Source of the DNA: Bradyrhizobium sp. CB1650
GTDB taxonomy: Bacteria; Pseudomonadota; Alphaproteobacteria; Rhizobiales; Xanthobacteraceae
Assembly (NCBI RefSeq): GCF_029761915.1
Contig: NZ_CP121695.1
Coordinates: 124,001-188,000 of the forward strand
Length of the DNA stretch: 64,000 bases
Direction of reading: 5' to 3'
The position numbers and the translations under genes are program-made. This document shows positions 1 to 64,000 of the stretch, in pieces; positions within the stretch are counted from its first letter, which is position 1; each line of letters opens with the position of its first letter. Below the pieces are notes generated by a model. The model worked only from the letters and a program-made list of their open reading frames with translations. It was not told the DNA's origin and did no database searches.

Positions 1-509
<509 letters not shown>

Positions 510-546
510 TCAGACTTCGCCCTTTACCAGGTAGAAGCACTCTAAG

Positions 547-568
547 CTTCACGTCCCATCAGGTGAAG
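547..568. promoter_or_regulatory. Inverted repeat in the katG-oxyR intergenic region, candidate OxyR operator
   Basis: CTTCAC and GTGAAG form a perfect 6-bp inverted repeat separated by 10 bp, about midway in the 114-bp gap between the divergent genes. A second small dyad, ATCGC-T-GCGAT, lies at 581-591 just before the oxyR start. LysR-type regulators bind interrupted dyads in such positions. Assignment to OxyR is inferred from position only; neither dyad is a clear match to the enteric OxyR site. Confidence 0.35.
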
Positions 569-602
569 TTGACTTTAATGATCGCTGCGATAGGATTTTC
601 TG

Positions 603-1529
603 ATGATCAACGTGACGCTGCGCCAGCTCCGGTATTTCGACGCGCTGGCACGTCATGGCCATTTCGGGCGCGCGGCGGAGGCCTGTTCCATCTCGCAGCC
701 GGCGCTGTCGATGCAGATCAAGGAGCTGGAGGAGGCGCTCGGTGGCCTGCTGTTGGAGCGCAGCGCCCGGCAGGTCGCGCTGACCCGGTTCGGCGAGGAG
801 TTGGCGCAGCGCGTCCGCGACATTTTGCGCTCGGTCGATGAGCTCGGCGACTTCGCGCGGGCCTCGCAGGACCGCTTCGCCGGCCGTCTCCGCATCGGCA
901 TGATTCCGACGATCGCGCCCTACCTCTTGCCCAAGATCACCAAGAACCTCACGCGCATGCATCCCGAGCTCGACATCCGCGTGCGGGAGACGATGACGCC
1001 GAGGTTGATCCAGGAACTGGTGGAAGGCCGGCTCGACACCGCGATCGTCGCGCTTCCGGTGTCCGAGCCCTCGCTCACTGAAGTCGCCCTGTTCGAGGAG
1101 AAGTTCCTGCTGGTCCGGCCGGGCGCGGATGAGGGAACGCCTGTCCCCTCGCGGGAGATGATGCGGGAAATGCGCCTCTTGCTGCTCGAGGAGGGACATT
1201 GTTTCCGCGATCAGGCGCTGTCCTTCTGCAACATGCAATCGGCGCCACCGCGGGAAATGCTGGATGCGAATTCACTGTCGACGCTGGTCCAGATGGTCAG
1301 CGCCGGCATCGGCGTCACCTTGATTCCGGAAATGGCCGTGCCGGTGGAGACACGATCGGCCTCCGTCTCGGTTGCGCCGTTCCGCGACCCGCAGCCATCG
1401 CGCACCATCGGCATGGTCTGGCGCAAGACCAGTCCGTTGGCGCGTCAATTGCTGCAGATCTCCGAAGTGGTCTGCCTGTCGGCCGGCAAGACGCGCGCGC
1501 GACAGCCCGTGCGCAGTGCGCGGGCCTGA
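603..1529 (+). CDS. oxyR: Hydrogen-peroxide sensor and LysR-type activator OxyR
   Basis: LysR-family regulator of 308 residues with an N-terminal winged helix-turn-helix (about 5-65) and a C-terminal effector domain. The redox pair is visible: Cys200 and Cys209, nine residues apart in EEGHCFRDQALSFC, matching the Cys199/Cys208 disulfide switch of E. coli OxyR. It is divergent from katG, its expected target. The C-terminal tail after about residue 290 is basic and variable. The ATG at 603 fits the conserved LysR N-terminus (LRQLRYFDALARHGHFGRAA). Confidence 0.93.
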   Translation: MINVTLRQLRYFDALARHGHFGRAAEACSISQPALSMQIKELEEALGGLLLERSARQVALTRFGEELAQRVRDILRSVDELGDFARASQDRFAGRLRIGMIPTIAPYLLPKITKNLTRMHPELDIRVRETMTPRLIQELVEGRLDTAIVALPVSEPSLTEVALFEEKFLLVRPGADEGTPVPSREMMREMRLLLLEEGHCFRDQALSFCNMQSAPPREMLDANSLSTLVQMVSAGIGVTLIPEMAVPVETRSASVSVAPFRDPQPSRTIGMVWRKTSPLARQLLQISEVVCLSAGKTRARQPVRSARA

Positions 1530-1631
1530 GGGGCTTGCACTCGCGGGGAATTTTATCCAATGCGGCGGGATCGTGCATGCAAGGTCCATTGCGGCGCCCG
1601 CGACGGGCGCGATTGAAATGGAGATCAGGCG

Positions 1632-2096
1632 ATGCCGGATCTGATGATCCGTCCCGCGCGCGCGGATGAATACGACGAGGTCGGCCGCGTCTGGATGGAG
1701 AGTTGGGTCTCGACCGGCCTCGCCGAAGCCAGCGGCTTCCTGTTGGCGAATTTGCGTGCGCGTGTCCGGCGCGAGATCGAGAACGGCTGGAGCCTGTTTG
1801 TCGCCGACGATGGCGGCGCGATCGCCGCGATGCTGGCGCTGCATCTGCCGAAACGTTATCTCGACATGCTTTTCGTCGCGCCCGCCTATCAGGGCCGATC
1901 GCTCGGCCGGCAATTGCTCGCCTTCACGCGAACGCAAATGCCGGATGAGATGTACCTGCGTTGCGTGCGCGAGAACGAGAAAGCCTGGCGCTGGTACGAG
2001 CGCGAAGGTTTTGTGTTCCAGAAGGAAGAGATCGAGCCGTCGAACGGCTTCATGATGAAGTATTACCGGTGGACGAACAAAGGAAACGCATCATGA
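1632..2096 (+). CDS. GNAT-family N-acetyltransferase
   Basis: A 154-residue acetyl-CoA-dependent acetyltransferase. The acetyl-CoA loop is recognisable around residues 83-92 (VAPAYQGRSLGRQLL), followed by the typical ENEKAWRWYEREGF segment of motif B. The substrate cannot be told from sequence. Its stop codon overlaps the start of the next gene (ATGA at 2093-2096), so the two are very likely translationally coupled. Confidence 0.85.
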   Translation: MPDLMIRPARADEYDEVGRVWMESWVSTGLAEASGFLLANLRARVRREIENGWSLFVADDGGAIAAMLALHLPKRYLDMLFVAPAYQGRSLGRQLLAFTRTQMPDEMYLRCVRENEKAWRWYEREGFVFQKEEIEPSNGFMMKYYRWTNKGNAS

Positions 2097-2689
2097 TAAA
2101 ACTCTATTGGTCACCCCGCTCGCGCTCCTTCTCCACGATCTGGCTGATGGAGGAGAGCGGGCTGCCTTACGAGCGCGTGCTGACCGACATTACGACGGGG
2201 GCGCAGAAGTCGCCGGATTTCCTCAAAGTCAATCCGATGGGCAAGGTGCCGGCACTGAGCGACGGCGACGCCGCGCTCGGCGAAGCCGCCGCGATCTGCG
2301 CCTACATCGCCGACCGCTATCCCGAGACGAAGCTCGCACCACCGGTGACCGACCCGCGCCGCGCGCGATATCTGCAATGGCTGTTCTTCTCGCCGAGCTG
2401 CATCGAGCCGGCGATCATCCAGATCTTCACTAAGATCGAGGTGCCGACCTCGACCGCCGCCTGGGGCAGCGCCACGCAGGTATTCGATGTGCTGGAAGGC
2501 ACTCTAGCCAAGGCGCCATGGATTCTCGGCGAGGACTTTTCCGCCGCCGACGTAACGATCGGCTCGGGGCTGAACTTCGCCGTGCGCCTGTTCAAGATGG
2601 TACCGTCGCGCCCGGCCTTCGACGCCTACATCGCACGCTGCATGGCGCGACCGGCATTCCAGCGCGCCGAGAAGATCGCAGCGGGGTGA
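2093..2689 (+). CDS. Glutathione S-transferase family protein
   Basis: A 198-residue GST. The N-terminal thioredoxin-like domain starts MIKLYWSPRSRSFSTIWLMEE, and the conserved cis-Pro loop is NPMGKVPAL. The all-alpha C-terminal domain contains ILGEDFSAADVTIG, the usual N-capping box. The start at 2093 was chosen because it overlaps the upstream stop, has AAAGGAAAC before it, and begins at the family's first beta strand; the frame stays open upstream, but that stretch belongs to the acetyltransferase. Substrate unknown. Confidence 0.88.
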   Translation: MIKLYWSPRSRSFSTIWLMEESGLPYERVLTDITTGAQKSPDFLKVNPMGKVPALSDGDAALGEAAAICAYIADRYPETKLAPPVTDPRRARYLQWLFFSPSCIEPAIIQIFTKIEVPTSTAAWGSATQVFDVLEGTLAKAPWILGEDFSAADVTIGSGLNFAVRLFKMVPSRPAFDAYIARCMARPAFQRAEKIAAG

Positions 2690-2698
2690 GGCGGGATC

Positions 2699-2793
2699 GT
2701 AGGGTGGGCAAAGCGAAGCGTGCCCACCGCTTGTGTCGCGATCGTCGAGAAATGGTGGGCACGGCGCGCGAAGAGCGCCTTTGCCCACCCTAC
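2699..2793. repeat. GTAGGGTGGGCAAA-type palindromic intergenic repeat, copy 1
   Basis: The element starts GTAGGGTGGGCAAAG and ends with the reverse complement TTTGCCCACCCTAC, with a second inner pair built on GTGCCCACC/GGTGGGCAC. It fills the gap between the convergent GST and fabI genes. Related copies lie at 19294, 21994, 24656 and 44125. Confidence 0.85.
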
Positions 2794-2797
2794 GCAA

Positions 2798-3598
2798 CTA
2801 TTCCGAAGCCTTCAGGTCCTCCGGCTTCGGCATCAGGACGATGTTGTAGCCGGAATCGACGTAGTGGATCTCGCCGGTCACGCCGCCCGACAGAGCCGAC
2901 AGCAGATAGAGCGCCGAGCCGCCGAGCTCATCCAGCGTCACGCCGCGGCCGAGTGGCGAATGCTTCTGCTGGAACGCGAACATCGCACGCGCCTCGCCGA
3001 TGCCGGAGCCGGCGAGCGTGCGCACGGGCCCCGCGGAAATCGCGTTGACACGGATGCCGCGCGGCCCGAAATCGGCGGCGAGATAGCGGACGGAGGCTTC
3101 CAGCGCCGCTTTGGCGACGCCCATCACGTTGTAGTTCGGCATCGCGCGCATCGAGGCGCCGAAGGTCAGCGTGATCATGCTGCCGCCCTGCGGCATCATA
3201 TCCGCGGCGCGCTTTGCCACTTCCGTGAAGGAGAAGCAGGAGATCACCATGGTGCGCGAAAAATTCTCGCGGCTGGTGTCGGCGTAGCGGCCCTTCAGCT
3301 CGCTCTTATCGGCAAAGCCGATCGCATGGATCACGAAATCGAGCCGGCCCCATTTCGCGCGCAGCGCCTCGAACATGGCATCGACGCTGGCGATGTCCTC
3401 GACGTCGCAAGGCAGCACCACGTCGACACCGAGAGATTCCGCCAGCGGCTTGACGCGCTTGCCTTGCGCGTCGCCCTGGAAGGTGAAGGCGAGCTCGGCA
3501 CCGTGGGCGTGCAGCGTCTTTGCCATGCCCCAGGCGATCGAATGATCATTGGCAATGCCCATGATCAGACCGCGCTTACCCCTCATCAATTCCTGCAT
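2798..3598 (-). CDS. fabI: Enoyl-[acyl-carrier-protein] reductase (NADH) FabI
   Basis: Catalyses the last reduction of each fatty-acid elongation cycle. The protein has 266 residues with a Rossmann start (GKRGLIMGIANDHSIAWG) and the FabI catalytic Tyr156-x6-Lys163 in YNVMGVAK, at E. coli positions. The second active-site tyrosine of E. coli FabI (Tyr146) is Phe here. Two adjacent ATGs exist at 3601 and 3598; the second is better spaced from GGAG. It is third in fabA-fabB-fabI, separated from fabB by a repeat element. Confidence 0.93.
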   Translation of the reverse strand: MQELMRGKRGLIMGIANDHSIAWGMAKTLHAHGAELAFTFQGDAQGKRVKPLAESLGVDVVLPCDVEDIASVDAMFEALRAKWGRLDFVIHAIGFADKSELKGRYADTSRENFSRTMVISCFSFTEVAKRAADMMPQGGSMITLTFGASMRAMPNYNVMGVAKAALEASVRYLAADFGPRGIRVNAISAGPVRTLAGSGIGEARAMFAFQQKHSPLGRGVTLDELGGSALYLLSALSGGVTGEIHYVDSGYNIVLMPKPEDLKASE

Positions 3599-3620
3599 CA
3601 TGGCTCCCACTATTCGGAGG

Positions 3621-3737
3621 TCATCGCCCGCGCAGGCGGGAGATCCAGTATCCCAGAGACGGTCGTGCTTGATCGAGAAGCCGCGGCGTACTGGATGCCC
3701 CGCCCCAGTGCGCAATTGCGCACAAGGCAGGCATGAC
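3621..3737. repeat. Composite repeat with CGCAATTGCG palindrome, copy A
   Basis: The element contains the perfect 14-bp palindrome TGCGCAATTGCGCA (3709-3722), a GTACTGGATGCCCCGC block, and ends GCATGAC. Copies B (53838) and C (61699) share these blocks. Unusually, this copy sits inside the fab operon, between the fabB stop and the fabI start. Confidence 0.75.
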
Positions 3738-3748
3738 AAGATCCGAGA

Positions 3749-4972
3749 TCACGCGTCCAGCCGGCTGAACACCAGCGTGGCATTGGTGCCGCCGAAGCCG
3801 AACGAGTTCGACAGCACGGTGCCGATCTTGGCGTTGTCGATGCGCTTGCGCACGATCGGCATGTCGGCGAACACCGGATCGAGCTCCTGAATGTGCGCGC
3901 TCTCGCAGATGAAGCCGTTGTTCATCATCAGCAGCGAATAGATCGCTTCCTGCACCCCGGTCGCACCGAGCGAATGGCCGGTCAGCGCCTTGGTCGCCGA
4001 GATCGGCGGGCACTTTTCTCCGATGCCGAACACCCTGCGGAGCGCCTCGATCTCCGGCGGATCGCCGGCCGGCGTCGAAGTGGCGTGCGGATTGATGTAA
4101 TCAACCTTGGTCTTCACGGTCGACATCGCCATGCGCATGCAGCGCTCGGCGCCTTCGCCGGAGGGCGCGACCATGTCGTAGCCGTCCGAGGTCGCGCCAT
4201 AGCCGACGATCTCGCCATAGATTCGCGCGCCGCGTGCCTTGGCATGCTCGAGCTCTTCCAGCACCAGCACGCCGGCGCCGCCGGCAATGACGAAGCCGTC
4301 GCGGTTGACGTCGTAGGGGCGCGAGGCGGTGGCGGGCGTGTCATTGTATTTCGAGGACATCGCGCCCATTGCGTCGAACAGCACCGACAGCGACCAGTCC
4401 AGCTCTTCGCAACCGCCGGCGAAGATCATGTCCTGCTTGCCGATCTGGATCGTCTCGTAGGCATTGCCGACGCAGTGGTTCGACGTGGCGCAGGCCGAGG
4501 AAATCGAATAGTTCACGCCCTTGATCTTGAACCAGGTCGCAAGCGTTGCGGAAGCCGTCGACGACATTGCTTTCGGCACCGCAAACGGTCCGACCCGTTT
4601 GGGTCCCTTGCTGCGCGTGATGTCGGCGGATTCGACGATGGTGCGGGCAGACGGGCCGCCGGATCCCATGATGATGCCGGTGCGGATATTGGAGACTTCG
4701 TCAGGACCAAGTCCGGAATCCTGGATCGCCTGCTCCATCGCGATGTGGTTCCACGCCGCACCCTGGCCGAGGAAGCGCATCGCACGGCGATCGACAACCG
4801 TCGCAGGATCGATCGTCGGCGCACCCTGCACCTGCGAACGGAAGCCGAGCTCGGCATATTTCTCCGCCCGCGAGATGCCTGACTTCGCCTCGTGAAGGCT
4901 CGCAAGCACTTCCTGGGTGTTGTTTCCGATGGACGAGACGATTCCCATCCCGGTGACCACAACCCGTCTCAT
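3749..4972 (-). CDS. fabB: Beta-ketoacyl-ACP synthase I FabB
   Basis: Condensing enzyme needed, with FabA, for unsaturated fatty acid synthesis. At 407 residues it has the full thiolase-fold length. The Cys-His-His triad is visible: Cys161 (SSACATS), His296 (NPHATST) and His333 (GHSLGA). The start is preceded by GAGGC. It lies 40 bp downstream of fabA in the same direction. Pairing with FabA is what separates this call from FabF. Confidence 0.94.
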
Positions 4973-5012
4973 GACAGCCTCGCCTAAATCGTTGTCTTCT
5001 TCGTGATATGCC

Positions 5013-5534
5013 TTAGCCCAGCGTCGTGCCTTGCTTGAACAGGCCGACCTTCAGATCCTTGGCGCGATAGATAATCTGGTCATCAACCGAAAGCCACCCG
5101 TCGGCGATACCCAGCACCAGCTTTGACCGCATCACGCGCTTGATGTCGACGTTGTACACAACCTTGCGGGCCTCGGGCAGCACCTGGCCGCCGAACTTCA
5201 GCTCGCTCAGGCCGAGCGCCCGACCACGGCCCTCGCCGCCGATCCAGCCGAGATAGAACCCGACCATCTGCCACAGCGCGTCCAGGCCGAGGCAGCCGGG
5301 CATGACGGGGTCATTCTTGAAGTGACAACCGAAAAACCAGAGATCGGGTTTCACGTCGAGCTCGGCGCGCACCAGCCCCTTGCCGAACTCGCCGCCGGTG
5401 TCGGCAATTTCCGTAATGCGGTCGAACATGAGCATCGGGGGCAGTGGCAACTGGGCATTGCCGGGGCCGAACATCTCGCCGCGGGCACATGCCAGCAAAT
5501 CTTCGTATTCGTAGCCGTTACGCCTGTTCAGCAT
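5013..5534 (-). CDS. fabA: 3-hydroxydecanoyl-ACP dehydratase/isomerase FabA
   Basis: Dehydrates 3-hydroxydecanoyl-ACP and isomerises the product to cis-3-decenoyl-ACP, the branch point to unsaturated fatty acids. The protein has 173 residues (family about 172). His71 ([15 protein letters not shown]) and Asp85 (GLDALWQ) are the catalytic pair. The frame is open 36 codons further upstream, but the ATG at 5534 has AGAGG seven bases before it and gives the family length. First gene of fabA-fabB-fabI and divergent from irr. Confidence 0.95.
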
Positions 5535-5811
5535 GCGGAAGCCTCTGTTCAAAATGCCGATTGAGCGGCGTTTTTTGGCAAAAATGGGCCCCGTTTTGTT
5601 TGGAAAGCAACGCCTATTGCCGTTGTCAGGCGCGAATACCACGAGCCCGAATGGACTGCAGGCCGAGCCTCAATGCCCTGGCTGCACCAAAATCGGTTAA
5701 GCGGAACCGCGCGCTCTCTAACACACGCCATTTCGGGTAGCCAAGCACTCTCATGAAGGTAAAATGACGGGGGCGCCCGGCCGGTTCCCCAGTGATTAGA
5801 ACCACTCTAGT
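5535..5811. other. Divergent fabA/irr intergenic region
   Basis: The gap between the fabA and irr starts is 353 bp. The fabA-proximal 277 bp are AT-richer near 5560-5610 (GTTTTTTGGCAAAAATG), where the fabA promoter probably lies. No coding signal is seen. The irr-proximal part is described under the two regulatory entries at 5812-5862. Confidence 0.5.
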
Positions 5812-5834
5812 TGCGAGAAACTTGCATCTGCATC
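5812..5834 (+). promoter_or_regulatory. Fur-type direct-repeat hexamers in the irr promoter
   Basis: TGCGAG (5812-5817) is followed by two exactly abutting TGCATC hexamers (5823-5828 and 5829-5834). The B. japonicum irr promoter is known to bind Fur at an unusual element of three imperfect direct hexamer repeats rather than a palindromic Fur box; this arrangement agrees with that description from memory. It lies 54-76 bp before the irr start. Confidence 0.65.
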
Positions 5835-5862
5835 TATCTCTCCTTATATTGCAGAGAGATAG
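5834..5862 (+). promoter_or_regulatory. Perfect 9-bp inverted repeat upstream of irr
   Basis: CTATCTCTC (5834-5842) and GAGAGATAG (5854-5862) are exact reverse complements around an 11-base AT-rich spacer, TTATATTGCA with a leading C. It abuts the hexamer repeats and ends 25 bp before the irr start. It could be a second operator or a hairpin in the irr leader; the spacer could also hold a -10 element. Confidence 0.5.
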
Positions 5863-5887
5863 TGTTCACGCGTGCCCGAAATTGGAA

Positions 5888-6376
5888 ATGAGCGACAATA
5901 ACGCGCCCCATCATGACGATGCCCATTCAGCGGCTCTGCTGTCCGGACGCCAGCCGGCGCTGACCGGCTGCCCGTGGCATGACGTCAACGAAATGCTTCA
6001 GGCTGCCGGCCTCCGTCCGACCCGCCAGCGGATGGCGCTCGGTTGGCTGCTATTCGGCAAGGGTGCGCGCCATCTGACGGCTGAGATGCTTTACGAGGAA
6101 GCGACGCTGGCCAAGGTCCCGGTGTCGCTCGCGACCGTCTACAACACGCTGAACCAGCTCACCGATGCCGGCCTGCTCCGTCAGGTCAGCGTCGACGGCA
6201 CCAAGACCTATTTCGACACCAACGTAACGACGCACCACCACTACTATCTCGAGAACAGCCACGAGCTGGTCGACATCGAGGACCCGCATCTGGCGCTGTC
6301 CAAGATGCCCGAGGTGCCCGAGGGCTACGAGATCTCGCGCATCGACATGGTGGTGCGGCTGCGCAAGAAGCGCTGA
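5888..6376 (+). CDS. irr: Iron response regulator Irr (Fur superfamily, haem-degraded)
   Basis: Global iron regulator of Bradyrhizobiaceae and relatives, active under iron limitation and degraded when haem is delivered by ferrochelatase. The 162-residue protein has the haem regulatory motif GCPWHDV with Cys28-Pro29, a Fur-type winged helix (PVSLATVYNTLNQLTDAGLL) and the triple histidine 116-118 in TTHHHYY that forms the second haem site. The start at 5888 matches the known N-terminus (MS-N-APHHDD) and excludes a 32-codon upstream extension covering the leader dyad. Divergent from fabA. Confidence 0.97.
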   Translation: MSDNNAPHHDDAHSAALLSGRQPALTGCPWHDVNEMLQAAGLRPTRQRMALGWLLFGKGARHLTAEMLYEEATLAKVPVSLATVYNTLNQLTDAGLLRQVSVDGTKTYFDTNVTTHHHYYLENSHELVDIEDPHLALSKMPEVPEGYEISRIDMVVRLRKKR

Positions 6377-6405
6377 GATTTCTCTAAGCTAAGACAATGA
6401 TCGTC

Positions 6406-6434
6406 ATGGCCGGGCTGGCCCCGGCCATTTTCGT
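6406..6434 (+). terminator. Rho-independent terminator after irr
   Basis: ATGGCCGGG and CCCGGCCAT form a perfect stem around CTGGC, followed by TTTTCGTTT. It lies 30 bp after the irr stop. Near-identical stems close the genes ending at 21927 and 44070. Confidence 0.75.
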
Positions 6435-6497
6435 TTGCACTGGCATTCCGGGGCGGTGCGGAGAACCCGGGTTCGATGCTAGATGACGCCTGCGGCG

Positions 6498-7028
6498 TCA
6501 GTTCACCTGCTCGTCGGCATAGACGCCCCAGAGGCGCTCCTGCTGGATCCAGCCGTCAAAGCCGTTGCCGACGACATGGCACCAGTTTGCGGTGCACTTC
6601 TTGACCTGTGCGACAACGCCGACCTGCAGCTTTGCCGCAACCGCGCTGTCGGCATCGGCCCGGTCGTAGATCGGCGCGAGCTCGTCCTTGTGCTTCATTG
6701 TGACCACCGCAGTGCGGCGGCCTGACAGCAGCGAGTGATAGACCCAGCCCTCAGCGCCCTCGGAATCGCGCACACGGCGCCAATTCTCGAATTCGGCTGT
6801 GATTTCGACCGGCAGTCCAGCGCGGGTGTAGACCCAGGCGACGTCGTTGTCCTTGGTCGGGCCGGCGCGGACGTTCACGTGATCCGACTTGAGGCTGACA
6901 TAGCGGGGCACCGGCAGGCCGCTGGCAGTCTGGACACTATTGTCCTTCGCAGAATGCGAGGGGCTGACCGAGGCGCTCAACCAGCCGCAAACGAGCGCCA
7001 ATACCGAACAAAAACGCCCCAACGCCAT
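6498..7028 (-). CDS. Exported bacterial SH3-domain protein
   Basis: A 176-residue protein with a hydrophobic N-terminal signal (MALGRFCSVLALVCGWL) followed by one clear bacterial SH3 domain (SDHVNVRAGPTKDNDVAWVY). A second SH3-like repeat is likely near the C-terminus (KLQVGVVAQVKKCTANWCHV...GWIQQERLWGVY). Such periplasmic domains usually bind peptidoglycan or proteins. A TTG three bases upstream is possible, but the ATG at 7028 sits eight bases from AGGAG. It converges on irr. Confidence 0.85.
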   Translation of the reverse strand: MALGRFCSVLALVCGWLSASVSPSHSAKDNSVQTASGLPVPRYVSLKSDHVNVRAGPTKDNDVAWVYTRAGLPVEITAEFENWRRVRDSEGAEGWVYHSLLSGRRTAVVTMKHKDELAPIYDRADADSAVAAKLQVGVVAQVKKCTANWCHVVGNGFDGWIQQERLWGVYADEQVN

Positions 7029-7349
7029 CAACCCGTCTCCTGTCGAAGACCCGGCCGAGCCGGGCCCTCACCCCAAAGTCCAAAACCCTGCCGCGCGCCC
7101 TGTCCCGCCCCACGCGGGTGTTCCCGAAGCCCGATCCGTGGTTCTTGTCTTGGCCCGGTCTTCTGCTAGAGAGGACGGGCACTTGAACAACCAGTTTGTC
7201 CCGATTTTCCGGCCGGAAATGTCGGGAGAGCTTGGAGGAAACGCCGGGGACGACGCGGCAAGGGCAGTGTCGAACAACCGGGTTAATGAGGCCTGAACGG
7301 TCAGCCGCTGACGGCAGAGGCGGGCCGCAATGTCTCATGAGAGCAGGAC
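7029..7349. promoter_or_regulatory. Divergent intergenic region with a 14-bp perfect palindrome
   Basis: This 321-bp gap separates the SH3 protein gene from the divergent dehydrogenase. The only structure I see is the perfect palindrome TTTCCGGCCGGAAA at 7206-7219, 131 bp before the dehydrogenase start. A weak TTGTCT-N16-TAGAGA promoter-like pair lies upstream of it near 7147. No coding signal on either strand. Confidence 0.4.
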
Positions 7350-8351
7350 ATGTCGGTGAAGAAAAAGCCCCTCGTCGTCGTGACGCGCAAGCTGCCGGAC
7401 TCGATCGAGACGCGGATGCGCGAACTGTTCGACGCGCGGATCAATCTCGACGACACGCCGATGTCGCCGGAGCAGATCGCCGAAGCGGCGCGCACCGCCG
7501 ACGTGCTGGTGCCGACCGTCACCGACCACATTACCGCCGACGTCGTCAATCAGCCCGATTGCAAGGTGCGCCTGATCGCGAATTTCGGCAATGGCGTCGA
7601 CAATATCGATGTCGAGGCCGCGCATGCGCGCGGCATCACCGTCACCAACACACCGAAGGTGCTGACCGAGGACACCGCCGACATGACCATGGCGCTGATC
7701 CTGGCGGTGCCGCGCCGGCTGATCGAAGGCGCCTCGATTTTGACGGAAGGAAAACCCTGGGCGGGCTGGTCGCCGACCTGGATGCTCGGACACCGCATCG
7801 GGGGAAAACGTCTCGGCATCGTCGGCATGGGCCGCATCGGCCAGGCCGTGGCTCGTCGTGCTCGCGCCTTCGGCCTGCAGATCCACTATCACAACCGCCG
7901 CCCGGTGGCGCCCAAGATCGCCGACGAGCTGGGTGCGACCTATTGGGAAAGCCTCGACCAGATGCTGGCGCGGATGGACATCCTCTCGGTGAACTGTCCG
8001 CACACTCCGGCGACCTATCACCTGCTGTCGGCGCGGCGGCTGAAGCTGATCCGGAAAGATGCCTACATCGTCAACACCGCACGCGGCGAAGTGACCGACG
8101 AAGACACGCTGATCAAGCTGATCGAAGCCGGCGAGATCGGCGGCGCCGGCCTCGACGTCTACGAGCACGAGCCCGCGGTCAATCCAAAGCTGGTGCGGCT
8201 CGCCAAGGCCGGCAAGGTGACGTTGCTGCCGCATATGGGCTCAGCCACCATCGAAGGCCGTGTCGAGATGGGCGAGAAGGTGATCATCAACATCCGCACC
8301 TTCCTCGACGCGCACAAGCCCCCGGATCGCGTGCTGCCGAGCATGCTCTGA
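7350..8351 (+). CDS. D-isomer 2-hydroxyacid dehydrogenase (glyoxylate/hydroxypyruvate reductase type)
   Basis: NAD(P)H-dependent dehydrogenase of 333 residues. The nucleotide fold GMGRIGQAVARRARAFG is in the middle of the chain. The catalytic Arg lies in VNTARGEVTDEDTL, and the His in LPHMGSATIE pairs with an upstream Glu. The sequence resembles glyoxylate reductase and D-glycerate dehydrogenase more than D-lactate or phosphoglycerate dehydrogenase (no ACT domain), but substrate is inferred. GAGCAGGAC precedes the ATG at 7350. Confidence 0.88.
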   Translation: MSVKKKPLVVVTRKLPDSIETRMRELFDARINLDDTPMSPEQIAEAARTADVLVPTVTDHITADVVNQPDCKVRLIANFGNGVDNIDVEAAHARGITVTNTPKVLTEDTADMTMALILAVPRRLIEGASILTEGKPWAGWSPTWMLGHRIGGKRLGIVGMGRIGQAVARRARAFGLQIHYHNRRPVAPKIADELGATYWESLDQMLARMDILSVNCPHTPATYHLLSARRLKLIRKDAYIVNTARGEVTDEDTLIKLIEAGEIGGAGLDVYEHEPAVNPKLVRLAKAGKVTLLPHMGSATIEGRVEMGEKVIINIRTFLDAHKPPDRVLPSML

Positions 8352-8354
8352 TAA

Positions 8355-9266
8355 CTATTTTTTTAGCGTCTCGCGCCTGCGCCAGTCTGCGACGAAATCG
8401 ATGAAGGCACGCAGCGCCGGCGGCACCTGACGCCGGCTCGGATAGTACAGGAACGGGCCCGGAAACGGCTCGCACCAGTCTTCGAGCACGCTCACCAGCG
8501 CGCCGGACGTCAGGGCTTCACTTACATAACCGTCGATCGTTGCCCATATGCCGGCGCCGTCGAGCGCGGCGCGCATGGCAAGGCTCATATTGGTCGAGAT
8601 CAGCTTTGCCGGTGGATCGACCTTCAAGATCTGACCAGCCTTCTCGAACTCCCAATCGTGCATGACGCCGCTCGAGTAACGGGCGCGGATGCAATCGTGG
8701 TCGAGCAGCTCCTTCGGATGCCTGGGCCGGCCGCGGCGCGCGACATAGGCAGGCGATGCGACGACGACGTAGCGCTGTAGTCCGCTCAGCGGGGTAGCCA
8801 CCATGTCCTGCGCGAGATGCTCGCCATAGCGCACGCCGGCATCGAAGCCGGCGCTGACGATGTCGACGAAACCGCTTTCGGAGACGATGTCGAGATCGAC
8901 CTGCGGATATATCGCGAGAAACGGCCCGACCATCGGCGCCAGCACGAGGTCGACCGCCGGCGGCGGGGCATTGATGCGCAGGCGGCCCGACGCGACCTCG
9001 CGCAGGCCGCGCACCTGATCCAGGGCGTCACCGACGTCGCGCAAGGCCGGCGCGACGCGCGACAGCAGCAGCTCGCCTGCCTCGGTGAGTGCGACGCTGC
9101 GGGTGGTGCGGTTCATCAGGCGGACGCCGAGGCGCTCCTCCAGATCCCGCAGGCGCTGGCTAAGGCTCGACACCGACGCACGCATTTCCAACGCCGCACG
9201 CCGGAAATTGCGGGTGCGGGCGACCGTCACGAAGGCATCGAGATGGCGCAGGTCGGGATCGGTCAT
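8355..9266 (-). CDS. LysR-family transcriptional regulator
   Basis: A 303-residue regulator with an N-terminal winged helix (DLRHLDAFVTVARTRNFRRAA) and a substrate-binding effector domain. It is close in style to regulators paired with oxidoreductases, and it is divergent from the aldo/keto reductase 118 bp away, its probable target. The ATG at 9266 gives the canonical LysR start; an upstream in-frame start would add eight unconserved residues. Only three bases separate its stop from that of the convergent dehydrogenase. Confidence 0.9.
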   Translation of the reverse strand: MTDPDLRHLDAFVTVARTRNFRRAALEMRASVSSLSQRLRDLEERLGVRLMNRTTRSVALTEAGELLLSRVAPALRDVGDALDQVRGLREVASGRLRINAPPPAVDLVLAPMVGPFLAIYPQVDLDIVSESGFVDIVSAGFDAGVRYGEHLAQDMVATPLSGLQRYVVVASPAYVARRGRPRHPKELLDHDCIRARYSSGVMHDWEFEKAGQILKVDPPAKLISTNMSLAMRAALDGAGIWATIDGYVSEALTSGALVSVLEDWCEPFPGPFLYYPSRRQVPPALRAFIDFVADWRRRETLKK

Positions 9267-9384
9267 TGTTCGACACAATGAACAAGTCATTCTGGATTGT
9301 CCAGCTTATCGGCGCAATCGAGAGCGCGCATATCTCGCCTCGTCACACCGGCGCAGCCTTAGCGCCTTTTCGAGGAGAGCCATC

Positions 9385-10392
9385 ATGGAACAGCGCAAAC
9401 TCGGTTCGACCGGCCCCACAGTCTCCGCCCTTGGTCTCGGTTGCATGGGCATGTCGGAGATCTATGGGCCGGCCGATCGCGGCGAGAGCATTGCCACGGT
9501 CCACGCCGCGCTCGATGCCGGGATCACGCTGCTCGACACCGGTGATTTCTACGCCATGGGCCACAATGAAATGCTGGTCCGCGAAGCGCTCAAGGATCGC
9601 CCGCGCGACCGGGTGCAGATCAGCGTCAAGTTCGGCGCGCTGCGCGGCCCTGCGGGCGAGTTCGCTGGCATGGATTGCCGGCCGGCCGCGATCAAGAACT
9701 TCCTCGCCTATTCGCTGCAACGGCTCGGCACCGACTACATCGACATTTACCGGCCGGCGCGCCTTGATCCCAATGTTCCCATCGAGGAGACGATCGGCGG
9801 CATCGCCGAGATGGTGAAGGCCGGGTACATCAGGCATATCGGCCTGTCCGAGGTCGGCTCTGATACGATCCGCCGGGCGCACGCCGTGCATCCGATCGTC
9901 GATCTCCAGATCGAATATTCGCTTGTAGCGCGCGGCGTCGAGCGCGACATCTTGAAGACATGCGGTGAGCTCGGCATCGGCATCACCGCCTATGGCGTGC
10001 TGTCGCGCGGCCTGATCAGCGGCCATTGGACGAAGGACAGCGGCAAGGTCGGCAAGGACTACCGGCTGATGACGCCGCGCTTCCAGGGCGCAAACCTCGA
10101 CGCCAATCTCGCGCTCATCGACTCGCTGCGTGCGATCGCCAATGACGTCGGTGCAACGCCGGCACAGGTCGCGATCGCCTGGGTGGCGGCGCAAGGCCAG
10201 GAGATCGTGCCGCTGGTCGGCGCCCGCACCCGCAGCCGTCTCACCGAAGCGCTCGGCGCAACCAAGGTTGCGCTGACGCAGGCTCATCTTGCGGCGCTGG
10301 CAAAAGCCTTCCCGCCCGATGTCGCCTCGGGCACGCGCTACGCAGCCGAGCAGATGGCGCATCTGGACAGCGAGAAGCCGGCTACCGCGTAG
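9385..10392 (+). CDS. Aldo/keto reductase with an altered catalytic histidine
   Basis: A TIM-barrel NADPH-dependent oxidoreductase of 335 residues, beginning MEQRKLGSTGPTVSALGLGC. Of the Asp-Tyr-Lys-His tetrad, Asp51, Tyr56 and Lys82 are present, but the segment that normally reads YxHRxDP is IYRPARLDP, so position 125 is Ala instead of His. GAGGAGAGCC precedes the start. Probably regulated by the divergent LysR protein. Substrate unknown; activity may be slower or different because of the His loss. Confidence 0.88.
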   Translation: MEQRKLGSTGPTVSALGLGCMGMSEIYGPADRGESIATVHAALDAGITLLDTGDFYAMGHNEMLVREALKDRPRDRVQISVKFGALRGPAGEFAGMDCRPAAIKNFLAYSLQRLGTDYIDIYRPARLDPNVPIEETIGGIAEMVKAGYIRHIGLSEVGSDTIRRAHAVHPIVDLQIEYSLVARGVERDILKTCGELGIGITAYGVLSRGLISGHWTKDSGKVGKDYRLMTPRFQGANLDANLALIDSLRAIANDVGATPAQVAIAWVAAQGQEIVPLVGARTRSRLTEALGATKVALTQAHLAALAKAFPPDVASGTRYAAEQMAHLDSEKPATA

Positions 10393-10401
10393 CGGCTACA
10401 A

Positions 10402-11205
10402 TCAAGTGCGATGGGCGCTGAGGTCAGTCATGACCGGCCCATCGCCGTTAAGCGGATTGGCCGGATCGCGCGCGTAGCGCAGCGTCTCGAAGCGCATCGC
10501 GCGCGCATCGATCATCAGGAGGCGGCCGACGAGACCGTCGCCGAAGCCGACGATCTCGCGGATCGCCTCCAGCGCCATCATCGAGCCCAGCACGCCCGCG
10601 AGCGCACCCATCACGCCGGCCTCCGCGCAGGCCGGAACGGTTCCGGGCGGGGGCGCTTCCGGAAACAGGCAGCGATAGGTCGGGTTGAATTCGCCGGCTT
10701 CGTTCTTCTCATGCGCGCGGATGGTCGTGAGCGAACCGTCGAAGGTGCCGAGGGCCGCGGTGATCAGCGGCTTCTTCGCAAAGAAGCAGGCGTCGGAAGC
10801 CAGATAGCGCGTCGAGAAATTGTCGGAGCCGTCGAGCACCAGATCGTAGTCGCCGATCAGCGACAGCGCGTTGTCGGCGTTGAGCCAGGTCGCATGGCCG
10901 ACAAAGCGCACATGCGGATTGAGCGCTGAAATGCGTTCGGCGGCGCTCTCGACTTTGTGCCGGCCGATGTCGGGCGTCGTATGGATGACCTGACGCTGAA
11001 GGTTCGACAGCGATACCACGTCGTCGTCGACCACGCCGAGCGTGCCGACGCCGGCCGCAGCCAGATACATCAGGGCCGGCGCGCCGAGCCCGCCGGCGCC
11101 GATCACCAGCACGGAGGCCCGTTTCAGCGCGGCCTGGCCCGGCCCGCCGACATCGCGCAGCACGATATGGCGGGCATAGCGTTCGAGTTCGTCCGGGCTC
11201 AGCAT
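10402..11205 (-). CDS. moeB: HesA/MoeB/ThiF-family adenylyltransferase, MoeB-like, without zinc cysteines
   Basis: An E1-like enzyme that adenylates the C-terminal glycine of a small sulfur carrier (MoaD in molybdopterin synthesis, or ThiS). The protein has 267 residues. The ATP loop GAGGLGAPALMYLAAAGVG, the DSDN-type motif (LDGSDNFSTRY) and Cys193 (PACAEAGVMG) are visible. The zinc site of MoeB is lost: the first pair reads T176-Y-R-C179, and the C-terminal pair is N250-P-L-N253. There is no rhodanese domain. MoeB rather than ThiF is inferred from the sequence type only. Confidence 0.8.
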   Translation of the reverse strand: MLSPDELERYARHIVLRDVGGPGQAALKRASVLVIGAGGLGAPALMYLAAAGVGTLGVVDDDVVSLSNLQRQVIHTTPDIGRHKVESAAERISALNPHVRFVGHATWLNADNALSLIGDYDLVLDGSDNFSTRYLASDACFFAKKPLITAALGTFDGSLTTIRAHEKNEAGEFNPTYRCLFPEAPPPGTVPACAEAGVMGALAGVLGSMMALEAIREIVGFGDGLVGRLLMIDARAMRFETLRYARDPANPLNGDGPVMTDLSAHRT

Positions 11206-11225
11206 CGTCGTCCTTCGTCCTCTCC

Positions 11226-11338
11226 ACCCTCATGGTGAGGGGCGCGAAGCGCCGTCTCGAACCATGAAGGCCCCGGTGCAACAGCTCGGCCTTCATCCTT
11301 CGAGACGCGCGCCGATGGCGCGCTCCTCAGGATGAGGA
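11226..11338. repeat. Palindromic repeat with CTCATGGTGAGG / CTCAGGATGAGG ends
   Basis: Long imperfect inverted repeat: ACCCTCATGGTGAGG on the left and CCTCAGGATGAGG on the right, with inner halves CCGTCTCGAACCATGAAGG and CCTTCATCCTTCGAGACG. It fills the gap upstream of the MoeB-like gene. No second full copy was seen in this window. Confidence 0.65.
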
Positions 11339-11436
11339 ATTGGCCCCTGCCACTGGCCTGAACCACCCCGAGATTGTTCGCGACCAACGAGATGTGCTTC
11401 AATGCCATCACGTTCAATGGGCTGGCCGGATTTGTC

Positions 11437-11880
11437 ATGAGAACGATGCTTGCGGCAACACTGATGTTCACGGCTGCCGCAGGCGCGAACGCCCAGACGA
11501 CGCCACAGATCCCCGGCGGCAGGCCGAAGACGGTTCAGACCGTGCCGATCCGGCCGGCGTTGCAGACGCCGTCGGAGACGGCCGATGCCATGGCGCAAGC
11601 GGACCGGCTGTCGCTCCAGTCCGACCTTGCCGGGGTCGGCCGATATAACGGCGCCATCACGGGCGACGTCAGCGAGCGCATGGTCAACGCCATCAAGGAA
11701 TATCAGAAAGCCAAGGGCGGCAAGCCGACCGGCGCGCTCAACCCGCAGGAGCGCGCGGCGCTCGCGGAGACCGCTCCCCGCAATTTGAGTGATCGCGGCA
11801 AACCGCCGTTAATCGGCGCCGCCGACATTGCGTCCTCGCGACGGTTTCGCGGGGACGCACGTCATGGCCAACAAGCCTGA
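11437..11880 (+). CDS. Exported peptidoglycan-binding-domain protein, unusual C-terminus
   Basis: A 147-residue protein with a signal peptide (MRTMLAATLMFTAAAGANA) and a PG_binding_1-like helical repeat (LQSDLAGVGRYNGAITGDVS...MVNAIKEYQKAKGGKPTG). After about residue 115 the chain turns into a low-conservation tail that runs through a GC-rich hairpin and overlaps the start of the next gene. I suspect that longer relatives were cut here by deletion or frameshift. The ATG at 11437 begins the signal peptide. Confidence 0.65.
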   Translation: MRTMLAATLMFTAAAGANAQTTPQIPGGRPKTVQTVPIRPALQTPSETADAMAQADRLSLQSDLAGVGRYNGAITGDVSERMVNAIKEYQKAKGGKPTGALNPQERAALAETAPRNLSDRGKPPLIGAADIASSRRFRGDARHGQQA

Positions 11881-12073
11881 ATATGTCGATCTGATCAGCG
11901 AGGCGACGCGCCAGCATCGGCGCCGCACGGCGCCGTTGCGCGTCGTCGCCAAGCCCGAGGTCGAGCAGACCTCGCGCCTCAGCCGCTGGCCGCCCGCACT
12001 GTTCCGGCGATGGAAGCTCGAGAACCTGATGCGCTGGAAGTCGTCGTCGTGGAAGCTGAAGGATTGGCTGTAG
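11864..12073 (+). CDS. Small basic hypothetical protein
   Basis: A 69-residue protein, MANKPEYVDLISEATRQ onwards, rich in Arg and Trp towards the end (LSRWPPALFRRWKLENLMRW). GGGGA lies eight bases before the ATG. It overlaps the last 17 bases of the upstream gene in another frame. No signal peptide or membrane segment. I do not recognise a family. Confidence 0.5.
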   Translation: MANKPEYVDLISEATRQHRRRTAPLRVVAKPEVEQTSRLSRWPPALFRRWKLENLMRWKSSSWKLKDWL

Positions 12074-12174
12074 TCACATTCTCAGTCTGGAGATCTCGCG
12101 CAATCGCACGGCGGGCGCGCAAGCGATCGTGCTGCTGGTCAAGGGATTTGCGCCCGCCGGCTAACGCGGCGACA

Positions 12175-12435
12175 TCACCACCACGGCCCGAAGCCAAACA
12201 CGAAGGGATAAGGCACGGCGTATGGATAAGGCCGGTAATAAACGGGCCGCGCGTAGTAATGCGGCTCGTAAGGCGCATAGCGGCGCGCAACATCATGGTA
12301 TCGCGCGTGCGGCCGTGCACCGAAAACCGCCACCCCCGCTGAGGCATCCGGCTTCGCCACCGCCTGAGCAACGGAGACGCTTGGCAGGCCGGCGGCCAGG
12401 CCAACAACGACGGCCAATGCAATCCATTTCGCCAT
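12175..12435 (-). CDS. Small exported Tyr/Pro-rich protein
   Basis: An 86-residue protein with a good signal peptide (MAKWIALAVVVGLAAGLPSVSVAQA), then a tyrosine/proline-rich tail (HYYARPVYYRPYPYAVPYPF) ending FGFGPWW. Start chosen at 12435 because GGAG lies eight bases upstream. Such small tails are common in rhizobial envelope proteins; no function can be assigned. Confidence 0.6.
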   Translation of the reverse strand: MAKWIALAVVVGLAAGLPSVSVAQAVAKPDASAGVAVFGARPHARYHDVARRYAPYEPHYYARPVYYRPYPYAVPYPFVFGFGPWW

Positions 12436-12537
12436 GACGAGCTCCGCCCTCAGCATGGGGGCATCATCAGGCTGTCTGCAAGGAAAAACAGGCCCTGCCG
12501 CATCGACCGGCGGCGCGCTAAGCCGGCCCTGAATGTG

Positions 12538-12855
12538 TCAGCCGCGACGCCAGTAGCAGCTCATATGCGGCACGATCACCGTGCCGCTCGGCCGATATTC
12601 CTGGACATAGGTCGCGTTGCACTCGCGGACCGCGTCGGGGCCGGGATTGTAGCGCGGATAGACCCGGTTCTCATCGCCATAGTAGTACGGCTGCACGCGC
12701 AGCCGGGTCGGCGGCCGCTTGCGCGGCGGCGGGGCGTCGGGCGCCGCCTGGGCCAACCGGACCTCGGGACCAGTCGTCTGGGCTTCCGCGCCGGCGCAAA
12801 ATTGCGAAAACAACCCCATGCAAAGTAGAACCAGTACCGCTGTTCCCGCCCGCAT
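12538..12855 (-). CDS. Small exported protein of unknown function
   Basis: A 105-residue protein with a signal peptide (MRAGTAVLVLLCMGLFSQFCAGAEA) and a mature part containing RVQPYYYGDENRVYPRYNPGP and two late cysteines (RECNATYVQEY, PHMSCYWRRG) that could pair in the periplasm. The ATG at 12855 follows AGGTGG; an ATG at 12876 is the alternative. Family not recognised. Confidence 0.6.
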   Translation of the reverse strand: MRAGTAVLVLLCMGLFSQFCAGAEAQTTGPEVRLAQAAPDAPPPRKRPPTRLRVQPYYYGDENRVYPRYNPGPDAVRECNATYVQEYRPSGTVIVPHMSCYWRRG

Positions 12856-12982
12856 CGTACCACCCACCTGAGACATCCCCTTGATGCGACGTACGCTCTC
12901 CGTTTTCGCAAGCAACGTCAACTCTCCGTCCCATCCTATAAAGCCGGATGCATCACGAAGGAACCCGCGCTAAGAGAAGCGC

Positions 12983-13384
12983 ATGTGGACGGACCTGAAA
13001 GCGCCCTCGCTGGCCGAGATGGAGGCGGTGGCGCACGACATTTTCGAGCACCTGCCAGCGCATTTCCGCGGCCTCTGCGAAGGCGTGATCGTCCGTGTCG
13101 ACGACTTCCCGACCGACGAGGTCCTCGACGAGATGGCATGCGAGAGCGAGTTCGACCTGCTCGGCCTGTTCCAGGGCGTCGGCCTGCCGCAACAGAGCGT
13201 CGGCGACGTGGCGAGGCTGCCCAACATGGTCTGGCTCTACCGCCGGCCAATCCTGGACTATTGGGCCGAGCATGACGAGACGATCGGCCATATCGTCCGC
13301 CACGTCCTGATCCACGAAATCGGCCATCATTTCGGCCTCTCGGACGACGATATGGCGGCGATCGAGGCCCAAGAGACGGGTTGA
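12983..13384 (+). CDS. Zincin-like metallopeptidase family protein
   Basis: A 133-residue cytoplasmic protein of the short minimal-metalloprotease family (formerly DUF1025). The zinc motif is HEIGHHFG at residues 111-118. The N-terminus (MWTDLKAPSLAEMEAVAHDIFEHLP) matches the family. It is a single domain without signal peptide. Proteolytic activity has not been shown for most relatives, as far as I know. Confidence 0.85.
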   Translation: MWTDLKAPSLAEMEAVAHDIFEHLPAHFRGLCEGVIVRVDDFPTDEVLDEMACESEFDLLGLFQGVGLPQQSVGDVARLPNMVWLYRRPILDYWAEHDETIGHIVRHVLIHEIGHHFGLSDDDMAAIEAQETG

Positions 13385-13474
13385 GCAGACGAGATCTGCC
13401 GAATTCGGCCTAGGATTTCCGCCCCGATCGCGATAAATAGCCTTCTCCCCTGACCCACCCCGGGAAGCGCAACC

Positions 13475-14080
13475 ATGGACAAGTTCACCACGCTGGAAGG
13501 CGTCGCGGCGCCGCTGAAGATCATCAATGTCGACACCGACATGATCATTCCGAAGCAGTATCTGAAGACCATCAAGCGCACCGGCCTTGGCAAGGGGCTT
13601 TTCTCCGAGCAGCGCTACAAGGACGACGGCAGCGAGAATCCGGACTTCGTGCTCAACCAGCCGGCCTATCGCAACGCCAAAGTGCTGGTCGCCGGCGACA
13701 ATTTCGGCTGCGGTTCGAGCCGCGAGCACGCGCCCTGGGCGCTGCTGGACTTCGGCATCCGCTGCGTGATCTCGACCTCATTCGGCGACATCTTCTACAA
13801 CAACTGCTTCAAGAACGGCATCTTGCCGATCCGCGTCTCGCAGGAGGACCTCGACAAGCTGTTCGACGACGCCGAGCGCGGCGCCAATGCGACGCTGACG
13901 ATCGACCTGCCGAACCAGGAGATCCGCGGTCCCGACGGCGGCAAGGTCAAGTTCGAGATCGACCCGTTCCGCAAGCACTGCCTGATCAACGGTCTCGACG
14001 ACATTGGCCTCACGATGGAGAAGAAGGCCTCGATCGACACCTACGAGGACAAGCTCAAGCGCGAGCGCGCCTGGGCCTGA
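13475..14080 (+). CDS. leuD: 3-isopropylmalate dehydratase small subunit LeuD
   Basis: Small subunit of isopropylmalate isomerase (LeuC/LeuD) in leucine biosynthesis. The protein has 201 residues, starts [28 protein letters not shown], and carries the substrate loop [14 protein letters not shown]. The large subunit LeuC is not in the window; leuB lies 8 kb away. It is followed at once by a strong terminator. Confidence 0.96.
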
Positions 14081-14097
14081 AATCGGCGTTCGGTTCG

Positions 14098-14131
14098 AGC
14101 CCCGGTGCTGTCGGCACCGGGGCTTTTTCTT
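14098..14131 (+). terminator. Rho-independent terminator after leuD
   Basis: AGCCCCGGTG and CACCGGGGCT form a perfect 10-bp stem with a 7-base loop, followed by TTTTTCTTT. It starts 18 bp after the leuD stop. Confidence 0.9.
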
Positions 14132-14154
14132 TGCCCTCGTTATCCTCTTTTTTC

Positions 14155-14203
14155 GAGCATGATCTTTTCGGAAAACCGCTGCACACTTTTCCGGATCATG
14201 CTC
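14155..14203. repeat. GAGCATGATC inverted repeat element
   Basis: GAGCATGATC and GATCATGCTC form perfect 10-bp ends; inside, CTTTTCGGAAAACC and CACTTTTCCG extend the pairing imperfectly. This short element is widespread in Bradyrhizobiaceae genomes, from memory. It ends 14 bp before the glycosyltransferase start, so it must lie in or at that gene's leader. Confidence 0.75.
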
Positions 14204-14217
14204 TATAGCTTCCCCTC

Positions 14218-15003
14218 ATGCTGCCCGAAATCGTCACCTTCTGGCATGGCCCGATGGACGCGCTGCGCCAGACTTGTCTGCGCTCGCAGCTCGCGGCCGG
14301 CCACAAGGTCACGGTCTACAGTTTCGACACCATTCCCGGCTTGCCGGCGGGCGTCGGCAACGCCGATGCAGAAGCGATCCTGCCGCATGCCTTCTCCGAG
14401 AGGCTGCGGCCGCCGCAGCCGGATGGAAGCTGGCGCGACTGGACCACGCTGCAATTCAGCGACTTCTTCCGGATGAAGCTGATGGCCAAGAGTCTTGGCC
14501 TCTGGCTCGACGCCGACGTGCTGCTGCTGAGGCCCGTCGAGATCGATCCGGCAAAGCCTTACTTCGCCTGGGAGCGGCCGCGCCAGCTCGGCAACTCCGT
14601 GATCTACCTGCCGGCGGAGCATGGCATCGTCCGCGCCTTCGAAGACCTGATGGAGCAGGAGGAACTGACGCCGGACTGGCTGTCGCTGCGCCATCGCATC
14701 ACGTTTGCGATGCGTCGCCTGCGCGGCGGCTCGAACCGGCTTTCCGACATCCGCGTCGCGATCTTTGGGCCCGCGGCGCTGACCGCGCTCGCCCGCCGCA
14801 CCGGCGAGCTGAGCTGCGCCCTGCCGAAGCAGTCGTTCTACGCCGTGCATGCCGAGCCAAAGCTGTTCTTCGAGCCGTCGAGCTATCTCGGCCTCGTTAC
14901 CAACCCCGAGATCATCGGCCTGCACATCTCGCCCAAAGGCCGCGGCGGGCAGCCACCGATGCCGGGCAGCCTGTATGCGTGGGCGGCGGAGCGGTTTGGC
15001 TAG
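14218..15003 (+). CDS. DXD-type glycosyltransferase-like protein
   Basis: A 261-residue protein with the sugar-nucleotide DXD motif in LGLWLDADVLLLRP (Asp98, Asp100), as in the Gly_transf_sug and capsular polysaccharide groups. The upstream DFFRMKLMAKSLGLWLDAD block is typical of that fold. No membrane segment. Acceptor and sugar are unknown; surface polysaccharide modification is inferred. The start is within 15 bp of a palindromic repeat and has little ribosome-site signal. Confidence 0.75.
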   Translation: MLPEIVTFWHGPMDALRQTCLRSQLAAGHKVTVYSFDTIPGLPAGVGNADAEAILPHAFSERLRPPQPDGSWRDWTTLQFSDFFRMKLMAKSLGLWLDADVLLLRPVEIDPAKPYFAWERPRQLGNSVIYLPAEHGIVRAFEDLMEQEELTPDWLSLRHRITFAMRRLRGGSNRLSDIRVAIFGPAALTALARRTGELSCALPKQSFYAVHAEPKLFFEPSSYLGLVTNPEIIGLHISPKGRGGQPPMPGSLYAWAAERFG

Positions 15004-15080
15004 GCAGTCCTCGTGCCCGGAGGTGATTCACCTCTCCCGCTTGCGGGCAGGGCAACCACATATGAATAAACACAAGAGGT

Positions 15081-15166
15081 CGTCATGCCCGGGCTTGTCC
15101 CGGGCATCCACGCTCTTTTGTGCCGCGGGCAAGGCGTGGATGGCCGGGACAAGCCCGGCCATGACG
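15081..15166. repeat. CGTCATGCCCGGGCTTG-type palindromic repeat, copy 1
   Basis: Starts CGTCATGCCCGGGCTTGTCC and ends with the near reverse complement GGACAAGCCCGGCCATGACG. A second copy is at 48426-48511 with GACCCGGG in place of GTCCCGGG. Confidence 0.8.
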
Positions 15167-15290
15167 CTGTGGAGGCTTCAGCACCTCAAGCTCTCACGTC
15201 ATATGCGATTACCCTGCGCTTGCGGCAGAGGGAGCGCACCGACTTTACGGGTGCACGTGCCGCGCTGCGTCCGCGGCACGAGATTCCAAT

Positions 15291-15304
15291 TTGATCCAGC
15301 GCAA
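15291..15304 (+). promoter_or_regulatory. FixK2/FNR-type box upstream of the DUF6455 gene
   Basis: TTGATCCAGCGCAA fits the B. japonicum FixK2 consensus as I recall it, TTG(A/C)-N6-(T/G)CAA. Its centre is 67 bp before the start codon, so a class II promoter would start transcription about 25 nt before the gene. Inferred from sequence only. Confidence 0.55.
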
Positions 15305-15364
15305 CGCATTTTCCTGCAGCTCTGCTCTATTGGCTCCAATTCCACGACCCGAACGGAGCCTTGC

Positions 15365-15784
15365 ATGAGCACCGCAAGCAGGCCTTATCCCATCGTCCAG
15401 GACCTCATCGAATCCTTTGCCGGCTGGCTGAAGCACCGCCGCGAGCTGAACGAGATGCGGCAGCTCGATCGCGCCGACTTCAACCGGATCGCCGGCGACT
15501 TGAGGATTTCGCCCGACGATCTGGAGGAGCTGGTCCGTCACGGCCGGCACGCCGCCGACGAGCTGCCGAAGATGCTGGAGCAGCTCGGCATCAACGCGGA
15601 GCGTCTTGGGCGCGCGCAGCCGCTGCTGCTGCGCGACATGGAGCGGGTCTGCGCACTGTGCAGCCAAAAGGCGCAGTGCGACCGCGATCTTGCTGGCGGA
15701 ACCGCCGCCGAGAACTACCACGGCTACTGCGGCAACGCCGCGACGCTGGAGTCACTCGATCGTGCCGACCTCGCGCCACACTGA
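15365..15784 (+). CDS. DUF6455-like Cys-containing small protein
   Basis: A 139-residue cytoplasmic protein. The N-terminal half (HRRELNEMRQLDRADFNRIAGDLRIS) resembles the DUF1127/DUF6455 helix-turn-helix-like segment. The C-terminal half has a cysteine cluster, Cys96-x2-Cys99-x5-Cys105 and Cys122, which could bind a metal or an Fe-S cluster. GGAG lies seven bases before the ATG. A FixK2-type box upstream suggests microaerobic control. Function unknown. Confidence 0.75.
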   Translation: MSTASRPYPIVQDLIESFAGWLKHRRELNEMRQLDRADFNRIAGDLRISPDDLEELVRHGRHAADELPKMLEQLGINAERLGRAQPLLLRDMERVCALCSQKAQCDRDLAGGTAAENYHGYCGNAATLESLDRADLAPH

Positions 15785-15854
15785 CGCGGCGCGGGAAATC
15801 TCGTTCGGCCGAGTACTTCTCAGTCCCTGCCTTGGATCGGTGTCGGGCCGGCCC

Positions 15855-15868
15855 TTGATCTAAATCAA
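15855..15868 (+). promoter_or_regulatory. Perfect FNR/FixK box upstream of the HD-domain gene
   Basis: TTGATCTAAATCAA is an exact TTGAT-N4-ATCAA palindrome, the FNR/FixK/Anr consensus. Its centre is 87 bp before the ATG at 15949. With class II spacing, transcription would start near 15903, giving a leader of about 46 nt. It lies in the 164-bp gap after the DUF6455 gene. Confidence 0.75.
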
Positions 15869-15948
15869 GCTTTCGAGAGAAGTTCGGGCGCGATTGTGGG
15901 TTGGCGATGACGAGTCATCGCCGCGCCCACACACTGAACGGGTGTCCG

Positions 15949-16794
15949 ATGATCACGATTCCTGAATTGGTGGCGCAGACCTTATCGTCGTTTCTGACGT
16001 CCGATACGCGAGACCGGTTTGGTTCTTCGCACGGCCGCTTGACCGAAGTTCTTCCGTTTGCGGCCAGACTTACATTGGAATGCATTGGCAACAGCGACGC
16101 TCTGTATCACGACGTAGAGCACACCATGCTCGTTACTCTTGCGGGCCACGATATTCTAATGGGACGGATGATGTTGCGGCCCACGACGGCCACAGACTAC
16201 GCGAATTTCATCCTGGCGTGCCTCACTCACGATATCGGATACGTACGCGGAATCGTTCACGGAGATTGCGACGACTCCTATGTCGCGGATTTGACCGGCC
16301 GCACCGTCCGTCTCCCGCGAGGAGCGTCGGACGCCTCGCTCGCGCCCCATCATGTGGACCGCTCGAAGCTGTTCGCCTCCGAGCGCTTCGACGGTGTCGA
16401 AGAGGTCGACGCAAGCCGAATTGCCCGAGCCATAGAATTTACGCGCTTTCCTTATACGGATTCCACAAACGACGAACTGATCGAGGAGGAAGGCATGCTG
16501 CTTCGCGCTGCGGACCTCATTGGTCAGCTTGGAGACCCGAACTATCTCAGAAAATCAAATGCACTGTTCTACGAGTTTGAGGAAATCGGGTTGAACAAGA
16601 AGCTCGGCTACGAAACGCCTGCCGATGTCGTTTACAAGTACCCACAGTTCTATTGGAACAATGTCGCGCCGCAAATTCAAAGCGCCATACGCTACCTCAA
16701 TATCACCGCGAGCGGGCGGCAATGGATTGCAAACCTCTATAGCAACGTTTTTCGGGCTGAGCGTGAACCGGGGCTATCCGGACCACAGCCATAG
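15949..16794 (+). CDS. HD-domain metal-dependent phosphohydrolase
   Basis: A 281-residue soluble protein. The HD motif residues are visible: His in DALYHDVEHTMLV (residues 51-63), His94-Asp95 in CLTHDIGYVRG, and a late Asp in LLRAADLIGQLGD (Asp189). HD enzymes hydrolyse phosphate esters, often nucleotides; the substrate here is unknown. The ATG at 15949 suits the upstream FixK box better than the in-frame ATG at 15907. Its GC content looks lower than that of its neighbours, which may mark acquisition by transfer. Confidence 0.8.
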   Translation: MITIPELVAQTLSSFLTSDTRDRFGSSHGRLTEVLPFAARLTLECIGNSDALYHDVEHTMLVTLAGHDILMGRMMLRPTTATDYANFILACLTHDIGYVRGIVHGDCDDSYVADLTGRTVRLPRGASDASLAPHHVDRSKLFASERFDGVEEVDASRIARAIEFTRFPYTDSTNDELIEEEGMLLRAADLIGQLGDPNYLRKSNALFYEFEEIGLNKKLGYETPADVVYKYPQFYWNNVAPQIQSAIRYLNITASGRQWIANLYSNVFRAEREPGLSGPQP

Positions 16795-17135
16795 TTGCCA
16801 GGTTGTCCGAATTCTGGAACGCGAGCCCCGGCCTCCTCACGTTGCCTGATGCACGCCCCTTCTACGGCAATCATTGCGCCGCGCATTGCCCACGCAGTTG
16901 GGCAACACTCCTTCCCTTAAGCATCTCTCCCCATTGATGTTCCCTGAGACAATACGGCCACCGCCCCCAAGGATTCACCTAGGTTAAGGAACGCTGTTGG
17001 GCAACACGCTCGCGAATGCACCGGCGCTCTCGCAACACCTCACTCGGGCTTGGTGCGGCGTATCGCGAAAGACCGAGATTATTAAGAACCAACGCTGAGC
17101 CGCGTGGTTACAGAGCAAACCCGCGAGGTGAGATC
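16795..17135. other. 341-bp intergenic region with a direct repeat
   Basis: No coding signal on either strand. The only structure seen is the 12-mer GTTGGGCAACAC, present exactly at 16897-16908 and 16996-17007, 99 bp apart; each copy contains the small dyad GTTG-GG-CAAC. It lies upstream of the exported protein gene at 17136, so it may be regulatory. Confidence 0.4.
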
Positions 17136-17654
17136 ATGCGTCATTCGGACTTGGCAGCCATCCTGTTCCTGGCCTTTGGCTTCATTCCCATCACCGCGTC
17201 TGCTCAGCAGGCGACGTCAGACACCAACCAATCTGCAAACCAGGCTGGCCCTGAGCGCACTCCGCAACAGTCAGGCCAATCCAAAACCCAAGACACCCCG
17301 ACCCAGCCGGAGCGCACTCCGCAACAGTCAGACCAGTCCCGCGACCGAGACCGCCGCAGCGCCGAAGACACGCGGATCAATCGAGATTGGACCACGCGAC
17401 AGCGTGGTGAGGACCGTATGGACATGGATCGCATGCATCAGCGCCAGATGGGCCGCATGATGGACCAGGATGAAGATCATCAAACCACAGGCCGAAATTG
17501 GCGGCGAGACGATGATGACATGGATCGCGGCCGCAGATATGGCTCCGTGGACCGGAGCGAAGGCCGTTACTACTATGACGTCCGGCCTCGTCCTCGCGTA
17601 AAGACCTGCGTCGAATACGAAAACGGCGACGAGTTCTGCCGGTACCGCGACTAG
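17136..17654 (+). CDS. Exported highly charged protein with a short internal repeat
   Basis: A 172-residue protein with a signal peptide (MRHSDLAAILFLAFGFIPITASAQQ). The mature part starts with two copies of PERTPQQS-x-QS, then is very rich in Asp, Arg and Met (GEDRMDMDRMHQRQMGRMMD), and ends with two cysteines (KTCVEYENGDEFCRYRD). GAGGTGA precedes the ATG at 17136. Probably a disordered periplasmic protein. Its stop codon overlaps the stop of the convergent lyase gene. Family not recognised. Confidence 0.65.
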   Translation: MRHSDLAAILFLAFGFIPITASAQQATSDTNQSANQAGPERTPQQSGQSKTQDTPTQPERTPQQSDQSRDRDRRSAEDTRINRDWTTRQRGEDRMDMDRMHQRQMGRMMDQDEDHQTTGRNWRRDDDDMDRGRRYGSVDRSEGRYYYDVRPRPRVKTCVEYENGDEFCRYRD

Positions 17655-18532
17655 CCCTTGCTCATCGCCGCGATCGCGTCCGCGATTTCGATCGTGCGCC
17701 GCGCCATGTCGGCGTGCAGGCGCTCCACCATCGCACCGTCGAGCCGGATCGCACCGCGCGAGACGTTCTCCGGCAATTCGAACGCCGCGATGATTTTTCG
17801 GGCGCGCGCGACTTCCTCTTCCGGCGGCGTGAAGATCACGTTGCAGGCCTCGATCTGCGACGGATGGATCAGCGTCTTGCCGTCGAAGCCGAGATCGCGG
17901 CCCTGCGCACATTCGGTCGCAAAGCCGTCGGAATTGTTGATGTCGCTATAGGGCCCGTCGAGAATTTCGAGACCATGCGCGCGTGTCGCCAGGATGCAAT
18001 GGGTGATCATCGGGATCATCGCGGCGCGGCCCGGCAGCATCTTGATCCGCGTCTCCCGCGAGATGTCGTTCGGTCCGAACACGAAGCCTGCGAGGCGCGT
18101 CTTCGGATCACGCCCGGCGGCGGACAGCTCCTCGGCATGCAGCACGGCGCGCGCGGTCTCGATCATGGCCCACACCTTGACGGTCGGCGCCGCGCCGAGC
18201 TCGGCAAGACGGCGGCCGATGGTGTCGAGGTCCTCGATGCTGGACACCTTTGGAACCAGGATACCGTCCGGCGACGCCTTGGCCGCCATCGCGACGTCAT
18301 CGGCCCACCAGGGCGTGTCGAGGCCGTTGGTCCGGATCAAAACCTCGCGCTTGCCGAACCCCTTGGCCGCGATCGCGGCGGCGATCTGGTCGCGCGCCAT
18401 GGCCTTGGCGTCGGGGGCAACGGAATCCTCGAGGTCGAGGATCAGGCCATCGGCAGCCAGGTTGCGCGCCTTTTCAAGGGCGCGGGGGTTGGAGCCGGGC
18501 ATGAACAGATGGCTGCGGCGCGGGCGGGTCAT
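17651..18532 (-). CDS. CoA ester lyase of the HpcH/HpaI-CitE family
   Basis: A 293-residue TIM-barrel lyase, starting MTRPRRSHLFMPGSNPRALEKA. Substrate and metal signatures are visible: LILDLEDSV, a late Glu in WAMIETARAV, and GFDGKTLIHPSQI. The C-terminal half fits malyl-, citramalyl- or citryl-CoA lyases; which CoA ester is cleaved cannot be told. AAGGAA lies eight bases before the start at 18532. There are no citDF genes beside it, so it is not a citrate lyase operon. Confidence 0.87.
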   Translation of the reverse strand: MTRPRRSHLFMPGSNPRALEKARNLAADGLILDLEDSVAPDAKAMARDQIAAAIAAKGFGKREVLIRTNGLDTPWWADDVAMAAKASPDGILVPKVSSIEDLDTIGRRLAELGAAPTVKVWAMIETARAVLHAEELSAAGRDPKTRLAGFVFGPNDISRETRIKMLPGRAAMIPMITHCILATRAHGLEILDGPYSDINNSDGFATECAQGRDLGFDGKTLIHPSQIEACNVIFTPPEEEVARARKIIAAFELPENVSRGAIRLDGAMVERLHADMARRTIEIADAIAAMSKG

Positions 18533-18644
18533 GCAAGCGTTCCTTCCGGTTTCCTCAGGGCAGGCTGTTACCGAAGCCGATAGCATCTGGCCTGCCTATT
18601 CGAAAGGCTTGTTCGCCCCTGCGGTATATGATTAGGCATGGGTC

Positions 18645-19289
18645 ATGATCACATTCCCTCAGCACTTGCTGAACGGCTACAAGGCGTTCGCTACCCAGCG
18701 GCTGCCAGCCGAGCAGAATCGCTACCGCGAGCTGTCGGTGAAGGGGCAGTCGCCCGAAGTAATGGTGATCGGCTGCTGCGATTCCCGCGTCTCGCCTGAG
18801 GTGATCTTCGACGTCGGCCCGGGCGAGCTGTTCGTGGTCCGCAACATCGCCAATCTGGTGCCGACCTATCAGCCCGATGAGAGCGCGCACGGCGTCTCGG
18901 CGGCGCTGGAATATGCGGTCAAGGTGCTGCGTGTAAAGCACATCGTCGTGCTCGGGCATGCGCAATGCGGCGGCATCCGCGCCTTCGTCGACAAGATCGA
19001 GCCGCTCACCCCCGGCGATTTCATCGGCCGCTGGATGCAGATGTTCATCAAGCCCGGCGAGGTGGTCGAGCAACGCGAGCACGAGACGATGGCGCAGTTC
19101 GTCGAGCGCATCGAGAAGGCCGCGGTGTTCCGCAGTCTCGAAAACCTCATGACCTTCCCATTCGTGCGCACGGCCGTGCAAAGCGGCCAGACGCAAACGC
19201 ACGGCGCCTATTTCGGCGTCGCGGAGGGATCGCTGTTCGTGCTGGACAAGGCGGCGAAGGAATTTCGCAGCGTCAGGGACGCGGCGTAG
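18645..19289 (+). CDS. Beta-class carbonic anhydrase
   Basis: Zinc enzyme interconverting CO2 and bicarbonate. The protein has 214 residues. The zinc ligands Cys45 (GCCDSRVSPE, with the Asp-Arg dyad), His105 and Cys108 (LGHAQCGG) are all present. No signal peptide, so it is cytoplasmic. The ribosome site is weak. A GTAGGGTGGGC repeat begins five bases after the stop. Confidence 0.94.
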   Translation: MITFPQHLLNGYKAFATQRLPAEQNRYRELSVKGQSPEVMVIGCCDSRVSPEVIFDVGPGELFVVRNIANLVPTYQPDESAHGVSAALEYAVKVLRVKHIVVLGHAQCGGIRAFVDKIEPLTPGDFIGRWMQMFIKPGEVVEQREHETMAQFVERIEKAAVFRSLENLMTFPFVRTAVQSGQTQTHGAYFGVAEGSLFVLDKAAKEFRSVRDAA

Positions 19290-19293
19290 TCTT

Positions 19294-19416
19294 GTAGGGT
19301 GGGCAAGGGCGCAATGCGCCGTGCCCACCATCTTTCCCGATTGAGACACAGGTGGTGGGCACGCTTCCGCCTTCGCTCTTTGAGCTACGGCGGACAAGTC
19401 GCTTTGCCCACCCTAC
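19294..19416. repeat. GTAGGGTGGGCAA-type palindromic repeat, copy 2
   Basis: Starts GTAGGGTGGGCAAGG and ends TTTGCCCACCCTAC, with inner CGTGCCCACCA/TGGTGGGCACG. It is longer than copies 1, 3 and 4 because of an extra GAGCTACGGCGGACAAG segment near its right end. It fills the gap between the convergent carbonic anhydrase and asd genes. Confidence 0.85.
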
Positions 19417-19429
19417 GCGACTTTTTGTT

Positions 19430-20464
19430 CTAGGCCGCCTTCTTCTTGGCGCTGATCAGCTTGCGGTTGATCAGGACCTCGGCGATCTGGATCGCATTCA
19501 GCGCGGCGCCCTTGCGCAAGTTGTCGGACACGCACCACAGCACCAGCCCGTTCTCCACCGTCGCGTCCTCGCGGATGCGGCTGATATAGGTCGCGTCCTC
19601 GCCGGCGGCCTCGTAGGGCGTGGCGTAGCCGCCGGGCTCCTGCTTGTCGATGACGAGGCAGCCGGGCGCCTTGCGCAGGATCTCGCGCGCTTCATCTGCG
19701 GTGATCGGGTTCTCGAACTCGATATTGACCGCCTCGGAGTGGCCGACGAATACCGGCACGCGCACGCAGGTCGCGGAGAGCTTGATCTTGGGATCAAGGA
19801 TCTTCTTGGTCTCCGCCATCATCTTCCACTCTTCCTTGGTGTAGCCGTCCTCCATGAAGACGTCGATGTGGGGGATGACGTTGAAGGCGATGCGCTTGGG
19901 GAATTTCTTCGCGATCAGCTCATCATTGGTGTAGACGGCCTTGGTCTGCGAGAACAACTCGTCCATCGCATCCTTGCCGGCGCCAGACACCGACTGATAG
20001 GTCGAGACGACGACGCGCCTGATGGTCGCCTTGTCGTGCAGCGGCTTCAGCGCAACGACGAGCTGCGCGGTCGAGCAATTCGGGTTGGCGATGATGTTCT
20101 TCTTCGAGAAGTCCTTGGTCGCGTCCGCGTTCACTTCCGGCACGATCAGCGGCACGTCCGGATCCATGCGCCAGGCCGAGGAATTGTCGATCACCACCGC
20201 GCCGGCGGCGCCGATCTTCGGCGACCATTCCTTCGATACCGAACCGCCGGCCGACATCAGGCAGATGTCGATGTCGGAGAAGTCGTAGTGCTCGAGCGCT
20301 TTGACCTTCAGGGTGCGGTCGCCATAGGAGACTTCGACGCCGACGCTGCGGCGTGACGCCAGCGCCACGACCTCGTCCGCGGGGAATTTGCGCTCATCGA
20401 GGATGCCGAGCATTTCCCGTCCGACATTGCCGGTCGCTCCGACGACTGCGACTTTGTAACCCAT
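19430..20464 (-). CDS. asd: Aspartate-semialdehyde dehydrogenase
   Basis: Reduces aspartyl phosphate to aspartate semialdehyde, the entry to lysine, threonine, methionine and diaminopimelate. The protein has 344 residues. The NADP fold is VAVVGATGNVGREML, and the catalytic Cys130 lies in ANPNCSTAQ. The start is preceded by GGAGAGTG. Confidence 0.96.
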   Translation of the reverse strand: MGYKVAVVGATGNVGREMLGILDERKFPADEVVALASRRSVGVEVSYGDRTLKVKALEHYDFSDIDICLMSAGGSVSKEWSPKIGAAGAVVIDNSSAWRMDPDVPLIVPEVNADATKDFSKKNIIANPNCSTAQLVVALKPLHDKATIRRVVVSTYQSVSGAGKDAMDELFSQTKAVYTNDELIAKKFPKRIAFNVIPHIDVFMEDGYTKEEWKMMAETKKILDPKIKLSATCVRVPVFVGHSEAVNIEFENPITADEAREILRKAPGCLVIDKQEPGGYATPYEAAGEDATYISRIREDATVENGLVLWCVSDNLRKGAALNAIQIAEVLINRKLISAKKKAA

Positions 20465-20580
20465 CGTTCACTCTCCGATGAAAAAGGCCCTCCTGCGAGA
20501 TCAGGCTTAAGCAGGAAGAGCAGCGCTTCTATGCGAGAACCGGCCTCAAGACAACGTTCGACCGTGTCTGAAGGCAGTGA

Positions 20581-21369
20581 ATGCAAGCGTTCCAGGCCGG
20601 CCCGACCGCTACCTCCACCGGGACCAGCATCCATCTGGCGCTCGCCGGCTTCGCCGACGAGATCGTGGGCACGCTGGCGCACCTGTTCGCCTATGTGGGG
20701 GCTCTGGCGCTGCTTGCCATCCTCGGCCTTGCGGCTCTCGGCCAGCTCCCGAATCTACGCGCCGATGAGCCGGCCCTGAAGCCGAGCTGGGGCGTTGCCG
20801 ATCGCTCGCATCCGGCATTCGCTCTCAACCGAATTGATTCGTCTGAAAAATCAGCCGTTTACATCATTCTCCGGCACCCTGGTGGCGGCCGCCGGGACGT
20901 GATACGCTGGTCCGGCGAGGCGGACAGGACCATTGCGGAGCTCAACATCTACCGGCCCGGCGGCGAATTCGACACAGGCCAGCCGGCCGCTGCCATCCTG
21001 GCGAGCTTGATGGGCGCGGCGGTGCCGCTCGAGCAAGCCGGACTGATCGACACGAAATTCGGACCGGTCGCGCTGTTCCGCTCCGGCGGGACGGCGAAGG
21101 GGGCGCCGTCGTGCCTGGGCTTTCTCAAGCGCAGCGACGACCCTGCGCTCCAGATCTCCGGCTTTTCTTGCCAGGGCGGCACCCTGCCCGCCCAGCGCGC
21201 GGCGATCGCCTGCACGCTCAACCGCCTGACGCTTTTGATCGCGGGCAACGAGCCGAAGCTGGCGGAATTGTTCGCACATGCCGAGCTCAGGCGCCGTCCG
21301 TGCAGCCCAGCCGGATCGCCGGATTGGCTGCTGGGAGTCGAGAACGCGCAATTGCGCGGGACGCTTTGA
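20581..21369 (+). CDS. Membrane-anchored protein of unknown function
   Basis: A 262-residue protein with one strong hydrophobic segment at about residues 33-55 (LFAYVGALALLAILGLAALG), then a soluble domain presumably in the periplasm. The soluble part holds four cysteines (SCLGFLK, FSCQGG, IACTLN, RRPCSP) that could form two disulfides. AAGG lies six bases before the ATG. Similar proteins occur in Bradyrhizobium genomes; I know no assigned role. Confidence 0.65.
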   Translation: MQAFQAGPTATSTGTSIHLALAGFADEIVGTLAHLFAYVGALALLAILGLAALGQLPNLRADEPALKPSWGVADRSHPAFALNRIDSSEKSAVYIILRHPGGGRRDVIRWSGEADRTIAELNIYRPGGEFDTGQPAAAILASLMGAAVPLEQAGLIDTKFGPVALFRSGGTAKGAPSCLGFLKRSDDPALQISGFSCQGGTLPAQRAAIACTLNRLTLLIAGNEPKLAELFAHAELRRRPCSPAGSPDWLLGVENAQLRGTL

Positions 21370-21525
21370 TCCAGACCAAGGTCAAGTCGCTGGTTTTCAT
21401 GCAACTTTTGCCTGCGCGCACGATTATTCCGGCCTGGTGTGACCCAATAGACCTAGTTCCGGCCGCCTCTGTCGGGCTAATATGGGGCGAAATTGATTGG
21501 CGGCTTGCCGCCTGAAGGGGACGTG

Positions 21526-21927
21526 ATGAGCTCGAAATTCACCGGCGCGAAAAAATTTGCCGCGAACAAATTGGCGATCTGGCTTGCGGCGGGCGCCGTG
21601 ATTGCCGCAGGGCTCACGACGCCGGCCTCGGCCGACACCAGGAAGCAGCGCTATGACGATCGCGGCCGGGTCTATTATGGGCCGAGCGGTCCCAACGCGG
21701 TCTATCAGCAGGGCCCGCGCACCCGCATCTATGTGAGCAAGCGCTCCTGGCTCGACGGCGGCACCGAGGTCAACCCCGGCGATCGCAAGTTCAGCGACTA
21801 CGCCTTCCCGCCGGCGGTGGGCTATCCGTCCTTCGCGCGCGAGAACAACAACCGCCCGATCGATCGCCAGCCGCTCTCTACACCGGCCGATGTCGGCGGC
21901 TATCCGCAGAATTTCCCGCTGTACTGA
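21526..21927 (+). CDS. Exported protein of unknown function
   Basis: A 133-residue protein with a signal peptide after a basic start (MSSKFTGAKKFAANKLAIWLAA...PASA). The mature part is polar (RYDDRGRVYYGPSGPNAVYQ, SKRSWLDGGTEVNPGDRKFSDYA). GAAGGGG lies five bases before the ATG. A strong terminator follows 22 bp after the stop, so it probably forms its own transcript. Family not recognised with confidence. Confidence 0.7.
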   Translation: MSSKFTGAKKFAANKLAIWLAAGAVIAAGLTTPASADTRKQRYDDRGRVYYGPSGPNAVYQQGPRTRIYVSKRSWLDGGTEVNPGDRKFSDYAFPPAVGYPSFARENNNRPIDRQPLSTPADVGGYPQNFPLY

Positions 21928-21949
21928 AGCGAACGCACATACTGAATCG

Positions 21950-21984
21950 AAATGGCCGGGCTCGCGCCCGGCCATTTGTTTTTT
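21950..21984 (+). terminator. Rho-independent terminator
   Basis: AAATGGCCGGG and CCCGGCCATTT pair perfectly around CTCGCG, followed by GTTTTTT. The stem is nearly the same as those at 6406 and 44089. Confidence 0.85.
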
Positions 21985-21993
21985 GAAGACTCA

Positions 21994-22084
21994 TAGGGTG
22001 GGCAAAAGCGCGAAGCGCTGTGCCCACCATCGCTCGACAAGTAACGATAGAAGTGGTGGGCACGCTTCGCTTTGCCCACCCTAC
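21994..22084. repeat. GTAGGGTGGGCAAA-type palindromic repeat, copy 3
   Basis: Starts ATAGGGTGGGCAAAAGCGCG and ends GCTTTGCCCACCCTAC, with inner GTGCCCACC/GGTGGGCAC. It lies between the upstream terminator and the convergent leuB gene. Confidence 0.85.
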
Positions 22085-22101
22085 GATTGCGGTGCTCACC
22101 G

Positions 22102-23214
22102 TTACGCGTGCAGCTTCTGCAATTCCTTCAGAATCGCTTCACCCATCTGCGTCGTCGAGGCAGCAGTGGTGCCTTCCGACTTGATGTCGGCGGTGCGTAG
22201 GCCGCTCGCGAGCACGGCGGCGATCGCCTGGTCGACCTTGTCGGCGAGCGCGCCCATATCGAAGGAGTAGCGCAGCGCCATGCCGAAGGACGAGATCATC
22301 GCGATCGGGTTGGCGAGGCCCTTGCCGGCGATGTCGGGGGCCGAGCCGTGCACCGGTTCGTACAGCGCCTTGCGCTTCTTGCTCTTGACGTCGACCTCGC
22401 CGAGCGAGGCCGAAGGCAGCATGCCGAGCGAGCCGGTCAGCATCGCCGCGATGTCGGAGAGCATGTCGCCGAACAGGTTGTCGGTGACGATGACGTCGAA
22501 TTGCTTCGGCCACTTCACCAGCATCATGCCGCCGGAATCGGCGAGCTGATGCTCGAGCGTGACGTCGGCATATTCGCGCTTGTGGACCTGCGTCACCACC
22601 TCGTTCCAGAGCACGCCCGACTTCATGACGTTGCGCTTTTCCATCGACGTCACCTTGTTGCGGCGCTTCTTGGCGAGGTCGAAGGCGACGCGCGCGATGC
22701 GCTCGATCTCATAGGTGTCGTAGACCTGGGTGTCGATGGCGCGCTTCTGGCCGTTGCCGAGATCGGTGATGGTCTTGGGCTCGCCGAAATAGACGCCGCC
22801 GGTGAGTTCGCGCACGATGACGATGTCGAGGCCCTCGACCGCCTCGCGCTTCAGGCTCGAGGCATCCGCGAGCGCTGGGTAACACACGGCGGGACGGAGA
22901 TTGGCGAACAGGCCGAGATCCTTGCGCAGGCGCAGCAGGCCGGCTTCGGGGCGGACCTCGTAGGGCACCGCATCCCACTTGGGACCGCCGACCGCGCCAA
23001 AAATGACGGCGTCGGCATCCTTGGCCTTGGCCATGTCGCCTTCCGAGATCGACACCTTGTTGGCGTCATAGGCGGCGCCGCCGACGAGCCCGGTATCGGT
23101 CTCGAATTTGGCGATCCCTGCCGAATTGAGCCAGTCGATCAGCCGCTTCACCTCGCCCATCACTTCCGGGCCGATACCGTCACCGGGGAGCAGCAGCAGT
23201 TTGTGGGTCGCCAT
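22102..23214 (-). CDS. leuB: 3-isopropylmalate dehydrogenase LeuB
   Basis: Oxidises and decarboxylates 3-isopropylmalate in leucine synthesis, NAD- and divalent-metal-dependent. The protein has 370 residues. The start [14 protein letters not shown], the substrate arginine region ([17 protein letters not shown]), the metal aspartates ([16 protein letters not shown]) and the NAD loop ([18 protein letters not shown]) are all visible. AAGGA precedes the start. Confidence 0.96.
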
Positions 23215-23239
23215 GGTCGGGTCCTTTTCAATCCTACGT

Positions 23240-23349
23240 CGTCATTCCGGGGCGCGAGCAAAGCGAGTGAGCCCGGAATCCATCTGGCCACAGCACCAGC
23301 GGCGAAATGGATTCCGGGTTCGCGCCAAGAGGCGCGCCCCGGAATGACG
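23240..23349. repeat. CGTCATTCCGGGGCGCG-type palindromic repeat, copy 1
   Basis: Starts CGTCATTCCGGGGCGCGAGC and ends GGCGCGCCCCGGAATGACG; inner GGAATCCAT/ATGGATTCC pair. A full copy is at 56494 and a shortened one at 46478. It lies between leuB and the divergent MFS gene. Confidence 0.85.
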
Positions 23350-23459
23350 GGTGGCCGGAGTGCTAGAGCGGCATTGCGCGCTTGGCAAGACACCATTGCC
23401 GGGATGCGGCTGTGCAAGCCGCCCCTCGCCTGCCACACTCCCGGTCGCCGGAGTATCCT

Positions 23460-24659
23460 TTGCACGCCCCAAACCGCCCGCTACCCGATGCGCATCCCGC
23501 ACGGCTGATCCTGACGCTGTCGCTGGCGGCGACCGTCGGTCTCGGCATCGGTCGCTTTGCCTATGCGCTGGTCCTGCCGGATATGCGGGACAGCCTGAGC
23601 TGGTCCTATTCGGCTGCCGGCTTCATGAACACCATCAACGCCGTCGGCTACCTCGCGGGCGCGCTGATGGCCTCCCGGCTGATCCAGCGGGTCGGCTGGT
23701 CGGTCGCGATCCGCGGCGGAACCGTGGCCTGCGTCGCCGCGCTCGCGCTGTGCGCGCTGACCGGCAATTTCATCGCGCTGAGCCTCGCGCGCCTCGTGCT
23801 GGGCCTCGGCGCCGCGGCCGGCTTCGTCGCCGGCGGCGCACTGGCCGCCACCATCGCGCAGTCGCATCCCGAGCGCGCCAATTTCCTGCTCAGCCTGTTC
23901 TATGCCGGCCCCGGGGTCGGCATCCTCGCCTCGGGGCTGATTGCGCCTTTCGCGCTCCAGTATTTCGGGCCGGGCTCGTGGTGGATCGTGTGGTGGACGC
24001 TGGCGCTGCTCTCCGCCGCAATGACGATCCCGCTGTTCCTGACCCGTATCGAAAGCGGAGCGCGGTTCACCGAGGCGGGCCATGCCTCCTTCGCGCTTCC
24101 GCCCGTGTTGATCTATCTCGCCAGCTATTTCCTGTTCGGCGCGGGCTACATCGCCTACATGACCTTCATGATCGCCTATGTGCGCGATGCCGGCGGCGGC
24201 GCCGCGGCACAGGCCGCGTTCTGGGGCCTGATCGGCGTCAGTGCCTTCGCGACTCCCTGGATCTGGCGCGGCGTGCTCGCGCTCGATCGCGGCGGGCTTG
24301 CCACCGCCATCATCCTCGGCACCAACGCGCTCGGCGCGGCCCTGCCGATCTTCGGACATTCGACGCCGTGGCTGGCGATCTCGGCTGTGGTGTTCGGCGT
24401 TGCCTTCTTCGCCGTGGTCGGCTCGACCACCGCCTTCGTGCGCTTCAATTATCCGCATGAGGCGTGGCCGACCGCGATCGCGGCGATGACGATCTCGTTC
24501 GGCGTCGGCCAGACGCTGGGGCCGATCGTGGTCGGCGCGATCACGGATGCGCTGGGCAGCCTCTCGTATGCGCTGAATGTATCCGCCGCGCTGCTCGCAC
24601 TCGGTGCGGTCGCGGCGCTGTGTCAGCGGAAGGTGGGGCCGAGACATCCGGCGCCGTAG
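23460..24659 (+). CDS. YbfB/YjiJ-family MFS transporter
   Basis: A 399-residue protein with about 12 hydrophobic segments, starting LILTLSLAATVGLGIGRFAYALVLPDMR, the signature of the YbfB/YjiJ group of the major facilitator superfamily. Substrate unknown. There is no ATG near the conserved start; TTG at 23460 has GGAG six bases upstream and is preferred over a TTG at 23382. The stop codon lies inside the left end of a palindromic repeat. Confidence 0.8.
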   Translation: MHAPNRPLPDAHPARLILTLSLAATVGLGIGRFAYALVLPDMRDSLSWSYSAAGFMNTINAVGYLAGALMASRLIQRVGWSVAIRGGTVACVAALALCALTGNFIALSLARLVLGLGAAAGFVAGGALAATIAQSHPERANFLLSLFYAGPGVGILASGLIAPFALQYFGPGSWWIVWWTLALLSAAMTIPLFLTRIESGARFTEAGHASFALPPVLIYLASYFLFGAGYIAYMTFMIAYVRDAGGGAAAQAAFWGLIGVSAFATPWIWRGVLALDRGGLATAIILGTNALGAALPIFGHSTPWLAISAVVFGVAFFAVVGSTTAFVRFNYPHEAWPTAIAAMTISFGVGQTLGPIVVGAITDALGSLSYALNVSAALLALGAVAALCQRKVGPRHPAP

Positions 24660-24747
24660 GGTGGGCAAAGGCGCACAGCGCCGTGCCCACCATCATCATT
24701 AGCACGGATACTAAGTCGGTGGGCACGCTTCGCTTTGCCCACCCTAC
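24656..24747. repeat. GTAGGGTGGGCAAAG-type palindromic repeat, copy 4, overlapping a stop codon
   Basis: Starts GTAGGGTGGGCAAAGGCGC and ends CGCTTTGCCCACCCTAC. The TAG of its first four bases is the stop codon of the upstream MFS gene, so the element supplies the end of that protein. Confidence 0.85.
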
Positions 24748-24774
24748 AAATGCTTGTCCGGGACGACGAGGAGG

Positions 24775-25557
24775 CTAGCTCCCGCTGAACGAATTATACC
24801 CCTGGTCTTCCCAATAGCCGCCCTTGTAGTCGTTGGTGACTTCCATCGAGACGACGTATTTCGGGTTCTTGAACCCGAGTTTTGTCGGCACGCGGATCTT
24901 CATCGGGAAGCCGTAGGCGCGCGGCAGGATGTCGTTCGCGAACTTGAACGTCATCTGCGTCTGCGGATGCAGCGCGCTGTGCATGTCGAGTGGCGAGTTG
25001 TAGCCGTCCTTGTCGGCGCACTGGAACCAGACGTATTTCGCGCGTGTGTCAGCGCCGATCAGCTTGAGGAAATCACGCAAGGGCGTGCCGGTCCAGCTTC
25101 CGATCGCGCTCCAGCCCTCGACGCAGATGTGGCGCGTGATCTGCGTGACCTGCGGCAGCTTGTGGAGTTCCGGCAGCGTCCAGGATTTCTTGTTGTCGAC
25201 GAGGCCGCGCACCTCGAGCTTCCAGTCGTCGGCGTCGATCTCCGGCGCATCGTCGAGATCGTAGTAGCCGTTGAACGGGAACGGCTTTGTGATCGCGCTC
25301 TCCGGGAAAGTCGGCGCCAGCGCGTCGGGATTGAACATCCAGTCCTGCACGGCATCGTTGAACTTCGAGACCTTCGCCAGCACGGTCTCGGCCGAGGACG
25401 AGTCGATCACGTCGCAGCCGGTGAGCAGCGTCAGCGCGCCGAGGCTGGCGCCGCCCGCGATGAAGCGGCGGCGGGTGAAGTCGGGCATCGCCTTGATGGA
25501 ATCCTTGATCAGCAGCCGCTTGTCGACGCCGGGGATCAGGAATGAACGCTTGGCCAT
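24775..25557 (-). CDS. Tat-exported molybdopterin-dependent oxidoreductase (sulfite oxidase/MsrP fold)
   Basis: A 260-residue periplasmic molybdoenzyme catalytic domain. The Tat motif TRRRFIAGG (residues 28-36) is followed by a hydrophobic stretch ending LLTGC, which could be a lipobox. Cys145 in RHICVEGWSAIG is the usual molybdenum ligand. GAGGAGGAGAAC before the start supports 25557, although this leaves 27 residues before the twin arginines. It is 10 bp downstream of a b-type cytochrome gene, its likely electron partner. The substrate is unknown; MsrP-like methionine sulfoxide reduction is one option. Confidence 0.85.
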   Translation of the reverse strand: MAKRSFLIPGVDKRLLIKDSIKAMPDFTRRRFIAGGASLGALTLLTGCDVIDSSSAETVLAKVSKFNDAVQDWMFNPDALAPTFPESAITKPFPFNGYYDLDDAPEIDADDWKLEVRGLVDNKKSWTLPELHKLPQVTQITRHICVEGWSAIGSWTGTPLRDFLKLIGADTRAKYVWFQCADKDGYNSPLDMHSALHPQTQMTFKFANDILPRAYGFPMKIRVPTKLGFKNPKYVVSMEVTNDYKGGYWEDQGYNSFSGS

Positions 25558-25567
25558 GTTCTCCTCC

Positions 25568-26197
25568 TCAACGGCCGATGATCATGGCGCGCAGGCTCTT
25601 CGGCACGAGCAGCGCGAGCACGACATGGATCACGAGGAAGGCGCAGATCGCCGCCATGCAGAAGAAGTGGACGTAGCGCGCGGTCGGATAGTCGCCGAAC
25701 AGCATCACCAGATAGTAGAGCTGCACCGGCTTCCACATCGACAGGCCCGACAGCACGATGACGATGCCGACCACGATGATGCCGGCATAGAGCAGGCGCT
25801 GCACGTAATTGTAGACGGTGAGATCGTCATGGCCGAGCTTGAAGGTCAGCGCCGCCCTGACGTCGTGGATCACGCCTGAAGGCGAAATCGGCAGCAGCTT
25901 TTTCCGGAAGCGGCCGGTCGCGAGACCGGTGATGAGATAGGCGAGCCCGTTGACGATCAGCAGCCACATCGCCGCAAAATGCCAGAGCAGAGCGCCGCCG
26001 AGCCAGCCCCCGAGCGTGATGTCGCGGGAGAAGGTGAAGTTGAACAACGGCGAAGCATTGTAGATCTGCCAGCCCGACATGATCATCAGGATCATGGCGA
26101 GCGCGTTGATCCAGTGCATGACCCGGACCCAGGCCGGCTGGATCACTTTGGCCGGGGTGGCCCTGGCCTGCGCGTCGGTTACGGTGAAGCTCGACAT
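25568..26197 (-). CDS. Membrane b-type cytochrome subunit
   Basis: A 209-residue integral membrane protein with about four transmembrane segments and candidate haem histidines His28 (VRVMHWINAL), His73 (LLWHFAAMW), His177 (RYVHFFCMA) and His191 (FLVIHVVLA). This pattern fits the cytochrome b561 / Ni-Fe hydrogenase b-subunit group rather than MsrQ (YedZ). It is first in a two-gene operon with the molybdoenzyme and probably connects that enzyme to the quinone pool. GGA lies seven bases before the start at 26197. Confidence 0.85.
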   Translation of the reverse strand: MSSFTVTDAQARATPAKVIQPAWVRVMHWINALAMILMIMSGWQIYNASPLFNFTFSRDITLGGWLGGALLWHFAAMWLLIVNGLAYLITGLATGRFRKKLLPISPSGVIHDVRAALTFKLGHDDLTVYNYVQRLLYAGIIVVGIVIVLSGLSMWKPVQLYYLVMLFGDYPTARYVHFFCMAAICAFLVIHVVLALLVPKSLRAMIIGR

Positions 26198-26308
26198 GAT
26201 GGTTCCGTCCTGGCCGTCGTGTATCGGTAAATATACGCCCGTCATTCCGCTTTCGTTACGCCCCGCCCGCTATCGAAGCGATGCCCGCGAGGTATCGTGG
26301 TCACAATA

Positions 26309-26336
26309 CAGCGAGCCGGGGTGCCCCGGCTCGCTG
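26309..26336 (-). terminator. Hairpin, probable terminator of the fasciclin gene
   Basis: CAGCGAGCCGGGG and CCCCGGCTCGCTG form a perfect 13-bp stem with a 2-base loop. It lies 47 bp downstream of the minus-strand fasciclin gene. The T-rich tract after it on that strand is weak (TGTATTGTGA), so termination is inferred from stem strength. Confidence 0.6.
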
Positions 26337-26382
26337 TTTCGCCGCATCCTGTCTTTCGGGGATGAAACAGGCCGGCGCGGTG

Positions 26383-26937
26383 TTACGTCGCGGGCATCAG
26401 CACGGTGTCGACCACATGGATGACGCCGTTCGACTGGTTGACGTTGGAGATCGTCACCATCGAGGTACCGCCCTTGGCATCGACGATCCAGGTCCTGCCG
26501 TCCATCTTCTTGACGATGAGTTCCTCGCCTTCGGCGGTCGTCAGCTTCTTGCCGTCGGTGAGGTCGGAGGCCGCGAGCTTGCCGGGCACGACATGGTAGG
26601 TGAGGATCTTGGTCAGAGTCGCCTTGTTCTCGGGCTTGACCAGAGTGTCAACGGTGCCGGCCGGCAGCTTGCCGAACGCGGTATTGGTCGGCGCGAACAC
26701 CGTGAACGGCCCCTTGCCTTCCAGCGTCTGCACGAGACCGGCCGCCTTCACCGCCGCGACCAGCGTGGTGTGGTCCTTCGAGTTGACCGCATTCTGGATG
26801 ATGTTCTTGGAGGGGAACATCGCCGCACCGCCGACCATGACGGTCTTCTCCTCGGCGCGGACCGGTGCGACGACGGTCGCGGCGACGGCCAGTGCGCTGA
26901 AGGCGGCGGCGGCAAGATAGGCAATGCGCTTCGACAT
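26383..26937 (-). CDS. Exported fasciclin-domain protein
   Basis: A 184-residue periplasmic or surface protein with a signal peptide (MSKRIAYLAAAAFSALAVAA...RAEE) and one FAS1 domain. The H1 motif GPFTVFAPTNTAFGKLP, the YH motif TYHVVPG and the H2-type end SNGVIHVVDTVLMP are all visible. FAS1 domains mediate adhesion; role here unknown. GGGAG lies before the start. It lies upstream of, and in the same direction as, the cytochrome/molybdoenzyme operon, but a hairpin separates them. Confidence 0.9.
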   Translation of the reverse strand: MSKRIAYLAAAAFSALAVAATVVAPVRAEEKTVMVGGAAMFPSKNIIQNAVNSKDHTTLVAAVKAAGLVQTLEGKGPFTVFAPTNTAFGKLPAGTVDTLVKPENKATLTKILTYHVVPGKLAASDLTDGKKLTTAEGEELIVKKMDGRTWIVDAKGGTSMVTISNVNQSNGVIHVVDTVLMPAT

Positions 26938-27134
26938 GGAGAGTCTCCCGATTGGATTGTGACCGGCAGTCGCCGGCGGGTGAGTTGGGCAACGACGGAC
27001 TGCGACCGTTTGACGTGAGGCAGCAGCGCCGTCGTTGGTCCGAACTACGGGAGGGTTTGCGCGGCGGTTTCGCGGAATAATTTATCGTGATGCGTGAAAC
27101 TTTGCGCGGGAGATTTCGTGGGGTGCACCCACGC

Positions 27135-27221
27135 CGTCATTGCGAGGCGCGAAGCGACGAAGCAATCCAGACTTCATTCGCGGATGCCCCTCTGGATTGC
27201 TTCGCTTCGCTCGCAATGACG
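27135..27221. repeat. CGTCATTGCGAGGCGC-type palindromic repeat, copy 1
   Basis: Starts CGTCATTGCGAGGCGCGAAG and ends GCTTCGCTCGCAATGACG; inner AAGCAATCCAGA/TCTGGATTGCTT pair. It occupies part of the 303-bp gap 26938-27240, which otherwise shows only the AT-rich stretch near 27070-27115 and no coding signal. Other copies: 47043, 53716, 63195. Confidence 0.85.
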
Positions 27222-27240
27222 AGCTTTGAGGATTAGTGCT

Positions 27241-28002
27241 TCAATCCCTGCTCATCGGCGTCTGGATAAACCCGCGATTATGCGTCGGGCTGATCAGCAC
27301 CTCGTTGATGCAGACCCGCGGCGGCATCGACGCGATGAAGGCGATGGTGCGGCCCAGATCTTCAGACTGCAGCATCCTCGCCTGCTCTTCCTCGCTCGGC
27401 ACGACGGGGCGCAGCTTCAGGATCGGGGTCGCGACCTCGCCCGGCATCAGACAGCAGGCGCGCAGGCCGTTGACGCATTCGTCCATGTTGAAGGAATGGG
27501 TCAGCGCCAGCACCGCATGCTTGGTCGTGGTGTAGGCCGGGCCGGGCATCTTCGAGACATGGCGGCCGGCCCAGGACGAGACGTTGATGATCGAGCCGTC
27601 CTGCTGCTTGCGCATCGTCGGCAGCACCGCGCGCATGCAATAGAGCACGCCGTTGAGATTGACCTGGACGAGCTTGTCCCAGCCCTCCAGTTCCATGTCC
27701 TTCCAGCTCCGCTTGGGAACGTTGATGCCAGCATTGTTCACGAGCAGGTCGATCCGGCCGTGCTTTGCGACGATCTGATCGGCGGCCTTCTGGGCGTCAG
27801 TGGCAACCGACACGTCCAGCGCCAGGGCCTCGGCCATCCCGCCCGCCTTGCTGATCTTGGCAACCACGGCATCCAGGGCCTCCTTGCGCCGGCCGGAAAC
27901 CACCACCATCCAGCCGTCGGCCGCGAGCGCCTCGGCGCCCGCCTCTCCGATCCCGCTGCCGCCGCCGGTGACCCAGGCCACGCGTTTCCCGTTTTTGGTC
28001 AT
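27241..28002 (-). CDS. Short-chain dehydrogenase/reductase
   Basis: A classical SDR of 253 residues. The cofactor loop TGGGSGIGEAGAEALA, the NNAG motif (LVNNAGINVPK), the catalytic Ser (NVSSWAG) and the Tyr-x3-Lys (YTTTKHAV) are all present. The ATG at 28002 has GGAGA eight bases upstream; the frame is open further upstream but that part overlaps matB on the other strand. It is divergent from matB, 97 bp apart. Substrate unknown. Confidence 0.88.
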   Translation of the reverse strand: MTKNGKRVAWVTGGGSGIGEAGAEALAADGWMVVVSGRRKEALDAVVAKISKAGGMAEALALDVSVATDAQKAADQIVAKHGRIDLLVNNAGINVPKRSWKDMELEGWDKLVQVNLNGVLYCMRAVLPTMRKQQDGSIINVSSWAGRHVSKMPGPAYTTTKHAVLALTHSFNMDECVNGLRACCLMPGEVATPILKLRPVVPSEEEQARMLQSEDLGRTIAFIASMPPRVCINEVLISPTHNRGFIQTPMSRD

Positions 28003-28099
28003 GCAAACTGTCTCCGTTGCTTCGTTGGGGCGGTTTTTGCTAATCCAGCCCTCGGTTTTGACCGGCCCTGTACAAGCCTTGCGGTCGAGGAAATCTTGC

Positions 28100-29629
28100 A
28101 TGAACCAAGCAGCCAACGCCAACTTGTTTTCCCGCCTGTTCGACGGCCTCGACAGCCCTGCGCGCCTCGCGATCGAGACGCATGACGGGGCCCGCATCAG
28201 CTATGGCGACCTGATCGCACGCGCCGGGCAAATGGCAAACGTGCTGGTCGCGCGCGGCGTGAAACCCGGTGACCGCGTCGCGGTCCAGGTCGAGAAATCC
28301 GTCACCAACATCGTGCTGTATCTCGCAACCGTGCGGGCCGGCGCGGTCTACCTGCCGCTCAACACCGCCTACACGCTGAACGAGCTCGACTATTTCATCG
28401 GCGATGCCGAGCCCGCGCTGGTGGTCTGCGATCCCTCCAAGGCCGAAGGCCTCGCCCCGATCGCGGCCAAAGTGAAGGCCAGGGTCGAGACGCTCGGGCC
28501 GGACGGCAAGGGCTCGCTGACCGAGGCCGCCGACAAGGCGAGCAGCGAATTCACCACGGTGGCGCGCGCGGGTGATGATCTCGCCGCCATCCTCTACACG
28601 TCCGGCACCACCGGCCGCTCCAAGGGCGCGATGCTCACGCACGACAATCTCGCGTCGAACTCGCTGAGCCTCGTCGGTTACTGGCGCTTCACCGACAAGG
28701 ACGTGCTGATCCACGCACTGCCGATCTATCATACCCACGGCCTGTTCGTGGCAACCAACGTGACGCTGTTCGCGCGGGCGTCGATGATCTTCCTGCCGAA
28801 GCTCGACCCCGACCTCATCATCAAGCTGATGGCGCGCGCCACGGTGCTGATGGGCGTGCCGACCTTCTACACCCGCCTCTTGCAAAATCCCGCGCTGTCG
28901 CGCGAAACCACAAAACACATGCGGCTGTTCATCTCGGGCTCGGCGCCGCTGCTCGCCGAGACCCATCGCGAATGGTCGGCGCGCACGGGCCATGCGGTGC
29001 TCGAGCGCTACGGCATGACCGAGACCAACATGAACACGTCGAACCCCTATGACGGCGAGCGCGTGCCCGGCGCGGTCGGCTTCCCCCTGCCCGGCGTCTC
29101 GGTGCGCGTGACCGACCCCGAGACCGGCAAGGAGCTGCCGCGCGACGAGATCGGCATGATCGAGGTGAAGGGTCCCAACGTGTTCAAGGGCTATTGGCGG
29201 ATGCCGGAGAAGACCGAGTCCGAATTCCGGCCCGACGGCTTCTTCATCACCGGCGATCTCGGCAAGATCGACGCCAAAGGCTACGTCCACATCCTCGGCC
29301 GCGGCAAGGACCTCGTGATCTCCGGCGGCTTCAACGTCTATCCGAAGGAAATCGAGACCGAGATCGACGCCATGCCTGGTGTGATCGAGTCCGCCGTCAT
29401 CGGCGTGCCGCACGCGGATTTCGGCGAGGGCGTCACGGCGGTGCTGGTCTGCAACAAGGGCGCCGATGTGAACGAGGCCTCGGTGCTGAAGGCGCTCGAC
29501 GGTCGGCTCGCCAAATTCAAGATGCCCAAGCGCGTCTTCGTCGTCGACGAGCTGCCGCGCAACACCATGGGCAAAGTGCAGAAGAATATCTTGCGGGATA
29601 CGTACAAGGACATTTACGCGAAGAAATAG
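28100..29629 (+). CDS. matB: Malonyl-CoA synthetase MatB
   Basis: Activates malonate (and methylmalonate) to the CoA thioester through an acyl-adenylate. The protein has 509 residues. The AMP-binding loop is YTSGTTGRSKGAMLTH, the A5 motif YGMTETNMN, the hinge GRGKDLVISGGFNVYPKEIE and the C-terminal catalytic Lys lies in NTMGKVQKN. By memory it is very similar along its length to the characterised Rhodopseudomonas palustris MatB. GAGGAAA precedes the ATG at 28100. Confidence 0.92.
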   Translation: MNQAANANLFSRLFDGLDSPARLAIETHDGARISYGDLIARAGQMANVLVARGVKPGDRVAVQVEKSVTNIVLYLATVRAGAVYLPLNTAYTLNELDYFIGDAEPALVVCDPSKAEGLAPIAAKVKARVETLGPDGKGSLTEAADKASSEFTTVARAGDDLAAILYTSGTTGRSKGAMLTHDNLASNSLSLVGYWRFTDKDVLIHALPIYHTHGLFVATNVTLFARASMIFLPKLDPDLIIKLMARATVLMGVPTFYTRLLQNPALSRETTKHMRLFISGSAPLLAETHREWSARTGHAVLERYGMTETNMNTSNPYDGERVPGAVGFPLPGVSVRVTDPETGKELPRDEIGMIEVKGPNVFKGYWRMPEKTESEFRPDGFFITGDLGKIDAKGYVHILGRGKDLVISGGFNVYPKEIETEIDAMPGVIESAVIGVPHADFGEGVTAVLVCNKGADVNEASVLKALDGRLAKFKMPKRVFVVDELPRNTMGKVQKNILRDTYKDIYAKK

Positions 29630-29659
29630 GGGCGCAATTGCTCAGGGGCTGGGGGACGC

Positions 29660-30157
29660 ATGAAACTCGAGCAGGCTGTCCGGATCAATCATCATCTCCT
29701 TGATGCCTGCGCGGCGTTGGATCGGGCCCGAATGGCCGTTGCGGGCCTTGGCAAAGCCGAGCGGATCAAGCTGGAAGACTGGCTCGACCGCGTCGTTGGC
29801 GCCCTGGAGGACGAGTTACTCCAGCCGATCTACCAGCAGTATCCGGATCTGCAGCCTCCAAAGCCTAACTGGGAGCCGCCCACAATTAGCAGCGAGCTCA
29901 CATGGGATGACGTGCGCCTCCCACCATCAGTCACCGAGGAACGGTTCGACGAGATCATTTTCTCGACCATGAAGCCGACTTGGCGAAAGACCGCCATGAT
30001 GGTGGGTCTTGTGATGGACCGCTGCAAGGAACTGGAATTGCCGATCAGCTACGAAATGATCGCAGCACGGTTGAAGGTACTTGCCGACACCGATCGGATC
30101 GAAGGGATTGGCGATCTTCGGATGTGGCGACACAGCGAAGTGCGATTGAAGGACTAG
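29660..30157 (+). CDS. DUF3658-like hypothetical protein
   Basis: A 165-residue soluble protein. The C-terminal part (TWRKTAMMVGLVMDRCKELELPISYEMIAARLKVLADTD, then GDLRMWRHSEVRL) matches the DUF3658 pattern as I remember it, a winged-helix-like fold often fused to DUF1835. The N-terminal DUF1835 is absent. GGGGGA precedes the ATG. It starts 30 bp after matB and could be co-transcribed, though its base composition is less GC-rich. Confidence 0.65.
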   Translation: MKLEQAVRINHHLLDACAALDRARMAVAGLGKAERIKLEDWLDRVVGALEDELLQPIYQQYPDLQPPKPNWEPPTISSELTWDDVRLPPSVTEERFDEIIFSTMKPTWRKTAMMVGLVMDRCKELELPISYEMIAARLKVLADTDRIEGIGDLRMWRHSEVRLKD

Positions 30158-30165
30158 TTCGCCGA

Positions 30166-31023
30166 TTACTGTCCGCCCACGAGACTCATCACAAACCGAC
30201 TTCCGACGATGAAGAGATAGCAGCCGAACGCGACTTCCAGCGTTCGCTTCGACATCGCATGAGCTGCGCTCACCCCGAGCGGCGCGGTGACGAGGCTCAT
30301 CGGCATCACCAGCACGGCGCCGATCAGCGAGACGTAGCCGAGCGCGAACGGGACTTGCAGAGCCGCAACGCCGGGATAGCGCGCCGCCGCGGGCCAGCCG
30401 GCGTAGATATAGCCGAGCGCACCGGGGATCGAGATCAGCACTGCGAGCGCCGATGAGGTCGCCACCGCCTGATGGATCGGCCGGCCGTAGAACGTCATCA
30501 GAAGGTTGGAGAACAGGCCACCGCCGATGCCCATCAGGGTCGACAAAATGCCGACGCAGAAGCCGTAGGCGCGCATCAACGGCCCCTTCGGCAGGTCATT
30601 GCCGAGCTTCCAGGTCTCGCGCGCGAAGATGAGGCGCACGGCCGCCGAATAGGCGACGGCAACGAACACGATCTTGAACAGCCGCTCCGGCGCGTAGCGC
30701 GCGACCACGCTGCCGGCGACGACGCCGATCACGATCGGCAGCCACCAGACCCGCAGGATCGCCATATCGACCGCGCCGCGCTTGTAATGCGCCTGAAACG
30801 AGCGGATCGAGGTCGGGATGATCACGGCGAGCGAGGTGCCGACGCAGAGCGGCATCCGCACCTCCAGCGGCACGCCGGCGATGCGGAAGCATTCGTAGAA
30901 CACCGGCACCAGGATGGCGCCGCCGCCGATGCCGAACACGCCGGCAAGAAAGCCGGCGAGCGCCCCGACCGCGATGAGCAGCAGCGCCAGCTCGACGATC
31001 TCAGCAACATCAAGTCCCGCCAT
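30166..31023 (-). CDS. TauE/SafE-family sulfite or anion exporter
   Basis: A 285-residue membrane protein with about eight hydrophobic segments. The family's two repeated glycine motifs are seen: GFLAGVFGIGGGAILVPV near the start and GILSTLMGIGGGLFSNLLM in the second half. It exports or takes up small sulfur-containing anions in known cases; substrate here unknown. The first ATG is at 31023. Divergent from the truncated LysR gene. Confidence 0.88.
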   Translation of the reverse strand: MAGLDVAEIVELALLLIAVGALAGFLAGVFGIGGGAILVPVFYECFRIAGVPLEVRMPLCVGTSLAVIIPTSIRSFQAHYKRGAVDMAILRVWWLPIVIGVVAGSVVARYAPERLFKIVFVAVAYSAAVRLIFARETWKLGNDLPKGPLMRAYGFCVGILSTLMGIGGGLFSNLLMTFYGRPIHQAVATSSALAVLISIPGALGYIYAGWPAAARYPGVAALQVPFALGYVSLIGAVLVMPMSLVTAPLGVSAAHAMSKRTLEVAFGCYLFIVGSRFVMSLVGGQ

Positions 31024-31133
31024 CAGCACGTCCAAGCTTGGATCCCAGTGGTCGCGCCTGGATAGACCCTTTCACATTCCGCGACTATGCGCGAAGTTGG
31101 GTGGGTTAGCTTGCGAAATGCGAAAGGATGAGC

Positions 31134-31838
31134 ATGGACCAGCTCGAGGCCATGGCGACGTTCGTCCAGGTGGTGGACGCCGGCAGCCTGTCCGCCGCGG
31201 CGAGGTCGCTGCCGAGTTCGCTGACATCGGTGAGCCGGCAGATCAGCGCGCTGGAACAGCATTTCGGCACGCGCCTTCTGGTGCGAACGCCGCGGCAGGT
31301 GGCGCTCACGGAGGAAGGGCGGATCCTCTACGAGCGCGCCAGATCGATCCTCGGCGACGTCAGGGAAATCGAGGAGGCGCTGGCGGGTACGCGCGGGGAG
31401 CCCTCGGGGCGCCTGCGCGTCAGTGCCCCGACCTTGATGGGGCGGCTGCTGATCTCACCGCTGCTCGGCGACTTCCTCGGCCGCCATCCATCGCTCTCGC
31501 TCGAGCTGTTGCTGGTCGATCGCCGCGTCGAGCTCGTCGAGGAGGATGTCCATCTGGCGCTCCGGGTCGGGCGCCTGCCGGATTCGCAGCTCGTCACGCG
31601 GAAGCTGGCGGAGGTTCAGATGATCCACTGCGCTTCGCCAGACTATCTGGCGCGCCGGGGCACGCCGCAGGCGCCGTCGGATCTTGTCCGGCACGATTGC
31701 CTGGTGTTCTCGGACACGCCAGGCGTTGCCATCTGGCGTTTCGGTGCGAAGAGCGCATCCAGGGTGCGCATATCCGTTGCCGGCGCGAGGGTGGTCAGAA
31801 TGGCGCGGGCCGGGGTAGTTGGCGAGCAGGCGAGCTGA
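31134..31838 (+). pseudogene. C-terminally truncated LysR-family regulator
   Basis: The product of 234 residues starts as a normal LysR protein (MDQLEAMATFVQVVDAGSLSAAARSL) with a full winged helix and the first effector subdomain. It stops about 65 residues short of the usual 300: after VRISVAGARVV the frame reads RMARAGVVGEQAS and ends. The missing part of the effector domain is not found intact downstream. AGGA lies five bases before 31134. Effector binding is likely lost; DNA binding may remain. Confidence 0.75.
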
Positions 31839-32152
31839 AATCCGCGCCCGGCTGCGAAGAGAGCGGCAGTCGCTGACAGCGGTCGAATTGGAGGCGTTCC
31901 AATAGTGTTTTCAATGCCCATCGGGGCCGCCCAAGAAGAACTGATTCATAATTCTGATCTTCGCAAGCAGGGCACTGTCTGGTATACCAAGCCTCTGATC
32001 GGCCCTTGTTTCTCGTCGTCGTAGCACTGAACTGCGATTCGCTTTATGGCGATTTGGTGATTGCGTGGATAGATTCGACTCCGTAAATAGGGCCGACCCT
32101 TCGCGATCCCCGCGCGCCCTTGCTGGGCCGCAATAAAACATCAAAGCCGCCC
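31839..32152. other. Intergenic region after the truncated LysR gene, before sdhC
   Basis: In another frame, bases 31820-31905 read LASRRAEIRARLRRERQ then SLTAVELEAFQ and a stop, which looks like the tail of a different lost gene. From 31906 the sequence is less GC-rich and shows no coding signal; the sdh promoter probably lies in 31950-32130. Confidence 0.4.
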
Positions 32153-32551
32153 ATGACCGCACGGATCGAACGACCGCTCTCGCCGCACATGCAAGTCTAC
32201 CGCTGGACGCTGACGATGGCGCTGTCCATCGTCCATCGTGCCACCGGCATCGCCCTCTATGTGGGAACCCTGCTGCTCGCCTGGTGGCTGATCGCGGCGG
32301 CCTCGGGGCCCGCGGCCTATGCCAATGTGCAGGCGTTCACCGGCAGCATCGTCGGCCGCCTGATCGTGTTCGGTTATACCTGGGCGCTGATGCACCATAT
32401 GTTGAGCGGCATCCGGCACTTCGTGTGGGACCTCGGCTACGGCTTCAAAGCCAATGAGCGCGAAGCGCTGACCTGGGGCGCACTGATCGGCGGCATCGCG
32501 CTGACCGTGCTGATCTGGATCATCGCCTATGCGATCGGAGGTGGACGATGA
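32153..32551 (+). CDS. sdhC: Succinate dehydrogenase cytochrome b556 subunit SdhC
   Basis: Membrane anchor of respiratory complex II. The protein has 132 residues and three transmembrane segments. The family signatures RPLSPHMQVYRW and SIVHRATGIAL are at the N-terminus, and the haem-b histidine lies in HHMLSGIRHFVWD. The stop overlaps the sdhD start (ATGA). First gene of sdhCDAB. Confidence 0.95.
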   Translation: MTARIERPLSPHMQVYRWTLTMALSIVHRATGIALYVGTLLLAWWLIAAASGPAAYANVQAFTGSIVGRLIVFGYTWALMHHMLSGIRHFVWDLGYGFKANEREALTWGALIGGIALTVLIWIIAYAIGGGR

Positions 32552-32952
32552 GCGCGACCGATACGCCCAAGCGCAGCATGCGCACCCCGCTCGGCCGCGT
32601 CCGCAATCTCGGCGCGGCGCATTCGGGCACATCCGATTTCTGGCGCCAACGCCTCACCGGCGTCGCGATGACGCTGTTGATGCTCCCGGTGCTGGTGATC
32701 GTCATGATGCTGCTCGGCCGCAACCAGGCCGGCGCGGCGCAGATCCTCGGCTCGCTGCCGATCGCGGTGATCATGCTGCTCTTCATCGTCGCCAGCGCCT
32801 GGCACATGAAGATCGGCATGCAGGTCGTGATCGAGGACTACGTCCATAACGAGAAGCTGAAGCTCGTGTCGATCATGCTCAACAACTTCTTCTCGATCGC
32901 GGTGGCGCTCGCCTCGACCTATGCGATCCTGAAACTTTCATCCGGAGTGTAA
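32548..32952 (+). CDS. sdhD: Succinate dehydrogenase membrane anchor SdhD
   Basis: A 134-residue second membrane anchor of complex II with three hydrophobic segments. Family features: [22 protein letters not shown] before helix 1 and the haem-ligand-type His in [18 protein letters not shown]. It overlaps sdhC by four bases and is two bases before sdhA. Confidence 0.93.
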
Positions 32953-32954
32953 CC

Positions 32955-34790
32955 ATGGCCGCTGCAACGAACGGCAAGGGCAACGGCGCTCCCGCCACCA
33001 ACGGAAAAGCCTATCCGATCGAAGACCACACCTATGACGTCGTCGTGGTCGGCGCCGGCGGCGCGGGCCTGCGTGCGGTGGTCGGCTGCAGCGAGGCGGG
33101 CTTGCGCACGGCCTGCATCACCAAGGTGTTCCCGACCCGCTCGCACACGGTTGCCGCGCAGGGCGGCATCTCGGCCTCGCTCGGCAACATGCACAAGGAC
33201 GACTGGCGCTGGCACATGTACGACACCGTGAAGGGGTCGGACTGGCTAGGGGACCAGGACGCGATCGAATACATGGTGCGCAACGCGCCCGAGGCGGTCT
33301 ACGAGCTCGAGCATTGGGGCGTGCCGTTCTCGCGCACCGAGGACGGCAAGATCTATCAGCGTCCGTTCGGCGGCATGACCATCGACTTCGGCAAGGGCCA
33401 GGCGCAACGCACCTGCGCCGCCGCCGACCGCACCGGGCATGCGATGCTGCACACGATGTACGGCCAGTCGCTGCGCCACGCGGCAGAATTCTTCATCGAG
33501 TTCTTCGCCATCGACGTGATCATGGACGACCAGGGCGCCTGCCGCGGCGTGATCGCGCTCAAGCTCGACGACGGCACGCTGCACCGCTTCCGCGCCCAGA
33601 CCACGATTCTCGCGACCGGCGGCTACGGCCGCGCCTACGCCTCCTGCACATCGGCGCACACCTGCACCGGCGACGGCGGCGGCATGGTGCTGCGCGCCGG
33701 CCTGCCGATGCAGGACATGGAGTTCGTGCAGTTCCATCCGACCGGCATCTACGGCTCGGGCTGTCTCGTCACCGAGGGCGCGCGCGGCGAAGGCGGCTAT
33801 CTCGTCAACTCCGAGGGCGAGCGCTTCATGGAGCGCTACGCGCCGTCCGCCAAGGACCTCGCCTCACGCGACGTCGTCTCGCGCGCGATGACCATCGAGA
33901 TCCGCGAAGGACGCGGCGTCGGCAAGAAGAAGGATCATATCTTCCTGCATCTCGACCACCTCGATCCCGCGGTGCTGGCCGAGCGACTGCCGGGTATCTC
34001 GGAATCCGCAAAAATCTTCGCCAATGTCGACGTGACCCGGGAGCCGATCCCGATCGTGCCGACCGTGCACTACAACATGGGCGGCATCCCGACGAACTAT
34101 CACGGCGAGGTGCTGACCAAGAAGGACGGCGACGACAACGCGGTGATTCCCGGCCTGATGGCGATCGGCGAGGCCGCCTGCGTCTCCGTGCACGGCGCCA
34201 ACCGCCTCGGCTCCAACTCGCTGATCGACCTCGTGGTGTTCGGCCGTGCCGCCGCGCTGCGCCTGGCCGAGAAGCTCACGCCCAATGGCAAGCAGCCGGA
34301 ACTGCCGGCGAACTCGGCCGAGATGGCGCTCGGCCGCCTCGACCACTACCGCTATGCCTCCGGCGGCACGCCGACCGCGAAGCTGCGGGAGGGCATGCAG
34401 CACGTGATGCAGAACAACTGCGCGGTGTTCCGCACCGGCGAAGTGCTGAGCGAAGGCCAGAACCTGATCCAGAAGGTCCACAGCGGCATCACCGACATCG
34501 CCGTCTCCGACCGCTCGCTGGTATGGAATTCCGACCTCGTCGAGACGCTCGAGTTCGACAATCTGATCTCGCAGGCGGTCGTCACGATGAACTCGGCCGC
34601 CAACCGCACCGAGAGCCGCGGCGCGCATGCCCGTGAAGACTTCGCCGAGCGCGACGACAAGAACTGGATGAAGCACACGCTGGCCTGGCTGGACGACGCC
34701 GGCAAGGTCAGGATCGAGTACCGTCCGGTGCACAACTACACCATGACCAACGACGTGCAGTACATTCCGCCCAAGGCGCGCGTGTATTGA
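32955..34790 (+). CDS. sdhA: Succinate dehydrogenase flavoprotein subunit SdhA
   Basis: Catalytic FAD subunit that oxidises succinate to fumarate. The protein has 611 residues. The FAD fold [16 protein letters not shown], the covalent-FAD histidine in [10 protein letters not shown], the substrate loop [10 protein letters not shown] and [10 protein letters not shown], and the later [11 protein letters not shown] are visible. Confidence 0.98.
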
Positions 34791-34814
34791 TCGAACAGCG
34801 AAGGCCCTTCGAAA

Positions 34815-35597
34815 ATGGTTGAATTCGCACTTCCGAAGAACTCGAAGATCACCGGCGGCAAGACCTGGCCGAAGCCCGCGGGCGCGACCGAGCTTCGCGA
34901 ATTCCGCGTCTACCGCTGGAATCCGGACGACGGCAAGAATCCGAGCATCGACACCTATTACGTCGACACCAACGATTGCGGTCCGATGGTGCTGGACGGC
35001 CTGATCTGGATCAAGAATCACATCGATCCGTCGCTGACCTTCCGCCGCTCCTGCCGCGAAGGCGTCTGCGGCTCCTGCGCGATGAATATCGACGGGCAGA
35101 ACACGCTCGCCTGCACCCGCTCGATGCACGACGTGAAGGACGGCGCGGTGAAGATCAATCCGCTGCCGCACCAACCGGTCGTGAAGGATCTCGTCCCCGA
35201 CCTCACCAATTTCTATGCGCAGTACGCCTCCATCGAGCCGTGGCTGAAGACGACCTCGCCGACGCCGCAGAAGGAATGGCGCCAGAGCCACGAGGACCGC
35301 GAGAAGCTCGACGGCCTCTACGAGTGCATCCTCTGCGCCTGCTGCTCGACCTCGTGCCCGAGCTACTGGTGGAACAGCGAGCGCTATCTCGGCCCGGCCG
35401 CGCTGCTCCAGGCCAACCGCTGGGTCTCCGATTCCCGCGACGAGGCGACTGGCGAGCGGCTCGACAATCTCGAGGACCCGTTCCGGCTCTACCGCTGCCA
35501 CACCATCATGAACTGCGCCAAGGCCTGCCCGAAGGGCCTCAACCCGGCGGAAGCCATCGCCGAGCTCAAGCTCAAGATGGTCGAGCGGCAGGTCTAG
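34815..35597 (+). CDS. sdhB: Succinate dehydrogenase iron-sulfur subunit SdhB
   Basis: Electron-transfer subunit of complex II. The protein has 260 residues. The [2Fe-2S] cysteines are in [13 protein letters not shown] and the later LAC; the [4Fe-4S] site is [12 protein letters not shown]; the [3Fe-4S] site is [17 protein letters not shown]. Last gene of sdhCDAB, 24 bp after sdhA. Confidence 0.98.
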
Positions 35598-35662
35598 GCC
35601 TCCCACATTTCGATCCCCCGGCTGGAGCGGCCGGGGCACGCCATGGCCCGCGCCAGTTTGCG

Positions 35663-35699
35663 GAGGATTGCCCGGAACCCGCGTCGCGGGCGAATCCTC
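35663..35699 (+). other. Hairpin downstream of sdhB
   Basis: GAGGATT and AATCCTC with inner GCCCG/CGGGC form a strong, slightly bulged stem 66 bp after sdhB. No T-run follows on the plus strand, so it may be an RNA 3' end stabiliser or a processing site rather than an intrinsic terminator. Confidence 0.45.
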
Positions 35700-35786
35700 G
35701 GACCACAACCAAAGGTTCCCGTCACAAGCCGCTTCCTTCCTTACGGGAAATTCAAGTAAGCTCGCCCGTCAGGGACCGGAGCGACT

Positions 35787-37925
35787 GTGCAGGGCGCGCA
35801 ACGCAACTCGCTGAGGCTGTTGCAGTGGATGATGGTGGCATCCCTGGCCCTGCCGGTTGCGTTGTTCGTGATCGCCTCCGCCATCTCCCACAGCTCGACC
35901 AGGGACATCGCCGACCGCGAGATCGAGCGCACGCTCGATGTCGCGCATGAGCACGCGCTCAAGGTGTTCGAGACCATCGATCGCAGCCTCGCCGAGCTCA
36001 ACGAGGTGGTGCGCGGCATTCCCGACGAGGTCATCCGCTCGCGCGAGCCGGCGCTGCACCGGCGCCTGAAGCGGCTGACCGATTCGCTGCCGCAGCTCAA
36101 ATCGGCGTGGATTTTCGACGCGGAGGGACGATCACTGGTCAACAGCCTCGCCTCGCCGCCACCGGAGCTCACCTTCGCCGACCGGGATTACTTCTATGCC
36201 CATGTCGATCAGAACATCGGCACCTTCATCGGCACGCCGCTGACGCCGCGTGCACCCTACCTGGGAGCGCGCTTCTTCGGGATGAGCCGCCGCCGCGATT
36301 CCGATGATGGCCGCTTCATCGGCGTGATTCAGGCCTCCGTCCTGCCGGAATATTTCGAGAGCTTCTACGCCCGGATCGGCTCCGAGCCCGGCAGCTTCTT
36401 CGCGATGGGCCGCACCGACGGCGTGGTGCTGGCGCATTTCCCGCGGCTCGATCGCGATGTCTGGCTCGACCCGGGCGGACCGGTCGGCCAGAAAATCGCA
36501 GCAAGCCCCGAGCACGGCCTCATCACCATCGCCTGGCCCTCGGACGGAATCGAGCGCCGCATCGGCTACCGGCGCGTCGCGGAATATCCGATCTATGTCA
36601 GCGCCGGACTCGAGACCTCGGCGATCCGCGCGCGCTGGTTTGCCTCCATGGGCCAGCATCTGGTGTTCGGTGTTCCCGCAACCGCGCTCCTGTTCCTTCT
36701 GCTCGCGCTGGCGTTCCGGCGCACCCAGCATCTGCAGGCCGAAGCGGCGCGGCGGCGGGAGGCCGAGGAGGCGCTCAAGCACAGCCAGCGCCTGGAGGCG
36801 CTCGGACAGCTCACCGGTGGCGTCGCGCACGACTTCAACAACCTGCTCACCGTGATCCGCGCCTCCGTCGACCTATTGAACCGGCCGCAACTGACGGAGG
36901 AACGGCGCCAACGCTACATGACCGCGATCGCGGAGGCGGTCGCGCGCGCCGCCAAGCTGACCTCGCAGCTACTGGCGTTTGCGCGACGCCAGACCTTGAA
37001 GCCGGAGGTGTTCGACATCGGTGCGCGAATGCAGTCACTGCACGACATGCTCGCCACGCTGCTCGGCCCGGCGATCGAGATCACGATGCGGCTGCCGGTG
37101 GAGCCTTGCCTCGTCAATGCCGATGCCGGCCAGTTCGAGACGGCGCTGATCAACATGGCGACCAATGCGCGCGATGCCATGCAGGGCAAGGGCAGGATCG
37201 CCTTTACCGTGCAGACGGCGACAACCATTCCGAACACGCTGGCGCATCCGGCCGGCAGCCAGGGCTTTGTCAGTATCGCGGTCAGCGACACCGGCGTCGG
37301 CATTCCCGCAGGCCAGATCGGACGCATCTTCGAGCCGTTCTTCACCACCAAGCAGGTCGGCCACGGCACCGGTCTCGGCCTGTCGCAGGTGTTCGGCTTC
37401 GCGAGGCAATCCGGCGGTGAAGTGACGGTGGAGAGCGAGGTCGGCCAGGGCAGCACCTTCTTGCTCTATCTGCCGCGCGTGCCGCCCGACCTGCTGCCGC
37501 AGCGACAGGCGCCCAACACCGCACCTGCAGTGACCGGCAGCGGCATCTCGGTGCTGGTGGTCGAGGACAACATCGAGCTTGGCAATTTCGCCGCCGACGG
37601 CCTCACCGAGCTCGGCTACAGCATCACGCTGGTCGACAACGCCACCGACGCACTCGCGGAGCTGGTCGTGGATGGCGATCGCTTCGACGTCGTGTTCTCG
37701 GACGTCGTGATGCCCGGCATGACCGGGCTCGATCTTGCCCAGGCGATCCGTGATCGCGGCATCGGCGTGCCGGTCGTGCTGACCACCGGCTACAGCCAGG
37801 CACTGTCCCAGGACGGTGTCGCGGGCTTCGACCTCGTGCAAAAACCCTATTCGATCGAGGAACTATCGCGCGTGCTGCACCGCGCCGCACGGCTGCGCCG
37901 GGTGCGCGACGGCGCCGCCGAATGA
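35787..37925 (+). CDS. Hybrid sensor histidine kinase/response regulator
   Basis: A 712-residue membrane sensor. Order: transmembrane segment at about 12-33; periplasmic PDC/Cache-type sensor at 35-285; second transmembrane segment at 291-310; HisKA with H-box His348 (LTGGVAHDFNNLLTV); HATPase with N- and G-boxes (NMATNARDAM, DTGVGIPAGQ, GTGLGLSQVFGF); a C-terminal receiver with Asp639 (VFSDVVMPGMTG). The start is GTG at 35787 with GGAG five bases before. Signal and output partner unknown; no separate DNA-binding regulator lies beside it. Confidence 0.9.
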   Translation: MQGAQRNSLRLLQWMMVASLALPVALFVIASAISHSSTRDIADREIERTLDVAHEHALKVFETIDRSLAELNEVVRGIPDEVIRSREPALHRRLKRLTDSLPQLKSAWIFDAEGRSLVNSLASPPPELTFADRDYFYAHVDQNIGTFIGTPLTPRAPYLGARFFGMSRRRDSDDGRFIGVIQASVLPEYFESFYARIGSEPGSFFAMGRTDGVVLAHFPRLDRDVWLDPGGPVGQKIAASPEHGLITIAWPSDGIERRIGYRRVAEYPIYVSAGLETSAIRARWFASMGQHLVFGVPATALLFLLLALAFRRTQHLQAEAARRREAEEALKHSQRLEALGQLTGGVAHDFNNLLTVIRASVDLLNRPQLTEERRQRYMTAIAEAVARAAKLTSQLLAFARRQTLKPEVFDIGARMQSLHDMLATLLGPAIEITMRLPVEPCLVNADAGQFETALINMATNARDAMQGKGRIAFTVQTATTIPNTLAHPAGSQGFVSIAVSDTGVGIPAGQIGRIFEPFFTTKQVGHGTGLGLSQVFGFARQSGGEVTVESEVGQGSTFLLYLPRVPPDLLPQRQAPNTAPAVTGSGISVLVVEDNIELGNFAADGLTELGYSITLVDNATDALAELVVDGDRFDVVFSDVVMPGMTGLDLAQAIRDRGIGVPVVLTTGYSQALSQDGVAGFDLVQKPYSIEELSRVLHRAARLRRVRDGAAE

Positions 37926-37978
37926 ACCGTCGCCCGGAACCACCGGGAACCGTTTGATTTCCCTTGCGTTGTCCGGCC

Positions 37979-39928
37979 ATGCAGAAGCCGGCCGAACGGG
38001 GCGGGAAAGCGCCCATCGTCGAGATCGTCGGCGAGACCGGCGACGAGGTCGCCCCGCCGCCGCCTGAACTGCTCGAGCCCGACCCCGAACTGTCGCCCGA
38101 GGAGGCCGAGCAGGCTCGCAAGGATTATCTGCTCACCCGCTTTTGGATCAGCGCGCGGGGTTTTTGGGGACGTAACGGCGACCGGCTGGCCTGGCCCTTC
38201 TCGATCGGCCTCGGCGCGCTGATCGTCCTGACCATCGGCTTCCAATACGGCATCAACGTCTGGAATCGCGCGATCTTCGACGCGATCGAGAAGCGCGATG
38301 CGCCAACGGTCCTCCATCTCACCGCGCTGTTCTTCCCGCTCGCGATCGGCAGCATCGCGCTCGGGGTAGCTCAGGTGTTCGCGCGCATGGGCATCCAGCG
38401 GCGCTGGCGCGCCTGGCTGACGAGCAGCGTGCTGACGCGCTGGCTCGCCAACGGCCGCTACTATCAGCTCAACCTCGTCGGCGGCGATCACGAGAATCCC
38501 GAATACCGGATCGCCGAGGATCTGCGCGTCGCGACGGACTCGCCGGTCGATTTCCTGGCCGGCGTGACCTCCGCAGTGCTGTCCGCTGTGACCTTCATCG
38601 TCGTGCTCTGGACCATCGGCGGTGCGCTCACCATCACGCTCGGTGGATCGTCGATCACCATTCCCGGCTTCCTCGTGATCGCCGCGATCCTCTACGCCGC
38701 GATCGCATCCGGTTCGATCACGGTGATCGGCCGGCGCTTCGTTCAGGTCTCCGAGGACAAGAACCAGGCCGAGGCGGATTTCCGCTACACGTTGACGCGC
38801 GTACGCGAGCACGGCGAGAGCATCGCGCTGCTCGGCGGCGAGGACGAGGAGCGCGACGGTATCGACCGCAATTTTTCCAGCGTGCTGCGGCAATGGGCCC
38901 GGCTCGCCGGCCAGCACATGCGCACCACGCTGGTGTCGCAGGGCTCCGGCCTCGTTGCGCCCGTCGTGCCGCTCCTGCTCTGCGCGCCCAAATTTCTCGA
39001 CGGCAGCATGACGCTCGGCCAGGTGATGCAGGCCGCCTCCGCCTTCACCATCGTGCAGAGCGCGTTCGGCTGGCTGGTCGACAATTATCCGCGGCTTGCC
39101 GACTGGAACGCCTGCGCGCACCGCATCGCCTCGCTGATGATGTCGCTCGATGGCCTCGAGCGCGCCGAGCAGGGCGACGGCTTCGGCCGCATCAAGTGCG
39201 GCGAGACGAGCAATGAGGCCATGCTGGAGCTGAACGACCTTTCGGTCACGCTCGACGACGGCACCGCCGTCGTCGGCGAGACCGAGGTGGTGATCGAACC
39301 CGGCGAGCGCGTGCTGGTCGCCGGCGAATCCGGTACCGGCAAGAGCACGCTGGTGCGCGCCATCGCAGGCCTGTGGCCTTGGGGCGGCGGCAGCGTCAAC
39401 TTCCATCCCGACCGGCGGCTGTTCATGCTGCCGCAGCGTCCCTACGTACCGTCCGGGTCCTTGCGCCGCGCGGTCGCCTATCCCGGCGCCGCCGACGACT
39501 GGAGCATCGAGGAGATCGGCGAGGCCCTGCACAAGGTCGGCCTCGATCATCTCAAGGAGAGGATCGAGGAGGAGGGTCCGTGGGACCAGACGCTGTCCGG
39601 CGGCGAGAAGCAGCGCCTCGCTTTCGCGCGGCTTCTGCTCCACAGCCCCGACATCGTCGTGCTCGACGAGGCGACCTCGGCGCTCGACGAGAAGAGCCAG
39701 GACAAGATGATGAATATGGTCACCGATGCGCTGCCGAAGGCGACCATCGTCAGCGTCGCGCATCGTATCGAGCTGGAGGCCTTCCACAGCCGCAAGATCG
39801 TGCTGGAGCGCCGCAAGGGCGGCGCAAAACTCGTGAGCGACGTCGCCCTGATCCCGCACAAGGGCAGGCGGAAACTGCTCGGCCGCTTCCTGCACCAACG
39901 GAAGCCTGCGCCGAAAAAGGTGGCGTGA
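37979..39928 (+). CDS. ABC transporter, fused permease and ATPase, YddA/BacA-related type
   Basis: A 649-residue half-transporter. The membrane domain (about 50-390) is of the SbmA/BacA-like ABC_membrane_2 type (NVWNRAIFDAIEKRD, then RWRAWLTSSVLTRWLANGRYYQ). The ATPase has Walker A GESGTGKSTL, a signature LSGGEKQR and Walker B DIVVLDEATSALD. Rhizobial BacA-related transporters import peptides and modify lipid A; vitamin B12 import is another known role. Substrate here unknown. It starts 53 bp after the kinase gene, possibly the same transcript. Confidence 0.85.
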   Translation: MQKPAERGGKAPIVEIVGETGDEVAPPPPELLEPDPELSPEEAEQARKDYLLTRFWISARGFWGRNGDRLAWPFSIGLGALIVLTIGFQYGINVWNRAIFDAIEKRDAPTVLHLTALFFPLAIGSIALGVAQVFARMGIQRRWRAWLTSSVLTRWLANGRYYQLNLVGGDHENPEYRIAEDLRVATDSPVDFLAGVTSAVLSAVTFIVVLWTIGGALTITLGGSSITIPGFLVIAAILYAAIASGSITVIGRRFVQVSEDKNQAEADFRYTLTRVREHGESIALLGGEDEERDGIDRNFSSVLRQWARLAGQHMRTTLVSQGSGLVAPVVPLLLCAPKFLDGSMTLGQVMQAASAFTIVQSAFGWLVDNYPRLADWNACAHRIASLMMSLDGLERAEQGDGFGRIKCGETSNEAMLELNDLSVTLDDGTAVVGETEVVIEPGERVLVAGESGTGKSTLVRAIAGLWPWGGGSVNFHPDRRLFMLPQRPYVPSGSLRRAVAYPGAADDWSIEEIGEALHKVGLDHLKERIEEEGPWDQTLSGGEKQRLAFARLLLHSPDIVVLDEATSALDEKSQDKMMNMVTDALPKATIVSVAHRIELEAFHSRKIVLERRKGGAKLVSDVALIPHKGRRKLLGRFLHQRKPAPKKVA

Positions 39929-40039
39929 CTTCGCAGGCACGCACAGAGCAAGATTCTCTCTGCATCGTCCCGGCGAAGGCCGCGACGACACTGAGATTGC
40001 GGCCCGGATGGAGCGTTGGAGTTGCCGGCAAAACCGGCT

Positions 40040-40897
40040 ATGCATGCGCCGCTTGCAACGAGGACCACCCGCTTGACGCCCGACAACGACCCTTCGCCCG
40101 CCCCGTTCGGCGCGTTCGCGCCGAACGCGACACAGGCTGCGATCATTCGCCTCGCAAAACAATCGGGACTGAGGCGCGGAGCCTTTCGTCCGTGGCTGTC
40201 GCGGCTGGTCAATCTGATGCGCGGCGGTCCCGTCGACGTGACCTATCAGGGCGCCTCGTTCCGCTTCTACCACCAGGGCAGCGCGACCGAACGCGGCGCG
40301 CTGTTCAATCCCGACTACAATCTCGACGAGCTCGACTTCCTGCGCCAGCATACGCCGGCTGGCGGCGTGTTCGTCGACGTCGGCGCCAATGTCGGCACTT
40401 TCGCGCTGGTGATGGCGCGCCAAGTCGGGCCCGCCGGCAAAGTGATCGCGATCGAGCCGCATCCAACGACCTTTGCACGGCTCTCGTTCAACCACGCCGC
40501 ATCGCGCGCAACACAGGTGCGCCTGGTGCAGGCGGCGGCCGGCGACAGCGACGGCGAGCTGATGATCGAGACCGACGGCGGCAATCTCGGCGCCAGCCAC
40601 GTCGTGACCGGTGCAGCCGGCGCCGATGCGATCACGGTCCCGTCGTTGCGCCTGACGCGAATTCTCGACGAAGCCGGCGTCACCAAGGTCGATGCGCTGA
40701 AGATCGACGTCGAAGGTTTCGAGGACCGCGTGCTGATCGGCTTCTTCCGGGATGCGCCGCCCTCATTGTGGCCCCGCGCCGTCGTTATCGAACATCTGTC
40801 ACAAAACGAATGGCGCGAGGATTGTATTGCTGACATGGTCGCGCGCGGCTTCGCGATCACGCGCAAGACCCGGAGCAACACGTTCCTCTCACGCTGA
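40040..40897 (+). CDS. FkbM-family methyltransferase
   Basis: A SAM-dependent methyltransferase of about 285 residues. Motif I is VFVDVGANVGTFALVMARQVG, then VIAIEPHP, and the late KIDVEGFEDRVL is the FkbM signature. The N-terminal 50 residues are low-complexity, and the start is uncertain: ATG at 40040 is used, but TTG at 40073 has a better-spaced GAGG. It follows the ABC transporter by about 110 bp in the same direction. Target may be a sugar or lipid hydroxyl. Confidence 0.8.
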   Translation: MHAPLATRTTRLTPDNDPSPAPFGAFAPNATQAAIIRLAKQSGLRRGAFRPWLSRLVNLMRGGPVDVTYQGASFRFYHQGSATERGALFNPDYNLDELDFLRQHTPAGGVFVDVGANVGTFALVMARQVGPAGKVIAIEPHPTTFARLSFNHAASRATQVRLVQAAAGDSDGELMIETDGGNLGASHVVTGAAGADAITVPSLRLTRILDEAGVTKVDALKIDVEGFEDRVLIGFFRDAPPSLWPRAVVIEHLSQNEWREDCIADMVARGFAITRKTRSNTFLSR

Positions 40898-40918
40898 CGG
40901 CGAACAACGGAGGTTGCG

Positions 40919-41305
40919 ATGATCGATCACCTGGGCTTTCCGGTCTCCGACTATGAGCGTGCCAAGATGTTCTACACCGAAGCGCTGGCGCCGCTCGGCT
41001 ACACCCTGATCATGGAAGTGACGCAGGAGCAGACCGGCCACGATCCGGCCGCGGGTTTCGGCGCCGACGGCAAACCGGATTTCTGGATCGGCGGCGAAGG
41101 CGCGCTGAACAAGCCGGTGCACGTCGCGATCCTGGCCAAGGACCGCGCCACGGTCGATGCGTTCTACAAGGCGGCACTCGCGGCCGGCGGCCGCGACAAC
41201 GGAGCGCCCGGCATTCGCGCGCATTATCATTCGAACTACTACGGGGCCTTCGTGCTCGATCCAGACGGCCACAACATCGAGGCCGTATGCCACACTCCGG
41301 AATAG
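40919..41305 (+). CDS. VOC-family (glyoxalase-fold) protein
   Basis: A 128-residue vicinal-oxygen-chelate protein, MIDHLGFPVSDYERAKMFYTEAL, ending with the metal-site segment VLDPDGHNIEAVCH. His4, His103-type and Glu near the C-terminus could ligate a metal. GGAGG lies before the ATG. Its reaction is unknown; related proteins include dioxygenases, lyases and antibiotic-binding proteins. Confidence 0.85.
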   Translation: MIDHLGFPVSDYERAKMFYTEALAPLGYTLIMEVTQEQTGHDPAAGFGADGKPDFWIGGEGALNKPVHVAILAKDRATVDAFYKAALAAGGRDNGAPGIRAHYHSNYYGAFVLDPDGHNIEAVCHTPE

Positions 41306-41379
41306 CCGGGTTCCGACGCCACGCGAGACGGAACATCGGCGCGGCATCATCGTTGTCGTCCTCTGGACAACCGAACTCG

Positions 41380-41631
41380 ATGGTGCCGATGCCAATCGAA
41401 CCGCCTGAGATTCCGCCGGCGACACCAGGGACTCCGTCGGAGCCGCCGCCGGGGATTCCGCCGGGCAAGCCGCAGCCGGACATTGCGCCGCCGGTACACG
41501 AACCCGATGCACCACCGCAGCCGGATGAATTGCCGCCGCGCATTCCCGAAGAGATTCCACCGCGCGGACCGAACGGACCGCTCACACCAAATCCCGCGAC
41601 GGATGCAAGTTCGCCGCGGGATCACACATGA
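41380..41631 (+). CDS. Small proline-rich protein
   Basis: An 83-residue product with about one third proline in a PPExPP rhythm (PPEIPPATPGTPSEPPPGIP, then PPRIPEEIPPRGPNG). No signal peptide. The start is uncertain: ATGs at 41380 and 41389 both lack a strong ribosome site. Proteins like this recur in Bradyrhizobium, but the composition also makes a chance frame possible. Confidence 0.45.
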   Translation: MVPMPIEPPEIPPATPGTPSEPPPGIPPGKPQPDIAPPVHEPDAPPQPDELPPRIPEEIPPRGPNGPLTPNPATDASSPRDHT

Positions 41632-41814
41632 GGCACCACCACATATGAGGCGATTGCAACCTGCATCTGAATGCGCAATGAACGTCGATCGTGTGACATG
41701 ATTTGCATGCAGAAATAAATCGGGTCGCCACGTCTTCGCCCGCCACAATGCGGCCCAACGCGTATCTGTTCATCACCTGACTTCGTCAAAGAACCTTCCG
41801 GGGAATTTCTCGAC

Positions 41815-44070
41815 ATGACCAATCTTCGCTTCGTGCTGCTTGCCACGACGGCTCTGACCGCGATGCAATTCGCGAGCTCCGCATCGCATGCGCAAAGCGC
41901 GCCGCCGCTCGTGGTCGCGCAGGCCCAGCCAGAGACGGGCCCTGACGGAAAACCGAAGCAGCCGCCGAAGGAGCAGCCGAAGGGAGCGCCGCCCGCTGCG
42001 CACCCGCCTGCACCGGCTCAACCGCCTGCGGCCCCCGCGCGCCCGAGCGCACCGCCGCCGGCGGCTGCACCGCCGCACGCTCCAACCCCGCCGCCGGCTG
42101 CTGCGCCGTCGCGCCCGACGCCGCCTCCGCCGCCGCCTGCAGCGCCCGCGCGGCCGACGCCTCCGCCGCCCCCTCCGCCACCAGCGGCCCCGAAGCAGCC
42201 ATCGCCGCCTCCGCCACCGCCTGCGGCGCCGAAGCAACCGTCGCCGCCTCCCGCCGCCGCCCCGCAGCAGCACGCACCGACGCCGCCTCCGGCCGCGCAG
42301 CCACACACACCGACGCCGCCGCCTCCTGCGGCTCCCCCCGCGGCACGTCCGGCTCCTACGCCGCCGGCACCGCCTGCCGCAGCTCCTCAGAGCCGGCCCA
42401 CGCCCACGCCGACGCCGTCTCCCGCGCCCGCAGCGCCGACGGCTCGTCCAGGCGCGCCTGCTCCGACGACCACACCTGCACCGACAACGACACCTGCGCC
42501 GACCGCGACGCCGGCTCCAGGCAGCACGCCCGGCGCACCGCCGGCTGGTCGCCCCGGTGCACCGCCTCCCGGACGTCCGGGTGCGCCGCCGGCCGCGGGA
42601 TCACCATCACCGGCTCCGGGTGCCACGCCCGCTCCGACGACGACGCCGGCTCCCGGTCGTCCCGGTGCGCCTCCGCCGGCCGCGGGATCACCATCACCGG
42701 CTCCAGGTGCCACGCCCGCTCCGACGACGACGCCGGCTCCCGGTCGTCCCGGTGCGCCTCCGCCGACCGCGGGATCACCATCGCCGGCTCCAGGTGCCAC
42801 GCCCGCCCCGACAGCTACGCCGGCGCCAGGCGGCACACCGACGCCGCCTCCCGGACGTCAGGGTGGAGCGCCTCCTGCAGCCACGCCGCCTGCGCCGCCG
42901 CAGGCGGGCGGCGCGGCCCGGCCCGCAGTTCCCGCCGGCGCCGCGGCACCAACCGTCGTCCCTGGCACGCCAGCCGCAGCGCCACCGCCGAACAGGGCGC
43001 AATACGCGCCGCCGACGGTTGCGCCGGCCTTCAGAGCCGCGCCTACGGTCGCAGCACCGCTGCCGCCTCCGCCGCGTCCGCCACAGCGCGACCTGACGCC
43101 ACTGGCTGTCGGTGCGGGGGTGGTGGCCGGCGCCGTCATCGGCGCGACCATCGCCGACTACCGCAATCAGCGGCAGGAGGTCGTCGAAGGCGGCCGCACC
43201 ATCTATACCGAGCCGGACCGGATCATCATCCGCGACCCGAGCGGGCAGGAGTACGTGCGCGGCAACGATCTCTATCGCTTCCGCTATGGGGCCCGCGACA
43301 TCCGCACCGACACTGTCGGCGGCGAAACCCGCACCGTCGTGGTCCGCCCCGACGGCAGCGAGGTGATCACCGTGGTCGGTGCCGACGGTCAGTTGCTGCG
43401 GCGAGTCCGCAGGGACCCCGGCGGGCGCGAGATCGTCATCATCGACAACAGCTACCGCGATCCGCGGGCGGTCGGCGGCTTCTATGTCGACGTGCCGCCG
43501 CCGGTCGTGAACATTCCCTACGATCGCTACATCGTCGACTCCGCGGATGCGTCGCCGGACGTGATCTACGAGACCATGGAGGCGCCGCCGGTACAACGGA
43601 TCGACCGGCGCTACTCGCTCGACGAGATCCGCTACAGCCCCAATGTTCGCATGCAGATGCCGAGCATCGACGTCAACACGATCAATTTCGAGACGGGATC
43701 GTGGACCATCCCACCGGACCAGGCTGCGAGGCTGCAAGTGATCGCCGACGGTCTCAACCGGGCGATCCAGCGCAACCCGCGCGAGGTGTTCCTTATCGAG
43801 GGGCACACCGACGCGGTCGGCAACGACGTCGACAATTTGTCGTTGTCGGACCGCCGTGCGCAGGCCGCGGCCGAATTGCTGACCCAGCAGTTCAATGTGC
43901 CGGCGGAGAACCTGACGTCGCAGGGCTATGGCAGGCAGTATCTGAAGGAGCAGACGGACGGACCGAGCCGGATCAACCGGCGCGTCACCATCCGCCGCAT
44001 CACGCCGCTGCTCAACGGCGGCCAGGCCTCTCTGCCGCCGCCCCCGCCCGGCACCGCGCCGCCGCGCTGA
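41815..44070 (+). CDS. OmpA-family protein with a long Pro/Ala-rich region
   Basis: A 751-residue envelope protein. Signal peptide at 1-28 (LLATTALTAMQFASSASHA). Residues about 40-420 are almost entirely Pro, Ala, Thr and Gly, with three exact-period 29-residue repeats. A glycine-zipper-like hydrophobic stretch follows (AVGAGVVAGAVIGATIADY, about 437-455). The C-terminus (about 625-735) is an OmpA peptidoglycan-binding domain: INFETGSWTIPPDQ, IEGHTDAVGNDVDN, LSDRRAQAAAELL, RINRRVTIRRI. The linker probably spans the periplasm or extends from the cell surface. A terminator follows. Confidence 0.88.
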   Translation: MTNLRFVLLATTALTAMQFASSASHAQSAPPLVVAQAQPETGPDGKPKQPPKEQPKGAPPAAHPPAPAQPPAAPARPSAPPPAAAPPHAPTPPPAAAPSRPTPPPPPPAAPARPTPPPPPPPPAAPKQPSPPPPPPAAPKQPSPPPAAAPQQHAPTPPPAAQPHTPTPPPPAAPPAARPAPTPPAPPAAAPQSRPTPTPTPSPAPAAPTARPGAPAPTTTPAPTTTPAPTATPAPGSTPGAPPAGRPGAPPPGRPGAPPAAGSPSPAPGATPAPTTTPAPGRPGAPPPAAGSPSPAPGATPAPTTTPAPGRPGAPPPTAGSPSPAPGATPAPTATPAPGGTPTPPPGRQGGAPPAATPPAPPQAGGAARPAVPAGAAAPTVVPGTPAAAPPPNRAQYAPPTVAPAFRAAPTVAAPLPPPPRPPQRDLTPLAVGAGVVAGAVIGATIADYRNQRQEVVEGGRTIYTEPDRIIIRDPSGQEYVRGNDLYRFRYGARDIRTDTVGGETRTVVVRPDGSEVITVVGADGQLLRRVRRDPGGREIVIIDNSYRDPRAVGGFYVDVPPPVVNIPYDRYIVDSADASPDVIYETMEAPPVQRIDRRYSLDEIRYSPNVRMQMPSIDVNTINFETGSWTIPPDQAARLQVIADGLNRAIQRNPREVFLIEGHTDAVGNDVDNLSLSDRRAQAAAELLTQQFNVPAENLTSQGYGRQYLKEQTDGPSRINRRVTIRRITPLLNGGQASLPPPPPGTAPPR
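42595..42830 (+). repeat. 87-bp tandem repeat inside the OmpA-family gene
   Basis: GCGGGATCACCATC-type units start at 42595, 42682 and 42769, an exact 87-bp (29-codon) period. The first two units are nearly identical; the third decays after about 60 bp. Each encodes GSPSPAPGATPAPTTTPAPG plus a GRPGAPPP-like end. Confidence 0.9.
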
Positions 44071-44088
44071 GGCGAAGCGCACAAATGC

Positions 44089-44119
44089 AAATGGCCGGGA
44101 GCGATCCCGGCCATTTTTA
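44089..44119 (+). terminator. Rho-independent terminator after the OmpA-family gene
   Basis: AAATGGCCGGGA and TCCCGGCCATTT pair perfectly around GCGA, followed by TT and ACTCTT. It starts 19 bp after the stop codon. Same stem family as those at 6406 and 21950. Confidence 0.8.
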
Positions 44120-44124
44120 CTCTT

Positions 44125-44213
44125 GTAGGGTGGGTTAGCCGAAGGCGTAACCCACCACCGTCTCTCTCCGCGGAAACCAAAGTGGTGGGTTACGCTTTGC
44201 TAACCCACCCTAC
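44125..44213. repeat. GTAGGGTGGGTTAGC variant of the palindromic repeat, copy 5
   Basis: Starts GTAGGGTGGGTTAGCC and ends GCTAACCCACCCTAC, with inner GTAACCCACCA/TGGTGGGTTAC. It has the same architecture as the GTGGGC copies, but with compensated changes to GTGGGTTA/TAACCCAC in all four arms. It lies between the convergent OmpA-family and argG genes. Confidence 0.8.
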
Positions 44214-44223
44214 GATCCCGCCA

Positions 44224-46432
<2,209 letters not shown>

Positions 46433-46477
46433 GGCGCGCGGTTTAGCCGAGGCGACACGACATGAAAACCCCGGCGT

Positions 46478-46519
46478 CGTCATTCCAGGATGGTCCGAAG
46501 GACCCGACCCGGAATGACG
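46478..46519. repeat. Shortened CGTCATTCC-type palindromic repeat
   Basis: CGTCATTCCAGGATGGTCCG and the closing CCCGGAATGACG enclose only about 42 bp. It appears to be a deleted form of the copies at 23240 and 56494. Confidence 0.65.
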
Positions 46520-46527
46520 ACGCCAAG

Positions 46528-47022
46528 TCACCGCCCATCCGGCCGCGACTGCGACGGCAGCGGCGGGGGTGGCTTGCGCGGGGGTGACGGATGGCGCCAG
46601 GCGCCGGCGTTGCGGCCGGCGATCAACCAATAGACGACGCCCGCGACAATGCCCGCGCCGGTCATGATCTCCAGATGACGCCGGACGATGCCTTCGAACT
46701 GCATCGTCTCGGGATGGAACGGCACGAGGCCGAGATAGCAGGCCAACCCAACGAGGCCACCACCGACGGCATAAGCGAGCACGCTGCGGATGTAGAGCGC
46801 CTCGGTGACGGCCACGATCACCATTGCCGGCACCAGTGCGAAGCCCGAGACGAAGATGAAACCGAACCCGAGCAGGATGTCGATCGTGCCTTCATCGATC
46901 GGGCCGGCGCCGAGATCGGAGAATTCCGGAAACAGCAGCGCACCGACCACGATCATGCCACCCACCAGGCACGAGGCGAGAAAGCCGATGAAGATCACCA
47001 CGAGGCGGCCGATCAGTGCCAT
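46528..47022 (-). CDS. Four-helix membrane protein of unknown function
   Basis: A 164-residue membrane protein with about four hydrophobic segments (LVVIFIGFLASCLVGGMIVV, ILLGFGFIFVSGFALVPAMV, YAVGGGLVGLACYLGL, GAGIVAGVVYWLIAG) and a proline-rich cytoplasmic tail (RKPPPPLPSQSRPDGR). An upstream ATG at 47058 is rejected because it lies in a palindromic repeat. Such proteins are annotated hypothetical in Bradyrhizobium. Confidence 0.7.
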   Translation of the reverse strand: MALIGRLVVIFIGFLASCLVGGMIVVGALLFPEFSDLGAGPIDEGTIDILLGFGFIFVSGFALVPAMVIVAVTEALYIRSVLAYAVGGGLVGLACYLGLVPFHPETMQFEGIVRRHLEIMTGAGIVAGVVYWLIAGRNAGAWRHPSPPRKPPPPLPSQSRPDGR

Positions 47023-47042
47023 GCCGGGGAAGCCAAATTTGT

Positions 47043-47164
47043 CGTCATTGCGAGCCATCGGGTCCGCGCAAAGCGCGGCGCGATGACGAGCTCCGCGCAG
47101 CAATCGAGGAATGGATCTGCGGAGGCAGCCTGATTGCTTCGTCGCTGCGCTCCTCGCAATGACG
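47043..47164. repeat. CGTCATTGCGAG-type palindromic repeat, copy 2 (diverged)
   Basis: Starts CGTCATTGCGAGCCATC and ends GCTCCTCGCAATGACG, with AGCAATCGAGG and CTGATTGCTTCG inside. It is more diverged than the copies at 27135 and 53716, and an inner CGCGATGACGAG suggests an older nested insertion. Confidence 0.7.
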
Positions 47165-47191
47165 AAGCTGCGACAGCGCAAGCATGATCCG

Positions 47192-48394
47192 CTAGTCCGT
47201 CATCGCCATGGCGCGCAGCGCCTGGCGCTCGCGGGCCGAGAGCTTTTCGGTCTCCGACTTGAGCTGGCCGCAGGCCGCAAGGATGTCGCGGCCGCGCGGC
47301 GTGCGCACGGGCGAGGAATAGCCGGCGTTGAAGATGTATTCGGAGAATTTCTCGATCTGGCCCCAGTCCGAACATTCATAGGCCGTGCCGGGCCAGGGAT
47401 TGAACGGAATCAGGTTGATCTTGGCGGGAATGCCCTTGAGCAGCTTCACCAGCAGCTTTGCATCGTCGAGCGAATCGTTGACGCCCTTGAGCATCACATA
47501 TTCGAAGGTGATGCGGCGCGCGTTCGAGGCACCCGGATAGTCGCGGCAGGCCTGCAGCAGCTCGGCGATCGGATATTTGCGGTTGAGCGGCACGAGCTCG
47601 TTGCGCAATTCGTCGCGCACCGCGTGCAGCGAGATGGCGAGCATCACGCCGATCTCGTCGCCGGCACGCACGATGTTCGGCACCACGCCCGACGTCGACA
47701 GTGTGATGCGCCGGCGAGAGATGCCGATGCCTTCATTGTCGGCGACGACGAGCAGCGCGTCGCGCACCGCGTCGAAATTGTATAGCGGCTCGCCCATACC
47801 CATCATCACAATGTTGGTGACGAGGCGCGTGCCGTTCTCGCGATCGGCCCAATCATTCAAGCGATCACGCGCCACCATCACCTGGCCGACGATCTCGCCG
47901 GCGGTAAGGTTGCGCACCAGGCGCTGCGTGCCGGTATGACAGAAGGCGCAGTTCAGCGTGCAGCCGACCTGAGACGAAACGCACAACGTGCCACGATCGG
48001 TCTCCGGAATGTAGACGCACTCGACTTCATGCGCCTTCTCGACGTTGTCGCCGCTCGGCAGCCGCAACAACCATTTGCGGGTGCCGTCATTGGAGATCTG
48101 CTCGGCCACGACTTCGGGCCGGTCGACGGTGAAGCGCTCCGAGAGCTCGGTGCGGATTGTCTTCGAGATCGAGGTCATCTCGTCGAAATTCCTGGCACCG
48201 CGGAAATAGATCCAGTGCCACAATTGCTGCACACGCATCTTGCGCTGGCTCGGCGCCACGCCGATCTCGCCAAGACAATCGGCAAGCTCGCTGCGCGACA
48301 GGCCGATGAACGACGGCTTGGCCGGCGGCACATAGGTTTCGAGCGGAGTCTTCTCCACCAGTGTTGCGTTGTGCGGTTCGGTCGAGGTTTGCAT
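47192..48394 (-). CDS. rlmN: 23S rRNA (adenine2503-C2)-methyltransferase RlmN (also tRNA A37)
   Basis: Radical-SAM enzyme that methylates C2 of A2503 in 23S rRNA and A37 in some tRNAs. The protein has 400 residues. The [4Fe-4S] cysteines are in [13 protein letters not shown]; the GMGEPL motif follows; the methyl-carrying C-terminal Cys is in [12 protein letters not shown]. The start at 48394 gives [15 protein letters not shown], with AGG about eight bases before it. Confidence 0.96.
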
Positions 48395-48425
48395 CAATGG
48401 GCCTAAGATCACTGCTGTCTAAACT

Positions 48426-48511
48426 CGTCATGCCCGGGCTTGACCCGGGCATCCACGTCTACCCGCAGTCGTGGAAACGTGTGGATGGCCGGGTCAAGCC
48501 CGGCCGTGACG
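48426..48511. repeat. CGTCATGCCCGGGCTTG-type palindromic repeat, copy 2
   Basis: Starts CGTCATGCCCGGGCTTGACC and ends GGTCAAGCCCGGCCGTGACG, with inner GGGCATCCACG/CGTGTGGATGGCC. Partner of the copy at 15081. Confidence 0.8.
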
Positions 48512-48583
48512 ACTGAAATTCTGGAACTCCCCTAATATAGCAATCGGGACTTCCGATTGCGACCGCTCTTACCGGCGGCAGCC

Positions 48584-49219
48584 TTACCGCCTGCAATCCT
48601 GGGCGATCTTGTCGAGCGCCTGGGCGAGGCCCTTGAGCGAGAAGGTGTCGGTGGTCTCCGTGCCCTTGGCCGAGACGCCCTTGACCACGAGATCGGCGGA
48701 GCGGCGCATCGCCTCGACCATCCGCTCCTCCTCGGCCGCGTTCTTGATCCAGAGGCCGTCGCCCTGGGTGTACATCGCGTAAGCGGCGCCGCCGACCTCG
48801 ACCGTCGATTCCGAGCCCGGCTTCAGCGTGTAGCCGATCATGACCGAGACTTCGTTGTTCACTTTCTCCGCCGGCCGGGTCGAGACGAAGGCATAGGCCG
48901 GATCACGCGGCCGATTCGGCGGGTTGGTCTTCGACGATGCGGGCTTTGCCAGCGCAAAGCAGACCTTCTTACCGTTGGGCGTGGCCGAATAGGCTCCCCA
49001 GGTGCCGAACTGGCCGATCAGGGTCGGCTCAGCGCCGCCGGTGGCTGCCGCCGGAGGAGCCACCGGCTTGCTCTCGGGCTTGGCCGCCGTCTTTGCGGCC
49101 GGAGCAGCCGGTTTCGCGGCGGCCTTCGGCGCCGGTTGCGCCGTCTGCGCCCATGCGGAATCAGTGATTCCCCACGTCGCCACGCCAATCATCAAAGCTA
49201 AAAAAAACACCCGCCACAT
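48584..49219 (-). CDS. Invasion-associated locus B (IalB)-family protein
   Basis: A 211-residue exported protein: signal peptide (MWRVFFLALMIGVATWGITDSAWA), then an Ala/Pro/Lys linker (about 25-62), then the IalB-type domain (IGQFGTWGAYSATPNGKKVCFALAKP, with a late Cys in AQDCRR). Known family members are periplasmic proteins named after Bartonella; the role in free-living or symbiotic bacteria is unclear. Confidence 0.85.
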   Translation of the reverse strand: MWRVFFLALMIGVATWGITDSAWAQTAQPAPKAAAKPAAPAAKTAAKPESKPVAPPAAATGGAEPTLIGQFGTWGAYSATPNGKKVCFALAKPASSKTNPPNRPRDPAYAFVSTRPAEKVNNEVSVMIGYTLKPGSESTVEVGGAAYAMYTQGDGLWIKNAAEEERMVEAMRRSADLVVKGVSAKGTETTDTFSLKGLAQALDKIAQDCRR

Positions 49220-49333
49220 GCCCGAGTGGTTCCCTCAATATTGTGACTGGAAGATGGCCCGCGTGAGTCGTGTCCCCAAGGCAGGGATAACCGGGAAAGC
49301 CCAGTTTGGGAAGGCAGTTAGCGGGGAATGCGG

Positions 49334-50173
49334 CTAGCCTTTCGCGCGCGCGGAGCGATGCTCGGCCCATTGCGCGTCGGTCCAGCGCAACAGGTCCTCG
49401 GCGCCGGAACCGCGCAAATGCGCGCCACCATCGATCACCACCATCTCGCCATTGATGTAGCCCGCGCGGTCCGAGACCAGGAAGCTGGCGAGATCGGCGA
49501 GCTCGCTGTGCTCGCCGGTGCGGCCAAGCGGGTTGCGCGAGGCCCACCCCTCATCGCGCCCCTCCGGTCGGAGCTGCCCGGACGCGCCGGCGGTCGGGAA
49601 CGGCCCGGGCGCAATTGCGACGGTGCGGATGCCCTTTGGGCCCCATTCCACCGCGAGACTTCTGGTCATCGCCAGCACCGCCGACTTTGCCATCGCGGAC
49701 GGGACGGTGAAGGCGCGGCCCGTGATGGTCGAGGTCGAGAGGATCGAGAGCACGACGCCGCCGTGCTTGCCCTCGATCCAGCGCTTGCCGGCCGCGAGCG
49801 TGCAATACATCGCGCCGTGCAGCGTCGGCGCCAGGATCGCGTCCGCGGCACGGAACGACAAATGCTCGCTCTGCGCGATGAAGGTCGCGGCAGCATTGTT
49901 GACGAGAATGTCGAGCGGCGCCTCGCGCCAGATCGCGTCCATCAGATCATCGACGGCGGCGCCGTCGCGGATGTCGCAGGCGATGGTCGCGACCTTGCCC
50001 CCGGTCTGCGCGCGCATCTCCGTTGCCGCTGCCTCCAGCCGATCAAGCTTGCGGCCGCAGATCACGAGCTCCGCACCGAGCGCGAGGAAGCGACGCGCCA
50101 TCGCGGCGCCGAGACCCGAGCCGCCACCGGTGACGAGGATGCGCTTGTCCTTGAGCAGACCTGTTTCAAACAT
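49334..50173 (-). CDS. SDR-family protein of the 2,4-dienoyl-CoA reductase type
   Basis: A 279-residue SDR. Cofactor loop ILVTGGGSGLGAAMARRF; LVNNAAATF. The region that carries Tyr-x3-Lys in classical SDRs reads SAMAKSAVLAMTRSLAVEWG, with no Tyr. This AAK-type pattern and the following EWGPKGIRTVAIAPGPFPT match bacterial and peroxisomal 2,4-dienoyl-CoA reductases, so a role in degrading unsaturated fatty acids is inferred. AGGA lies nine bases before the start at 50173. Confidence 0.82.
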   Translation of the reverse strand: MFETGLLKDKRILVTGGGSGLGAAMARRFLALGAELVICGRKLDRLEAAATEMRAQTGGKVATIACDIRDGAAVDDLMDAIWREAPLDILVNNAAATFIAQSEHLSFRAADAILAPTLHGAMYCTLAAGKRWIEGKHGGVVLSILSTSTITGRAFTVPSAMAKSAVLAMTRSLAVEWGPKGIRTVAIAPGPFPTAGASGQLRPEGRDEGWASRNPLGRTGEHSELADLASFLVSDRAGYINGEMVVIDGGAHLRGSGAEDLLRWTDAQWAEHRSARAKG

Positions 50174-50321
50174 CGTTCGAATCCTTCCTTCGACACTCCC
50201 GTCATTGCCGAGGATAGGCCTGCACGCAGCATTCGACAAAGAAACCGGATTGTCGCCCGACCCTAAATCCGGCAGAAACAGGCAAACGATCATTCCGTCC
50301 TGAAACGCCTTAGGTGCCGCC

Positions 50322-51296
50322 ATGAAAGCCATCCTCTGCACGCAATATTGCCAACCCGACGATCTCGTTCTGGCCGACGTGCCGGATCCGGTGGCGGGCC
50401 CCGGCGAAGCGGTGATCGCGATCAAGGCCGCGGCTCTGAACTTCTTCGACATCCTGATGATCCAGGGCAAGTATCAGATCAAGCCGCCCTTCCCGTTCTC
50501 GCCGGCCGCCGAAGTCGCCGGCGTGATCGAGAGCGTCGGTCCCGGCGTCACTGATCTGAAGGCCGGCGACCGTGTCGTTGCGTCCTGTGGCCACAACGGC
50601 GCGCGCGAGAAGATCGCGCTGCCGGCCGCATCGATCGTAAAGATCCCCGACAATCTCGACTACGACCGCGCGGCGGGCATCATCATCATCTACGGCACGG
50701 CATTGCATGCGCTGGAAGACCGCGCGAGCCCGAAGCCAGGCGAAACGCTCGCGGTGCTCGGCGCGGCCGGCGGCACCGGCCTTGCGGCTTGCGAGCTCGG
50801 CAAGCTGATGGGCCTGAAGGTGATCGCGTGCGCCTCATCGGATGAAAAGCTCGCCTTTGCCAAGGCGCATGGCGCCGAGCTGACGCTGAACTACGGCAAG
50901 GAAGATTTGAAGGAGGGGCTGCGCAAGCTCACCGACGGCAAGGGCGTCGACATCATCTTCGATCCCGTGGGCGGCGCCTATGCCGAGCAGGCGCTGCGCT
51001 CGATCGCCTGGGAAGGCCGTTTCCTCGTGATCGGCTTTGCCGCCGGCGACATTCCGAAAATGCCGCTCAACCTCGCGCTGCTGAAAGGCTGCGACATCCG
51101 CGGCGTGTTCTGGGGCGCCTGGACGCGGCTCAACCCGGCGAAGAACCGCGCCAATCTCGAGAAGCTCGTGAAGTGGACCGCGGAAGGAAAGATTTCATCC
51201 CATGTCGACCGCACCTTCCCGCTGGCGCAGACCGCGGATGCGCTCAAGGTGCTCGCCGGCCGCCAAGCCATGGGCAAGGTGATCCTGCATCCCTGA
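50322..51296 (+). CDS. NADPH:quinone oxidoreductase-family MDR protein
   Basis: A 324-residue medium-chain reductase. GroES-like N-terminal half (LNFFDILMIQGKYQIKPPFPFSPAAEVAGVIESVG) and a Rossmann cofactor domain with LGAAGGTGLAACELGKLMG. Catalytic zinc ligands are absent, as expected for quinone or enoyl reductases. Similar enzymes include acryloyl-CoA-type reductases; substrate unknown. Divergent from the dienoyl-CoA-reductase-like SDR, which may hint at CoA-ester chemistry. Confidence 0.87.
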   Translation: MKAILCTQYCQPDDLVLADVPDPVAGPGEAVIAIKAAALNFFDILMIQGKYQIKPPFPFSPAAEVAGVIESVGPGVTDLKAGDRVVASCGHNGAREKIALPAASIVKIPDNLDYDRAAGIIIIYGTALHALEDRASPKPGETLAVLGAAGGTGLAACELGKLMGLKVIACASSDEKLAFAKAHGAELTLNYGKEDLKEGLRKLTDGKGVDIIFDPVGGAYAEQALRSIAWEGRFLVIGFAAGDIPKMPLNLALLKGCDIRGVFWGAWTRLNPAKNRANLEKLVKWTAEGKISSHVDRTFPLAQTADALKVLAGRQAMGKVILHP

Positions 51297-51671
51297 CGCG
51301 GGTGCGGACGTCGCAGCGCCGTCGCCACTCACCGAACTGTCATCGCCCGACTTGCCGGCGTAGCTTTAGCGAAGACGGCAAGCCGCGGCACGACAGCCGA
51401 ATACGGGGCGTGCAGCATGATCAACACCCGCGGCATTACCGGCCGCCACATGGTAAAGCGCCATTAACATTCGCGCCGAAATTGTGGTGCATTCCCCCTC
51501 GCCGCCCCAATCAAACCTAAATATTTCCCAATTCGCGCAAACGGCCGTCGTTTTTTGGTCTGATTCAGACAGCGATTTACCGGTTCCAGTTTGCGGGGCA
51601 CTTCTGGACAAAAGCAAGAAGACTGAAGCCGGAAAATCCCCTGCGTTGCGTCAGTATTGGGGAGCATCACC
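51297..51671. promoter_or_regulatory. Intergenic region with a 13-bp palindrome upstream of the Sel1-like gene
   Basis: A 375-bp gap with no coding signal. GTCTGA-T-TCAGAC, a perfect dyad with one central base, lies at 51558-51570, about 100 bp before the next gene and just after a TTTTTTGG run. It is a candidate operator. The first part (51297-51480) looks like decayed sequence. Confidence 0.4.
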
Positions 51672-52520
51672 ATGGAGACGACGGCGTACAGTTCGTCCAG
51701 GGAATCGAGGGCATTCGATTCCGATCAAGCCGCATCACACTCGCCCGCGTCCTATATCCGTGCACGCGCCGCACGGGGCGACCTTTCACCGGACGATCCG
51801 GTTCCACTCTTCCTGTCCGATCCGCTCAGCGCGCCGGACCCGCGGGAGTTCTCACCGCGTGAATTGCGGACCAGAGGCAGCATCGTCCCGGGCATCCTCG
51901 CCGCCGTCCTTGCGATGTCCGCCGTGATCATTTTGGGTGCGGTGTTTCAGTCTGACCTTCGCGGCCTCTTCGCTGCCAATGCCATCAGCGCGGCAAGTGC
52001 GGCGCAGGATCAGACCATGGCGCCGGTCAATCCAGCGGCCGCAAAGCAGACGCTGGTCAAGGATTCAACCCGCGTGAGCAATACGAAGCTGGCGAGCGCT
52101 GACGCGCAGGATTTGCCGGCAGCGTCGATGCCGAGCCGCGAAGCGATCGCCACCGCTTACCAGAGCGCGCTGCAGGCTCAGACCCAGGCGCCGGCGCCCG
52201 TCGCAGCACAGCCTGCGCCTCCTCCTCCGCCCGTCAAGACACTCGATGCCGACACGCTGGCCGGGCTGATGACGCGCGCAAAGAGCCTGTTGACGGTCGG
52301 CGACATCGTCTCCGCGCGCCTGCTGCTCGAACGCGCGGCAAACGCACAGGATGCAACAGCGGCGTTCCTGCTGGCGCAGACCTATGACCCGGCCGTGCTG
52401 GGGACCAGCGACACGCGGAGCATCGTCGGCGACGCGACGGCTGCGCGCGACTGGTACCAGAAGGCTGCAGGCCTTGGATCGGCGGAGGCGCGGCAGCGCC
52501 TCGCCCAGCTTCAGAAATAG
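51672..52520 (+). CDS. Membrane-anchored protein with a Sel1-like C-terminus
   Basis: A 282-residue protein. The N-terminal 75 residues are cytoplasmic and acidic; one transmembrane segment at about 75-95 (IVPGILAAVLAMSAVIILGAV); then an Ala/Gln/Pro linker; then helical repeats (LAGLMTRAKSLLTVGDIVSARLLLERAANAQDATAAFLLAQTYDP...ARDWYQKAAGLGSAEARQRLAQL) of the Sel1/TPR type. GGGGAG lies eight bases before the ATG. It is 24 bp before a TAXI binding-protein gene, so the two are probably one operon. Confidence 0.75.
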   Translation: METTAYSSSRESRAFDSDQAASHSPASYIRARAARGDLSPDDPVPLFLSDPLSAPDPREFSPRELRTRGSIVPGILAAVLAMSAVIILGAVFQSDLRGLFAANAISAASAAQDQTMAPVNPAAAKQTLVKDSTRVSNTKLASADAQDLPAASMPSREAIATAYQSALQAQTQAPAPVAAQPAPPPPPVKTLDADTLAGLMTRAKSLLTVGDIVSARLLLERAANAQDATAAFLLAQTYDPAVLGTSDTRSIVGDATAARDWYQKAAGLGSAEARQRLAQLQK

Positions 52521-52544
52521 AAATCTTTCTTTTTAGAGGACATC

Positions 52545-53711
52545 ATGCGCTACGTTTCGAGAATGGCGCTTGCCGCCATCATGACCATGTGTGCCTTTGC
52601 GGCGCGCGCCGAGCAGACCGAATATGATCCGGCCAAGGTATCGGACAGCCTGAAGGCCATCTTCCAGTTCGGATCGACCTCGACCAAGCAGGCGCTGAAC
52701 GCCAACACCGTCACGCTGATCACCGGCACGATCGGCGGCACCTATGTGCAGTTCGGCGCCGACCTCGCGTCCGTGCTAGACGACGGCAACAAGATCCGCG
52801 TGCTGCCGATCGTCGGCCGCGGCTCGGTGCAGAGCGTCGCCGACATCCTGTTCCTGCAAGGCGTCGATCTCGGCATCGTGCGCGCCGACACGCTCGACTA
52901 TCTCGAGCGCAAGGGGTTCGCCAAGGACATCAAGAAGCAGTTCACCTATGTGACGAAGCTCTACAACGAAGAGATGCAGGTGATCGCGCCGAAATCGATC
53001 GCGACGCTCAAGGACCTCGAAGGCAAGACGGTCAGCGTCGACCTGCCCAATGGCGGCACGTTCGTCACCGCGCTCACCGTGTTCGAGCGGCTCGGGATCA
53101 AGGCGAATTTCGTCTATGTCGAGCAGCGGATCGCGATGGAGAAGCTGAAGGCCGGCCAGATCGACGCCGTCATCGTGGTCGGCGGCAAGCCGTACAAATC
53201 AGTCTCGACCTTCAGCAATGACGGCCGCTTCCATCTCGCAGGCGTGGACTATGCAAAGCCGCTGCAGGGCGACTATCTGCCGGCGACGCTGACGTCCAAG
53301 GACTATCCGAACCTGATCAAGGACGGCGAGACCGTGGACACGATCGCGGTGCCCGCAGTGCTCGCCGCCTATAACTGGGCGCCGAACACCGAGCGCTATC
53401 GCAAGCTGGCACTGTTCGTGGACGCGTTCTTCACCAAATTCCCGGCGCTCCAGAACCCGCCCTTCCATCCCAAATGGAAAGAGGTCTCGCTCGCAGCGCC
53501 GCTCGCCGGATGGAACAGGTTGCCGGTGGCGCAGCAATGGCTCGACAAGCATGGCATCGAGCCGGTGACGCGGCAGCGCTTCGAGGCGTTCCTGAAGCAG
53601 AATCCCGCGGCGGCGAAAGTGTCCGATGCGGACAGGGAAGCGCTGTTCAAGCAATTCCAGGCCTGGGACGCCGAGAATGCGCGGGCGCAGGCGCGGCCGG
53701 AGAAGAAGTAA
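52545..53711 (+). CDS. TAXI-family TRAP-type solute-binding protein
   Basis: A 388-residue periplasmic protein with a signal peptide (MRYVSRMALAAIMTMCAFAARA). The TAXI domain shows LITGTIGGTYVQFGADLASVLDD, then VGRGSVQSVADILFLQGVDLGIVRAD, and TVSVDLPNGGTFVTALTVFERLGI. TAXI proteins normally deliver solutes to a DctM-type TRAP permease; none is in this window. It probably pairs in an operon with the Sel1-like membrane protein. Ligand unknown. Confidence 0.85.
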   Translation: MRYVSRMALAAIMTMCAFAARAEQTEYDPAKVSDSLKAIFQFGSTSTKQALNANTVTLITGTIGGTYVQFGADLASVLDDGNKIRVLPIVGRGSVQSVADILFLQGVDLGIVRADTLDYLERKGFAKDIKKQFTYVTKLYNEEMQVIAPKSIATLKDLEGKTVSVDLPNGGTFVTALTVFERLGIKANFVYVEQRIAMEKLKAGQIDAVIVVGGKPYKSVSTFSNDGRFHLAGVDYAKPLQGDYLPATLTSKDYPNLIKDGETVDTIAVPAVLAAYNWAPNTERYRKLALFVDAFFTKFPALQNPPFHPKWKEVSLAAPLAGWNRLPVAQQWLDKHGIEPVTRQRFEAFLKQNPAAAKVSDADREALFKQFQAWDAENARAQARPEKK

Positions 53712-53715
53712 AAGA

Positions 53716-53803
53716 CGTCATTGCGAGGAGCGAAAGCGACGAAGCAATCCAGGCTGCCGCCACGGAAACATCTCTGGATTGCTTCGCTTCGCTCGCAATG
53801 ACG
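53716..53803. repeat. CGTCATTGCGAGGAGCG-type palindromic repeat, copy 3
   Basis: Starts CGTCATTGCGAGGAGCGAAA and ends GCTTCGCTCGCAATGACG, with AAGCAATCCAGG/CTGGATTGCTT inside. It starts four bases after the TAXI stop codon and is followed directly by another repeat. Confidence 0.85.
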
Positions 53804-53837
53804 GCGCTTGTGGCGAGCGCCATCCACGCATTCGGTG

Positions 53838-54020
53838 TCATCGCCCGCCTTGTGCGCAATTGCGCACTAGAGCGGGCGATCCAGTATGCCAGAGGCTGGG
53901 CGAGGATACGGAGAGGCCGCGGCGTACTGCATGCCCCGCCTGCCGCCTACGCTAAAGCTTCGGCGTCCCTAGACCGAAGCCCCGGCGAAGCCTTGGCGTA
54001 GCCGGGTCGCGGGGCATGAC
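53838..54020. repeat. Composite repeat with CGCAATTGCG palindrome, copy B
   Basis: A 183-bp composite. It contains TGCGCAATTGCGCA (53853-53866), GCGGCGTACTGCATGCCCCGC, a GCTAAAGCTTCGGCG block and a GCGAAGCCTTGGCGTAGCCG block, and ends CGCGGGGCATGAC. It shares these blocks, rearranged, with copy C at 61699. With the repeat at 53716 it fills the 328-bp gap 53712-54039. Confidence 0.75.
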
Positions 54021-54039
54021 AGTGGAACGTGCGGTCCCG

Positions 54040-54435
54040 CTACGACGCGGATTCCACTTCCATGTCCGCATCACTCACGCCCCGCCTCAGCGCAGCGCGG
54101 GCGGCTTCGCGGTGCTCGTTCGTGATGTGGCTGGCGACCAGGCGAATCGCGGTGGCGAGCACGGCGGCGTCATCGGTGAAGCCGAGCATCGGCATCACGT
54201 CGGGAACGAAGTCGAACGGCAGGATGAAATAGGCGAGCGCGCCGAGCAGCGACGCTTGCACGTGGCGCGGAGTCTGCCTGTCGAAGGCGCAGTAATAGGC
54301 GGCGAGCAGATCCTCCGCGAACGGCAGTCGCGCGACGACACGCTTCAACTTGCGCCAGAAGCGGCGGCGCACACCGTCGCGATCCTCCGCGAGCCGATCG
54401 GCCGGCTCGAAGCCGACGCTGTGTTCGGCGGACAT
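54040..54435 (-). CDS. YkvA-family (DUF1232) small membrane-associated protein
   Basis: A 131-residue protein. The DUF1232 core is clear: LLGALAYFILPFDFVPDVMPMLGFTDDAAVLATAI, with the PxDFVPD and GFTDD signatures in one hydrophobic hairpin. GGGGGAG lies seven bases before the start at 54435. Function of the family is unknown; it may sit in the membrane. Confidence 0.85.
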   Translation of the reverse strand: MSAEHSVGFEPADRLAEDRDGVRRRFWRKLKRVVARLPFAEDLLAAYYCAFDRQTPRHVQASLLGALAYFILPFDFVPDVMPMLGFTDDAAVLATAIRLVASHITNEHREAARAALRRGVSDADMEVESAS

Positions 54436-54524
54436 GGTCAAACTCCCCCGTTCAGCCCGGCGCGGCGGATCGCCGCATCCGGTGCTGATCACAAGATGGG
54501 GATGTCGCCGCCCCCTGCAAGCCG

Positions 54525-54827
54525 TCAGGTAGCTGTAAGCTTGGCGATCGCGTTCATCGCTTTGGCAAGATCGATGTCGCGCGCCGTGACGCCGCCGGCG
54601 TCATGGGTCGACAGCACGACCTCGACCGTCTTGTAGACATTGCGCCATTCAGGATGGTGATCCATCTTCTCGGCGACCAGCGCCGCGCGCGTCATGAAGC
54701 CGAAGGCCTCGTTGAAATCCTTGAAGACAAAGGTTTTCTCGATCGCCTCGCGGCCCCCGACCTCGGCCCAGCCGGGTATCCCGCTCAACGCCTGCTTGCG
54801 CGCATCTACCGACAGCCGCTCTGCCAT
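54525..54827 (-). CDS. phhB: Pterin-4a-carbinolamine dehydratase
   Basis: A 100-residue enzyme that dehydrates 4a-hydroxytetrahydrobiopterin, regenerating the cofactor of phenylalanine hydroxylase. The active-site motif [16 protein letters not shown] is present, with the following [25 protein letters not shown] precedes the ATG. No phenylalanine hydroxylase gene is visible, so its role here may be cofactor salvage or molybdopterin-related chemistry. Confidence 0.93.
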
Positions 54828-54980
54828 GATCGCCTCCGTCCTTCAGGGGAACTTTACCCTAACACCCTGCCGGCGCCCGGGTTCATACGGATTTTCGCCC
54901 GTCCGCTAACCATGACGGAGATGTAACCCGCGCCGGACGGGAAATTTGCTACAATTGTCGGCCTCAAATCGCCGGCCAAG

Positions 54981-56426
54981 ATGAAACTGAGCCTGAAACG
55001 CCTGTTTGGAAGATCGATGACCGGGGGTCTGGACCTCGCCGCAGCGCCCACGCCGCCTTCGCCGCGATCCGCGGCGCGGAAGACAATGCTCGTGTCGCTG
55101 GCCTTGGTGCTCGCGATCGTCGGCGCGCTGGCCGGCGGCTACTACTTCGCAATGCGTCCTGTGATTCTGAAGATCGCGGTCGGCCCCGCCAACAGCGATG
55201 ACATCAAGGTCGTACAGACGCTGACGCAGGCGTTCGCGCAGAGCAAGGGCTACGTGCGGCTGCGCCCGATCCAGACCGAAGGCGCGACTGCGAGCGCCGA
55301 CGCGCTCGCCGCAGGCAAGGTGGACCTCGCCATCGTGCGCGGCGATCTCGACGTGCCGAAGAACGCACAAGCCGTCGCGACCCTGCGCAAGAACGTGGTG
55401 GTGCTGTGGGCCGTAGCCGGCAAGGGCAAGAAGAAGGGCGCCAAGATCACCAAGGTCGCGCAGCTTGCCGGCCATCGTGTCGGCGTCGTCGGGCGTACGC
55501 AGGCCAACGTCAACTTGCTCAAGGTCATCCTGCAGCAATACAGCGTCGATCCCGCCAAGGTCGAGATCGTGCAGTTCCCCGCCAATGAGGCCGCCGAGGC
55601 GATCCGGGCCCAGAAGGCGGATGTTTATCTCGCGGCCGGACCGGTCAACAGCAAGATCACGGCGGACGCGATTGCGGCGTCGACCAAGGAGGGGGGCACG
55701 CCGACCTTCCTCGCCATCGATTCCGCCGACGCAATCGCGCAGAACCACCCGGCCTATGAATCCGCTGAAATTCCCGCCGGCACTTACGGCGGCTCACCTG
55801 ACCGCCCCGATGAAGAGGTGAAGACGATCAGCTTTTCTCATCACATCGTGGCGCGCAAGGGCCTGTCCGAGACGACCGTCGCGGCCTTCACCCGGCAGCT
55901 CTTCGCCGTGCGCCAGCAGCTTGTGGCGGAATTCCCGCTGGCCGCGAAGATCGAGACGCCCGACACCGACAAGGATGCCGTGATTCCCGTGCATCCAGGT
56001 GCCGCCGCTTTCGTCGACGGCGAGGAAAAGACCTTCCTCGACAAGTACAGCGACTACATTTGGTGGAGCCTGATGGCCCTCTCCGCCATGGGTTCGCTCG
56101 GCGCTTGGTTTGCAGGCTACCTGAAGAAGGACGAGCGCGACGGCAACAGCCATCTGCGCGAGCGGCTGCTCGACATGATCACCGCGGCACGGAAGAGCGA
56201 GACGACCGAAGAGCTCGACCACATGCAGGCCGAGGCCGACGAGATCCTGCGCGACACGCTGCGCTGCTTCGATCATGGTGCGATCGACCAAGGCCCGCTC
56301 ACGGCGTTCAACATCGCCCTCGAGCAATTCCATGCGGCCGTCGCCGACCGCAAGGCGCTGCTGCTCAGCATGCCGCAAAGCCTGCAGCGCGCCGGGGCGC
56401 AATTCCGGGCCGCCGGCAACGCGTGA
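54981..56426 (+). CDS. Membrane-anchored TAXI-family solute-binding protein
   Basis: A 481-residue protein. Cytoplasmic N-terminus, transmembrane segment at about 36-57 (MLVSLALVLAIVGALAGGYYF), then a TAXI periplasmic binding domain (KIAVGPANSDDIKVVQTLTQAFAQSKG, DLAIVRGDLDVPKNAQAVATL, GHRVGVVGRTQANVNLLKVIL). A second membrane segment at about 360-380 (SDYIWWSLMALSAMGSLGAWF) leads to a C-terminal helical tail of about 100 residues in the cytoplasm. This layout differs from a free binding protein and suggests a sensor or scaffold. No TRAP permease nearby. Confidence 0.85.
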   Translation: MKLSLKRLFGRSMTGGLDLAAAPTPPSPRSAARKTMLVSLALVLAIVGALAGGYYFAMRPVILKIAVGPANSDDIKVVQTLTQAFAQSKGYVRLRPIQTEGATASADALAAGKVDLAIVRGDLDVPKNAQAVATLRKNVVVLWAVAGKGKKKGAKITKVAQLAGHRVGVVGRTQANVNLLKVILQQYSVDPAKVEIVQFPANEAAEAIRAQKADVYLAAGPVNSKITADAIAASTKEGGTPTFLAIDSADAIAQNHPAYESAEIPAGTYGGSPDRPDEEVKTISFSHHIVARKGLSETTVAAFTRQLFAVRQQLVAEFPLAAKIETPDTDKDAVIPVHPGAAAFVDGEEKTFLDKYSDYIWWSLMALSAMGSLGAWFAGYLKKDERDGNSHLRERLLDMITAARKSETTEELDHMQAEADEILRDTLRCFDHGAIDQGPLTAFNIALEQFHAAVADRKALLLSMPQSLQRAGAQFRAAGNA

Positions 56427-56493
56427 ACGCTGCGCGCGTTATTGCTGCGTCACATTGTCTCAATATAGCTGGACTGAGCGACATCTTTCCGTT

Positions 56494-56598
56494 CGTCATT
56501 CCGGGGCGCACGACGCGCGAACCCGGAATCCATCGAACCGTATGTGCTGGGAGGAATGGATTCCGGGCTTGCGCCTAACCGCGCGCCCCGGAATGACG
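56494..56598. repeat. CGTCATTCCGGGGCGC-type palindromic repeat, copy 2
   Basis: Starts CGTCATTCCGGGGCGCACG and ends GCGCGCCCCGGAATGACG; inner GGAATCCATC/ATGGATTCC. It lies in the 256-bp gap before the phosphatase gene. Confidence 0.85.
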
Positions 56599-56682
56599 AG
56601 CGGAGGTGTTCACGGAAACCGGATATTGCCATCCTGGAAACGATGGCGCTCCTTACAACCTTCCCCTCGCAACGAACCCGCC

Positions 56683-58224
56683 ATGACAATCAAATTCTCC
56701 CGGCGCCGTTTCCTCTCCACCAGCGCTGGTGCGCTTGGTGCGATCGCGATGCCGCATCTGTCGCGCGCGGCCGACCGGCCGGCAATCACCCATGGCGTGC
56801 AGTCCGGCGACGTCACGGTCGATGGCGGCGTGGTCTGGGCGCGTGCCGACCGCCCGTCGCAGATGCTGGTCGAGGTGGCGACGACGGACTCTTTCAAGGA
56901 CGCTCGCGCGCTGCCGCCGATCGCGGCGCTGCCCGAAAGCGACTTCACCGCCAAGATGCTGCTGGAAAACCTCCCCGCCGGCCAGGATATCTTCTACCGC
57001 GTCCGCTTCCGCGATCTCTCGCACACCGCGATTGAAGGTGAACCGGTCGTCGGCCGCTTCCGCACCGCGCCCTCCGACCGCCGCGACGTCAGCTTCGTCT
57101 GGGGCGGCGACGTCGCCGGCCAGGGTTGGGGCATCAATCCCGATGACGGCGGCATGTTCACCTTCTCGGCCATGCGCAAGCATCGGCCGGATTTCCTGCT
57201 TCATTCGGGCGACACGATCTATGCCGACGGCGTGATCGCCTCCGAGGTGAAGCTTGCCGACGGCAAGATCTGGAAGAACGTCACGATCCCCGAGAAGGTC
57301 AAGGTCGCCGAGACGCTGGACGAGTACCGAGCCGCGCACAAATACAATTTCACCGACGACAACGTCCGCGCCTTCAATGCCGAGGTGCCGATCTTCGTGC
57401 AGTGGGACGATCACGAGGTGACCAACAACTGGTCGCTGTCGAAGGAGCTGCCGGCTTCCTACAAGGAGCGCAACATCTCGCTGCTTGCGGCCCGCGCCGC
57501 GCGGGCCTTCCACGAGATGTATCCGATGCGCGAGAGCATCGTGGAGCCGGGCCGGGTCTATCGCCAGATCGCTTACGGCCCGCATCTCGACGTGTTCGTG
57601 CTGGACGAGCGCAGTTATCGCGGTGCGAACGGTCCTAACCAGGAGACGGCGTACGGCCCTGCGGCTTATTTCCTCGGGCCGGACCAGATGGCGTGGCTCA
57701 AGCGCGGTCTTTTGAACTCGCGCGCGACCTGGAAGGTGATCGCTTCCGACATGCCGCTCAGCCTGATCGTGCCCGACACGCCGAAGGGCGGCTCCGAAGC
57801 CTTCGCGCAAGGCGACGGGCCGCCACGCGGCCGCGAGCTCGAGATCGCCGACCTCTTGCGCTTCATCAAGATGGCGCCGGTCAGGAACACGGTCTGGCTG
57901 ACGGCGGACGTGCACTATGCCGCTGCGCATTACTACGATCCGAACAAGGCGCAATTCCAGGATTTCGAGCCGTTCTGGGAATTCGTATCGGGTCCGCTGC
58001 ACGCCGGCACCTTCGGTCCGAACGAGCTCGACAATACATTCGGGCCGGATGTGCGCTTCGTCAAAGCGCCCGGAAAGGGCAATCAGAATCTGCCGCCGTC
58101 CGCCGGCATGCAGTTCTTCGGCCACGTCAGGATCGACGGCATCTCCGGCCAGATGACGGTGACGCTGCGCGACCGCGCCGACGTCGCGTTGTGGTCGACC
58201 ACGCTGAACCCAACGTCCGCCTGA
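56683..58224 (+). CDS. PhoD-like alkaline phosphatase, Tat-exported
   Basis: A 513-residue periplasmic phosphatase/phosphodiesterase. The Tat signal is SRRRFLSTSAGALGAIAMPH. The Fn3-like N-terminal domain starts ITHGVQSGDVTVDGGVVWARAD. The metallophosphatase core has HSGDTIYADG, QWDDHEVTNNW and TADVHYAAAHYYDP as metal-binding segments. The start at 56683 was chosen from the Tat signal; the open frame continues upstream into the repeat. Substrate spectrum unknown; relatives are Ca/Fe-dependent phosphodiesterases induced by phosphate starvation. Confidence 0.9.
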   Translation: MTIKFSRRRFLSTSAGALGAIAMPHLSRAADRPAITHGVQSGDVTVDGGVVWARADRPSQMLVEVATTDSFKDARALPPIAALPESDFTAKMLLENLPAGQDIFYRVRFRDLSHTAIEGEPVVGRFRTAPSDRRDVSFVWGGDVAGQGWGINPDDGGMFTFSAMRKHRPDFLLHSGDTIYADGVIASEVKLADGKIWKNVTIPEKVKVAETLDEYRAAHKYNFTDDNVRAFNAEVPIFVQWDDHEVTNNWSLSKELPASYKERNISLLAARAARAFHEMYPMRESIVEPGRVYRQIAYGPHLDVFVLDERSYRGANGPNQETAYGPAAYFLGPDQMAWLKRGLLNSRATWKVIASDMPLSLIVPDTPKGGSEAFAQGDGPPRGRELEIADLLRFIKMAPVRNTVWLTADVHYAAAHYYDPNKAQFQDFEPFWEFVSGPLHAGTFGPNELDNTFGPDVRFVKAPGKGNQNLPPSAGMQFFGHVRIDGISGQMTVTLRDRADVALWSTTLNPTSA

Positions 58225-58234
58225 CGCTGCCGCA

Positions 58235-58621
58235 CTAGCCAGCGGCGCCTACCTGCAGCGCCGCCTCCAGCGCATCGGTCAAACACGGCTTCTGCAGGCG
58301 CGCCTGGCTGGAAAATTGCGGTGGAATGCTCGCCTCCGCGCCATGGCCGGTGACGAAGACGAACGGGATCTTCAGCACGATCAGGCGCTCCGCGATGGCG
58401 AAGCTCTTCTCTCGGACGAGTTCGACATCGAGCAATGCGAAATCGGGCGCGCGCTCCGAGATCGCCTGAAGCGCCTGCGCGACCGACGCCACGGTCCGCA
58501 CACCCTTCACACCGAACCCGATGAGACGGTCTTCGAAATCGATGGCGATGATCGGATCGTCCTCGACGATCAACACATCGGCAGGGATGCCGGCCAAGCC
58601 ATCCGGGGAGGCGGGTTCCAT
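58235..58621 (-). CDS. Single-domain response regulator
   Basis: A 128-residue receiver domain only: ADVLIVEDDPIIAIDFEDRL supplies the acidic pocket, FALLDVELV the phospho-acceptor Asp, FVFVTGHG the switch Thr and RLQKPC the conserved Lys. No output domain, so it acts through protein contact or as a phosphate relay. GAGG lies five bases before the ATG at 58621. Divergent from the Crp/Fnr regulator, suggesting a shared stress circuit. Confidence 0.88.
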   Translation of the reverse strand: MEPASPDGLAGIPADVLIVEDDPIIAIDFEDRLIGFGVKGVRTVASVAQALQAISERAPDFALLDVELVREKSFAIAERLIVLKIPFVFVTGHGAEASIPPQFSSQARLQKPCLTDALEAALQVGAAG

Positions 58622-58706
58622 GATCCTCGTTTTCGCGGGCTGCACGTTTTTTGCGGATTAGGACAGCCTCAGACCGATGCCGTGCCCAGCGCACCGGGGA
58701 GTTCCC

Positions 58707-58732
58707 GGAACGAAACTCACCACAGAACAGTT
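58707..58732 (+). promoter_or_regulatory. Candidate EcfG (general stress sigma factor) promoter
   Basis: GGAAC (58707-58711), a 17-bp spacer, then AGTT (58729-58732) resembles the alphaproteobacterial EcfG consensus GGAAC-N16/17-cGTT, with one mismatch at -10. It lies 77 bp before the Crp/Fnr gene and points toward it. Inference from sequence only. Confidence 0.35.
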
Positions 58733-58808
58733 TTCTCGTCCGTCCACTTGTGCACACGGTCAAACAACGGGACTCGCTAGTGTCGAAAGGAGCGCAGAGG
58801 GACACACG

Positions 58809-59579
58809 ATGGATGCACGCACGGGCAAGGTGACTGAGGTCGATAATCGACCCGCCAACAATCTGCTCCGGCGCTTGAGCCCGGCGGACTATGCCCTGCT
58901 CGCACCGAGCATCGCGTTTGAGAACGCCGTGGCGAACGATCTGCTCTACAATCCCGGCGACCACGTCCAGGTGGTGCATTTCCCTTGCGGGGCGTCGCTC
59001 GCCACCTTCCTCGTTCCGAACGAGGACGGCCGCGATGTCGAGACCATTTTGGTCGGCCGCGAAGGCGCGGTGGGCGGCATCGTCAGCGATGGATTTCTGC
59101 CGGCCTATACCCGCATCTGCGTGAAATTCGGAGGGCCGTTTGCGCGCATCCATGTCGGCAAGCTGGAAGCGGCAAAGCTGCGTTCGCCATCGTTGCGCAA
59201 CATCTTCGCCCGTTACGCCGATTGCCTGCTGGCACAAATCTTTCAGTCGACTGCGTGCAACGCCATCCACTCGATCGAGCAGCGCACGGCGAAGTGGATC
59301 CTCGCGGCGCTGGAACGGACGGGCGACGAGAACCGCGTGCCGTTGACGCATGAGCAGCTCGCGACACTGCTCGGCGTCGGTCGCAGCTATGCCAGCCGGA
59401 TCCTCCAGTCGTTCAAGGCCGAAGGCATTCTCGACACGCGGCGCGGCTCGATCCTGGTCCGAGACCGCCACGGCCTGCGCCTGCGCGCCTGCCTGTGCAA
59501 CGACGCGGTAAAGACCCATTTCGAGGAGGTGCTGCGGGGGGTGTATCCGACCGGGGAGGCGGACCGCGGCTCGGCCTGA
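58809..59579 (+). CDS. Crp/Fnr-family transcriptional regulator
   Basis: A 256-residue regulator with an N-terminal cyclic-nucleotide-type beta-barrel (DLLYNPGDHVQVVHFPCGASLATFLVPNEDG) and a C-terminal Crp-type winged helix (LTHEQLATLLGVGRSYASRILQSFKAEGILDTRRGSILV). Fnr-type N-terminal cysteines are absent, so it is not an Fe-S oxygen sensor. GAGGGA precedes the ATG at 58809. Divergent from a single-domain response regulator. Confidence 0.88.
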   Translation: MDARTGKVTEVDNRPANNLLRRLSPADYALLAPSIAFENAVANDLLYNPGDHVQVVHFPCGASLATFLVPNEDGRDVETILVGREGAVGGIVSDGFLPAYTRICVKFGGPFARIHVGKLEAAKLRSPSLRNIFARYADCLLAQIFQSTACNAIHSIEQRTAKWILAALERTGDENRVPLTHEQLATLLGVGRSYASRILQSFKAEGILDTRRGSILVRDRHGLRLRACLCNDAVKTHFEEVLRGVYPTGEADRGSA

Positions 59580-59667
59580 GGCCGGACGACCGGCCAAGCC
59601 CTCGGCCTCCCCCTAAGCCCCGGGGATTCCCGGACAAAATTCAGTCAACCAACCGCGAAAGAACGCA

Positions 59668-59745
59668 TTGTTTTTTGGCGTTTTTTGCCTATATTGCGCT
59701 GCAAACGCGTAGGGTGCCCGGTCGATCTGGCCGGGCTTCCTTTTT
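59668..59745 (+). promoter_or_regulatory. Promoter-like pair followed by a hairpin and T-run, upstream of typA
   Basis: TTGTTT (59668-59673) and TATATT (59690-59695), 16 bp apart, look like a housekeeping promoter. About 20 bp further, GCCCGG and CCGGGC pair around a 9-base loop (59716-59736), followed by TTCCTTTTT. This gives either an attenuator in the typA leader or a very short terminated RNA. typA starts 110 bp downstream. Confidence 0.5.
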
Positions 59746-59855
59746 AGGCGGAAAGCGCCCGTTTCCTCGTCTTCCAGCGTTGTTTCGAAAAGAGGTCCCG
59801 GTTCGACCGGCGAGATCGCGCTTAACCCATTGTTCGACCGCAAAGAAGCTCACTC

Positions 59856-61682
<1,827 letters not shown>

Positions 61683-61698
61683 GCCACTCTCAGAACTC

Positions 61699-61883
61699 GT
61701 CATGCCCCGCGACCCGGCTACGCCAAGGCTTCGCCGGGGCTTACGCTCTTGGGCCGCCGAAGCTTTAGCGGAGGCGGCAGGCTGGGCATTTAGTACGCCG
61801 CGGCTTCTCCGCAACTCACGACCGTCTCTGGAATACTGAATCACCCGCCCCAGCGCGCAATTGCGCACAAGGCGGGTGATGAC
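61699..61883. repeat. Composite repeat with CGCAATTGCG palindrome, copy C
   Basis: Starts CGTCATGCCCCGCGACCCGG and ends GGCGGGTGATGACG. It contains GCGCAATTGCGC (61855-61866), GGCTACGCCAAGGCTTCGCC, CGAAGCTTTAGCGG and GTACGCCGCGG. It is the same set of blocks as copy B, in reverse orientation. It lies between typA and the amine oxidase gene. Confidence 0.75.
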
Positions 61884-61936
61884 GGCTATGCGCCTGGCAG
61901 CTTCTTGCGCTTCCGCGAACGTGCTAGAGCCAGCGC

Positions 61937-63184
61937 ATGAGTTCCCTCCCCTCCTCCGTCGACATCGCCATCATCGGTGCCGGCGCCGCCGGGCTCGGCG
62001 CGGCGCACGCGCTGAAGGATTCCGGCCTGGCCGTGATCGTGCTGGAAGCGCGCGACCGCATCGGGGGTCGCGCCTGGACCGTGCAGGCCTCGCCGGAGGT
62101 GACCTTCGACGTCGGCTGCGGCTGGCTGCATTCGGCGGACAGGAATTCCTTCGTTCCGATCGCCCGGCAACTCGATTTCGAGATCAACACGGACCTGCCG
62201 CCGTGGGGCGATCGCGCCTTCGGCGATGCGTTTCCGGAGGCTGAGCGCGAGGACTTTGTGCGCGCGATCGACGAGTTCTACGAACGAATCTGGGAGATTG
62301 CGGAGAAGGGCGAGGATGCGCCTGCCGCCGGTCATCTCGAGCCAGGTAATCGCTGGAATCCGATGATCGACGCGGTCTCGACCTATGTGAACGGGTGCGA
62401 GCTCGATCAGGTCTCGATCCTCGACATGGAGGCTTACGAGGACACCTATTTCAATTGGCGCGTGCGCGCCGGATATGGGGCGCTGATCGCGGCCTATGGC
62501 GCGTCCTGCCCGGTCGCGCTGAACTGCAACATCACGCTGATCGACCATTCCGGCGAGCGCATCCGCCTCGAAACCTCGCGCGGCACCCTTGATGCCGCGC
62601 GCGTCATCGTCACCGTACCGACCAACCTGATCGCCGACGAGGCGATCCGCTTTTCTCCGGCGCTGCCGGCCAAGGTCGACGCTGCGCGCGGCTTGCCGCT
62701 CGGCGTCGACGACAAGGTGACGCTGGCGCTGGAGGATGCAGAAGCCTTTCCAATCGAGGGAAACTTGCGCGGCGCCACCATGCGCACCGCTATGGGCACC
62801 TACCACATACGTCCGTTCGGCCAGCCCTGCATCGAGGGCTTTTTCGGCGGCCGGTTCGCGCGCGAACTTGAAGATGCCGGTGACGGCGCCTTCGCCGCGC
62901 AAAGCATCAATGAAATCGCGGGCTTCCTCGGCAACGACATCAGGCACAAGCTGAGACCGCTCCGCGAGTCTCGCTGGGCGCTCGATCCTTTTGCCCGCGG
63001 CTCCTATTCACATGCATTGCCGGGCCGTGCGGGAGATCGCGCCGTGCTGGCGGCGCCGGTCGATGGCCGGCTGTTCTTTGCGGGAGAGGCCACTTCGCCG
63101 AACTTCTTCTCGACAGCGCATGGGGCACGCGACAGCGGCGAGCGCGCGGCGAAGGAAGTGCTGGCGGCGTTAGCGAAGGCGTAG
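61937..63184 (+). CDS. Flavin-containing amine oxidase family protein
   Basis: A 415-residue FAD enzyme. The nucleotide fold IIGAGAAGLGAAHALKDSG is followed by EARDRIGGRAWT, the monoamine-oxidase signature; the C-terminal FAD segment is GRLFFAGEATSPNFFSTAHGA. No signal peptide. It oxidises an amine, polyamine or related substrate; which one cannot be told. Confidence 0.88.
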   Translation: MSSLPSSVDIAIIGAGAAGLGAAHALKDSGLAVIVLEARDRIGGRAWTVQASPEVTFDVGCGWLHSADRNSFVPIARQLDFEINTDLPPWGDRAFGDAFPEAEREDFVRAIDEFYERIWEIAEKGEDAPAAGHLEPGNRWNPMIDAVSTYVNGCELDQVSILDMEAYEDTYFNWRVRAGYGALIAAYGASCPVALNCNITLIDHSGERIRLETSRGTLDAARVIVTVPTNLIADEAIRFSPALPAKVDAARGLPLGVDDKVTLALEDAEAFPIEGNLRGATMRTAMGTYHIRPFGQPCIEGFFGGRFARELEDAGDGAFAAQSINEIAGFLGNDIRHKLRPLRESRWALDPFARGSYSHALPGRAGDRAVLAAPVDGRLFFAGEATSPNFFSTAHGARDSGERAAKEVLAALAKA

Positions 63185-63194
63185 CAGCAGACTC

Positions 63195-63273
63195 CGTCAT
63201 TGCGAGCGCAGCGAAGCAATCCAGACTGTCGCCGCGGAAAGACCTGGATTGCTTCGCTGCGCCCGCAATGACG
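63195..63273. repeat. CGTCATTGCGAG-type palindromic repeat, copy 4
   Basis: Starts CGTCATTGCGAGCGCAGCG and ends TTCGCTGCGCCCGCAATGACG, with AAGCAATCCAG/CTGGATTGCTT inside. It ends three bases before the convergent DCC gene's stop codon. Confidence 0.85.
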
Positions 63274-63275
63274 CG

Positions 63276-63686
63276 TTACTCGATCACCCGCGCCCGCAAA
63301 TCAGCATCCGGCACAAAGCACGCGTCGTACCTGCCGAAAATGCGATAGCGATTGCGCGCGACGAGATCGTACACCGCGTTCCGCAGCGGCTTCGGCACGG
63401 CGAACAGCGCGCGCACCCAGCCCCAGCCGGGGAGCAGCGACAACACCGTCAGCGCAGCATCCGACTTCAAAAACACCTCGCCGCCATGGACCACCGCATT
63501 GGTATCGGGATCATCAGGGTCAATCCCGAACGTTCGCGCCAGCCGCGTCCCATAATCCGACTGGATCGGCGTGAAGCGGAAGCGCTTTGCCGTATCGCGC
63601 TGCGCGACAAAGCGGACCCAACGCGAGCAGAAGACACATACGCCGTCGAACAGGATCACGTCGTCGTCGGGCCATTTTGGCATCAT
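63276..63686 (-). CDS. DCC-family (DUF393) thiol-disulfide oxidoreductase-like protein
   Basis: A 136-residue thioredoxin-like protein. The family signature is VILFDGVCVFCSRWVRFV, with the redox CxxC, and the RFTPIQSDYG segment follows. The start could be 63686 or 63683; AGGA spacing allows both. Substrate unknown. The next upstream gene in the same direction is the truncated DoxX-like protein. Confidence 0.9.
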   Translation of the reverse strand: MMPKWPDDDVILFDGVCVFCSRWVRFVAQRDTAKRFRFTPIQSDYGTRLARTFGIDPDDPDTNAVVHGGEVFLKSDAALTVLSLLPGWGWVRALFAVPKPLRNAVYDLVARNRYRIFGRYDACFVPDADLRARVIE

Positions 63687-63742
63687 AATGTCCTTCTTGA
63701 CGCGTTTTCCTCACGCGAACCGGTAATCACTTCGCTCGAACG

Positions 63743-64000
63743 CTATCGATTATCCAGCGTCATGAGCGCCACCAGCATCAGCACGATGGCGGGCCCCGTC
63801 TTCACCAATGCCCCGAGCGGCTCGATCCAGAGATCGGGCGCGAGGATTGCGGAGCCGGCCATGTAACCGAGCGAGGCGATCATGCCGGCGACGAGCCCAA
63901 GCGCAGACGTGCGGCGGAAAGCGATCAGCACGCCGATACTCATGTCCATCAGGCTGGCGCCGACGGTGATGGGATCCACCAGTGCCGACGGGAAGTTGTG
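63743..64000 (-). CDS. DoxX-like membrane domain, C-terminal part (cut by window edge)
   Basis: Only the last 85 residues are present; the frame is open to the right edge. Three hydrophobic segments (ASLMDMSIGVLIAF, ALGLVAGMIASLGYMAGSAIL, GALVKTGPAIVLMLVALM) and the PDLWIEPLGALVKTGP block fit the DoxX-like domain (PF13781) that forms the C-terminus of some SDR-type proteins. The N-terminal SDR part, if present, lies outside. An internal GTG at 63979 is not taken as the start. Confidence 0.7.
   Translation of the reverse strand, partial: HNFPSALVDPITVGASLMDMSIGVLIAFRRTSALGLVAGMIASLGYMAGSAILAPDLWIEPLGALVKTGPAIVLMLVALMTLDNR

Follow-up and report, generated by a model that had tools for sequence, protein, structure and literature searches.

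The window analysed here is the whole 64 kb stretch at positions 124001 to 188000 of a 9.43 Mb one-contig Bradyrhizobium genome, and the close relatives of both genes considered below, where they are named, also come from Bradyrhizobium. The locus (Table 1) runs from leuD and a sugar-transferase-like gene through a DUF6455 gene, an HD-domain gene that starts 164 bp beyond it and a small gene for an Asp/Arg-rich protein to an HpcH/HpaI aldolase gene on the opposite strand and a carbonic anhydrase gene. The HD gene most likely starts at the ATG at 15949 and not at the TTG at 15901, because its near relatives begin with MITIPEL. At about 15085-15170, after the sugar-transferase-like gene and before the DUF6455 promoter, an inverted repeat was noted by eye that resembles a dispersed palindromic element. 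An Rfam search gave 0 matches. A homologue of the small Asp/Arg-rich gene occurs at the DUF6455 site in just 2 of 58 relatives.

Table 1. Features of the locus, in window coordinates
Feature	Position	Strand	Remarks
leuD	13475-14080		name read from sequence
Sugar-transferase-like gene	14218-15003		Pfam scores under cut-off
FixK2-type box of the DUF6455 gene, TTGATCCAGCGCAA	15291-15304	+	centre 67 bp 5' of the ATG
Putative -10 and transcription start region, DUF6455 promoter	15321-15343	+	83% mean majority identity, 59 upstream regions
DUF6455 gene, orthologue of blr0497	15365-15784	+	139 aa; PF20056 E 1.2e-5, over cut-off
Codons of invariant Cys C96, C99, C105, C122	15650-15730	+	in the DUF6455 gene
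Hypervariable stretch, DUF6455 gene to HpcH/HpaI gene, holding the HD gene in the window	15785-17650		27 bp to 5.2 kb in 55 relatives with both flanks
Perfect palindromic FixK/FNR box of the HD gene, TTGATCTAAATCAA	15855-15868	+	centre 87 bp from the ATG
HD-domain, class I phosphodiesterase-like gene (Npun_R2479-like)	15949-16794	+	281 aa
Putative metal-site codons H54, H58, H94, D95, H135, D189	16108-16515	+	in the HD gene; invariant in 17 sequences, down to 42% identity
Small Asp/Arg-rich protein gene	about 17136-17654

A sequence-only reading of this DNA had placed a consensus-fitting FixK2 site, TTGATCCAGCGCAA, before the DUF6455-like gene and a perfect palindrome, TTGATCTAAATCAA, before the HD gene, and both sites are present as described. 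Both also fit the FixK2 consensus, TTG(A/C)-N6-(T/G)CAA, given in the part of the source consulted (PMC9104804). By chance, a perfect TTGAT-N4-ATCAA should turn up about 0.027 times in 64 kb (about 1 in 9,000 per 250 bp); the genome holds 32 such sites, whereas a first-order Markov model built on the window predicts about 4.0. When up to two mismatches from the palindrome are allowed, the window has 31 sites against 11.9 expected. The looser published consensus, for which chance would give about 0.012 sites in 250 bp, has 7 in the 64 kb, the two boxes included. Conservation is stronger evidence for the boxes than these chance statistics. An E-TVSR helix is encoded by seven CRP/FNR genes of the genome, some of which adjoin box clusters; the CRP/FNR-family regulator gene within the window itself, at 58677-59579, has no match to the E-TVSR recognition-helix pattern. 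A further FixK-like site with one mismatch (TTGATCCAGACCAA) lies at 21366-21379, about 150 bp 5' of a small ORF at about 21526.

For the DUF6455 gene 59 other loci were found, of which 58, all from Bradyrhizobium, were retained after one with 34 residues matched (L075) was left out. A FixK2-type box precedes the gene at all 58; at 57 it is exactly TTGATCCAGCGCAA, 62-70 bp from the start codon, and the lone variant (L072) has TTGATCTATCGCAA at 80 bp. Across 59 aligned upstream regions, window included, positions 15290-15307 are 99% conserved, whereas on either side the mean majority identity is 64-84%; the window departs from the other regions at 15308-15320. A box centred at -41.5 would place the transcription start near 15339 and the -10 element at 15327-15332. 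Class II spacing had been proposed for both genes; the distances are compatible with it at each, and it is plausible for the DUF6455 gene because the majority sequence at the expected -10 position (15327-15331) is TAATT-like, although the window itself reads CTATT there.

The orthologue of this gene in USDA 110 is blr0497, whose product is 90% identical to the window protein. In Table 2 of PMC6515984 blr0497 is listed with a log2 fold change of 3.8 for the protein and a fold change of 14.1 for the transcript under microoxia, and of 12.7 in bacteroids, and is marked '+' as a FixK2 target; the text consulted of PMC2908626 names it among genes shown to be FixK2-dependent and gives its group, 5478, as 'hypothetical protein', and it appears in the lists of changed genes of PMC5017801 and PMC8632152. 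The same 14-mer, TTGATCCAGCGCAA, is the box listed for the oleate hydratase gene blr1289, which is 23-fold down without fixK2 (PMC9104804, Table 2). The low-oxygen, FixK-type control that had been suggested for the DUF6455 gene is therefore well supported by the 58 conserved boxes together with the reported behaviour of blr0497, and this half of the finding, so far as the excerpts consulted go, is already published, since blr0497 has been reported as FixK2-dependent and microoxia-induced. The annotated blr0497 protein has 15 extra N-terminal residues; the ATG at 15365 is the likelier start, because the longer form would have its first codon upstream of the inferred transcription start.

The DUF6455-like assignment itself holds, with a PF20056 match of 25.7 bits against a cut-off of 23.7. 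Beyond the genus, PF20056 was detected in 18 of 385 genomes in a draw from the Alphaproteobacteria and in 73 of 120 genomes of one family, that of G182, tallies that are undercounts because the genome searches missed the window's own DUF6455 gene. From these we assembled 48 loci in 47 genomes, namely the 18 matching genomes of the class and the best 30 of the 73 in the family of G182 (one genome being shared), leaving out the tandem copies L245, L246, L247 and L315 and keeping three loci below the PF20056 cut-off (L244, L314 and L316), one of which has a box. When 400 bp on either side of the domain were scanned with at most one mismatch, an FNR/FixK box was found upstream at 33 of these 48 non-Bradyrhizobium loci and downstream at 0 of 48, where shuffled controls gave 0.5 boxes on average and 3 at most. 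Upstream boxes occur at 24 of 30 loci in the family of G182, counting the set of 30 in which they stand 57-92 bp before the domain, and at 9 of 18 elsewhere, at 59-289 bp. FNR/FixK control thus seems widespread in the DUF6455 family, given the excess of upstream over downstream boxes. Within the search terms used, the literature yielded no link between DUF6455 as a family and FNR/FixK. Two further observations concern the family of G182 (L278-L307), where DUF6455 domains often stand in tandem and where 28 of 46 DUF6455 loci share an upstream ORF cluster, one tested member of which (L302) is an M48 metallopeptidase. An ethylene-responsive DUF6455 gene is described in Azospirillum in the portion consulted of PMC11819568.

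The four cysteines previously pointed out in the DUF6455-like protein are present, in the pattern C-x2-C-x5-C-x16-C. In an alignment of 44 diverse family members with 26% mean column identity (L280, L282, L296, L301, L304 and L306 left out), the sole invariant columns are C96, C99, C105, C122 and N124, and the four-cysteine motif is found at 58 of 58 Bradyrhizobium loci and at 46 of 46 other loci tested, a count made without L244 and L314. Four cysteines and an asparagine as the only invariant residues therefore point to a metal site. From the low-oxygen control and the form of the loop, the site probably holds an Fe-S cluster, which we consider likelier than zinc. CxxC pairs are common in zinc sites, and a search of the PDB with the DUF6455 profile, which returned five rows at E values up to 10, has a zinc finger as its fifth (E 0.41), so that a structural zinc ion held by the four cysteines is an alternative of appreciable, if lesser, probability; it is countered by the low-oxygen boxes at many members of the family and by the rank of WhiB1, to which the CxxCx5C loop is aligned first in the same search, though without significance.

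The loop, with a tryptophan in the arrangement C-x2-C-x5-C-xx-W, is one that we take to be reminiscent of WhiB. WhiB1 occupies the first and third rows of the PDB search (E 0.087 and 0.11), in alignments that cover the CxxCx5C loop and the preceding stretch, the second and fourth rows being designed helical proteins. Comparison by hhalign with nine phage WhiB proteins gave an E value of 0.0014 and a probability of 17% over 25 columns; with the cysteine columns kept and the others shuffled, the real score was reached by 0 of 60 and 5 of 800 shuffles. The order of cysteines in Wbl proteins is C-xn-C-x2-C-x5-C, as is seen in the WhiB alignment, and neither this order nor a GVWGG-like turn was found in the DUF6455 consensus. 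The resemblance of the cysteine loop to WhiB is weak and suggestive only. An AlphaFold model of the protein reached a pLDDT of 52 and a pTM of 0.32. We mention as a speculation, and an improbable one, that DUF6455 might be a Wbl-like [4Fe-4S] family outside the Actinobacteria, its CxxCx5C cluster loop shared with Wbl but its fourth ligand moved C-terminally, that is switched on by FNR/FixK in much of the Alphaproteobacteria and, within the low-oxygen regulon, senses oxygen or nitric oxide at a second tier.

The product of the second gene is confirmed as an HD protein. It matches NF045583 over 267 residues with an E value of 8.7e-88, at 294 bits below the 400-bit cut-off, which 0 of 249 genomes in a phylum search passed either, and its relatives carry PF28239; against PF00233 it scores 12.3 bits, short of the gathering threshold of 24.8. 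Its YHNxxH, HD and ADL motifs are class I phosphodiesterase (PDE) signatures. A structural model of low confidence retrieved PDE catalytic domains in all 50 rows shown by VIA-align and in 49 of the 50 shown by Foldseek. The single sequence gave no convincing row in a PDB search. With the profile, PDE rows ranked below an unrelated one (E 0.041); they span residues 40-97, and their E values are no better than 0.08. A PHROGs search gave one weak HD match. On these motifs the protein would be a phosphohydrolase whose metal site bears the signature known from class I cyclic-nucleotide phosphodiesterases, and it probably has the fold of these enzymes. Class I PDEs hold the base with a glutamine, and at what we take, by eye, to be the equivalent position the HD family alignment has Tyr or Phe; this apparent loss would suit a nucleotidase or dNTPase-type HD hydrolase in place of a cyclic-nucleotide phosphodiesterase, a reading we regard as possible but on the unlikely side. 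The literature found with the search terms used nowhere names the HD family a phosphodiesterase.

The HD family is widely distributed in the genus, with a member in 109 of 117 Bradyrhizobium genomes. Full-length copies of the window type number 48, in 46 of the 117 genomes, at 73-100% identity. Copies at about 56-65% identity also occur widely, and the window genome itself has one, at G000:C1:6176863-6177687. We surveyed the upstream regions of 114 members for boxes with at most one mismatch: 49 of the window type (the 48 and L067) and 65 others, with the duplicate L076 and a partial copy in G077 left out. Two further duplicates, L001 and L016, were also dropped from the analysis. A box is present upstream of 19 of the 49 window-type copies and of 0 of the 65 others; one gene outside the subclade (L213) has a two-mismatch box, which falls outside the count. 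A single clade (support 100/99) unites the window-type copies, and the presence of the box on the HD tree requires 5 changes as against 17.9 with shuffled labels, a pattern that fits one gain followed by later losses.

The proposed low-oxygen control of the HD gene thus stands in part: the box is confined to the gene's own subclade, but 30 of the 49 copies there are without it. The sequence-only reading had made its case depend on orthologues not consistently lacking the boxes, and in this respect the two genes part company, the DUF6455 box being kept throughout and the HD box missing from those 30. By eye, the window, L077 and L078 resemble one another in the box and the HD gene but differ in the DNA that lies further upstream, and in L082 the right half-site alone remains; judging from these cases, box and gene seem to move together. 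The same half-site, with the copies that lack a box, could indicate that the box is a relic brought along by the gene and unused in this strain. That the window copy is a perfect palindrome, that its three nearest relatives keep a box with one mismatch and that the first branch of the subclade (three rows) carries one all speak against a relic, which we judge unlikely, and we favour FixK control of the HD gene as the predicted state in this strain.

The base composition of the HD gene (GC 55%, GC3 64%) is lower than that of its neighbour (67% and 84%), and we infer that it was acquired by transfer. Its neighbours in other genomes mostly differ from clade to clade, though these lists are approximate because gene calling overlooked or truncated the HD gene at several loci. 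USDA 110 is not named among the best 120 of 8000 scored HD relatives. Several family members lie near class III nucleotide cyclases, dCache-HAMP-cyclase proteins included (L107, L110, L112, L115, L117, L118, L119, L125, L157, L169 and L170). Such a cyclase is found within about 6 kb at 11 of 37 loci (the window apart, and counting loci where the gene caller found the HD gene), and the link is weak because the 11 loci amount to about six separate contexts and the 52 cyclase matches in the window genome imply that roughly two or three would be expected.

The two genes had been taken together as a small oxygen-limited module, and it is here that the comparison among relatives departs most clearly from the proposal. 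Around the 58 other DUF6455 loci the flanks are stable, with leuD in 54, the sugar-transferase-like gene in 54, the HpcH gene in 55 and the carbonic anhydrase gene in 51, and DUF6455 itself in all 58, counts that are affected by the early end of some loci. The HD gene stands at the DUF6455 site in 1 of the 58 (L067). The conserved neighbourhood for which a search in other Bradyrhizobium genomes had been suggested did not emerge either: among 117 genomes inspected by eye, an HD and a DUF6455 gene lie within 5 kb of one another only in the window genome, the nearest other case noticed (G108) having them about 25 kb apart. A joint role of the two genes in a single low-oxygen process, with the Cys protein as sensor or tuner of the phosphohydrolase, would be in keeping with FixK boxes at two genes separated by so short a spacer and with the recurrence of the adjacency in a second strain; such rarity of adjacency, and the several different contexts in which full-length window-type copies occur across their 46 genomes, make it very improbable. 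We rejected the two-gene module on the grounds that the adjacency is not conserved, that the stretch downstream of DUF6455 is hypervariable and that the HD gene has a lower GC content and other neighbours elsewhere. Also rejected was the idea that the variable stretch is a general collector of FixK-controlled cargo: across 124 kb in 56 variable stretches, 6 boxes were counted against 2.0 expected, two of the six being HD boxes.

We therefore consider it likely that both genes of the locus belong to the FixK regulon under separate control, one being core and the other mobile, and that they form no conserved module; their side-by-side position looks like chance. At low oxygen a FixK-type activator would bind each box and each gene would be switched on from its own promoter. 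The DUF6455 product would be a small four-cysteine protein, most likely with an Fe-S cluster (or zinc), and the HD product a phosphohydrolase of PDE type, encoded by a gene of a roaming subfamily, partly with its own FixK box, that would have landed in the variable stretch downstream of DUF6455. As far as our searches of the literature show, the widespread box and the invariant four-cysteine site of DUF6455 are new, as is the travelling box of the HD subclade. A tempting two-gene module is in this way replaced by two testable statements. As a widespread FNR/FixK target with an invariant four-cysteine site, DUF6455 gives a starting point for finding out what an unnamed, patchily distributed alphaproteobacterial family does. 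The PDE-like HD gene roams Bradyrhizobium genomes, and the oxygen-control box that some copies carry may be a mobile gene's way into the low-oxygen regulon of its host.

Set against known families, the window DUF6455 protein has all four cysteines of PF20056 and scores over its cut-off; the domain match spans residues 62-132 of 139, so that the window protein has an extra N-terminal part. With the WhiB-like (Wbl) Fe-S proteins DUF6455 has in common the C-x2-C-x5-C loop and a similar preceding stretch, but its fourth cysteine comes after the loop, whereas that of Wbl comes before it, and the GVWGG turn of WhiB is absent from the DUF6455 consensus. The HD protein is matched over nearly its full length by the Npun_R2479 HD metalloproteins (NF045583) and PF28239, yet at 294 against 400 bits it would represent a sister subfamily, partly with FixK boxes. 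With the class I cyclic-nucleotide phosphodiesterases (PF00233) it shares the YHNxxH, HD and ADL signatures and probably the overall fold, while it falls below their threshold and, at the presumed equivalent position, has apparently lost the base-holding Gln. In the literature consulted in part on the FixLJ-FixK2 regulon of B. diazoefficiens no record of the HD gene was found; the likeness to that regulon lies in the DUF6455 gene, whose counterpart there, blr0497, is a published FixK2-dependent gene induced under microoxia.
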